Positions 1-35,867 of a stretch of DNA of 35,867 nucleotides are shown here, piece by piece (the stretch's first letter is position 1; each line of letters begins with the position of its first letter). Source of the DNA: a bacterium (GTDB taxonomy: Bacteria; SZUA-182; DTGQ01; JAFGSM01); the NCBI GenBank assembly GCA_016934595.1, contig JAFGSM010000051.1, positions 1 through 35,867 of the forward strand, in the 5' to 3' direction. A program made the translations under genes and the position numbers. The notes beneath the pieces are model-generated. The model searched no databases, was not told the origin of the DNA, and saw only the letters and a program-made list of their open reading frames with translations.

Positions 1-225
1 AACAGCCTGAAGGTGGCTGCTGCAAATGGTCTTAAAACGGTTTCTTTTCCGTCCATAAGCACGGGCGCTTATGGTTATCCTGTTGAGGATGCTGCCGTTA
101 TCGCCTTAGATGCGGTATATAAATTTTTAAAGGATTATCCGGAAATAGAACTTGTCCGGTTTTGTCTGTTTGGATCACGTGCATATGAGATATTTCGTGC
201 TGCCCTTGAAGGATTGGAAAAATAA
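1..225 (+). CDS. Macro domain protein, C-terminal fragment
   Basis: The reading frame is open from the first base of the window, so the start lies upstream and only the last 74 residues are visible. The segment SFPSISTGAYGYP is the conserved ligand-binding loop of macro domains, which bind or hydrolyse ADP-ribose derivatives such as O-acetyl-ADP-ribose or ADP-ribosylated proteins. The following helix and the VRFCLFG strand also match the end of a YmdB-type macro domain, and the protein stops soon after, as expected for a stand-alone family member. Which ADP-ribosyl substrate it uses cannot be told from this fragment. Confidence 0.85.
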   Translation, partial: NSLKVAAANGLKTVSFPSISTGAYGYPVEDAAVIALDAVYKFLKDYPEIELVRFCLFGSRAYEIFRAALEGLEK

Positions 226-245
226 ACCATAAGAAAAACGTGACC

Positions 246-313
246 GTTCAATATCCTGTGAAAATAATAACTCATTGCCATTTAAAAGCCTATTTTCCCA
301 TAACATATTGAAC
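246..313. repeat. Inverted repeat, 9-bp arms
   Basis: GTTCAATAT at 246-254 is matched by its exact reverse complement ATATTGAAC at 305-313, with 50 bases between. It lies between the macro-domain stop and the next start codon. No T-tract follows, so it is not a canonical terminator; an operator or a remnant repeat is possible. Confidence 0.35.
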
Positions 314-348
314 AGTTACAGGAAAACAAATTTTCAAAAGGGGTGTTC

Positions 349-738
349 ATGAATCGTGAAAAACAGCAAGCGATAGCCATTATTGGCATTTTTTGTATAA
401 TTTCAACTGTTATCGCTGTCCTGGTTTCACAAAGGCTGGCAGAATTCGGCCTATGGATCATGCCTGCCCTCTTTCATCTCTATCCAATAGCTACGATCTT
501 GTTTGCGGTTATTTATTCTGCGGTCACATCCCGTAATGTCCTGTGGTCGCCGCTGCTTGTTTTCATGGGGATAGGACTTTTGCTGGAATGTCTCCTGTTT
601 TGGCTCATGGAGCTTTTTATATTTGGATCGCCCAAAATGATGGCCTTGTTTATTTTAGGCCAGCTTATCTTGGTATATGGTGTTACATGGATACTGTATT
701 TTTCATTTGCTTCCCGTCTGCCTATAAATAAGGCATAA
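349..738 (+). CDS. Small integral membrane protein, function unknown
   Basis: A 129-residue protein made almost entirely of hydrophobic segments. Four membrane helices are apparent at about residues 8-28, 36-56, 62-90 and 95-120, separated by very short loops, with a basic N-terminus (MNREKQQ). I start it at the ATG at 349 because AAGGGG at 338-343 sits five bases upstream; the GTG at 343 lies inside that ribosome-binding site. I do not recognise the family and no catalytic motif is visible. It ends 15 bases before pabB and could be co-transcribed with it, but nothing links it to folate synthesis. Confidence 0.7.
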   Translation: MNREKQQAIAIIGIFCIISTVIAVLVSQRLAEFGLWIMPALFHLYPIATILFAVIYSAVTSRNVLWSPLLVFMGIGLLLECLLFWLMELFIFGSPKMMALFILGQLILVYGVTWILYFSFASRLPINKA

Positions 739-753
739 TAAAGGCAAAAAACT

Positions 754-2211
754 ATGGAATGGCTGGAACTGCCTGGTTACATTACACCTCAGATGCTGGT
801 CAATGCCTGGAATGGGGCTCAGGAATGGGCATACCTGGATAGCAGCGACACAGTTAATCCGCACGGAAGGTATTCCCTCCTTGGATTTGACCCGTTTTTG
901 CGTCTTACTTATAAAAATGGAAGGGTTTCATTAAATTGGAAGGATGGTCAAAAAAACTGTTGCTCCGATCCCTGGAGCGTAATACGGGATTTGTTGCTTA
1001 GTTATGAAATAAATGGGCTATTTGATAATGAACTTCCAGCAGGCGCTGCCATTGGTTATATGAGTTATGATCTGGGCATGGAATTGGAATCAGTGTCAAG
1101 TTCGGCCAAAAATGCTTTTGGATGGCCTCTTATGGAGCTGGCCTTTTATGACCTTCTTTTTTGTTTCGACTACAGGGGCGGGCCAAACCTTGTTGTCTCC
1201 ACGGGTTTTCCTGTGAATGATATCAGAGGAAGACGCAAAAAGGCCAAAGAAAGGTTGACGCATGCTCTGCACATGCTTGAGGAAAAGAAGGGGTTTGCCG
1301 ATTTAGTACCAGGAAATAACAAGCATGGCCAGCCCCGTATTTTCAACAGCGAATTGGAATCTAACTTTGATCATGAATCCTATCTCAATGCTATTGAAAA
1401 GATAAGATCATATATCTCCGCAGGCGATGTTTATCAGGTAAACCTTTCTCAGTCATTTACAGGCACGACTGACGCGGACGGCTGGGATATTTATCAACAT
1501 ATAAGGCAGTTTAACCGTGTGCCTTTCGGGGGGTATCTAAGGTTTAAGGAGAGGGAAATATTATGCTTTTCCATGGAAAGGTTTCTTCGTATGCAAGGAA
1601 AACGTGTTGAAACTCGACCTATAAAGGGGACAAGGCCAAGAGGCAGAAATAAGGAGGACGACATTAAATTGAGGAGGGAATTATTTACAAGCCCCAAAGA
1701 CAGGGCTGAACTGGTCATGATTGTTGATATGGAGAGGAATGATCTCGGCAAGGTCTGCAGGCCGGGCACGGTAAGGGTAAACAGGCTTTTCGATGTTGAA
1801 CAATATGCCACAGTGTCCCATCTTGTTTCTACAATCAGGGGAGATCTCGAGGACAGGGCGGATCATTTGGATTGCATCAGGGCGTGTTTGCCTGGGGGGT
1901 CTATAACAGGCGCGCCTAAGATCAGGGCTATGGAGATCATCGATGAACTGGAGGGCATAAAAAGGGAGGTGTATTGCGGAGCCATAGGATACCTGGGCTT
2001 TAATCAGGTCTCGGATTTTAATATACCGATCCGGACAATCCAGAAGGAAGGCCCGAATATAAGATTCAATGCCGGAGGCGGCATTCTTTATGATTCTGAT
2101 CCCGAATCCGAATATCAAGAGACTTTACACAAGGTGCGCAGTTTCCTGGAATGTCTTTCTTGGCCCGGGTTAAAGGAGATACAAAAATCCGTCACAATGC
2201 GGCAACCTTAG
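754..2211 (+). CDS. pabB: Aminodeoxychorismate synthase component I
   Basis: A 485-residue chorismate-binding enzyme that aminates chorismate to 4-amino-4-deoxychorismate for 4-aminobenzoate and folate synthesis, using ammonia from a PabA glutaminase. The N-terminal anthranilate-synthase-I-like domain covers about residues 1-190 and the catalytic domain about 200-475. The motif PIKGT (Lys at about 291) is the diagnostic PabB active-site lysine, where TrpE has alanine. The motif LPGGSITGAPK is the conserved chorismate-site loop. PabC follows directly; no pabA or trpG gene is in the window, so the glutaminase must be encoded elsewhere. TrpE is the alternative, but the lysine and the neighbour argue for PabB. 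Confidence 0.93.
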   Translation: MEWLELPGYITPQMLVNAWNGAQEWAYLDSSDTVNPHGRYSLLGFDPFLRLTYKNGRVSLNWKDGQKNCCSDPWSVIRDLLLSYEINGLFDNELPAGAAIGYMSYDLGMELESVSSSAKNAFGWPLMELAFYDLLFCFDYRGGPNLVVSTGFPVNDIRGRRKKAKERLTHALHMLEEKKGFADLVPGNNKHGQPRIFNSELESNFDHESYLNAIEKIRSYISAGDVYQVNLSQSFTGTTDADGWDIYQHIRQFNRVPFGGYLRFKEREILCFSMERFLRMQGKRVETRPIKGTRPRGRNKEDDIKLRRELFTSPKDRAELVMIVDMERNDLGKVCRPGTVRVNRLFDVEQYATVSHLVSTIRGDLEDRADHLDCIRACLPGGSITGAPKIRAMEIIDELEGIKREVYCGAIGYLGFNQVSDFNIPIRTIQKEGPNIRFNAGGGILYDSDPESEYQETLHKVRSFLECLSWPGLKEIQKSVTMRQP

Positions 2212-2276
2212 GATACTGTGCATTTACTTTTTCACTGTTAAAAAAATAAAAAGAGACGGTTTTCAGGGCTAAAGGT

Positions 2277-3149
2277 ATGAGCGCATATCTTATTTATAAC
2301 GGCAGGACAGTAGAAGAACATGAGCGTTGTATAAGTCCTTTGGACAGGGGTTTTATGCTCGCAGATGGGTTGTTTGAGACATTGAGATCATATAATGGCA
2401 GGCTGCCCTTTTTGGATCTGCATCTTGAAAGGCTTAAGCAGGGCATGTCACAGCTTGGTTTCCCTTTTGAAGGGATAAGCCTTGATTGCTGCCATATAGA
2501 GGAAATGGCAGGGAATCTCCTTGCCAGAAATAAGGTCTTGGATGCAAATATTCGTTTGACAGTGAGCAGGGGGATTACGGACTCAGGCCCCCTGCCAGAA
2601 TGGGGCAAAGGAAGACCAAACTGGGCTCTAATAACAAGGCCGCTTCCATCCCATTTGGAAACCGATCAGGAGAATGGAATCTATGCAATAATTTCGACCG
2701 TAAGAAGAAACAGTTTTTCCCCAACAGCGCATCTTAAAACGGTCAATTATCTGGACCAGATTATGGCAAAGAGGGAGGCGTTTTTGCAAGGGGCGCAGGA
2801 GGCTATTCTTTTAAATGAAAACGGGATGGTAGCCGAGGGGGCGACCTCCAACATCTTCTGGATAAGGGGAGGGTGCGTTTATACCCCTTCTCTTGATCTT
2901 CCTGTCCTTCCCGGTGTTACAAGGAGAAAGGTGCTGGAGATCGTCAAAGATAAAGGGGATGCTTACAGGGAAGGTGTATATGGTACTGGGGAGCTGCTTG
3001 AGAGCGACGAGGCATTTATAACCAATTCTATCTGCGAGGTCACCCCTTTGATTAAAATCAATAATAAAAGCATTGGGGATGGGAGTCCGGGGGTTGTTAC
3101 CCGGAGGATTCAGGCGGAATATAAGGATATTGTAGCTAAATATATTTGA
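2277..3149 (+). CDS. pabC: Aminodeoxychorismate lyase (class IV aminotransferase fold)
   Basis: A 290-residue fold-type IV PLP enzyme. Visible signatures are the N-terminal DRGFMLADGLFET segment, the HLKTVNYLDQ stretch carrying the likely PLP lysine, and the phosphate-binding EGATSNIFW loop. In this family PabC removes pyruvate from aminodeoxychorismate to give 4-aminobenzoate. Sequence alone overlaps with branched-chain and D-amino-acid aminotransferases, so the assignment rests mainly on its place 65 bases downstream of pabB on the same strand. Ribosome-binding sequence AAAGGT is tight against the ATG, and an upstream AGGG offers better spacing. Confidence 0.85.
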   Translation: MSAYLIYNGRTVEEHERCISPLDRGFMLADGLFETLRSYNGRLPFLDLHLERLKQGMSQLGFPFEGISLDCCHIEEMAGNLLARNKVLDANIRLTVSRGITDSGPLPEWGKGRPNWALITRPLPSHLETDQENGIYAIISTVRRNSFSPTAHLKTVNYLDQIMAKREAFLQGAQEAILLNENGMVAEGATSNIFWIRGGCVYTPSLDLPVLPGVTRRKVLEIVKDKGDAYREGVYGTGELLESDEAFITNSICEVTPLIKINNKSIGDGSPGVVTRRIQAEYKDIVAKYI

Positions 3150-3164
3150 TATAAAGGGCTTTTA

Positions 3165-3193
3165 TTGACAAACATATCATATTTGGCTATTAT
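3165..3193 (+). promoter_or_regulatory. Sigma-70-type promoter for metK-ahcY
   Basis: A perfect -35 box TTGACA (3165-3170) is followed by exactly 17 bases and the -10 box TATTAT (3188-3193). Initiation near 3200 would give a leader of about 45 bases to the metK ATG. The leader is too short to hold a SAM riboswitch, so control by that means is unlikely here. A second TTGACA at 3211 has no properly placed -10. Confidence 0.7.
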
Positions 3194-3245
3194 CAACCTA
3201 GTAAAAATTATTGACATATAAACTAATTTTGAAGGGAGAATTTAG

Positions 3246-4394
3246 ATGCACAAGAAGGACTTTTTGTTTACTTCTGAATCGGTGACAGAAGGGCATCCCG
3301 ATAAGATGGCAGATCAGATATCCGATGCGGTTTTGGACACTATAATATCTAAGGACCCTGTAGGGCGTGTGGCGTGCGAGACTCTGGTTACAACAGGTTT
3401 GGCCATGGTTAGCGGGGAGATAACCACAAATTGTTACGTGGATATACCCAAGATAGTTCGCGAGACAGTAAGGGAAATAGGATATATAGATGCGGATTAC
3501 GGCTTTGACTTTGAAACATGCGCTGTTTTGACTTCTATAGATGAGCAGTCCAGGGATATCGCCCAGGGAGTGGACGTAGGCGGGGCAGGGGATCAGGGTT
3601 TGATGTTCGGCTATGCATGCACTGAGACTGAAGAATTGATGCCCATGCCCATTCTTTTGGCTCATAAGCTTACAAAGAGGCTCAGCGAAGCGAGGCGAAA
3701 GGGGATATTGTCTTTTTTAAGGCCTGATGGCAAATCCCAGGTGACCATTGAATATGTGAACCTGAAACCCTTGCGGGTGGATAATGTGGTGATTGCGGCG
3801 CAGCATAATCCCGATGTATCCATAGAAACCATTAGGGAGGGGATCATAGAGGAGGTCATCCGGAAGGCGATCCCTGAGGGGCTGATCGATAAAGACACGG
3901 TTTTTTATATCAATCCTACAGGCAGGTTTGTCATAGGTGGTCCCCAGGGAGATTGCGGTATGACGGGCAGAAAGATCATCGTGGATACCTATGGCGGCGT
4001 AGGGAGCCATGGGGGCGGGGCCTTTTCCGGCAAGGACCCCAGCAAGGTTGATAGATCGGCTTCGTACATGGCCAGATACATCGCAAAGAATATAGTCGCA
4101 TCCGGTATTTCCGAAAGATGCGAGGTGCAGCTTGCATATGCGATCGGGGTGGCAGAGCCCGTATCCATAATGGTGGATACATTCAGGACAGGCAAGGTCA
4201 CGCTGGACAAAATCAGAAATCTGATCAGGGAACACTTCGACCTGACGCCTAAAGGCATAATCGAAACCCTGAACCTGCGAAGGCCCATATTTAAAAAAAC
4301 CGCGGCTTTTGGTCATTTTGGACGCCTTGATCCGGATTTTACCTGGGAGAAGACAGATAAGGCGGATCAGCTTCGCAGGGCCTCAGGCTTATAG
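3246..4394 (+). CDS. metK: S-adenosylmethionine synthetase
   Basis: MetK makes S-adenosylmethionine from methionine and ATP in the cytoplasm. At 382 residues it has the usual bacterial length. Visible motifs are [17 protein letters not shown] at the N-terminus, the central [12 protein letters not shown] signature, and the glycine-rich [16 protein letters not shown] loop that forms the phosphate site. The start ATG is preceded by GAAGGGAG. ahcY follows 37 bases after the stop, so the pair makes the methyl donor and clears its product S-adenosylhomocysteine. Several other genes in the window consume or bind SAM (queA, queE). Confidence 0.97.
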
Positions 4395-4407
4395 CTGGTG
4401 TATATAG

Positions 4408-5709
<1,302 letters not shown>

Positions 5710-5804
5710 TAGATCTGTTTTGGCAGGCTTTTGTATCGCTACTCTCCATGGGGTTTTTATATGCCCCGCATATCCTTTGATAAACAAATTAGGGCGGAAG
5801 ATTT

Positions 5805-6386
5805 TTGTATTATAGGCCGATAATAAAAGTAGCATGCAGCATATTGCAAGCGCCGGTTTTTTTACTGAAAAGGCCCGCGGGAATATCTTTTGTGTTTATT
5901 TTGATATTTTTATTGACCGGTATATACTGGATAGAATCCTGTTTCTCAGTGGCCGATGCCGAAGAATATGACCAGAAGATATTAAACCTGTTTGTCAGCG
6001 AGACAGATGGCGAAGATTTTAAGTGGGAGCTGAAGGCTGAAGAGGCCTTAATGAATAATGATGGGGATCCGGTCCTTCTTAAACAGATTGACCTTCATTA
6101 TTTCATCGTTTCTGATGGGGATTTTTTTATGAGGGGGGATCAGGCGGATGTTGATCTTTCCGCAAACAGGGTTTATATGAAGGGCAAAATACGAGCCGAA
6201 TCGCATGACGGGATTTCCTTAGAGACAGAGACGCTGCTTTGGGACGGTACTCAAAGGTCGATTTCGACGCAGGACAGGGTTTCGATAAAAAGACCCGATC
6301 TTGAGATATACGGCCAGGGATTAGAGGCAGATCTCGGTCTGGAAAGGATCGAGATAAAGGCTGATGCGAAGACGGTTATTTATTGA
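5805..6386 (+). CDS. lptC: LPS export protein LptC
   Basis: A 193-residue protein with a single N-terminal membrane anchor at about residues 21-41 and a periplasmic beta-rich domain (ALMNNDGDPVLLKQIDLHY, RVYMKGKIRA, ISLETETLLWD). LptC takes lipopolysaccharide from the LptB2FG transporter in the inner membrane and passes it to LptA. The predicted start is TTG with GGCGGAAG upstream; no in-frame ATG is suitably placed. The gene overlaps lptA by 23 bases and lptB follows. Sequence conservation in this family is low, so context weighs heavily in the call. kdsC and kdsD, often upstream in other genomes, are not here. Confidence 0.85.
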   Translation: MYYRPIIKVACSILQAPVFLLKRPAGISFVFILIFLLTGIYWIESCFSVADAEEYDQKILNLFVSETDGEDFKWELKAEEALMNNDGDPVLLKQIDLHYFIVSDGDFFMRGDQADVDLSANRVYMKGKIRAESHDGISLETETLLWDGTQRSISTQDRVSIKRPDLEIYGQGLEADLGLERIEIKADAKTVIY

Positions 6387-6876
6387 AGGGCTTGTCCTAT
6401 TTCAGGTGGTAGCCTTTTGGGGCTTGGCTAGTGTTGCGCCGGCAGGGCAAAAGGAAGGGATGATAATCCCTGATGCTACGGTTATAATCACCTCTGACAA
6501 GGCGACCCTGGACAACAAGAAAAGGGATGCGTTATACTCCGGCAAGGTTAAGGTCGTCAGGGGTGAATTGATTATGACGTCCGACAGCCTGAATGTTTTA
6601 TTCTATGATATTGGCCAGGGCGTTAAGCTGGTACATGCCAAAGGTCAGGTAAAGATTTGGTGGAAAGACAGATATGCCGAGGCGGAAGAGGGTATATATG
6701 ACGATCTGGCCGGGACAATAGTTCTTTCGGGCGCTCCAAAGACATGGCAGAATGAGAATGTTATCAAAGGAGACAGGATCGTTTATGATCTTGTCAAAGA
6801 CACGGTGATTGTGGATGGAGGCGTAGAGACCGTTCTCCAGATCGGTTCAGGTTTTTTAAGAAATACCGGACAGTGA
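6364..6876 (+). CDS. lptA: LPS transport periplasmic protein LptA (OstA-like)
   Basis: A 170-residue secreted protein with a basic start (MRRR) and a hydrophobic signal segment ending near APAGQ (about residue 28). The mature part carries the OstA/LptA beta-jellyroll pattern: ITSDKATLDNKKRDALYSG, then VKVVRGELIMTSDSLNV, then VHAKGQVKI. LptA polymerises into the periplasmic bridge that carries lipopolysaccharide from LptC to LptD in the outer membrane. It starts inside lptC and ends one base before the lptB start, which indicates one translationally coupled operon. Confidence 0.9.
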   Translation: MRRRLFIEGLVLFQVVAFWGLASVAPAGQKEGMIIPDATVIITSDKATLDNKKRDALYSGKVKVVRGELIMTSDSLNVLFYDIGQGVKLVHAKGQVKIWWKDRYAEAEEGIYDDLAGTIVLSGAPKTWQNENVIKGDRIVYDLVKDTVIVDGGVETVLQIGSGFLRNTGQ

Positions 6877-6877
6877 T

Positions 6878-7615
6878 ATGGCGTTTATCTCAGAACAGGT
6901 CTTGGAGGCACGAGGGTTAGTCAAATCTTTTCGTTCCAGAAAGGTTGTAAGCGGTGTCTCTCTTAGTTTGAAGCAGGGGGAGGTAGTAGGCCTTTTAGGA
7001 CCGAATGGGGCAGGGAAAACAACCATTTTTAAGATAATGGCCGGCCTTGTCAGACCGAATGAAGGAAAGATATTTTTGAATTCTCAAGACATCACAAATG
7101 AGCCGATGTATAAAAGGGCAAGGATGGGCCTGGGTTATCTCCCCCAAGAGCCTTCTGTTTTCAGAAGGCTATCAGTTGAGGATAACCTGATGGCAATAAT
7201 GGAAGCGGTTCCTGTTAACAGGATTCAGAGAAAAGGGGGATTGGACAGTATTATCCAGGAGCTGGATCTTTCCAGTGTAAGACATCAGAAGGCAGACACC
7301 CTTTCCGGCGGAGAGAGGAGAAGGCTGGAGATTGCCAGAGCCATTGTGCCTGAACCCCAATTCATGCTGATGGATGAACCCTTTGCAGGGATAGACCCAA
7401 AATCTGTTTTGGGGATGCAGGATATAGTTTCTCAGCTTAAAAAAAAGGGCATCGGGATGATAATAACCGATCATAATGTCAGGGAAACGCTTGCCATCAC
7501 AGACAGGTCTTACATCATTTTTGAAGGGCGGGTGCTTATTGAAGGGACATCCTTTGAGCTGGTAAATGACCCAAAGGCCAAAGAGGTTTATCTCGGAGAA
7601 AGGTTTATGCTTTGA
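6878..7615 (+). CDS. lptB: LPS export ABC transporter ATPase LptB
   Basis: A 245-residue ABC ATPase. It has the Walker A motif GPNGAGKTT, the Q-loop LPQEPSVFRRLS in the form typical of LptB, the signature LSGGERRR, Walker B LMDEPFAGID and the switch histidine ITDHNVRE. LptB powers extraction of lipopolysaccharide from the inner membrane with LptF and LptG, which are not in the window. The start ATG is one base after the lptA stop. The branched-chain amino-acid ATPase LivF is related, but the Q-loop wording and the lptC-lptA neighbours settle the identity. Confidence 0.95.
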   Translation: MAFISEQVLEARGLVKSFRSRKVVSGVSLSLKQGEVVGLLGPNGAGKTTIFKIMAGLVRPNEGKIFLNSQDITNEPMYKRARMGLGYLPQEPSVFRRLSVEDNLMAIMEAVPVNRIQRKGGLDSIIQELDLSSVRHQKADTLSGGERRRLEIARAIVPEPQFMLMDEPFAGIDPKSVLGMQDIVSQLKKKGIGMIITDHNVRETLAITDRSYIIFEGRVLIEGTSFELVNDPKAKEVYLGERFML

Positions 7616-7637
7616 GGTTGGTCCGCAAATGATTTTG

Positions 7638-7666
7638 TTGACAAAAAATAGGCATTATGTTATTGT
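7638..7666 (+). promoter_or_regulatory. Sigma-70-type promoter upstream of the HU/IHF gene
   Basis: TTGACA at 7638-7643, then 17 bases, then TATTGT at 7661-7666. It lies just past the lptB stop and gives the HU/IHF-rpoN-PTS block its own entry point. A second TTGACA at 7682 and a TATAAT at 7698 are only 10 bases apart and so do not form a standard pair. Confidence 0.55.
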
Positions 7667-7737
7667 TTAATAAAAATAAAGTTGACAATCTAACCGTTAT
7701 AATGCCAATCTGTTATGATCCTTGAAAGGAGGTCAAA

Positions 7738-8013
7738 ATGACCAAAGCCGATTTAATATTAGAGATTGCAAAACAGACATCTTTGACAAAGAAAGAGTCG
7801 GAAACGGTTATTAAGACTGTATTTGAAAGCATTAATAACGCCTTGAGCTCTGGCGACAAGGTAGAATTGAGGGGATTCGGAAGTTTTAGGGTTCGGGATA
7901 GAAAATCCAGGCAGGGAAGAAATCCAAAAACTGGAGACACAGTGAATGTTCCCGCCAAAAGGGTGCCCTTCTTTAAGGCGGGGAAAGAGCTAAGGTCCTT
8001 GGTGGATAATTGA
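7738..8013 (+). CDS. HU/IHF family nucleoid DNA-binding protein
   Basis: A 91-residue basic protein covering the whole HU/IHF fold. It shows the family signature RGFGSFRVRDRKSRQGRNP followed by KTGDTVNVPAKRV, with the conserved proline at the tip of the DNA-intercalating arm. The protein bends DNA and would act in chromosome organisation and in IHF-dependent transcription. Sigma-54 promoters often need IHF, so its position directly before rpoN is suggestive. HU and IHF subunits cannot be separated reliably by eye; the LRSLVDN end resembles IHF-alpha. Strong ribosome-binding site GGAGGT precedes the ATG. Confidence 0.93.
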   Translation: MTKADLILEIAKQTSLTKKESETVIKTVFESINNALSSGDKVELRGFGSFRVRDRKSRQGRNPKTGDTVNVPAKRVPFFKAGKELRSLVDN

Positions 8014-8087
8014 TTTGATAAGAATCAGAGGCGAATGGGTATCAATTAATAATAAGTAAATTGACAGGGAATTAAAAGGGAAAAGCT

Positions 8088-9563
8088 ATGGCATTGGATA
8101 TGAAACAGACACTCAGCATGAAGTTGACGCAGAGGTTAATGATGACGCCTATGCTGCAGCAGTCCATAAAACTGCTTCAGTTGTCTAAGTTGGAGTTGAC
8201 TCAAATGGTGCGCCAGGAATTAGAGGAAAATCCCCTTTTAGAAGAGATACAGACAGACAGTCAAGAAAATGCTGCAGAAAATGAGCAGCCTGACTTTAGT
8301 AACGATATAATCAGGTCTGAGGATATAAAATTGAGTGACGCCGATCAAATATATGGTTCAGATTCGGGATCGGATTTCGAATGGCAAAATTATTTGGATG
8401 ACAATATAGAGTCTGAATATTATTCTTCTCAAGAAGAAAAAGAGCTTCCGCCGCTCGATAACATCCTCACCCGTCCTCAATCCCTCCAGAATTATCTAAT
8501 GTGGCAGTTGCGCATGTCCTTGACCGATAAGAAAGAGTTTCCAATCGGGGAGTTTATTGTCGGCAATATCGATGAAAACGGATATCTAAGGGTGAACTTG
8601 GAAGAGGTTTCAATGGAGTTGTCAACTCCTTTGGATATTGCTGAAAAGGTTTTAACTTTGATACAGGGGTTTGATCCATCGGGGGTCGGGGCAAGAACTA
8701 TTCAGGAATGCCTGCTCCTTCAGATAGCGGAAGAGGATCCATGCAGAAGGTCGCTTCTGGAACAGATTGTTCAGAATCACCTTGGTCATCTGGAGTCAAG
8801 AGAGTATTCAACAATCGCAAAGGATTTGGGCATCAGCATAGATGATGTAATAGATTTGGCAAATGTAATTTTGACTTATGACCCAAAGCCAGGCCGGAGT
8901 TTTGATCCTGATTCCTCATACTATATTGTTCCTGATGTTTTTGTCTACAAAATAGATGACGAGTATGTAATAACGCTTAATGATGAAGGCCTGCCGCAGC
9001 TTAGAGTCAGCAATGCATATAGACGTATCTTAAGGAATGCGCGCAAGGTGCCCGATCAGACGAAAAAATATGTGGAGGAAAAACTTCGGTCTGCTGTATG
9101 GCTGATAAAGAGTATACAGCAAAGACAAAGGACACTCTACAATGTCTCGGCAAGCATTATTAAATTCCAGAGGGATTTTTTGGATAAGGGCCTTGCATAT
9201 CTCAGGCCCCTTACCTTAATGGATGTGGCTCAGGATGTTTCCATGCATGAGTCGACTATTAGCCGCGTCACAACAAATAAGTATATGTATACTCCAAGGG
9301 GTATTTTTGAATTAAAATTCTTTTTTAGTCCAGGGTTTAAGAGGGCTCAGGGGGATTATATATCCTCTGTCCGGGTCAAAGAGCTTATCAAGGAGATGAT
9401 AAAGAACGAAGACAGCAGGAAACCTTTGAGCGACAGTCAGATTTTGGAGATGCTTGGTAAAAAAGGGATAAATATCGCCAGACGAACCATAGCGAAATAC
9501 CGTGATGAACTGAAAATCCTCCCTTCTCAAAGGAGAAAAGTCCTTTACCCGCGCCGCTCTTAA
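8088..9563 (+). CDS. rpoN: RNA polymerase sigma-54 factor
   Basis: RpoN directs RNA polymerase to -24/-12 promoters that are opened by AAA+ activators. The 491-residue protein has the glutamine-rich region I (KQTLSMKLTQRLMMTPMLQ), an acidic region II at about residues 55-125, the core-binding domain in the middle, the helix-turn-helix around MDVAQDVSMHESTISRV, and the C-terminal RpoN box ARRTIAKYRDEL that contacts the -24 element. It lies between the HU/IHF gene and hpf, the conserved proteobacterial position. I found no convincing -24/-12 site upstream of its neighbours by eye. Confidence 0.97.
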   Translation: MALDMKQTLSMKLTQRLMMTPMLQQSIKLLQLSKLELTQMVRQELEENPLLEEIQTDSQENAAENEQPDFSNDIIRSEDIKLSDADQIYGSDSGSDFEWQNYLDDNIESEYYSSQEEKELPPLDNILTRPQSLQNYLMWQLRMSLTDKKEFPIGEFIVGNIDENGYLRVNLEEVSMELSTPLDIAEKVLTLIQGFDPSGVGARTIQECLLLQIAEEDPCRRSLLEQIVQNHLGHLESREYSTIAKDLGISIDDVIDLANVILTYDPKPGRSFDPDSSYYIVPDVFVYKIDDEYVITLNDEGLPQLRVSNAYRRILRNARKVPDQTKKYVEEKLRSAVWLIKSIQQRQRTLYNVSASIIKFQRDFLDKGLAYLRPLTLMDVAQDVSMHESTISRVTTNKYMYTPRGIFELKFFFSPGFKRAQGDYISSVRVKELIKEMIKNEDSRKPLSDSQILEMLGKKGINIARRTIAKYRDELKILPSQRRKVLYPRRS

Positions 9564-9804
9564 AAACGCCCTTGTCAAAAGTTTTAATGTTCGATATTAA
9601 TTGGGCGATTAGCCTGAATTATGAATAACAGGTAACCAGATGCAGAATATAACAGGTGTGGAGATTTTCTATTATCCTGCCTTTGATTTGCTTTCATACC
9701 AAAATCGTTTTATTCTCATACTTGATTCATCATTTTTTACATTTGGAGGGTTACCCGGAGTTTAGCCCGGGCAATCTTCTATTCATATAAAAGGGGGCTT
9801 TTGT

Positions 9805-10341
9805 ATGCAGTTATCAATAACCGCAAGGCATATGGAATTGACACAGGCATTAAAAGATTATATTAGAAACAAAATAGAACGTCTTAACAAATATACAGAC
9901 GAAATCATTGATGCAAGCACAATCTTGTCCGTAGAAAAATATCGGCACAGCGCCGAGATCACTCTTAAGATTAATGGCATGACCTTCAACAGTGTTGATA
10001 TAACTGAGAATATGTATAACTCTATTGATAGGGTTGTCGATAAACTTGAAAGGCAGTTGAAAAAGTTTAAAGAAAAACGCAAGGAACACAAACATAAAAA
10101 GGATATAATAGCGCCATCCGATGTCTTTAGCCCTGATTTATCGAAGACATTGGCTGAGGATATGAGGCTCGTGAAGAGTGTCAAGATTCAGATCAGGCCG
10201 ATGGATTTAAAGGATGCTATAGATGCTCTTGATTTGAACGATAAGAAGTGTTTTGTTTTTATAAATGTTAAAACAGGGAAGATTAATGTTATCTATAGAG
10301 ACGCCGAAGACAAGTTTATACTGGTGGAGCCTGAGGAATGA
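9805..10341 (+). CDS. hpf: Ribosome hibernation promoting factor, long form
   Basis: HPF binds the decoding centre of idle 30S subunits. The N-terminal domain (about residues 1-105, starting MQLSITARHMELTQALKDYI) is the conserved ribosome-binding fold. A linker of about 20 residues leads to a C-terminal domain at about 122-176 (VKSVKIQIRPMDLKDAI) that in long-form HPF dimerises two 70S ribosomes into 100S particles. E. coli HPF lacks this second domain; long forms are usual in most other bacteria. The gene is in the rpoN-hpf-ptsN order seen widely in proteobacteria. GGGGGC precedes the ATG. Confidence 0.93.
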   Translation: MQLSITARHMELTQALKDYIRNKIERLNKYTDEIIDASTILSVEKYRHSAEITLKINGMTFNSVDITENMYNSIDRVVDKLERQLKKFKEKRKEHKHKKDIIAPSDVFSPDLSKTLAEDMRLVKSVKIQIRPMDLKDAIDALDLNDKKCFVFINVKTGKINVIYRDAEDKFILVEPEE

Positions 10342-10378
10342 TGCCTTTTAGATTTATACACGATTAGGAGGCCGACTA

Positions 10379-10858
10379 ATGAAAGGGACAGATTTGAAGA
10401 TTGTCGATCTTTTATCTAAGGATGCAATAGCTTCTGATTTAAAGGCTGATAATAAGGAAGATGTTCTAAGAGAGATGGTCAATCTTCTTTATAATGCAGG
10501 CAAGATCAATGACAAGGAAAAGGCTTTGGAAGTGCTTCTTGACAGGGAAAAGCTGGGCAGCACCGGCGTAGGATATGGAGTGGCGATACCTCATGGGAAA
10601 TATAACGCTATTGACAACCTTGTTGCGGCCTTTGGAAGGTCGAAAAAGGGGATCGATTTTGATGCTGTGGATCACAAGCCAGTGCACATCTTTTTTCTCT
10701 TTCTTGCGTCCGAAGACGCTGCAAACCTTCATTTAAAAGTGCTGGCCCGGAGTTGCCGGCTTTTAAAAAGGGATACATTCCGTGAATCGCTTATGCACGC
10801 CGAAAATGAGGATGATATTATGAAGGTTATAGCCAGAGAAGAAGTATCCATGTCATAG
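10379..10858 (+). CDS. ptsN: Nitrogen-type PTS EIIA protein
   Basis: A 159-residue EIIA domain of the fructose/nitrogen type. The phosphorylated histidine is His72 in GVAIPHGKY, close to His73 of E. coli PtsN. In the regulatory PTS it accepts phosphate from HPr and signals by binding partner proteins rather than by moving sugar. AGGAGG lies eight bases before the ATG. The position after rpoN and hpf and before hprK is the standard one for this family. No fructose permease is nearby, supporting a regulatory role. Confidence 0.94.
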   Translation: MKGTDLKIVDLLSKDAIASDLKADNKEDVLREMVNLLYNAGKINDKEKALEVLLDREKLGSTGVGYGVAIPHGKYNAIDNLVAAFGRSKKGIDFDAVDHKPVHIFFLFLASEDAANLHLKVLARSCRLLKRDTFRESLMHAENEDDIMKVIAREEVSMS

Positions 10859-10925
10859 CCGAAGCATACTGTTTTAATTTATCCAGCTAAAAGTTTTATT
10901 TTATTTAAAACAACCATATCAAGAT

Positions 10926-11861
10926 ATGAAGAAGCCCAAATTTTTAACCGTAGAAGAACTACTCAGGGAAAAAAAGGATTATCTGGAATTAGAACTTTTA
11001 TCTGGTAGATCCGGGTTAAAAAATAGAATACTAAAGGCAGGTGTCCAGCTACCAGGGTTGGCCCTTGCCGGATACATGAAAAAACTGGATCCGGAAAGGA
11101 TACAGATTATCGGTGGCACAGAGGTAGAATATCTTTCATCGCTGAAGAAAGAAGATCGTGCAAAGATTCTAACCGGTCTATCCAAAGTTTCATTATGCTG
11201 CCTTCTCATTACAAAGGGTCTGGATCCTCCCATCGATCTGAAAAAACACTCAGAGGACAAAGGGATTCCTCTCCTGAGATCGGGATTGCAGACTTCCATA
11301 CTTATCAGACGGTTGATCAATTATATGGAAGAGAAGCTGGCAGAGGAGATGTGTTTGCATGGGGCGCTCCTGGATATCTTCGGAGTAGGTGTTCTTGTTT
11401 TGGGCAGAAGCGGAATAGGGAAAAGCGAGTGCGCTTTGGATCTTGTGACAAGAGGCCATCAACTGGTCACTGACGATATTGTCAGGGTTAGCCTTTTGCC
11501 TCCGGATGTTCTGATGGGAACAGGCTTTGACTTGACACGGTATCATATAGAGATCAGAGGCATTGGTATTATCGATATCAAAGAGATATTCGGAGTCGCT
11601 TCGGTTCAGGGGAAAAAAAGGATAGAGTTGGCTATCCTGATGGAGGAATGGAACGAAGAAGAATATGACCGCGCGGGTTTGGATAGTCATACAATGGAAT
11701 TCCTGGGGATCAACATACCAATGATTCGGATGCCTGTGGCGCCTGGACGCAATTTGGCCGTCATTTTCGAAGTGGCAGTTCGAAATTTTCTTTTAAAGAA
11801 AGAAGGTGTTCATTCTGCCATGGATTTAGACCGTAAGATTAAAAGTCAATTAGGGAACTGA
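10926..11861 (+). CDS. hprK: HPr kinase/phosphorylase
   Basis: HprK phosphorylates Ser46 of HPr with ATP or pyrophosphate and reverses the reaction with inorganic phosphate. The 311-residue protein has the N-terminal regulatory domain (about 1-130) and the catalytic domain with P-loop GRSGIGKSE, the LVTDD segment that follows, and the HprK signature RGIGIIDIKEIFG. Its substrate is present in the same cluster: the HPr gene at 14599 encodes Ser46 in a good context. rapZ, which commonly follows hprK in this type of cluster, is absent; only 21 bases separate hprK from the EIIA-Man gene. Confidence 0.95.
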   Translation: MKKPKFLTVEELLREKKDYLELELLSGRSGLKNRILKAGVQLPGLALAGYMKKLDPERIQIIGGTEVEYLSSLKKEDRAKILTGLSKVSLCCLLITKGLDPPIDLKKHSEDKGIPLLRSGLQTSILIRRLINYMEEKLAEEMCLHGALLDIFGVGVLVLGRSGIGKSECALDLVTRGHQLVTDDIVRVSLLPPDVLMGTGFDLTRYHIEIRGIGIIDIKEIFGVASVQGKKRIELAILMEEWNEEEYDRAGLDSHTMEFLGINIPMIRMPVAPGRNLAVIFEVAVRNFLLKKEGVHSAMDLDRKIKSQLGN

Positions 11862-11882
11862 GACAAGGAGGAAAAACACAGA

Positions 11883-12299
11883 ATGGTAGGTGTGGTAATT
11901 GTTGCGCATGGGAAATTGGCGCAGGCATTTAAGGAGGGCACTGAGCTTATTATGGGAAGTCAGGAGTATTTTGAGGCAGTGTCAATAGAGGCTCAAAACA
12001 AGGTTGACCTGGCAAGGGAAAGGCTGAAGGATGCAATCGAAAAAGTGGATCAAGGAGAAGGCGTCCTGATCTTGACCGATATGTTTGGAGGAACTCCATC
12101 AAACCTGAGCCTTTCCTTCTTAGAGGAGAGGACCGTTGAGGTTTTGACCGGCGTCAATCTCCCGATGTTGATAAAGCTGGTAAATCTCCGGCAGGAATCG
12201 GCGACCTTAAAATTGCTCAAAGAAAAGCTTTGTTTTTATGGAAGGGAAAAAATAGTGGCCGCCAGCGATTTGTTAAATCAAAAGATTGCTCAAAAATGA
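11883..12299 (+). CDS. Mannose-type PTS EIIA component
   Basis: A 138-residue EIIA of the mannose/sorbose superfamily. The phosphorylation histidine is His9 in VVIVAHGKLA, and LTDMFGGTPSNLS is the conserved active-site loop. EIIB, EIIC and EIID partners are not in the window, so phosphate transfer to a sugar is not evident and a sensory role is more likely. AGGAGG precedes the ATG. Its stop codon overlaps the start of the GH57 gene in an ATGA arrangement, which implies coupled translation of the two. Confidence 0.92.
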   Translation: MVGVVIVAHGKLAQAFKEGTELIMGSQEYFEAVSIEAQNKVDLARERLKDAIEKVDQGEGVLILTDMFGGTPSNLSLSFLEERTVEVLTGVNLPMLIKLVNLRQESATLKLLKEKLCFYGREKIVAASDLLNQKIAQK

Positions 12300-14458
12300 A
12301 AAACGTTTATTTTATTCTAGGGATACATAACCATCAACCTGTAGGCAATTTTGACTTTGTACTGGAAGAGGCGCTCAAAAAGGCATACAGGCCATTTTTG
12401 GAATGTCTTGCCAGACACCCTGAGATCAAGATAAGCCTTCATTATTCGGGCATATTATGGGAGTGGTTGGAGGACAGATACCCTGATATGATAGATTTAT
12501 GCCGGACTATGTTGGATAGGGGACAGATAGAGATCCTCTCCGGTGGATTTTATGAACCCATCCTTTCAATAATTCCGGATCATGACAAACTTGGTCAGAT
12601 GAACAAAATGGCGGATTTTATAAATCGTAAATTCGGTGTCAAACCCCAGGGCTTATGGCTGGGTGAGAGGGTATGGGAACCGAGTCTTCCCAAATTCATT
12701 CATAACGCAGGGTTGCAGTACGTTATTGTGGACGATCTTCATTTTATGGCCGCAGGTTTGGAGGAAAAGGAATTGCACGGATACTATCTCACCGATGATC
12801 AGGGCAAGGCTATAAAGGTGTTTCCAGGCAGCAAAAGATTGCGCTATATAATTCCCTTCCAGCCCCCCGAAAAGACAATAGAGTACCTGGCCGAAATAGG
12901 CGGGCGGGGATCAGGGGATATGGCCACGATGGCGGATGACGGTGAGAAGTTCGGCATTTGGCCGGGGACTTATAAATGGGTATATGAGCAGGGATGGCTG
13001 GAACGTTTTTTTAATCTAATCGAACAAAACAGGCAGTGGTTAAAGATGTGCACATATTCTGAGTACATTGCGCAAAGGGCCCCGTTGGGCAGGATTTATC
13101 TGCCAACGGCAAGCTATACAGAGATGGAGGAATGGGCCCTGCCTTTTGATGCGCAACGGGCTTTTATATCCCTAAAAGAGAAGCTGGAACAAGACGGATT
13201 TGAGTTGAACAGCCATAATTTTATCAGGGGCGGATTATGGAGGAATTTCCTTTGCAAATATAAAGAAGGCAGCAATATATATAACCGTATGTTGGATGTC
13301 AGCGAAAAGATAGAGGATACAGGGTCTGTTATTGGCAAAGGCATAAAAGATGAGGGAGGCGCTTCATGGCTTTCATCTGCCAGGAATGAGATCTGGAGAG
13401 GGCAGTGCAATGATGCCTATTGGCACGGGCTATTTGGAGGGCTATACCTTCCGCACCTAAGGGCGGCCCTTTATTCACATATTATCAAAGCAGACAACAT
13501 GATAGAAAATCACAGGCATTTAAAAGACAATTGGATTGAATGCCAGCTGAAAGATATGGATCATGATGGTTTAGACGAGATAATAATCAACACGGAAAAA
13601 TTCTGTATCTTTATAGACCCTGATTCAGGGGGTTCTATCTATGAATGGGATTTTCGTCCTGTATGTTTTAATGTGATAAATTCATTGATCAGGAGGCCGG
13701 AAAGTTATCACCAGAAGATACTCAATCAGGCCGTCAAGGGAAAGACTAACAACAAGGGCGGGGTAAAAAGCATTCACGATTTGGAGCAGTCCAAGACACA
13801 AGGGCTTGAAAAATTGCTTGTATATGACCGTTATGACAGAAATACACTTTTAGATCACTTCTTTGATCCGTCTGTCACGCTTGATGAATTTTCAACATTG
13901 AGGTATTGCGAGGCCGGAGAATTTTTAAACAACGCTTATCAATATAAAGTGGCAAGAGATGTCAATAAAATTGATATCATACTCTCCAGGACCGGATCTG
14001 TTAATATGTCGGGATTGTTAAGCATTTCAAAGACCCTGTCTGTTTGTCCGGGGAGCTCCATCATAAAAATAAATTATTCAATAAAGAATAAAGGAGATTC
14101 CCCGATAAGGACGGTGTTTGGCGTGGAATTTAATTTTAATCTTTTGGCTGGAAAATCTGAGGACCGTTATTTCCAGATGGATGGCCTTAAGCCCAAAGAT
14201 CCTAACTTGGCAAGCCGGGGAGAGACTAAGGCAATTGAAAATCTTTGTATGATAGATAAAAGCCTGGGGCTTGAAATAGGGATTCGCACCATAAAAAGGG
14301 CGGCCTTGTGGCGGTTCCCGATCGAAACGGCTTCCAATTCAGAAGGGGGTTTCGAAAAGGTTTACCAAAGTTCCGTCATTTTGTTTCATTGGCCTCTTAA
14401 TCTTCAAAAAGAAGAGATACAAACATACGACTTGGACTGTTGGGCGAGACAGATATAA
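12296..14458 (+). CDS. GH57 4-alpha-glucanotransferase/alpha-amylase family enzyme
   Basis: About 720 residues. GH57 motifs are present in order: HNHQP near the N-terminus, GLWLGERVWEP with the nucleophile Glu124, and ADDGEKFGIWP with the acid/base Asp214. Both catalytic positions coincide almost exactly with Glu123 and Asp214 of the Thermococcus litoralis 4-alpha-glucanotransferase. The long C-terminal part is beta-rich, like the DUF1925/DUF1926 domains of that subgroup. It probably rearranges alpha-1,4-glucans from glycogen or maltodextrin. No signal peptide is seen, so it should act in the cytoplasm. I use the ATG at 12296, overlapping the EIIA-Man stop, although the frame is open from 12230. 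Confidence 0.9.
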   Translation: MKNVYFILGIHNHQPVGNFDFVLEEALKKAYRPFLECLARHPEIKISLHYSGILWEWLEDRYPDMIDLCRTMLDRGQIEILSGGFYEPILSIIPDHDKLGQMNKMADFINRKFGVKPQGLWLGERVWEPSLPKFIHNAGLQYVIVDDLHFMAAGLEEKELHGYYLTDDQGKAIKVFPGSKRLRYIIPFQPPEKTIEYLAEIGGRGSGDMATMADDGEKFGIWPGTYKWVYEQGWLERFFNLIEQNRQWLKMCTYSEYIAQRAPLGRIYLPTASYTEMEEWALPFDAQRAFISLKEKLEQDGFELNSHNFIRGGLWRNFLCKYKEGSNIYNRMLDVSEKIEDTGSVIGKGIKDEGGASWLSSARNEIWRGQCNDAYWHGLFGGLYLPHLRAALYSHIIKADNMIENHRHLKDNWIECQLKDMDHDGLDEIIINTEKFCIFIDPDSGGSIYEWDFRPVCFNVINSLIRRPESYHQKILNQAVKGKTNNKGGVKSIHDLEQSKTQGLEKLLVYDRYDRNTLLDHFFDPSVTLDEFSTLRYCEAGEFLNNAYQYKVARDVNKIDIILSRTGSVNMSGLLSISKTLSVCPGSSIIKINYSIKNKGDSPIRTVFGVEFNFNLLAGKSEDRYFQMDGLKPKDPNLASRGETKAIENLCMIDKSLGLEIGIRTIKRAALWRFPIETASNSEGGFEKVYQSSVILFHWPLNLQKEEIQTYDLDCWARQI

Positions 14459-14598
14459 GGCATCTGTTCATGAAACAATTTCATCCCCTGCTTGATTTCT
14501 AAGCAAGAGCCTCAATTCATCGTTAAAGACCTTATTCCGGTTTTTGCTTGAACAACACAAGGGATTCCGGACCTCGTTGAAATGACGAAAAACTATAT
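14459..14598. repeat. Intergenic stretch, possible repeat-element remnant
   Basis: A 140-base gap interrupts an otherwise tight operon. It contains two copies of ATTCCGG exactly 30 bases apart (14534 and 14564) followed by a stretch CCTCGTTGAAATGACG. Such wording resembles dispersed intergenic repeats seen in many proteobacterial genomes. No promoter, terminator or coding signal is clear. The HPr start directly downstream lacks a good ribosome-binding site, consistent with a disturbed leader. Confidence 0.25.
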
Positions 14599-14868
14599 AT
14601 GCCGAATAAAGTAGTGACAATAAAGAATACATTAGGATTACATCTGCGCGCTGCATTAAAGCTTGTCAATCTTGCCCATCAATACAAATCAGATATTTAT
14701 TTGCAAAAGGATGATATCAGGGCTAACGGAAAAAGCATGCTGGGAATAATCACTTTGGGAGCGTCCTGTGGATCGAGTGTAGAAATAATGACAAACGGTT
14801 CGGATGCACAGGAGCTACTTGACTCAGTTATTCAGTTAATCGAGAGAAAGTTTGACGAGGAGGAATAA
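14599..14868 (+). CDS. ptsH: Phosphocarrier protein HPr
   Basis: An 89-residue HPr. His15 in LGLHLRAA is the site phosphorylated by enzyme I, and Ser46 in GKSMLGI is the site for HPr kinase; both fall at the canonical positions. The usual proline after Arg17 (GLHARPA) is alanine here. Having both sites together with HprK allows cross-talk between PEP-dependent and ATP-dependent phosphorylation. The gene ends six bases before ptsI. No strong Shine-Dalgarno sequence is visible ahead of its ATG. Confidence 0.95.
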   Translation: MPNKVVTIKNTLGLHLRAALKLVNLAHQYKSDIYLQKDDIRANGKSMLGIITLGASCGSSVEIMTNGSDAQELLDSVIQLIERKFDEEE

Positions 14869-14874
14869 AGTCTT

Positions 14875-16620
14875 ATGTCAAGGACTTTGAAAGGCATACA
14901 AGTATCTTCCGGAATAGGCATCGGAAGGGCTTTTCTTATCGACCGTCGAAAGATAAAGGTTGAGAAATATTCAGTCGATGTCAGGGATATACAAAGGGAG
15001 ATTGAAAGATTTCATAAAGCGCTGGATCTTTCGAAAAAACAACTTCTTGAGATAAAAGAAAAGCTGGTTGCGGAAATGGGAAAGAAGGGACATGCAAGCA
15101 TAGTCGATGTTCATATCCTGATACTTGAGGATGAGATGCTTGTCAGGGAGGCTATGAAGATAGTGGAAAAGGAGCATGTAAACGCAGAATGGGCCCTCCG
15201 TAAGGTGCTGACTCAATTTGCCAGTTTTTTTGAGGCCATAGATGACCCTTACATAAAGGACAGGAGGAGCGATATTGAACATGTAGGGGAAAGGATTTTG
15301 AGAAATTTGGTTGGCAAAACAATAAGCAGCCTGGATTCATTGGATCATGACGTGGTGGTTATTGCGCATGACCTTTCTCCTGCCGACACAGCTCAGATGC
15401 ATAGAGAAAAGGTCCTGGCCTTTGCCACGGATATGGGGAGTAAAACCTCTCATACTGCAATTACTGCAAGATCTTTGGAAATACCCGCGGTGGTAGGTCT
15501 GGAAAGCATATCTGTTTCAGTCAAGACAGGAGAGCCCGTCATTGTGGATGGCAATGATGGCATAGTAATTATAAACCCTGAGCCTGAAGAGTTCAGGAAA
15601 TATCTTGACAAGCAGAAACATTATAAATATATAGTATCAGGGCTTTTAAAGTTTAAGGATCAACCAGCAGAGACCCTTGATGGATACCATGTCGAACTCA
15701 AGGCCAATATCGAATTTTTTGATGAAATCCCTCATGTTTTAAGCAGAGGGGCGGAGGGGATCGGTCTTTACAGAACAGAATTCCTGTATATGGATCGCAA
15801 GACACTTCCAACCGAAGAGGAACATTTCCAGATTTACAAGAATCTGGCTGAGCAGATAAGTCCATATTCGGCTGTTATCCGAACCTTGGATCTGGGCGGC
15901 GACAAAATAACATCAAAACTCCACGAGGCAGACGAACCCAATCCTGTCTTAGGTCTTAGGGCAATCCGGTTTTCGCTTAAGCACCAAGACCTTTTCATGC
16001 TGCAGCTCAGGGCTATCCTAAGGGCGAGCGCCTACGGGAAACTGAAAATACTTTATCCAATGATCTCAGGCATCGATGAACTGCGTCAAGCAAAAGCTGT
16101 CCTGGCTGAGGTTAAACATGAACTGGAGTCTAAAGGGATCGGCTTTGACAAAGGGATACAAGAGGGGGCTATGATAGAGATCCCGTCAGCGGCGATGACA
16201 GTTGATCTGCTGGCAAAAGAGGCGGATTTTTTCAGTATAGGGACAAATGATTTGATTCAATACTCGATTGCCATTGACCGTGGAAATGAGCATGTGGCAT
16301 ACCTCTATGAGCCATTGCATCCGTCTGTATTAAGGAGCATTAAAAAAACTGTGACAGCGGCTCATAGCCAGGGAATCAAGGTGGCAATGTGTGGTGAAAT
16401 GGCGGGTGATCCTTTATGCACGCTTATACTGGTAGGCATGGGCCTGGATGAATTGAGTATGAACGCGTCTTCGTTGCCTGTTGTAAAGAAAATAATACGG
16501 TCTATTAGATATCAGCAGGCGGCGAACCTTGCTTACTGCATAATGACTCTATCTTCCGCTGAAGAAATAGAGGGATATGTCGGCAGGGAGATGGGGTCTC
16601 TTTTCCCTGAGTTTTTTTAA
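14875..16620 (+). CDS. ptsI: Phosphoenolpyruvate-protein phosphotransferase (enzyme I)
   Basis: Enzyme I starts the PTS cascade by taking phosphate from PEP and giving it to HPr. The 581-residue protein has the HPr-binding N-terminal domain, the phosphohistidine domain with GSKTSHTAI (His193), and the C-terminal PEP-binding barrel with GLYRTEFLYM, RTLDLGGDK, FSIGTNDL and the active-site cysteine (about 506) in VAMCGEMAGDP. All catalytic elements look intact. AGGAGG lies in the end of ptsH. With HPr, PtsN and EIIA-Man it forms a complete phosphorelay without a sugar permease in the window. Confidence 0.97.
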   Translation: MSRTLKGIQVSSGIGIGRAFLIDRRKIKVEKYSVDVRDIQREIERFHKALDLSKKQLLEIKEKLVAEMGKKGHASIVDVHILILEDEMLVREAMKIVEKEHVNAEWALRKVLTQFASFFEAIDDPYIKDRRSDIEHVGERILRNLVGKTISSLDSLDHDVVVIAHDLSPADTAQMHREKVLAFATDMGSKTSHTAITARSLEIPAVVGLESISVSVKTGEPVIVDGNDGIVIINPEPEEFRKYLDKQKHYKYIVSGLLKFKDQPAETLDGYHVELKANIEFFDEIPHVLSRGAEGIGLYRTEFLYMDRKTLPTEEEHFQIYKNLAEQISPYSAVIRTLDLGGDKITSKLHEADEPNPVLGLRAIRFSLKHQDLFMLQLRAILRASAYGKLKILYPMISGIDELRQAKAVLAEVKHELESKGIGFDKGIQEGAMIEIPSAAMTVDLLAKEADFFSIGTNDLIQYSIAIDRGNEHVAYLYEPLHPSVLRSIKKTVTAAHSQGIKVAMCGEMAGDPLCTLILVGMGLDELSMNASSLPVVKKIIRSIRYQQAANLAYCIMTLSSAEEIEGYVGREMGSLFPEFF

Positions 16621-16704
16621 TAGCAAAGCGTGCATTATCCCCATGCAGCAAAATTTTTACAGCATGCCCATTGTTATTCCTTAGTAAACAAACAGGACCT
16701 TCCT

Positions 16705-17805
16705 ATGGAAACCAAACTACCCATAGAGATCAATGTTGACAGGCGATTTTTTGATTGTTGTGTGCGTTGCGGCATTTGTCTTGGAAGTTGCCCTGCATAC
16801 AAGATTATCAGGCAGGAGGCTTACTCTCCGCGAGGCAGGTTGGAGATTATGAGGGCCATTGCCAATAAAAAGCCCTTTTCGGCTGACGAGATAAAGCCGT
16901 ATCTTTCAAGCTGCCTTTTTTGTCTTCGGTGTCAAAATAATTGCCCTGCAGGGGTGGAGTTTGATCTTTCTTTCTTTTTGTGCATGGGCCTTTTAATGAA
17001 AAGAAGGGATGTAATGTTCAAAGATATTGCATATTCAAGAGTGGAAAATGAAGAAAAAGTCCCATCCTTTTCCAAGGTTGAATATTGGGCAGGCGCTCAG
17101 ATAAAAGGGGATGATCAGGGGCAAGCAAGGGCTCTTATATTTCCAGGCTGTTTTATTTCCCTGAATGAGATGGAACATATAAAGACATATCTCATAAAAA
17201 AAGGTGTGAATACCCTTTTGCCTCCGGAAAGGGTTTGCTGCGGGCTTCCTTTCTTGTTGAAAGGGGAGATTGAAAGTGCATTGCGGCACATTAAGCAGAA
17301 CATAGAGGTTTTGAACAGATTGGATATACGAGCGGTTTTTACACCCTGCCCTTTTTGCCTTATGGTTTTCCGGCGATATTATCCTATTTTTTCAGGTTCA
17401 AAGATAGACATAGAATTCAAACACATCTCGGATTCCCTGATGTATGAGGATTTAATGCCTGCATGGGAAAAAGATAAGAAAGTGGCTTATCATACGTCAT
17501 GTTTGATTGATAAGGCCACCTCCTATAATCATAAAAAGATATTAAAATGCCTTGCAGGGGATTCATTTATAGATATACCAGGCGATATCTGTTGCGGTAA
17601 TGGCTTTGGTCATTCTTCAGAAGATAGCGCGGGCATTTGTAAAGAGATTTGTTTGAGGGGGCTTGGCAAGATAGCTGAAAGAGGGGTAAAATGCCTTGTA
17701 ACCGATTGCCCTTCATGCACTTCAAGATGGAGGGAGGGGATTGCCGAAGGCGGTTGGGATATCGAGGTGCTTCCCTTTTGGCATTTGGTGCCAGGACAGA
17801 AATAA
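16705..17805 (+). CDS. GlcF-like (Fe-S)-binding oxidoreductase subunit
   Basis: About 366 residues. The N-terminus holds two 4Fe-4S motifs, CVRCGICLGSCPAY and CLFCLRCQNNCPAG. Two cysteine-rich CCG domains follow, with CCGLPF and TPCPFC in the first and CCGNGFG and TDCPSC in the second. This layout is shared by GlcF of glycolate oxidase, LutA/LldE-type proteins and heterodisulfide reductase subunits. It should pass electrons between a flavin dehydrogenase and a membrane or soluble acceptor. No glcD/lldD-type flavoprotein is adjacent, so the partner and substrate are unknown. I prefer the ATG at 16705 over the GTG at 16630, because the Fe-S domain begins soon after and AGGA is suitably placed. 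Confidence 0.85.
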   Translation: METKLPIEINVDRRFFDCCVRCGICLGSCPAYKIIRQEAYSPRGRLEIMRAIANKKPFSADEIKPYLSSCLFCLRCQNNCPAGVEFDLSFFLCMGLLMKRRDVMFKDIAYSRVENEEKVPSFSKVEYWAGAQIKGDDQGQARALIFPGCFISLNEMEHIKTYLIKKGVNTLLPPERVCCGLPFLLKGEIESALRHIKQNIEVLNRLDIRAVFTPCPFCLMVFRRYYPIFSGSKIDIEFKHISDSLMYEDLMPAWEKDKKVAYHTSCLIDKATSYNHKKILKCLAGDSFIDIPGDICCGNGFGHSSEDSAGICKEICLRGLGKIAERGVKCLVTDCPSCTSRWREGIAEGGWDIEVLPFWHLVPGQK

Positions 17806-17820
17806 ACGCAAAACAATAAA

Positions 17821-17939
17821 GATGGCCTCGTAAAAGTAATTTTGATGATAAAAAACCAAGATTTATCGCCAAAATATATATCAAATTTATAATATTAAAC
17901 TTATTTTTAAGGGCATTTTAGACTTTTTACGAGGCTATC
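17821..17939. mobile_element. MITE-like non-coding inverted-repeat element
   Basis: The ends are near-perfect inverted repeats: GATGGCCTCGTAAAAGT at the left and the complement of GATAGCCTCGTAAAAAGTC at the right (about 17921-17939). The 119-base unit is AT-rich and holds no open frame. The hexamer AATAAA flanks it directly on both sides (17815-17820 and 17940-17945); read more loosely, the octamer CAATAAAG is repeated at 17814 and 17939. This is the look of a miniature transposable element with a target-site duplication. Similar GCCTCGTAAAAAGTC ends are, from memory, common in deltaproteobacterial intergenic repeats. Confidence 0.6.
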
Positions 17940-17945
17940 AATAAA

Positions 17946-18097
17946 GGAGAGTTACTATTTCCTCAGGACATTGAGCAGTTACAAAATCTGGTATGTTTAT
18001 TGCATAATTTGTTGTTCTAGATCTGGGTTGTTGAGTATTACCAAGACGACAAGGAAATCTCGTCTGATATTTTTTTATTATTAAAATGTGAAATCGA
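17946..18097. other. Non-coding stretch with a weak terminator-like hairpin
   Basis: No convincing gene is seen between the MITE-like element and the promoter candidate at 18098. AGACGA (18044-18049) and TCGTCT (18060-18065) form a six-base stem with a ten-base loop, followed within a few bases by a run of T at 18070-18076. It could end transcription coming from the iron-sulfur protein gene, though the stem is short. Confidence 0.3.
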
Positions 18098-18126
18098 TTG
18101 ATATAACAGCTTAAACAGTAGATAAT
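18098..18126 (+). promoter_or_regulatory. Candidate promoter for the Gly/Tyr-rich protein gene
   Basis: TTGATA at 18098-18103, 17 bases, then GATAAT at 18121-18126. It would give a leader of about 195 bases that contains the hairpin GTATGA (18191-18196) / TCATAC (18205-18210). An isolated TATAAT at 18179-18184 has no matching -35 but could serve as an alternative -10. Confidence 0.4.
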
Positions 18127-18327
18127 ACTATCTGTTAAAAATCTGTAAAAAAAGAGGAAGTGGGTTTGAAAAATAGAGTATAATGATAATGTATGAAAAA
18201 AGGATCATACCCTTTATACAATTTTATCAAAAGCTATATCTATTTCTATAGGAAAGGGGGTATAAAAGCAAGATTAAAAGGCGGTTTTTCGGATTTTTAG
18301 CAAGGTTTAGAAGGAAAGGAGAAAAAG

Positions 18328-18795
18328 GTGAGAAATACAGGTTTAAAGATTTTGTCATTAGGTATATTGTTTATATTCGTCATTTGCATGGGGTTGATTG
18401 TCCCTTCTGACGCCCAATATTATGGGACAGGCTATTACGGCACGGGTTATTATGGTGGCGGTTATTACGGCACGGGTTATTATGGCGGCGGTTATTACGG
18501 CACGGGTTATTATGGGGGCGGATCCTATGGCACAGGGTACCCTGGTAGTTTTTACGGCGGTCTGGGAGGAGGATATCCAATACACCCAGGCTCTTCCCCA
18601 TATGGTTTTAACGGATTTACAATTCCATATTATAACCCATTCACGTTTCAGTCCTTAACTCCCCTATATCAGACATACGCCCAGAATTATGATTATTCAA
18701 ATTCAATAGCAAATCTGGCAAGGGGTTTCTGGTCTTGGTCAAGTGCCATGCCAGGGCTGCTCGGTTCGTTTAGCTTGCTTGGCGGATTATGGTAA
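18328..18795 (+). CDS. Secreted Gly/Tyr-rich repeat protein
   Basis: A 155-residue protein with a clear signal peptide (MRNTGLKILSLGILFIFVI, cleavage probably after SDA at about residue 29). The mature N-terminus is built of YYGTGYYGGG decapeptides, three full and several partial copies, encoded by a 30-bp tandem DNA repeat. The rest is rich in Tyr, Gly, Pro, Asn and Ser, ending GLLGSFSLLGGLW. Low-complexity Gly/Tyr proteins are often structural or adhesive surface components, but no family is recognised and the role is unknown. Start is GTG with GGAG and AAGG upstream. It is monocistronic, with its own promoter candidate and a terminator. Confidence 0.75.
   Translation: MRNTGLKILSLGILFIFVICMGLIVPSDAQYYGTGYYGTGYYGGGYYGTGYYGGGYYGTGYYGGGSYGTGYPGSFYGGLGGGYPIHPGSSPYGFNGFTIPYYNPFTFQSLTPLYQTYAQNYDYSNSIANLARGFWSWSSAMPGLLGSFSLLGGLW
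18430..18519 (+). repeat. 30-bp tandem repeat, three copies
   Basis: Copies begin at 18430, 18460 and 18490 and differ at only a few positions, mainly the third base of one glycine codon (GGT, GGC, GGG). Each encodes one YYGTGYYGGG-type decapeptide. Half-copies flank both sides. Near identity at DNA level suggests recent expansion or ongoing slippage. Confidence 0.9.
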
Positions 18796-18797
18796 AC

Positions 18798-18846
18798 ATA
18801 AAGGTCCATTTCTATTTATGGGCCTTTATGCAGTTTGGCTTTTTTT
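18798..18846 (+). terminator. Rho-independent terminator of the Gly/Tyr-rich gene
   Basis: ATAAAGGTCCAT (18798-18809) pairs with ATGGGCCTTTAT (18818-18829), a 12-base stem with one G-U pair and an eight-base loop. A T-rich stretch with seven T residues follows about ten bases later. The stem begins five bases past the stop codon at 18793-18795. Confidence 0.65.
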
Positions 18847-18870
18847 AGAGATAAGCCTCTTTTTTTACGG

Positions 18871-18912
18871 GGGGATGGGTATCTAAACAAAATCGATTTA
18901 AAACCCATCCCC
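18871..18912. repeat. Second hairpin, 10-bp perfect inverted repeat
   Basis: GGGGATGGGT at 18871-18880 is exactly complementary to ACCCATCCCC at 18903-18912, with a 22-base spacer. A T-run precedes the left arm, so it could terminate transcription arriving from the opposite direction. The rest of the 18796-19133 gap holds an AT-rich palindrome near 19005-19020 and the leuC promoter, and no gene. Confidence 0.5.
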
Positions 18913-19033
18913 TCTTCTAATTTATATGAAAATAATCCAGCAACCCACTGTTTTATTTATTTTCATGCTTCGTTGTGATCGGTGGATCATGGCGGTTACT
19001 GTATGAAAAATTTTCATATTTCATGAAGGGTTG

Positions 19034-19088
19034 AAGTCAGTTATGCAGCGCCGCTGACTTGACATAGCAGGGTTTTTCTTGTTATAAA
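19034..19088 (+). promoter_or_regulatory. Promoter of leuC-leuD with an overlapping inverted repeat
   Basis: TTGACA (19059-19064) is followed by 17 bases and TTATAA, or 18 bases and TATAAA (19083-19088). AAGTCAG at 19034-19040 is the exact complement of CTGACTT at 19054-19060, whose last bases are the first bases of the -35 box. This dyad could be an operator or a hairpin. The leader to the leuC ATG is about 40 bases, ending in AAGGTG. Confidence 0.55.
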
Positions 19089-19133
19089 TAAACACTTTTA
19101 TAAATCCATTATTTAAGGCATATAAGGTGTATT

Positions 19134-20390
19134 ATGAAAGAAACCCTGGCCATCAAGATATTATCCAGTCATTGTAAGAAACAGGTTAAAGCCGGCGAGC
19201 TTGTTGTAGTGCCTGTGGATTGGGCCATAACCCAGGACGGGACCGGTCCTCTGGCAGTGCAGCAAATGGAACAACTGGGTCTTGATGGGGTATTCGATCA
19301 GAAGAGGGTGATCCTTTTTATAGACCATTCTGCCCCAAGCCCGAGAAAAGAGCTGTCCGACGCGCATCGAATTTTGAGGTCTTTTGCAGAAAAGACAGGG
19401 GCTATGCTCTCCGATATAGGGGAAGGGGTCTGCCATCAAAGGCTGGTTGAGGATTTTGTGAGGCCTGCTGATGTAGTGATAGGGGCTGATTCCCATACAT
19501 GCACATCAGGCGCCCTTGCGGCATTCTCAACAGGGATGGGCTCTACGGATGTGGCAGTAGGGATGGCTTTGGGCAAGACGTGGATGAAAGTACCTGAGAC
19601 CATAAGGATCGAGCTGGAGGGCGAGTTCTCACCTTGGACTTATGCCAAAGACCTCATGCTTTTCATCATCGGAAAGATCAGGGCGGATGGCGCCACATAC
19701 ATGGCACTGGAATTTGGCGGCCCTGCCATAGACAGTATGCCCATGTCCGACCGAATTACACTCACAAACATGGCAGTCGAGGCAGGGGCGAAAACAGGTC
19801 TTATTGCTTCCGATCCGGTTTGTCGTGAATATTTGAAGGAACACGGAAGGGGTGATGATTACCAGGAGGTATTCCCAGATCCAGGCGCAGAATATTCCAG
19901 GGCAATAGAGATAGATTTGGCGGACATAGGGCCTACAGTTGCCTGTCCCCACAGGGTAGACAATATATGTTCCGTAGAAAAGATAGCAGGAAAGAAGGTG
20001 GATCAGGTATATATAGGCACATGTACCAATGGCCGCATTGATGACTTGAGAGTGGCTGCCAGCATTTTAAAGGGCAGGCGGGTGGCCCGGAATACAAGGC
20101 TAATCGTTGTGCCTGCATCTAAAAGGACATTTATGCAGGCAATGGATGAGGGCATCATTCGGGATATGGTTGAGGCGGGAGCTGTTATATTGGCACCGGG
20201 ATGCGGGCCTTGCGTTGGCATACATGAGGGTATTTTGGGGGAAGGGGAGGTATGCCTTAGCACACAGAACAGAAATTTTCTTGGCAGGATGGGAAATACA
20301 AAAGGGTACATATATCTTGCATCCCCTGCCACAGCGGCATTTTCAGCAACAAGAGGGGCAATAGCAGATCCAAGGGAGGTGTTGTCATGA
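19134..20390 (+). CDS. leuC: 3-isopropylmalate dehydratase/homoaconitase family large subunit
   Basis: A 418-residue aconitase-family large subunit of the short type shared by archaeal and many anaerobic bacterial enzymes. The 4Fe-4S ligands are in DSHTCTSG, GTCTNGR and PGCGPCVG, all intact. Such enzymes isomerise 2-isopropylmalate in leucine synthesis; close relatives act as homoaconitase or dimethylmaleate hydratase. The small subunit gene overlaps its stop codon. leuA and leuB are not in the window, so the pathway must be inferred from elsewhere in the genome. The leuC symbol is the conventional choice and not proof of substrate. Confidence 0.88.
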   Translation: MKETLAIKILSSHCKKQVKAGELVVVPVDWAITQDGTGPLAVQQMEQLGLDGVFDQKRVILFIDHSAPSPRKELSDAHRILRSFAEKTGAMLSDIGEGVCHQRLVEDFVRPADVVIGADSHTCTSGALAAFSTGMGSTDVAVGMALGKTWMKVPETIRIELEGEFSPWTYAKDLMLFIIGKIRADGATYMALEFGGPAIDSMPMSDRITLTNMAVEAGAKTGLIASDPVCREYLKEHGRGDDYQEVFPDPGAEYSRAIEIDLADIGPTVACPHRVDNICSVEKIAGKKVDQVYIGTCTNGRIDDLRVAASILKGRRVARNTRLIVVPASKRTFMQAMDEGIIRDMVEAGAVILAPGCGPCVGIHEGILGEGEVCLSTQNRNFLGRMGNTKGYIYLASPATAAFSATRGAIADPREVLS

Positions 20391-20884
20391 TAAGCGGCAG
20401 GGTTTGGAGGTTTGGCGACGACATAAGCACGGATCTCATCGCCCCTGGCCGCCTCTTTCATCTGAGGACAAATCTGCCTGAGTTGGCCAAACATGTCCTT
20501 GAAGATGCCGACCCTGATTTCCCCAAAAACGTGCGGCCTGGGGACATCATAGTGGCGGGCAGGAATTTCGGCCTTGGCTCAAGCAGGGAGCATGCCCCAT
20601 TAATCATAAAGATGTCGGGCATAAGCGCAGTCCTTGCCAAGTCATTCGCCAGGATATTTTACAGGAATGCCATAAATATCGGCCTTCCCCTCCTTGAGGT
20701 TGACACGGATCATATCCAGGACGGGATCGTTCTGGATATAGATTTGAACAAGGGCATTGTCACGGATAAGGAAAAGACCTTCACACTGAGCGCGATACCC
20801 ATCCCTCATTTTATGATAAGGATATTGGAGGAAGGGGGGCTGGTGCCTTATATAAAAAAATACGGGGATTTTTGTCTGGATTGA
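20387..20884 (+). CDS. leuD: 3-isopropylmalate dehydratase/homoaconitase family small subunit
   Basis: The 165-residue swivelling domain that completes the active site of the large subunit. Motifs are GDDISTDLIAPGR, the substrate-recognition loop FHLRTN, and the highly conserved GRNFGLGSSREHAP. In methanogen enzymes the loop reads YLRT in homoaconitase and YLV-type in isopropylmalate isomerase, the arginine choosing substrates with a distal carboxylate. The LRT here is therefore closer to the homoaconitase pattern, and substrate specificity is open. The ATG overlaps the leuC stop by four bases (ATGA). Confidence 0.88.
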   Translation: MISGRVWRFGDDISTDLIAPGRLFHLRTNLPELAKHVLEDADPDFPKNVRPGDIIVAGRNFGLGSSREHAPLIIKMSGISAVLAKSFARIFYRNAINIGLPLLEVDTDHIQDGIVLDIDLNKGIVTDKEKTFTLSAIPIPHFMIRILEEGGLVPYIKKYGDFCLD

Positions 20885-20982
20885 CTCTGGTCAGCATAAA
20901 GCCTTTGTGTTCTGTTTACTACTTCGTTAAAACATTAAGCTGAAAAATAAAAATCCTGCCTATACGAAAAAAGGTATCATAT

Positions 20983-21453
20983 ATGTATAACCATCTTGCT
21001 ATGGCGATAGCGTCCTTATTTGGGATAGGATATATCCCCTTTTGTCCTGGGACATTTGGTACTTTTGCAGCCATTTTTTTATATGCAGTCATTGCAAGGT
21101 TTAGCCTTTACTCACAGGTTGGAGCCATTTTTGTGATATTTTTTATAGGTGTATGGGCTGCTCAGAAGGCGGAAAAGATCTTAAATAAAAAGGACCCGAC
21201 CGTGGTGGTGATCGACGAGGCGGCCGGTTATTTGTTAACCATGTGCTTTTTACCTTTCTCAATAACAGTGTCATTGATAGGGTTTTTTCTATTCCGGATA
21301 TTTGATATTTTAAAACCCTTTCCTATAAAGAGATTAGAGAAAATTTCTGGAGGGTGGGGGATAATGATGGATGATATCCTTGCCGGCATTTATTCGTCCG
21401 TGGTGCTTAGGGTGATATTGTATTTTATTGGCTTGAAGAGAGGCAACATTTGA
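20983..21453 (+). CDS. pgpA: Phosphatidylglycerophosphatase A
   Basis: A 156-residue inner-membrane enzyme that removes phosphate from phosphatidylglycerophosphate to make phosphatidylglycerol. PgpA signatures are the GIGYIPFCPGTFGT N-terminus, the acidic DEAAGY motif, FDILKPFPI and the C-terminal GGWGIMMDDILAG. Three to four hydrophobic helices separate them. Length agrees with the family. The gene is 98 bases after leuD and 49 before the prepilin peptidase, with no clear functional link to either. Confidence 0.93.
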   Translation: MYNHLAMAIASLFGIGYIPFCPGTFGTFAAIFLYAVIARFSLYSQVGAIFVIFFIGVWAAQKAEKILNKKDPTVVVIDEAAGYLLTMCFLPFSITVSLIGFFLFRIFDILKPFPIKRLEKISGGWGIMMDDILAGIYSSVVLRVILYFIGLKRGNI

Positions 21454-21502
21454 TCTGATGCATTTTTCTGGCTTATTTATTATTTAAGAAAAGGGTAGGT
21501 TA

Positions 21503-22291
21503 GTGAGACACGATATTATTCATCTTTTTTATCCTTGCCTTTTCGTATTGGGGCTTATCATAGGCAGCTTCCTGAACGTTTGTATATGGAGGCTTCCCAG
21601 GCATGAATCTTTAGTGATGCCATTTTCAAGGTGCCCCAAATGCCTGAATCCCATAAGGTTTTACGATAACATCCCAATAGCAAGTTTTATCATACTGGGG
21701 GGCCGTTGTAGATATTGCGGGGACAGAATTTCATTTCAATACCCTTTGGTAGAATCCATTACCTCAATGCTTTTTCTCATTGTAGGGTGGAGATTCGGCC
21801 CATCATGGGCACTTATCCCATATCTTTTCTTTACTGCCTCTCTTGTCGCAATCGCATTTATAGATATAGAGCACCTCATCATACCTGACCGTATATCTTT
21901 GCCTGGCATTGTGCTGGGTTTCTTGATAAGCTTTTTGCCTTTTATGCATGTTGGCCGTATAGATTCCTTGATCGGCATCTTTCTGTGCGGTGGGGCGTTC
22001 TATTTGGTCGATAAAATAAGCTTGCTAGTCTGGAAGCGGGAAGGGATGGGCGGAGGGGATATGAAGCTCATAGCCATGGTCGGGGCATTTTTGGGATGGC
22101 GGGGAGGGGTTGTAACCATCTTTTTGGCGTCCCTTTTGGGTTCAATATGGGGTATATTGATGATTATCTTGAAAAAGAAGGGGCGGATGGATACCATCCC
22201 ATTCGGCCCTTTTATATGTCTGGGCGCCCTTATCAGTCTGCTCTATGGGCGGGAAATGATATGGTGGTATCAGGGGTTTTTTGTCCCATGA
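21503..22291 (+). CDS. pilD: Prepilin peptidase (type IV leader peptidase/N-methyltransferase)
   Basis: A 262-residue polytopic membrane protease that cleaves and N-methylates type IV pilins and type II secretion pseudopilins. It has the N-terminal GSFLNVCIWRLP motif, the cytoplasmic zinc-type cysteine pairs CPKC and CRYC (methyltransferase part), and the two catalytic aspartates in IDIEHLIIPDR and GGGDMK. Start is GTG at 21503. No pilin or secretion genes are nearby, as is common for pilD. Its 3' end overlaps a gene on the other strand by 22 bases. GspO would be an equivalent name. Confidence 0.93.
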   Translation: MRHDIIHLFYPCLFVLGLIIGSFLNVCIWRLPRHESLVMPFSRCPKCLNPIRFYDNIPIASFIILGGRCRYCGDRISFQYPLVESITSMLFLIVGWRFGPSWALIPYLFFTASLVAIAFIDIEHLIIPDRISLPGIVLGFLISFLPFMHVGRIDSLIGIFLCGGAFYLVDKISLLVWKREGMGGGDMKLIAMVGAFLGWRGGVVTIFLASLLGSIWGILMIILKKKGRMDTIPFGPFICLGALISLLYGREMIWWYQGFFVP

Positions 22292-22560
22292 TCCTCGCCT
22301 GCATCCTCTTCAATCGATATATGCAGCTTGTTCAGAGTCTTCATGAGGGTTTTGTCAAGGATGCCGCTGATATCATCGCTTATCTTGCTTATATGCCTAA
22401 AAAACTCCCTTATGAAACAATGCCTATCTTTGTCAGAAACTACTCCATTTTGCATAAGGCATCCAAAGATATAATCCGCCTTTTCCTCAATCTTGCCCTC
22501 TGTTTCGGCAATAGGTTTAAGGATATCCTGGAGTATCGTTTTTTTGATGCGTTTGTACAT
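22270..22560 (-). CDS. Small helical protein, function unknown
   Basis: A 96-residue charged, probably all-helical protein (MYKRIKKTILQDILKPIAE at the start, acidic tail EEDAGEDHG). I accept it as real because a strong ribosome-binding site AGGAGAGGCG lies directly upstream of the ATG on the minus strand and because the overlapping plus-strand frame has no such signal. The two-segment pattern of charged helices with VSDKDRHCFIREFF faintly resembles small phasin-like or coiled-coil proteins, but I cannot assign a family. It converges on pilD, overlapping by 22 bases, and diverges from asnA. Confidence 0.6.
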   Translation of the reverse strand: MYKRIKKTILQDILKPIAETEGKIEEKADYIFGCLMQNGVVSDKDRHCFIREFFRHISKISDDISGILDKTLMKTLNKLHISIEEDAGEDHGTKNP

Positions 22561-22597
22561 ATCGCCTCTCCTGTATCCATTATCGGGATATCATCAT

Positions 22598-22627
22598 TTG
22601 GCAAAAAATAACCCCTTACTATATATT
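22598..22627 (+). promoter_or_regulatory. Candidate promoter for asnA
   Basis: TTGGCA at 22598-22603 is followed by the AT-rich run TATATATTTTAT; TATATA at 22620 gives a 16-base spacer and TATATT at 22622 an 18-base spacer. Initiation near 22634 leaves a 35-base leader ending in AAGGAG. Confidence 0.5.
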
Positions 22628-22668
22628 TTATCACAAAACCTCTCGACAAGAAAAAGGAGAAAAACACA

Positions 22669-23799
22669 ATGGGAGACAAAAAAGCAGATCTGGCAGGGCC
22701 AGGTATAGGCAATTATGAAGAACTTGAAAAGATTTTACCAAAAGATTACTCCTCTTTGCTAACACCCAAGGATACACAGAAGGCAATATTTGCTGCCAAA
22801 AACTATATCGAGGAGAACCTGAGCAGGGAACTTAACCTGATTATGGTTCAAGTTCCATTGATTGTAGATGTCGAAAGTGGAGTAAACGATTATCTGGACA
22901 GGGACGGATCTCGAACCCCAATCCGTTTTCATATTTCTAACGACCATAACAAGAACCCTATAGATGCCGAGGTTGTGCAGGCTGCGACGAAGTGGAAGCG
23001 GATGGCGCTGAAGCAGTTCGGGATGCGTCCGGGAGAGGGCCTCCTTACTGATATGAGGGCAGTGCGCAAGGATTATTTTCTGGATCACGATCATAGCGCA
23101 TACGTGGATCAGTGGGATTGGGAACTTGCTATCACTGAAAAACAGAGGGATCTGAAATTCTTAAAGGAGGTCGTAGAGGAGATATGGAAGGTCCTCAGGG
23201 GGGCCGAGGCTCATCTCCAGAGGCTTTTCCCAGATCTAAAAACGGACAGGTATCCGGGCCTTCCTGAAAAACTTACATTCCTCCATGCTGAGGATATATT
23301 AGAGAAGTATCCAGATTTGCCCCGAAAGGATCGTGAAACTGCTATATTGCAGGAATATCCTGCAATCTTCATTTATGGGATAGGCTGGACTCTCAAGGAC
23401 GGATATCCTCACGAGTTGAGGGCGGCAGACTATGATGACTGGGTTACAGAGACTAAGTCCGAGGAAGGCAGGCCCATGCATGGCCTTAATGGCGATATCC
23501 TGGTCTGGAATCACGTAACCAGTCGCCGCCATGAGCTGACATCCATGGGTATTCGCGTAAACGCGGATACCCTCAAAAAACAGCTTGAGATTACAGGGCA
23601 GCTCGATTTCCTGAGGTTGCCATATCACAAGGCGATCATAAATAATGAGATCCCTCTGAGCATCGGGGGCGGCATCGGGCAGTCCCGCACCTTTATGTAT
23701 CTGCTTAAAAAGGCCCACCTTGGGGAGGTCAGTGTCTCTGTATGGCCAAAGGTGCTCAAGGATATGTGCAGGAAAAAGAATATACATGTCTTGGATTGA
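22669..23799 (+). CDS. asnA: Aspartate-ammonia ligase (asparagine synthetase A)
   Basis: AsnA makes asparagine from aspartate, ammonia and ATP through an aspartyl-adenylate, and is related to class II aminoacyl-tRNA synthetases. The 376-residue protein is somewhat longer than E. coli AsnA (330). Recognisable parts are the N-terminal region LIMVQVPLIVDVESGVND, the central YVDQWDWELAI, and the class II motif 3 GGGIGQSRTFMYLL near the C-terminus. A good AAGGAG site precedes the ATG. Using ammonia directly fits an organism with ample ammonium. RNase H follows on the same strand. Confidence 0.95.
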   Translation: MGDKKADLAGPGIGNYEELEKILPKDYSSLLTPKDTQKAIFAAKNYIEENLSRELNLIMVQVPLIVDVESGVNDYLDRDGSRTPIRFHISNDHNKNPIDAEVVQAATKWKRMALKQFGMRPGEGLLTDMRAVRKDYFLDHDHSAYVDQWDWELAITEKQRDLKFLKEVVEEIWKVLRGAEAHLQRLFPDLKTDRYPGLPEKLTFLHAEDILEKYPDLPRKDRETAILQEYPAIFIYGIGWTLKDGYPHELRAADYDDWVTETKSEEGRPMHGLNGDILVWNHVTSRRHELTSMGIRVNADTLKKQLEITGQLDFLRLPYHKAIINNEIPLSIGGGIGQSRTFMYLLKKAHLGEVSVSVWPKVLKDMCRKKNIHVLD

Positions 23800-23822
23800 T
23801 ACAAGAACGGGCGGCAGATCGT

Positions 23823-24587
23823 ATGGAAAAACGCAAGAAAAGCCACTATGCAGTTGTCAGAGGCCAAAGACCAGGCATTTATGACAAATGGTATGGCGTG
23901 GATGGAGCAGAGGCCCAGGTTCGCGGGTTTACAAATGCCCTATATGAGGGTTTCTATTCACTTGAGGATGCAAAGGGTTGGTGGCGGCAGTTTAATGATA
24001 CAGAGCCTCAGATATATTTTGAAAAAAGGAGGTTAAGACCATCCTCCGGTAAATCCCGTTCAACCCATTCTAAGATTCCTGATTCTCCACTTAAAGCTGG
24101 CAAGGTAGTCATTTACACAGACGGGGGCTGTATCAAAAACCCGGGGCCTGGAGGATATGGAGCAATCCTTCTTTATGGAAGCCACAGGAAAGAGGTTTCA
24201 GCCGGATTCAGGCTTACAACAAATAACCGAATGGAATTGATGGCCTGCATAGAAGGATTAAAGCAATTAAGGCAGAAAAGCCCTGTAGTCATCTATTCGG
24301 ACTCGAAATATCTGGTCAACGGGATTATGAAAGGGTGGGCAAAAAGTTGGAGGGCGAGGGGCTGGATGAGGAACGAGATAGACAGGGCGGAAAATGCGGA
24401 TTTGTGGGCGCAACTTCTGGATTTGTGCGATAAACATGACGTCGAGTTTGTATGGATTAGGGGACATGCCGGAAATATGGAGAACGAGCGATGCGATCTG
24501 CTGGCTTTCGAAGCGGCGTCAAAACCTGGTTTGCCTCCTGACAATGCCTATGAGACCGGAAGGCCGTGGAATTTCTCAGGTGATTAA
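23823..24587 (+). CDS. rnhA: Ribonuclease HI with N-terminal viroplasmin-like domain
   Basis: About 254 residues. The N-terminal 50 residues (HYAVVRGQRPGIYDKWYGV, TNALYEGFYS, AKGWW) match the viroplasmin-like RNA:DNA-hybrid-binding domain. After a basic Ser/Pro-rich linker comes the RNase HI domain with the four metal-binding acids visible: Asp in YTDGGC, Glu in NRMEL, Asp in SDSKY and Asp in NERCD. It cuts RNA in RNA:DNA hybrids. The frame is open from 23742 inside asnA, but the domain starts at the ATG at 23823, so I use that. The gene overlaps queA tail to tail by 12 bases. Confidence 0.92.
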   Translation: MEKRKKSHYAVVRGQRPGIYDKWYGVDGAEAQVRGFTNALYEGFYSLEDAKGWWRQFNDTEPQIYFEKRRLRPSSGKSRSTHSKIPDSPLKAGKVVIYTDGGCIKNPGPGGYGAILLYGSHRKEVSAGFRLTTNNRMELMACIEGLKQLRQKSPVVIYSDSKYLVNGIMKGWAKSWRARGWMRNEIDRAENADLWAQLLDLCDKHDVEFVWIRGHAGNMENERCDLLAFEAASKPGLPPDNAYETGRPWNFSGD

Positions 24588-25610
24588 CATGGCGTCCCCA
24601 TAGCTGTAAAACCTGAACCCCTTTTTTATTGCAAGGTCATATGCCTTCATAATCAAATCATACCCGCTGAATGCACAAACAAGGACAAGGAGCGTGGAAC
24701 GCGGAAGATGGAAGTTGGTTATCAACGCATCTACGATCTTAAAATGGAACCCAGGCACTATAAAAAGATCGGTCCATCCATCCTGTTTTGATCCTTTAGG
24801 CGGGGGGGATTTCAGATACAATGTCTCAAGTGCCCTTGTCGTAGTCGTTCCAACGGCTATAATCCTGCGGCCTTCTTTTTTAGCAGTATCGATCAGGTCT
24901 ATGTCCTTGCCGCTTACAGAATATTTTTCAATGTCCATCTTGTGTTTAAGGATATCGTCTTTAATTATAGGCTTGAAGGTGCCAGGCCCTACATGAAGGG
25001 TCACAAAAGCTGTCACTACACCCTTTTCACAGATCTTCTTCATAAGTTCTTCAGTAAAATGAAGACCCGCGGTAGGGGCCGCAACTGCCCCAATATGTTC
25101 GGCAAAAACGGTTTGATACCTTTTTGTATCCTCTTTTGAAGGATCGGGTCTTTTGATATATGGCGGCAGGGGTACCTGTCCATATCTTTGCAATACTGCA
25201 ATGAAATCGCCCTCCCATTCGAAACGTACAAGCCACTTTCCGGTCCCCTCTTTATCTATTACTGTCCCCGAAAGGACGTCTGGAACAAAGATCAATTCTT
25301 GTCCTGGCTTTACCCTTCCTTTTATCAAACAAAGCCAGGTTTTTTTATCCAATGGATTTATAAGAAGGATTTCTATACTTCCTCCCGTTTCGGTTTTTTT
25401 GCCCTTTAGCCGCGCAGGAAAGACTTTTGTATCGTTCAGTGCCATAAGATCGCCAGGCCGCAGATAGTTTATAATATCCATGAATCTGCCCTCTTCTATG
25501 TTGCCTGTTTTACGATCAACAATCATGAGCCTGGAATGATCCCTTATGCTTGATGGCTGCTGGGCAATCAATCCTTCAGGCAGGGAAAAATCAAAGTCGG
25601 ATAGCTTCAT
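24576..25610 (-). CDS. queA: tRNA preQ1(34) S-adenosylmethionine ribosyltransferase-isomerase
   Basis: QueA transfers the ribose part of SAM to preQ1 in tRNA, giving epoxyqueuosine and releasing adenine and methionine. The 344-residue protein has the family motifs MKLSDFDFSLPEGLIAQQP at the start, LNDTKVFPARL, the APTAGLHFTEELM segment, TLHVGPGTFKP and the C-terminal YSYGDAMLI. It is the third gene of a minus-strand run queH, SpoIID gene, queA, separated from the SpoIID stop by 59 bases. QueH acts directly after QueA in the pathway. Confidence 0.97.
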   Translation of the reverse strand: MKLSDFDFSLPEGLIAQQPSSIRDHSRLMIVDRKTGNIEEGRFMDIINYLRPGDLMALNDTKVFPARLKGKKTETGGSIEILLINPLDKKTWLCLIKGRVKPGQELIFVPDVLSGTVIDKEGTGKWLVRFEWEGDFIAVLQRYGQVPLPPYIKRPDPSKEDTKRYQTVFAEHIGAVAAPTAGLHFTEELMKKICEKGVVTAFVTLHVGPGTFKPIIKDDILKHKMDIEKYSVSGKDIDLIDTAKKEGRRIIAVGTTTTRALETLYLKSPPPKGSKQDGWTDLFIVPGFHFKIVDALITNFHLPRSTLLVLVCAFSGYDLIMKAYDLAIKKGFRFYSYGDAMLIT

Positions 25611-25669
25611 ATTTTTTGATCGGAAAGTCTCATAAAATATTTATTATTTTTAGATCTGTTGGGAAGTAG

Positions 25670-26821
25670 TCAATAGACAGTAACTATACTTGATAGAGGA
25701 TAGTAATGGGTCAAGATATCTTCACATTTATACCCCTCTTCAGCCATTGCCTTTGCTCCCCATTGGCAAAGGCCTACGCCATGCCCCCATCCTTTGCCCT
25801 TAAATACAAAGGCATCTTTTTCTTTTATAATGGTAAATAAGGTGCTGCGGATAGTGTTATGACCTAAAAGCGCCCTCAACTGTTTGCCGCTAATGATCTC
25901 TTGTCCAAGGGAATGTGTAATTATAATGTTCTCTGCCCTGCCGCTGGATGACCTTTCCATTACACTTATAGATTTGATTACTCCCATGCGGAAGTATTGC
26001 CTCAAAAACAGATTCCTTATCTGAATATGGCCTATCTGGTTTTCCCACTCAAAGTGAGGGGATGCCTTGCAATAACTGCAGGGAACGCCTACCAGGGAAA
26101 GGTGATCATGGAATACATATCGGGCATCCTCGGTGTGGCCGCCGCAACATGCATGGTAAAGGGCAGGGATATAATCATTTTCATAAATAAGCGCCTGACC
26201 TCTGGTAGCATCGACCGCATGATCCGTCATAGGGTCTTCGCCACAGACCCCAAGATAAACCTGAGATTCTGTGGATGCCTTCAGATCGTAAAGGCTATTT
26301 GTGTTATGGGCAAGCTGATAAAGCGCATATGTCCTGGCAATAACTGCCTGAGCCTTCAGGCTTTCAAATGACCATGAAGGGGATATCTCCGCCTTCATCA
26401 AACCCTTTATATATTCTTCTATCCCAAGCCTGTTTATAACCCCCAGTTTCCAACTCTTGTCAAGAAAAATCACTATTTCACCCCTGTAGAGGTACTGATC
26501 AAATTTTATCGGGTTTTTACCTGTAGATTTAAGGGCGATGCTCGCAAAGTCATATTTTTCGCCGTTAATACTTATCCCTGATGGAAGAGGTAAAAAATCC
26601 AGGGGTTTCTCTTCAGAAGTTTTGAAGGTTCCTAGAGTCTTTCCTCCCTCTGCCGTTATACAGATGCCTCCCTGCTCTTTAATAGAAATAAACGGCGTTC
26701 CTCCTTTTATCAAGACCCTAATCATGGGGGGATTGCCTGGCATAGCATCAGCGGATAACCAGACAAGAAAACAGGTTGTCAATAAAATATAAACAAATAG
26801 CGGTTTAAGCAGTCTTTTCAT
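25670..26821 (-). CDS. SpoIID/LytB domain protein
   Basis: A 383-residue exported protein. It has a signal peptide at about residues 1-27 and a SpoIID domain over roughly 120-380. Motifs are SFESLKAQAVIARTYAL, the CCGGHTED segment and the C-terminal GWGHGVGLCQWGAKAMAEEG. SpoIID proteins are lytic transglycosylases that cut glycan strands stripped of stem peptides; LytB-type members enhance amidases. In a non-sporulating Gram-negative it presumably acts in septal or general peptidoglycan turnover. It overlaps queH by 17 bases and sits between two queuosine genes, with PBP1A and an LpoA-like gene close by. Confidence 0.9.
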   Translation of the reverse strand: MKRLLKPLFVYILLTTCFLVWLSADAMPGNPPMIRVLIKGGTPFISIKEQGGICITAEGGKTLGTFKTSEEKPLDFLPLPSGISINGEKYDFASIALKSTGKNPIKFDQYLYRGEIVIFLDKSWKLGVINRLGIEEYIKGLMKAEISPSWSFESLKAQAVIARTYALYQLAHNTNSLYDLKASTESQVYLGVCGEDPMTDHAVDATRGQALIYENDYIPALYHACCGGHTEDARYVFHDHLSLVGVPCSYCKASPHFEWENQIGHIQIRNLFLRQYFRMGVIKSISVMERSSSGRAENIIITHSLGQEIISGKQLRALLGHNTIRSTLFTIIKEKDAFVFKGKGWGHGVGLCQWGAKAMAEEGYKCEDILTHYYPLSSIVTVY

Positions 26822-27452
26822 TCTCCATCCCTTTATCTTCTGTTATTATCCTTTTGTTTTGCTTAGGCCTTTTGTAACCCAGATATCTGTCCCTTTCACT
26901 ATAGATGCATCCGCAGTACCCCTGACGATAAAGGCTTAACGTTTTAGACCTTTCTATCCCCTCTTTCCAACCTGAACGAAAATCCCGATAAAGAAAAGGG
27001 ATGCCGTATTTATCAGCCAGACTTGTGCCTATCCGTCGGATGGATTCATGATCCTGATATTTGCTATAGAGCAGGGTTGAAGTAAAACAGGTGAACTCCC
27101 CTCGTCTCGCCACAATTGCCGTCTCTTTAAGCCTCATGTAATAGCAATGAAGGCAACGTTTTTCCTCCCTGAAGGCAACCCCCCTCAAAAATTCATCAAG
27201 ATCGTAGCTGTCCCTGTAAATGATCCTCATCCCTCCGGTCTTCTCCAATTCCTGAACCGTCTGCAATCTCTTTTGATATTCCGAATAAGGCTGGATGTTA
27301 GGATTATAGAAAAGGCCGAGGACCTGATAACCTTCTTTTAAAAGGGCGGCACGCGGATAAAGAAAGCATGGCGCACAACATATATGAACCAGAACCTTCT
27401 TCAGCATGTCAGTTCTTTTGACAACCTCCTGCCGCAAAATTCTGCCGTCCAT
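26805..27452 (-). CDS. queH: Epoxyqueuosine reductase QueH
   Basis: QueH reduces epoxyqueuosine to queuosine in tRNA, the last step of the pathway, and is the cobalamin-independent alternative to QueG. About 215 residues. Diagnostic cysteine motifs are HICCAPC at the N-terminus, KRCLHCYYMRL in the middle and YCGC near the C-terminus, which hold an iron-sulfur and a metal site. The frame is open from 27512, but the ATG at 27452 has GGAGGAGGA immediately upstream and gives the usual length. It leads the queH, SpoIID gene, queA run. Confidence 0.93.
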   Translation of the reverse strand: MDGRILRQEVVKRTDMLKKVLVHICCAPCFLYPRAALLKEGYQVLGLFYNPNIQPYSEYQKRLQTVQELEKTGGMRIIYRDSYDLDEFLRGVAFREEKRCLHCYYMRLKETAIVARRGEFTCFTSTLLYSKYQDHESIRRIGTSLADKYGIPFLYRDFRSGWKEGIERSKTLSLYRQGYCGCIYSERDRYLGYKRPKQNKRIITEDKGMENEKTA

Positions 27453-27645
27453 TCCTCCTCCATTATCTTTAATTATATTTTTTATAAATGGGACGGTCAT
27501 TGCACAAGGCAACTTTTCTAAAGGATAAAATAAGCCCTGATATGAATGTTAGGAATATATCATAATATGGGCTGATTGTAAAAGAATAGTCCCCCTGACA
27601 CTCTGACACTTACTTGACTTATCCTATATTAGGTATTATTTTAAG

Positions 27646-30006
27646 ATGGCTTTTGGGAAAGGCACTGGATATTTGTCTCTTATCTTAATATTATTATGGT
27701 ATATGAACATTTTGATTGATAATAAACTTATACATATCCGTATATGGTTGGTATGTATCTTGTTTTTTGCCATTTTTGTAATGGCAGGATTTGGATGCGG
27801 CGCAGGAAAAGACATAAGGATGCCTTCTATCAGGGGAGGTCAAGACCTTTTTGCTGCCGCTGAACAACTCTATGAGAAAAGGCGCTTTCAACAGGCAGAG
27901 GCATTATATAAAAGATATCTTGACTCTTTCCCTGCCCCTTCACTTGCAGACAATGCCCTCTTTCGTTTGGGAGAGATCGCTATGGAGTCTGGGGATTACA
28001 GCCGCAGCCTCGAATTTTTTCAGAGGATATCGGCAAATTATCCGGGAAGCGAGATCATACCGTCTGCCAGATTCTATGCTATACGGTCTCTTTTCCTTAA
28101 TTCATCCTGGGATGATGCATTGAATGCTATAGCCAAGTTTCAGAAGGAGTTCCCTGCAACGCAGTATGATCCTCAAGTGAGGTTTATTCTTTCGGAGATT
28201 TATATCAAGACAAAAGAGTACCAAAAGGCAAAAGAGGCTGCCTTGGACCTTATAAAGATTCATCCCCAGTCCTCATTGAAAGATAGTGCGTTGTATCAGC
28301 TTGGATTAAGCGAGATGTATCTTGGGGAGACAGTTCAGGCTATAGGGCATTTAAAGTTAGCCCTTGCTGCTGACCTTGATGAGGATCAGAGGCAGAATGT
28401 TTTATATACACTTGGCACTCTGTATCTAATGAAAGGGGATTTGCGTTTGGCTGTTGATAAATTCAGCGACATGGTGAGATCTCCTGGAATTGGGGAGAGG
28501 AAAGACAGGATTGCCCAAAAAATAGAAAACCTCTTTAAGGATCGATTTACTGATGAGGAGATTATGGATATTATACGTGCACACCCGGATGATTTTCCTG
28601 GTGATCTTGCCTTGCTTGAGATGGGTGAAAGGCTTTTTAAACGAAAGGAATTTTTTGAGGCCAGGCGTTACTGGGGGTTGTTTTTGTCCAATTTTCCAGA
28701 CCACCCCAAGGTTCCGAATATAAAAAAATCCATGACACTTTTTAAGGAAGGAAGTGAACTCGGCTGTACAGGTAAATTTGGCTGTATTGCGCCGCTTTCA
28801 GGCCCTTTGGCGGAGTATGGCGAAAAGATGGTCAAAGGGGTTAAGATGGCGATTGATGAATATAATCAGAGATACGGCACATCAGTTAAGGTGGTACTCT
28901 TTGATTCACAGGCTAAGCAGGATAATGCGCAAAAGGGGGTAGAGCTTCTTGCATATCAGGAGAAGGTATCGGCGATCATAGGGCCTCTCTTGACTTCTAC
29001 TGCCATGTCAGCAGCAAGTGTTGCAGAGCGCATTGGCATCCCGCTTTTTACCCCAACTGCATCAGGGGAAGGCCTGCCTGAGTCCGGAAGGTTTATATTC
29101 CGGAACTGTTTGACCAACCAGCACCAGGCAGAAGAATTGGCCAATTATGCGATTGAGGAAAAAGGGCTGACAAATTTCGGGATATTTTTCCCTTTTAATC
29201 CTTATGGCCAGGGGATGATGACTGCCTTTTCAGACAGGGTTGAGGAATTAGGCGGCAATATAAATATTATAGAGTTTTATGACCCTGAGGATACGGATTT
29301 CAAGGATCAGATTATAAGGATCAATCAGGCAATGCCAGAGGCGCTTTTTTTGCCGGGATCTTATGAGAAAATAGTGCTGATAGCCCCCCAGATACGTTTC
29401 TATGAACCTGAGGAGCCAGACCCGAACGATCCGAACCATGCAGTTATGAATATTACGGATTCGACTGTCTTTGCGGATTATGATTCATATCCGGATTTTG
29501 TGGAGATTACATCAGGCTATGATGAAGACGGCGGATCAGATGAGGATAAAACAGAAGATAGTGGGCCAAAGGTGGAGGCTGTACAGCTTTTGGGCACAGA
29601 TGGCTGGTATGATGAAAGGGTTGTAAAAGAAGGTGAATCGTATGTGGATGGCTCTATTATAAGCGTTGGATTTTATCAGGATAGCGCTGATCACCGTATA
29701 AGAGCATTTTCGTCGAATTTCAGGGCAAGATACGGGCATCCGCCTGATCTTGTCTCCGCGCAGGCATATGATGCGACAAATATGCTTTTAGAGGCGAGCG
29801 ACGGGGCAACGGCTACATGGGATACAATCAGGGAAAGGCTTTCACAGATAAGGGATTTCCCAGGCGTAACCGGAAAGACGACTATCCTTCCGTCAGGTGA
29901 TTCGAAAAAAGAGATCACCCTGCTTCAGATTAAAGGCAAAAGGTTTGTCCATTTAGACAGGTCTCCATTCAATCCGAAGAGCGGGCCTTTCTTTCTGGAA
30001 AATTGA
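27646..30006 (+). CDS. LpoA-like protein: TPR plus periplasmic-binding domain
   Basis: Up to 786 residues. An N-terminal membrane segment (about 31-50) ends in AGFGCG, a poor but possible lipoprotein box with Cys51. Tetratricopeptide-type repeats cover about 60-330 (repeated LYEKRRFQQAEALYKRYL, NALFRLGEIA patterns). A type I periplasmic-binding fold follows at about 345-770, starting GKFGCIAPLSGPLAEYGEKM as in leucine-binding proteins. TPR plus this fold is the architecture of LpoA, the outer-membrane activator of PBP1A, and a PBP1A gene converges on it with a 38-base overlap. A transport or sensory role is the alternative. An acidic loop lies at about 586-644. A start at 27703 is also possible. 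Confidence 0.8.
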   Translation: MAFGKGTGYLSLILILLWYMNILIDNKLIHIRIWLVCILFFAIFVMAGFGCGAGKDIRMPSIRGGQDLFAAAEQLYEKRRFQQAEALYKRYLDSFPAPSLADNALFRLGEIAMESGDYSRSLEFFQRISANYPGSEIIPSARFYAIRSLFLNSSWDDALNAIAKFQKEFPATQYDPQVRFILSEIYIKTKEYQKAKEAALDLIKIHPQSSLKDSALYQLGLSEMYLGETVQAIGHLKLALAADLDEDQRQNVLYTLGTLYLMKGDLRLAVDKFSDMVRSPGIGERKDRIAQKIENLFKDRFTDEEIMDIIRAHPDDFPGDLALLEMGERLFKRKEFFEARRYWGLFLSNFPDHPKVPNIKKSMTLFKEGSELGCTGKFGCIAPLSGPLAEYGEKMVKGVKMAIDEYNQRYGTSVKVVLFDSQAKQDNAQKGVELLAYQEKVSAIIGPLLTSTAMSAASVAERIGIPLFTPTASGEGLPESGRFIFRNCLTNQHQAEELANYAIEEKGLTNFGIFFPFNPYGQGMMTAFSDRVEELGGNINIIEFYDPEDTDFKDQIIRINQAMPEALFLPGSYEKIVLIAPQIRFYEPEEPDPNDPNHAVMNITDSTVFADYDSYPDFVEITSGYDEDGGSDEDKTEDSGPKVEAVQLLGTDGWYDERVVKEGESYVDGSIISVGFYQDSADHRIRAFSSNFRARYGHPPDLVSAQAYDATNMLLEASDGATATWDTIRERLSQIRDFPGVTGKTTILPSGDSKKEITLLQIKGKRFVHLDRSPFNPKSGPFFLEN

Positions 30007-32392
30007 TTTGTATGTCCTGCGCATCGACCATTCTTGTATCCTTGCTCAGTTCCATGTCCATCTGAACAAAATGGGCGCTTGTGATTTGATGGGCTTTGCA
30101 TAGCTTTTTGGGGGCAGTACCATCACGGAAAGCCTCTAGAAGGATATCATTGCATTCCCCGGTGGCAAGGAGCCCTGTTTTGCGGTCAATGGATACGAAT
30201 TCGATTCCAGGCGGAATAGGGAAATCCTTGACAGTTTTGCCGTCAAGATATCCTTTCATAAAATTGACCCAGACAGGGGATGCTGCCTTGGAACCCGTTT
30301 CCATATCCCCGAGGCTTTTATATTCGTCAAAACCTATCCAGACGCCTGCTACGATGTCTGGACTGAAGCCAATGAACCAAGCGTCTATATAATTATTAGT
30401 GGTTCCTGTTTTGCCTGCCAGGGGTCTGGCAAGGGCCTTTGCCTTCCATCCGGTGCCGTGATCTATAACGCCACGAAGGGCCTGAGTCATCAAATATGCC
30501 GTTTGTTCGTCAATCGCCCTTTCTGGATGAGGATGGTGCTCTTCTAATATCCGTCCGTCAGGGCCTTCTATCTTCAATATGGCGACAGGCATTGTCTTTA
30601 TCCCGCCTGTAGCAAAAACCCCGTATGCAGATGTAAGTTCCAGAAGGGATACTCCTGAGCTTCCGAGTGCAAGAGAAAGGTCCGCTGACAAAGGTGACAC
30701 TATCCCCATATCCTTGGCAGTTTCAACAGACGCATCGATCCCTGCCTTCTTCAGCACCTTGATGGTTATCACATTCCTTGATTTTTCCAATGCCTCTCTT
30801 AGCGTGGTAGGCCCATAGAATTTTTGATAATAATTGACTGGTTTCCAGTCTTTCTCCTGCTCATCATCCTGGTATATGATTGGTGAATCTATAAAGATAT
30901 CAGCAAGGGTATATCCCTGTTTTAATGCGGTCGTGTATATAAAGGGCTTAAACGCTGAACCCGGCTGCCTTTTTGCCTGAACTGCGCGGTTGAACTTGCT
31001 GGTTTCAAAATCGTATCCTCCGGCCATTGCCTTGATATGGCCTGTGTGTGGATCTATCGCTAAAATAGCCCCCTGTACCTCAGGCACCTGATCCATTGCC
31101 AGTCTAAAAAGGGTCTCTGCCTTATTATCAGGGTCTTTAAGCCTTTCCAGAATCCTTACATATATCTTGTCCGCAGGTTTGATAATGGATTCCAAAGACT
31201 TTGTCCCTGTCCAGGAGGCATCATCAATACCCAGGATACCCTTTATGCCTGTGCCATACATGAGAATCAATGCCTGGGATGAAGAGACATCTACAACCTC
31301 TCCTAAGATGCGGTTTTTAGGAAGAATACCAGTCTCAATACAGGCAATTAACTCCCTTTCTATATCCTCATAGTTGCCTCCTTTTGGATTTTCGCTTTTT
31401 CCTTTTATATCTTGGATATTTCGGAAACCCTGTCTTTTATCCAGTTCTTCCAGCCCGCATTTCAGCGCATCTTCAGCATATTTTTGCAGATCAGGGTCAA
31501 GCGTAGTATAGACCTTAAGACCTCCCCTATAAAGCATAGTAGCGCCGTATTTCCCCTCAAGATATGACCTTATATATTCTACAAAATATGGGGCTTGGGC
31601 AGATTGATCTTTGTTTTTGCTAAGATCAATGGATGTATTTATGGATGATTGATATTGATTATAGTCAATATAGCCTTCTTCCAGCATCCTTTTTAATACA
31701 TAGTTGCGGCGTGATAAGGCGCGGTCAGGATGACGGGTGGGATTATATAGGTTTGGCGCCTTTGGCAGGCCTGCCAGGAGCGCTGACTGGGTAAGGCCGA
31801 GGTCTTCAGCATGCACTCCGAAAAAGGTCCTGGCTGCGGATTCAATCCCATATGCCCCGTTTCCGAAATAGATTTGATTCAGATATAGCTCTAAGATTTT
31901 ATCTTTGGAATAAAGCTTCTCCACTTCAAGGGCAAGGAGCGCCTCCTTAAGTTTGCGTATGATGGTCTTTTCTGAGTGAAGAAGAAGTGAGCGTGTCAAC
32001 TGCTGGGTTATGGTGCTTCCTCCCTCCATGAAACCTTTATGCCTTATGTTGCGTATGGCTGCCCTTGATATCCCACCCCAATCAAGGCCGTTATGTTTGT
32101 AAAAACGGGCGTCCTCTACGGCGATGACAGCCTGTATCATATGAGAAGGAAAAGAGACGTAAGGAACCAGTATCCTTTTTTCAAGACAGAAATGAGCCAG
32201 GGATTGTCCATTAGAGTCATAAACCCTAGTTATAAGGCTTGGCTCGTATTCCTTGAGAATAGACAGATCCGGCAGTTGCCTCTTTATCTGTATAAAAAGT
32301 CCGGTGACGGAGCCTAAAAGCATAACGAAAAAGATAATGAGCGTGTAAACGAGAAAGAGGAACCCCTTCTTAAGATAAGATGATATTGACAT
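29969..32392 (-). CDS. mrcA: Penicillin-binding protein 1A (bifunctional peptidoglycan synthase)
   Basis: An 807-residue class A PBP that polymerises glycan strands and cross-links peptides. After a membrane anchor (about 10-35) the GT51 glycosyltransferase domain shows EDARFYKHNGLDWGG (Glu93) and GGSTITQQLTRSL. The transpeptidase domain shows SAFK (Ser479, Lys482), SRN (538-540) and KTGTT (from 661). A region between the domains at about 330-430 resembles the OB-like insert of PBP1A. All catalytic motifs are intact. It converges with the LpoA-like gene and lies downstream of the HEPN gene on the same strand. Confidence 0.96.
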   Translation of the reverse strand: MSISSYLKKGFLFLVYTLIIFFVMLLGSVTGLFIQIKRQLPDLSILKEYEPSLITRVYDSNGQSLAHFCLEKRILVPYVSFPSHMIQAVIAVEDARFYKHNGLDWGGISRAAIRNIRHKGFMEGGSTITQQLTRSLLLHSEKTIIRKLKEALLALEVEKLYSKDKILELYLNQIYFGNGAYGIESAARTFFGVHAEDLGLTQSALLAGLPKAPNLYNPTRHPDRALSRRNYVLKRMLEEGYIDYNQYQSSINTSIDLSKNKDQSAQAPYFVEYIRSYLEGKYGATMLYRGGLKVYTTLDPDLQKYAEDALKCGLEELDKRQGFRNIQDIKGKSENPKGGNYEDIERELIACIETGILPKNRILGEVVDVSSSQALILMYGTGIKGILGIDDASWTGTKSLESIIKPADKIYVRILERLKDPDNKAETLFRLAMDQVPEVQGAILAIDPHTGHIKAMAGGYDFETSKFNRAVQAKRQPGSAFKPFIYTTALKQGYTLADIFIDSPIIYQDDEQEKDWKPVNYYQKFYGPTTLREALEKSRNVITIKVLKKAGIDASVETAKDMGIVSPLSADLSLALGSSGVSLLELTSAYGVFATGGIKTMPVAILKIEGPDGRILEEHHPHPERAIDEQTAYLMTQALRGVIDHGTGWKAKALARPLAGKTGTTNNYIDAWFIGFSPDIVAGVWIGFDEYKSLGDMETGSKAASPVWVNFMKGYLDGKTVKDFPIPPGIEFVSIDRKTGLLATGECNDILLEAFRDGTAPKKLCKAHQITSAHFVQMDMELSKDTRMVDAQDIQINFPERKARSSD

Positions 32393-32479
32393 AAGGATTT
32401 ATATAGAGTTAAATAGTTTGCACTGATTATGAGGAAAGGCAAAAGATAGCGGCACCGGCCCGGTTATTCATGATCTTTA

Positions 32480-32914
32480 TCATGCAGAGGTCAATATGTT
32501 GCTTTGAACGAACTCCTTCAGCACCTTGTACACATACTCTCCTTTGCTTAATGCCTCCATAGCCTCTGACTCTCCATAAACCTTTGATGGAACCCATAGG
32601 GGAAGATCTTTCCTCTGATACAGGGGAAATCTTGTCCTCGCGCCATGCTTTTCAAGGGAAATGATAGCCCCGTATATCTTGTCTATGTCATCTATTTCTC
32701 CCCTAAAAACAGCCAAGAAGAGGGTAGATGTCTTGTGATCCCTTGTCACTACACTTCTCATGGTCAGGCATGCCTTTGTAATTTTTTCAACCGCTTCTTG
32801 GGCAAAATGGATGGTCCTGCTGTAAAGACCGTTGACATAAGTGAGCCTTGCGGCTTCTATATCGATTTCGCTTTCTATTAGATATGCCTCAACAATATCT
32901 TTAGGGTCGTGCAT
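32480..32914 (-). CDS. HEPN domain protein, stand-alone
   Basis: About 144 residues. The segment YSRTIHFAQEAVEKITKACLT matches the core helix of HEPN proteins, and helices on either side complete the fold. HEPN proteins are often RNases or toxins paired with an MNT nucleotidyltransferase, or accessory domains. The usual R-X4-6-H catalytic motif is not evident, and no MNT gene is beside it, so it may be a non-toxic member. I use the ATG at 32914, with GAGGAGGGGG just upstream, instead of the GTG at 32929. It has its own strong promoter. Confidence 0.8.
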   Translation of the reverse strand: MHDPKDIVEAYLIESEIDIEAARLTYVNGLYSRTIHFAQEAVEKITKACLTMRSVVTRDHKTSTLFLAVFRGEIDDIDKIYGAIISLEKHGARTRFPLYQRKDLPLWVPSKVYGESEAMEALSKGEYVYKVLKEFVQSNILTSA

Positions 32915-32967
32915 TTTCCCCCTCCTCACAGGAAGTTCATGTGTGTGAACCCCCGCCCATTTAATTT

Positions 32968-32996
32968 AATTATGTCAAAAGGCTGTATCAGTGTCA
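32968..32996 (-). promoter_or_regulatory. Sigma-70-type promoter of the HEPN gene
   Basis: On the minus strand TTGACA (32996-32991) is followed by exactly 17 bases and CATAAT (32973-32968). Initiation near 32961 would give a leader of about 47 bases, holding the GAGGAGGGGG ribosome-binding site. Confidence 0.65.
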
Positions 32997-33050
32997 AGGA
33001 AAAGAAGTTTTAAGAACAGGCCTTTTGTTTTCCCTTAATATTATATCGGC

Positions 33051-33105
33051 ACATTTATATTTAATAATCATTAGTTATTAACGATAAATGTTATTGGGAC
33101 AATAA
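33051..33105. repeat. AT-rich nested hairpins past the queC stop
   Basis: ACATTTAT (33051-33058) pairs with ATAAATGT (33084-33091), and inside it TTAATAA (33061-33067) pairs with TTATTAA (33075-33081), giving a 17-base-pair stem with one two-base mismatch and a seven-base loop. Directly beside it TTATTG (33091-33096) and CAATAA (33100-33105) form a second small stem. They begin a few bases beyond the queC stop. There is no clean T-tract, so they may stabilise the transcript end or be a weak terminator. Confidence 0.5.
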
Positions 33106-33107
33106 AA

Positions 33108-33821
33108 TTATTCCTGATATTTCAACGGGTCTGGAAATCCTGCCTCTTTAAAGCCTTTTAGCCTGATCTGACAACTATGGCATCTGCCGCATGGCAGTCC
33201 GGCAGAGTCGGGCTGATAGCAGCTGGATGTTATGCTATAATCCACACCAAGCCTGAGACCGGTCTGGATAATCTCTGCCTTTGACATATAAAGTAGGGGG
33301 GATCGGATTCGGATTGGTTTGCCGTGACATATACCCGCCTTGGTGCCAAGCCTTGCTGTCTCTTCAAACGAATCTATAAACTCGCCTCTGCAGTCCGGAT
33401 ATCCGCTGTAATCCATTGCATTTGCTCCAATAAATACCTCGCCGGCGCAGGTTGCCTCCGCCCATGCAACAGCCAGAGACAGAAAGATGAGGTTCCTTGC
33501 AGGCACGTATGTGCTGGGCACAATATTTAGGGTTTCTGATCCGGAAGGTCTTGCATCATGGGATTCGAATAAAGGGGATGTGGGTATCTTCTGATTGATA
33601 TCGGTCAAACTGGAGCCGCCTATTTTTTCCATATCTATATTTAATACAAGATGCCTTTCAACCCCAAAATATGTGGCGACACGTTTTGCAGCAGAGATTT
33701 CGAAGGCATGTCTCTGTCCATACAGTACACTCAGAGAGTATATTTTTCTGCCCTCATCCTTTGCTATTGCCAGGCAGGTGGCGGAGTCAAGTCCCCCGCT
33801 TGTAAGGCAGACCGCCTTCAT
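33108..33821 (-). CDS. queC: 7-cyano-7-deazaguanine synthase
   Basis: QueC turns 7-carboxy-7-deazaguanine into preQ0 with ATP and ammonia. About 237 residues. It has the PP-loop SGGLDSATCLA at the N-terminus, the VLYGQRHAFEI segment, the conserved VPARNLIFLSLA, and C-terminal zinc cysteines in SSCYQ and PCGRCHSCQIR. I choose the ATG at 33821, preceded by GGGAGGGGAAG and overlapping the queE stop by four bases; the upstream start at 33842 lies deep inside queE. It is the last gene of the nucleosidase-like gene, queE, queC operon. Confidence 0.96.
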   Translation of the reverse strand: MKAVCLTSGGLDSATCLAIAKDEGRKIYSLSVLYGQRHAFEISAAKRVATYFGVERHLVLNIDMEKIGGSSLTDINQKIPTSPLFESHDARPSGSETLNIVPSTYVPARNLIFLSLAVAWAEATCAGEVFIGANAMDYSGYPDCRGEFIDSFEETARLGTKAGICHGKPIRIRSPLLYMSKAEIIQTGLRLGVDYSITSSCYQPDSAGLPCGRCHSCQIRLKGFKEAGFPDPLKYQE

Positions 33822-34465
33822 CTTCCCCTCCCTGATCCCCATAAAATCTTGTGAATCTGTAACTGAAGCCTGACTTCAAGCCTATCTTCAAGGATCCAGT
33901 CAGCCAACAAGCTGGGCTTCATAAAGGGCTCAACAGGGGAAAATATGCACTGGGCTAGATTCTGTATCCCGTGCCTTTCGATTATCCCCTTAGCCCATAT
34001 AAAGTCATTTCTGTCGCCTATGACAAACTTGATCTCGTCCTGTTTCGTCAGATGGATCAGGTTTTGGTAACGATTCATGTGGCTTTGACCGCTAGCCGGG
34101 CATTTTATGTCCATTATCCTGACCACCCTTGTGTCTATTTGGCTTATATCCATGCTCCCGTTTGTTTCAAGATATATTTTATGGCCCCGTTCCAGAAGGG
34201 CATTAATCAGAAAAGGCGTCTTCGGCTGAACAAGGGGTTCTCCACCAGTGACAAGCACATGGCGGGGATAAGGGTTTCCAGTCATTTTGAGTATTTCCTC
34301 AAGGGACATGTTTTGAAAATCCATTTGGGCATATTTTGTGTCGCAATAGCTGCATTTGAGATTGCATCCGCCCATCCTGATGATTGTGCATGGCCAGCCC
34401 GATGCGCCAGATTCTCCCATCAGGGTCTCATATATCTCGCATATTTGAAACGAGTCAGGCATCAT
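33818..34465 (-). CDS. queE: 7-carboxy-7-deazaguanine synthase (radical SAM)
   Basis: QueE rearranges 6-carboxytetrahydropterin into 7-carboxy-7-deazaguanine using SAM and a 4Fe-4S cluster. The 215-residue protein has the CX3CX2C motif at Cys34, Cys38 and Cys41 (CNLKCSYC), preceded by the ETLMGESGASGWPC segment usual in QueE, and the VLVTGGEPLVQ radical-SAM glycine motif. It starts immediately after the stop codon of the upstream nucleosidase-like gene and overlaps queC by four bases, so the three are surely co-transcribed. queD is not in the window. Confidence 0.96.
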   Translation of the reverse strand: MMPDSFQICEIYETLMGESGASGWPCTIIRMGGCNLKCSYCDTKYAQMDFQNMSLEEILKMTGNPYPRHVLVTGGEPLVQPKTPFLINALLERGHKIYLETNGSMDISQIDTRVVRIMDIKCPASGQSHMNRYQNLIHLTKQDEIKFVIGDRNDFIWAKGIIERHGIQNLAQCIFSPVEPFMKPSLLADWILEDRLEVRLQLQIHKILWGSGRGR

Positions 34466-35224
34466 TTAATAGCCCCATGATTTGATAACATTCATTAATC
34501 GGCTGACAAACCTTTGATTTGCATAGCAGGCAAAGATGACAGCAAATTGGAGACGAAGGACATTGGGAACCTGATCTATTGGCCTTGGTATTAAATGATG
34601 CCTTTTCCACCAAAAGGGGTTGAGATAGGTTAAAGGAGGAAGCTTGAAATTCCATGTATCAGATACCGATCTGATGATCAAATACGGGATGTCAAGCAGG
34701 GAAAAAAAACTGGCAAAATAGTACGACTCCATATCCACACACCCGAGATCTGGTGATTCCCTGTGCAGGGCAATCTTGTCTTCCCTGTCAAATGCACTTT
34801 TAACAGTCATTGACGGGAGAAAAGACACCTTTGAAGCCCTAAAAGAACCTGCCGTCGAACAGGCGAGCGCCAGCATCTCCTTTCCTGTGTTAAACGAAGC
34901 AGCATCCTTCTCACGGAGCCTGACTTGTGGCGGGATATTTAGATGTGCTATCTTCATATAAGGCATTAGCGATCCGGCGCATCCAATGTTTAATGCCAGC
35001 CTGATCTTAAGTTCTTTAGGGAGATTGCGCAAGGAGCGCCTGATATTTTTCCCGCCTATCCCGGATTGAACAAGAAGCGCCCTTTTGCCCATATAGCTGC
35101 CATAATAATATATTGATCTGCCTTTTTCCCATATTGTTTTTCCAATAAGTCCCCTTTTGATCCAAAAGATCTCCTGCGGCGTCGCCCCGCAAATACAGAT
35201 AACCTCTCTGATTAAGTCGTTCAT
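34466..35224 (-). CDS. Nucleoside phosphorylase/nucleosidase superfamily protein
   Basis: About 252 residues. The glycine loop SGIGGKNIRRSL, the NIGCAGSL strand, the VDMES motif and the RSVSDTW segment match the MTA/SAH nucleosidase and purine nucleoside phosphorylase fold, with the catalytic Glu and Asp positions apparently kept. The C-terminal 50 residues (PFWWKRHHLIPRP onward) are not typical of the core family. It cleaves an N-glycosidic bond, but the substrate is unknown. It abuts queE with no gap and leads a queuosine operon, so a 7-deazaguanine nucleoside is one possibility; MTA or SAH is another. I prefer the ATG at 35224, with AGGG upstream; 35245 is the alternative. Confidence 0.75.
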   Translation of the reverse strand: MNDLIREVICICGATPQEIFWIKRGLIGKTIWEKGRSIYYYGSYMGKRALLVQSGIGGKNIRRSLRNLPKELKIRLALNIGCAGSLMPYMKIAHLNIPPQVRLREKDAASFNTGKEMLALACSTAGSFRASKVSFLPSMTVKSAFDREDKIALHRESPDLGCVDMESYYFASFFSLLDIPYLIIRSVSDTWNFKLPPLTYLNPFWWKRHHLIPRPIDQVPNVLRLQFAVIFACYANQRFVSRLMNVIKSWGY

Positions 35225-35305
35225 AACATCCCTGTTAACCTCCATGGTCCAGTGTTCGGGATCATTTTAGCATGATTGTGATGTATTAAAAAGATAGAGT
35301 CAGAT

Positions 35306-35704
35306 TTATGTCAGGTTTAAGGATAGAAATTTATCTAAATCTCGAATCAACCAAAGGTAGGCATCGTCACCTTCAGTTTGTGTCTCCTTAATATTGGCGA
35401 TAATAGATATGAAGGCATTATACAGTGATGTCAATGTTTCAATTATCTCATTATGGATGTTTACGTTGCCGTTTTTTATTTGGCAGATCAGATTTTCACC
35501 GGCCAGTGATAATGCCTCCAGTCTTGAGAAACCTAAAACCCCGGCAGAGCCTTTGATGGTATGAATTAAACGGAAGATACTGGATATTTTTTCTGTGTTA
35601 TTATGGTTTTTTCCGATTTCTTTAAGATCATTATAGAATTGATTCAGGATTTCACTGCACTCCTGTAAAAAAAGATTTAAAAGCTCATGGTCGACATTTT
35701 CCAT
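35306..35704 (-). CDS. Stand-alone histidine phosphotransfer (Hpt) protein
   Basis: A 132-residue helical protein with the Hpt motif FRLIHTIKGSAGVLGFSRLE, the histidine of HTIKGSAG being the phosphorylated residue as in the P1 domain of CheA. The rest of CheA (P2 to P5) is absent downstream, where only 60 bases precede the next gene. It could be a true single-domain phosphorelay protein or a remnant of a CheA-like kinase. GAGGGG six bases before the ATG supports translation as a separate protein. No response regulator is seen in the window. Confidence 0.85.
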   Translation of the reverse strand: MENVDHELLNLFLQECSEILNQFYNDLKEIGKNHNNTEKISSIFRLIHTIKGSAGVLGFSRLEALSLAGENLICQIKNGNVNIHNEIIETLTSLYNAFISIIANIKETQTEGDDAYLWLIRDLDKFLSLNLT

Positions 35705-35867
35705 AGTTTACCCCTCTGCTTAGATTTCTTATTTATTTATCCTATCGGAAGAATTGATCAAGTCCTTCGTGTTACACTTGTAGTAATAGCTCAATATCCA
35801 GTGGAATAAGGATCATCTGAAGGAAAAATTTAAAAAGATTATCCAAAAAAGGTCTTGCTTTCCGATT

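Follow-up and report, generated by a model that had tools for sequence, protein, structure and literature searches.

A nucleosidase-like gene leading a queE-queC operon in one bacterial order: a putative link to the 5'-deoxyadenosine formed by QueE

Why should a gene for a nucleosidase-like protein stand at the head of an operon with queE and queC? This arrangement occurs in a stretch of 35,867 nucleotides (the window; contig JAFGSM010000051.1, genome G000), and an earlier note on this DNA had proposed that the first gene, here called nuc, acts on 7-deazaguanine nucleosides. The tight operon described there is borne out, as the stop codon TAA of nuc directly precedes the ATG of queE and the ATG of queC overlaps the queE stop as ATGA (4 bases), leaving no gaps along nuc-queE-queC, and the order is kept in three genomes of the order (Table 1). 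For nuc an alternative start exists at the in-frame ATG of codon 8 (35224, the gene end given in the earlier note), and for queC, whose listed open reading frame starts at 33842, the ATG used here is likewise the in-frame codon 8. QueC passes the NCBIfam model TIGR00364 (191.4 bits against a cut-off of 150.3), and for QueE, which contains CxxxCxxC, the best curated model is TIGR04349 with 255.2 bits, below its cut-off of 300; a sequence search of the PDB with QueE gave three matches, each of them a 7-carboxy-7-deazaguanine synthase. A Hpt-domain gene (PF01627) lies 60 bases upstream of nuc. The Rfam search of the window yielded no preQ1 riboswitch and no other RNA match, and promoter and terminator scans of the window gave nothing above shuffles. 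The genes queA and queH are found on the same strand about 6 to 10 kb from nuc-queE-queC, 1.2 kb apart and with a SpoIID-domain gene in between (24576-27512). Because queE, queC, queA, and queH are all present in the window, queuosine appears, judging by gene content, to be made de novo. Genes for SAM synthetase and SAH hydrolase adjoin each other in the window (3246-5709).

Table 1. Genes of the conserved block and further queuosine genes, with positions in the window
Gene	Position	Strand	Predicted product	Remarks
nuc	34466-35245	minus	PF01048 nucleosidase, MTAN/HpnG-like group	259 aa counted from the first ATG
queE	33818-34465	minus	radical SAM 7-carboxy-7-deazaguanine synthase	CNLKCSYC motif
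queC	33108-33821	minus	7-cyano-7-deazaguanine synthase	PF06508, 239.5 bits
HEPN-domain gene	32480-32914	minus	HEPN-domain protein	downstream of queC; PF05168, 41.9 bits; syntenic in G002 and G004
PBP gene	29969-32392	minus	penicillin-binding protein (transglycosylase/transpeptidase)	last gene common to the conserved block; named from sequence; 51% identity to the syntenic gene of G004 and G002
queH	26805-27512	minus	epoxyqueuosine reductase	PF02677, 201.8 bits
queA	24576-25610	minus	SAM:tRNA ribosyltransferase-isomerase	PF02547, 432.5 bits

PF01048 was the sole Pfam match of Nuc at E<=1 (53.8 bits against a gathering cut-off of 25.1). Its best NCBIfam match was the HpnG model TIGR03468, with 50.5 bits far from the cut-off of 187.1, and scores also stayed below the cut-offs for two curated MTAN models (47.1 against 169 and 31.1 against 73.8 bits) and for futalosine hydrolase TIGR03664 (18.8 against 124.7 bits). 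An AlphaFold2 model of Nuc (pLDDT 82.8, pTM 0.84, 17 sequences; residues 201-220 low) was closest to MTANs in structure comparison (3bl6; Z 29.4, rmsd 1.9, 214 aligned, 19% identity), and the first entry beyond MTANs and futalosine hydrolases was a uridine phosphorylase (Z 22.8). The Foldseek and VIA lists place MTANs and futalosine hydrolases first, and families missing there are not thereby excluded. These profile matches and the model place Nuc within PF01048 as a divergent member of its MTAN/HpnG-like part.

The elements GCAG, DMES, and SDTW, which had already been pointed out, are present at residues 88-91, 171-174, and 195-198 of Nuc. E25, M172, E173, and D196 align with Glu12, Met173, Glu174, and Asp197 of Mtn from E. 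coli, of which Glu12 and Asp197 are catalytic and Met173/Glu174 bind ribose; that Mtn variants with Glu12Gln and Asp197Asn appear in PDB titles fits this catalytic role. Nuc thus retains the MTAN (Pfs; TIGR01704, PRK05584) fold, by the structure prediction that the earlier note had suggested, and the MTAN catalytic residues, by alignment, but, unlike in MTAN, the 5'-group loop (Mtn residues 102-113) and Phe151 and Phe207 are not conserved in Nuc, in a region where the alignment is loose, and the overall identity to E. coli Mtn is 19%. The C-terminal tail, which had been called atypical, is long in comparison with MTAN, 63 residues following the catalytic Asp as against 35 in E. coli Mtn, but it is ordinary in comparison with six homologues of other families (61-64 residues: G001 63, G032 63, G013 61, G096 62, G301 64, and G180 64), whereas 46 and 54 residues were counted in G004 and G002. 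The long tail marks a wider HpnG-like group and is nothing specific to queuosine; the pattern TV...EK...DMES is likewise common to Nuc and HpnG.

In order to see how far the linkage to queE extends, nine genomes of the phylum were compared, G000 among them, all of which possess queC; five of these (G000-G004) belong to the order, G002 and G004 representing one genus of another family than G000. A nuc gene adjoins queE in three of the nine (G000, G002, and G004), and the gene order purF-nuc-queE-queC-HEPN-response regulator-PBP of G002 and G004 corresponds to nuc-queE-queC-HEPN-PBP in the window. The same downstream genes recur in G002 and G004, so that this arrangement goes beyond coincidence and the block is inherited. 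Between G000 and G004, identities amount to 27% for Nuc, 46% for QueE, 54% for QueC, 79% for the HEPN protein (79-80% when G002 is included), and 51% for the PBP. Nuc is therefore the least conserved protein of the block (27% as against 46-79% for its neighbours) and also the fastest-evolving one, with a dN/dS of 0.38 between G002 and G004 as against 0.02-0.16 for the four other genes; this value of 0.38 means that nuc is under constraint. A phylogenetic tree joined Nuc of G000, G001, G002, and G004 in one clade (support 92/85, long branches), and as this is insufficient alone, orthology rests on synteny. The order also contains genomes with a different arrangement: G001 and G003 show purF-queE-queC without nuc alongside, the nuc homologue of G001 being located elsewhere in the genome and none being found in G003 by profile search. 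In G005, G007, and G008 neither nuc nor queE was detected in the 1.5 kb flanks of queC, and in G006 queC is cut off by the contig start. The linkage between nuc and queE is old and inherited, yet narrow, being confined to a few related bacteria.

Outside the phylum, the surroundings of queC were read at 141 loci, over about 10 kb or up to the contig end; they derive from the strongest listed QueC matches (245 of 386 genomes had a match), so that the sample favours high-scoring QueC proteins. A queE-like gene occurred in 62 of them, at most 1.5 kb from queC in 61 of those, and a nuc homologue within a queE/queC operon in none of the 141. A search for this neighbourhood in other genomes, which the earlier note had recommended, therefore succeeded in three of nine genomes within the phylum and not once in the sample beyond it. 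Three of the neighbourhoods contained distant relatives or weak matches: in L117 a uridine-phosphorylase-like gene encoded on the other strand at a distance of about 1 kb, in L222 a weak cut-off match (E 8e-4) at about 4 kb, and in L218 a weak match to MqnB (E 2e-4) at about 3 kb.

When the single Nuc protein was used to scan genome contigs for close relatives, no relative was obtained, and a scan with a four-row alignment gave 21 loci, 16 of which grouped in a single MTAN-like clade, with record titles pointing to Bacteroidota or Pseudomonadota throughout; several of these 16 adjoin a LuxS-like gene, as assessed by eye. At 26 loci with nuc homologues (L184-L209, including L189 and L191, already read as L005 and L004), neither queE nor queC was seen in flanks of 1.5 kb. 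Homologues scattered without queuosine genes had been named beforehand as evidence against a queuosine role; this is partly the case, as the homologues mostly lie apart from such genes (these 26 loci and G001). A gene encoding CxxxCxxC was near the homologue at one of the 26 loci (L207), divergently oriented and so not in the same operon; the test first applied a greedy overlap filter and then asked for this motif within residues 1-140, and in another set queE of L006 and hpnH of L037 escaped it. Adjacency to a radical SAM gene was accordingly rejected as a trait of the family at large (no same-operon radical SAM gene at 26 loci). Such adjacency exists elsewhere. In G006 (L011, 411-2154) the gene of a nucleosidase homologue overlaps one for a radical SAM protein resembling spore photoproduct lyase (PF20903, 119.2 bits), and in Bipolaricaulota (L030 and L037) a short HpnG-like gene abuts the radical SAM gene hpnH (387.7 bits in L030). 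We consider these radical SAM neighbours a hint, not a rule. A squalene-hopene-cyclase-like gene, named by eye, lies downstream in L030 and L037.

Which substrate might Nuc then cleave? At the base site, Asp is present in enzymes acting on adenine compounds, namely MTAP of the same genome (TD) and Mtn (SD), and Asn in 6-oxopurine enzymes, namely MqnB of G001 and G004 (SN) and both PNPs of the same genome (TN, SN), so that Asp versus Asn separates the two groups among the homologues compared here. Nuc and its homologues of G001, G002, and G004 have Asp, which fits adenine and argues against the 6-oxo base 7-deazaguanine. In G000, PF01048 genes encode Nuc as the sole MTAN-type protein, a MTAP, and two PNPs; MTA is covered by MTAP and SAH by an AdoHcyase-domain gene (4408-5709). 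HpnH was not found in any of the nine phylum genomes at E<=1e-20, and a hopanoid function of Nuc, as in HpnG proper, was for this reason rejected. For MqnA/MqnD (PF02621) no match was obtained in G000, whose genome is about 93% complete, so that the absence of any gene there is no proof, and G001, G002, and G004 possess, in addition to their nuc homologues, MqnB genes that exceed the TIGR03664 cut-off and lie beside MqnA/MqnD-family genes. Since a role with MTA, SAH, hopanoids, or futalosine is either covered by other enzymes or lacks its pathway, 5'-deoxyadenosine or another derivative thereof remains. Each of the two PNP genes of G000 (L050 and L052) lies beside a gene for an amidohydrolase resembling MTA/SAH deaminase, as read by eye, and this pairing points to a deaminase-phosphorylase route for nucleosides of the adenosine type.

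On sequence and modelled structure, Nuc most likely hydrolyses adenine nucleosides, and a part in queuosine salvage is unlikely. Our leading, still tentative reading is that this hydrolase is translated together with QueE and most likely cleaves the 5'-deoxyadenosine formed by QueE. QueE is reported to use SAM catalytically and yet to form 5'-deoxyadenosine with or without substrate (PMC11994313), and 5'-deoxyadenosine is described as an inhibitor of radical SAM enzymes (PMC8102628). QueE would release 5'-deoxyadenosine in abortive and shunt turnover, Nuc would cleave it to adenine and 5-deoxyribose, and this removal would free QueE and further radical SAM enzymes from product inhibition while adenine is recovered. 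Gene order and its conservation are observed, as are, by alignment and model, the catalytic residues and fold; we infer that 5'-deoxyadenosine is the main substrate and QueE the partner that matters. This reading is favored by the block nuc-queE-queC-HEPN-PBP kept in G000, G002, and G004, by the retained MTAN fold with Glu12, Glu174, and Asp197 of Mtn, by the Asp at the base site, by the constraint on nuc, by the other enzymes available for competing substrates, and by the homologues that overlap or abut radical SAM genes in G006 and Bipolaricaulota. Against it, QueE need not make stoichiometric amounts of 5'-deoxyadenosine given its catalytic use of SAM (PMC11994313), and MTAP of G000 could do the same job, as MTAP is stated to cleave 5'-deoxyadenosine in Synechococcus (PMC8102628). 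Furthermore, queE-queC of G001 and G003 does without an adjacent nuc, nuc evolves faster than the rest of the block, and no such pairing appeared in the sample outside the phylum. The link to the QueE by-product is nevertheless the best-supported idea, and a putative one. A literature search, which mostly did not reach subscription papers, returned nothing joining QueE, deoxyadenosine, nucleosidase, and radical SAM, and the main text of a paper on QueC neighbourhoods (PMC13329287) contains neither "phosphorylase" nor "PF01048".

Nearly as likely is that Nuc is a general nucleosidase for MTA, SAH, and 5'-deoxyadenosine which travels in the purF/que region and has no functional tie to queuosine. 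An MTAN fold with its catalytic residues and homologues in unrelated neighbourhoods would be expected of such an enzyme, and G000 has no other MTAN-type gene. In addition, nuc overlaps purF by 4 bases in G002 and G004, and purF could therefore equally be the partner. However, the genome holds dedicated enzymes for MTA and SAH, the place of nuc before queE survived long divergence, and Nuc scores far under the MTAN cut-offs with a 5'-group loop (about 102-113) that is not conserved.

An improbable alternative, drawn by analogy with adenosylhopane, is that some radical SAM enzyme makes a 5'-adenosylated product from which Nuc takes off adenine, as HpnG is reported to do after the radical SAM enzyme HpnH (PMC12583986). 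HpnG provides the best NCBIfam match of Nuc, shares its long tail and DMES pattern, and, in Bipolaricaulota, likewise has a radical SAM gene directly beside its own. The HpnG-like protein abutting a true HpnH in L030 itself reaches 69.9 bits, so the TIGR03468 model (187.1) misses it. Nuc is still further from this cut-off, no HpnH was found in the nine phylum genomes, and we know of no adenosylated product made by QueE.

Cleavage of preQ0, preQ1, or queuosine nucleosides, as originally proposed for this gene, is very improbable and found no support beyond the operon with queE and queC. The base-site Asp of MTAN-type enzymes protonates N7, an atom that 7-deazapurines do not have, so a 7-deazaguanine, a 6-oxopurine without N7, is a poor fit to Asp196, where 6-oxopurine enzymes have Asn; by its title, PDB entry 1nc1 is a complex of wild-type E. 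coli MTAN and 5'-methylthiotubercidin, a 7-deaza analogue. Moreover, queA, queH, queE, and queC are all present. The earlier note was correct in assigning QueK and Qng1, whose genes are tied to queuosine as nuc is by position, to other enzyme families (IPR023186 and IPR019438, PMC11130926), and Nuc matches PF01048 only. A menaquinone-related role on futalosine or aminodeoxyfutalosine, despite the superfamily shared with MqnB and weak fut_nucase matches (for Nuc, and with 63-70 bits for the G002 and G004 proteins), is close to excluded in G000 and was rejected on the missing MqnA/MqnD match there, on the separate MqnB of G001, G002, and G004, and on the Asn that MqnB has where Nuc has Asp.

If Nuc serves QueE, the locus would show, at the genetic level, a radical SAM enzyme that comes with an enzyme of its own for by-product disposal, and the cost of abortive SAM cleavage in vivo would become testable; if not, nuc encodes a MTAN-like enzyme in a local operon. 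A bolder version, which we regard as rather unlikely, would have one bacterial order possess a nucleosidase dedicated to the radical SAM step of a tRNA modification, coupled to QueE translation and removing, with a remodelled 5'-group pocket, 5'-deoxyadenosine or an unknown 5'-adenosylated side product. Either way, caution is advised, as a nucleosidase beside que genes need not mean queuosine salvage.

The HEPN protein is the most conserved of the block, with 79-82% identity to its counterparts in G001-G004. Outside the order its gene was found in only two other genomes of 372, with weak matches (E 1e-12 to 1e-13), and the flanks that were read did not reveal an MNT partner. All five genomes of the order have two HEPN paralogues (loci L238-L242 and L245-L249), of which one precedes a response regulator and/or PBP gene and the other, in four of the five genomes, lies near a rhomboid-like gene identified by eye.
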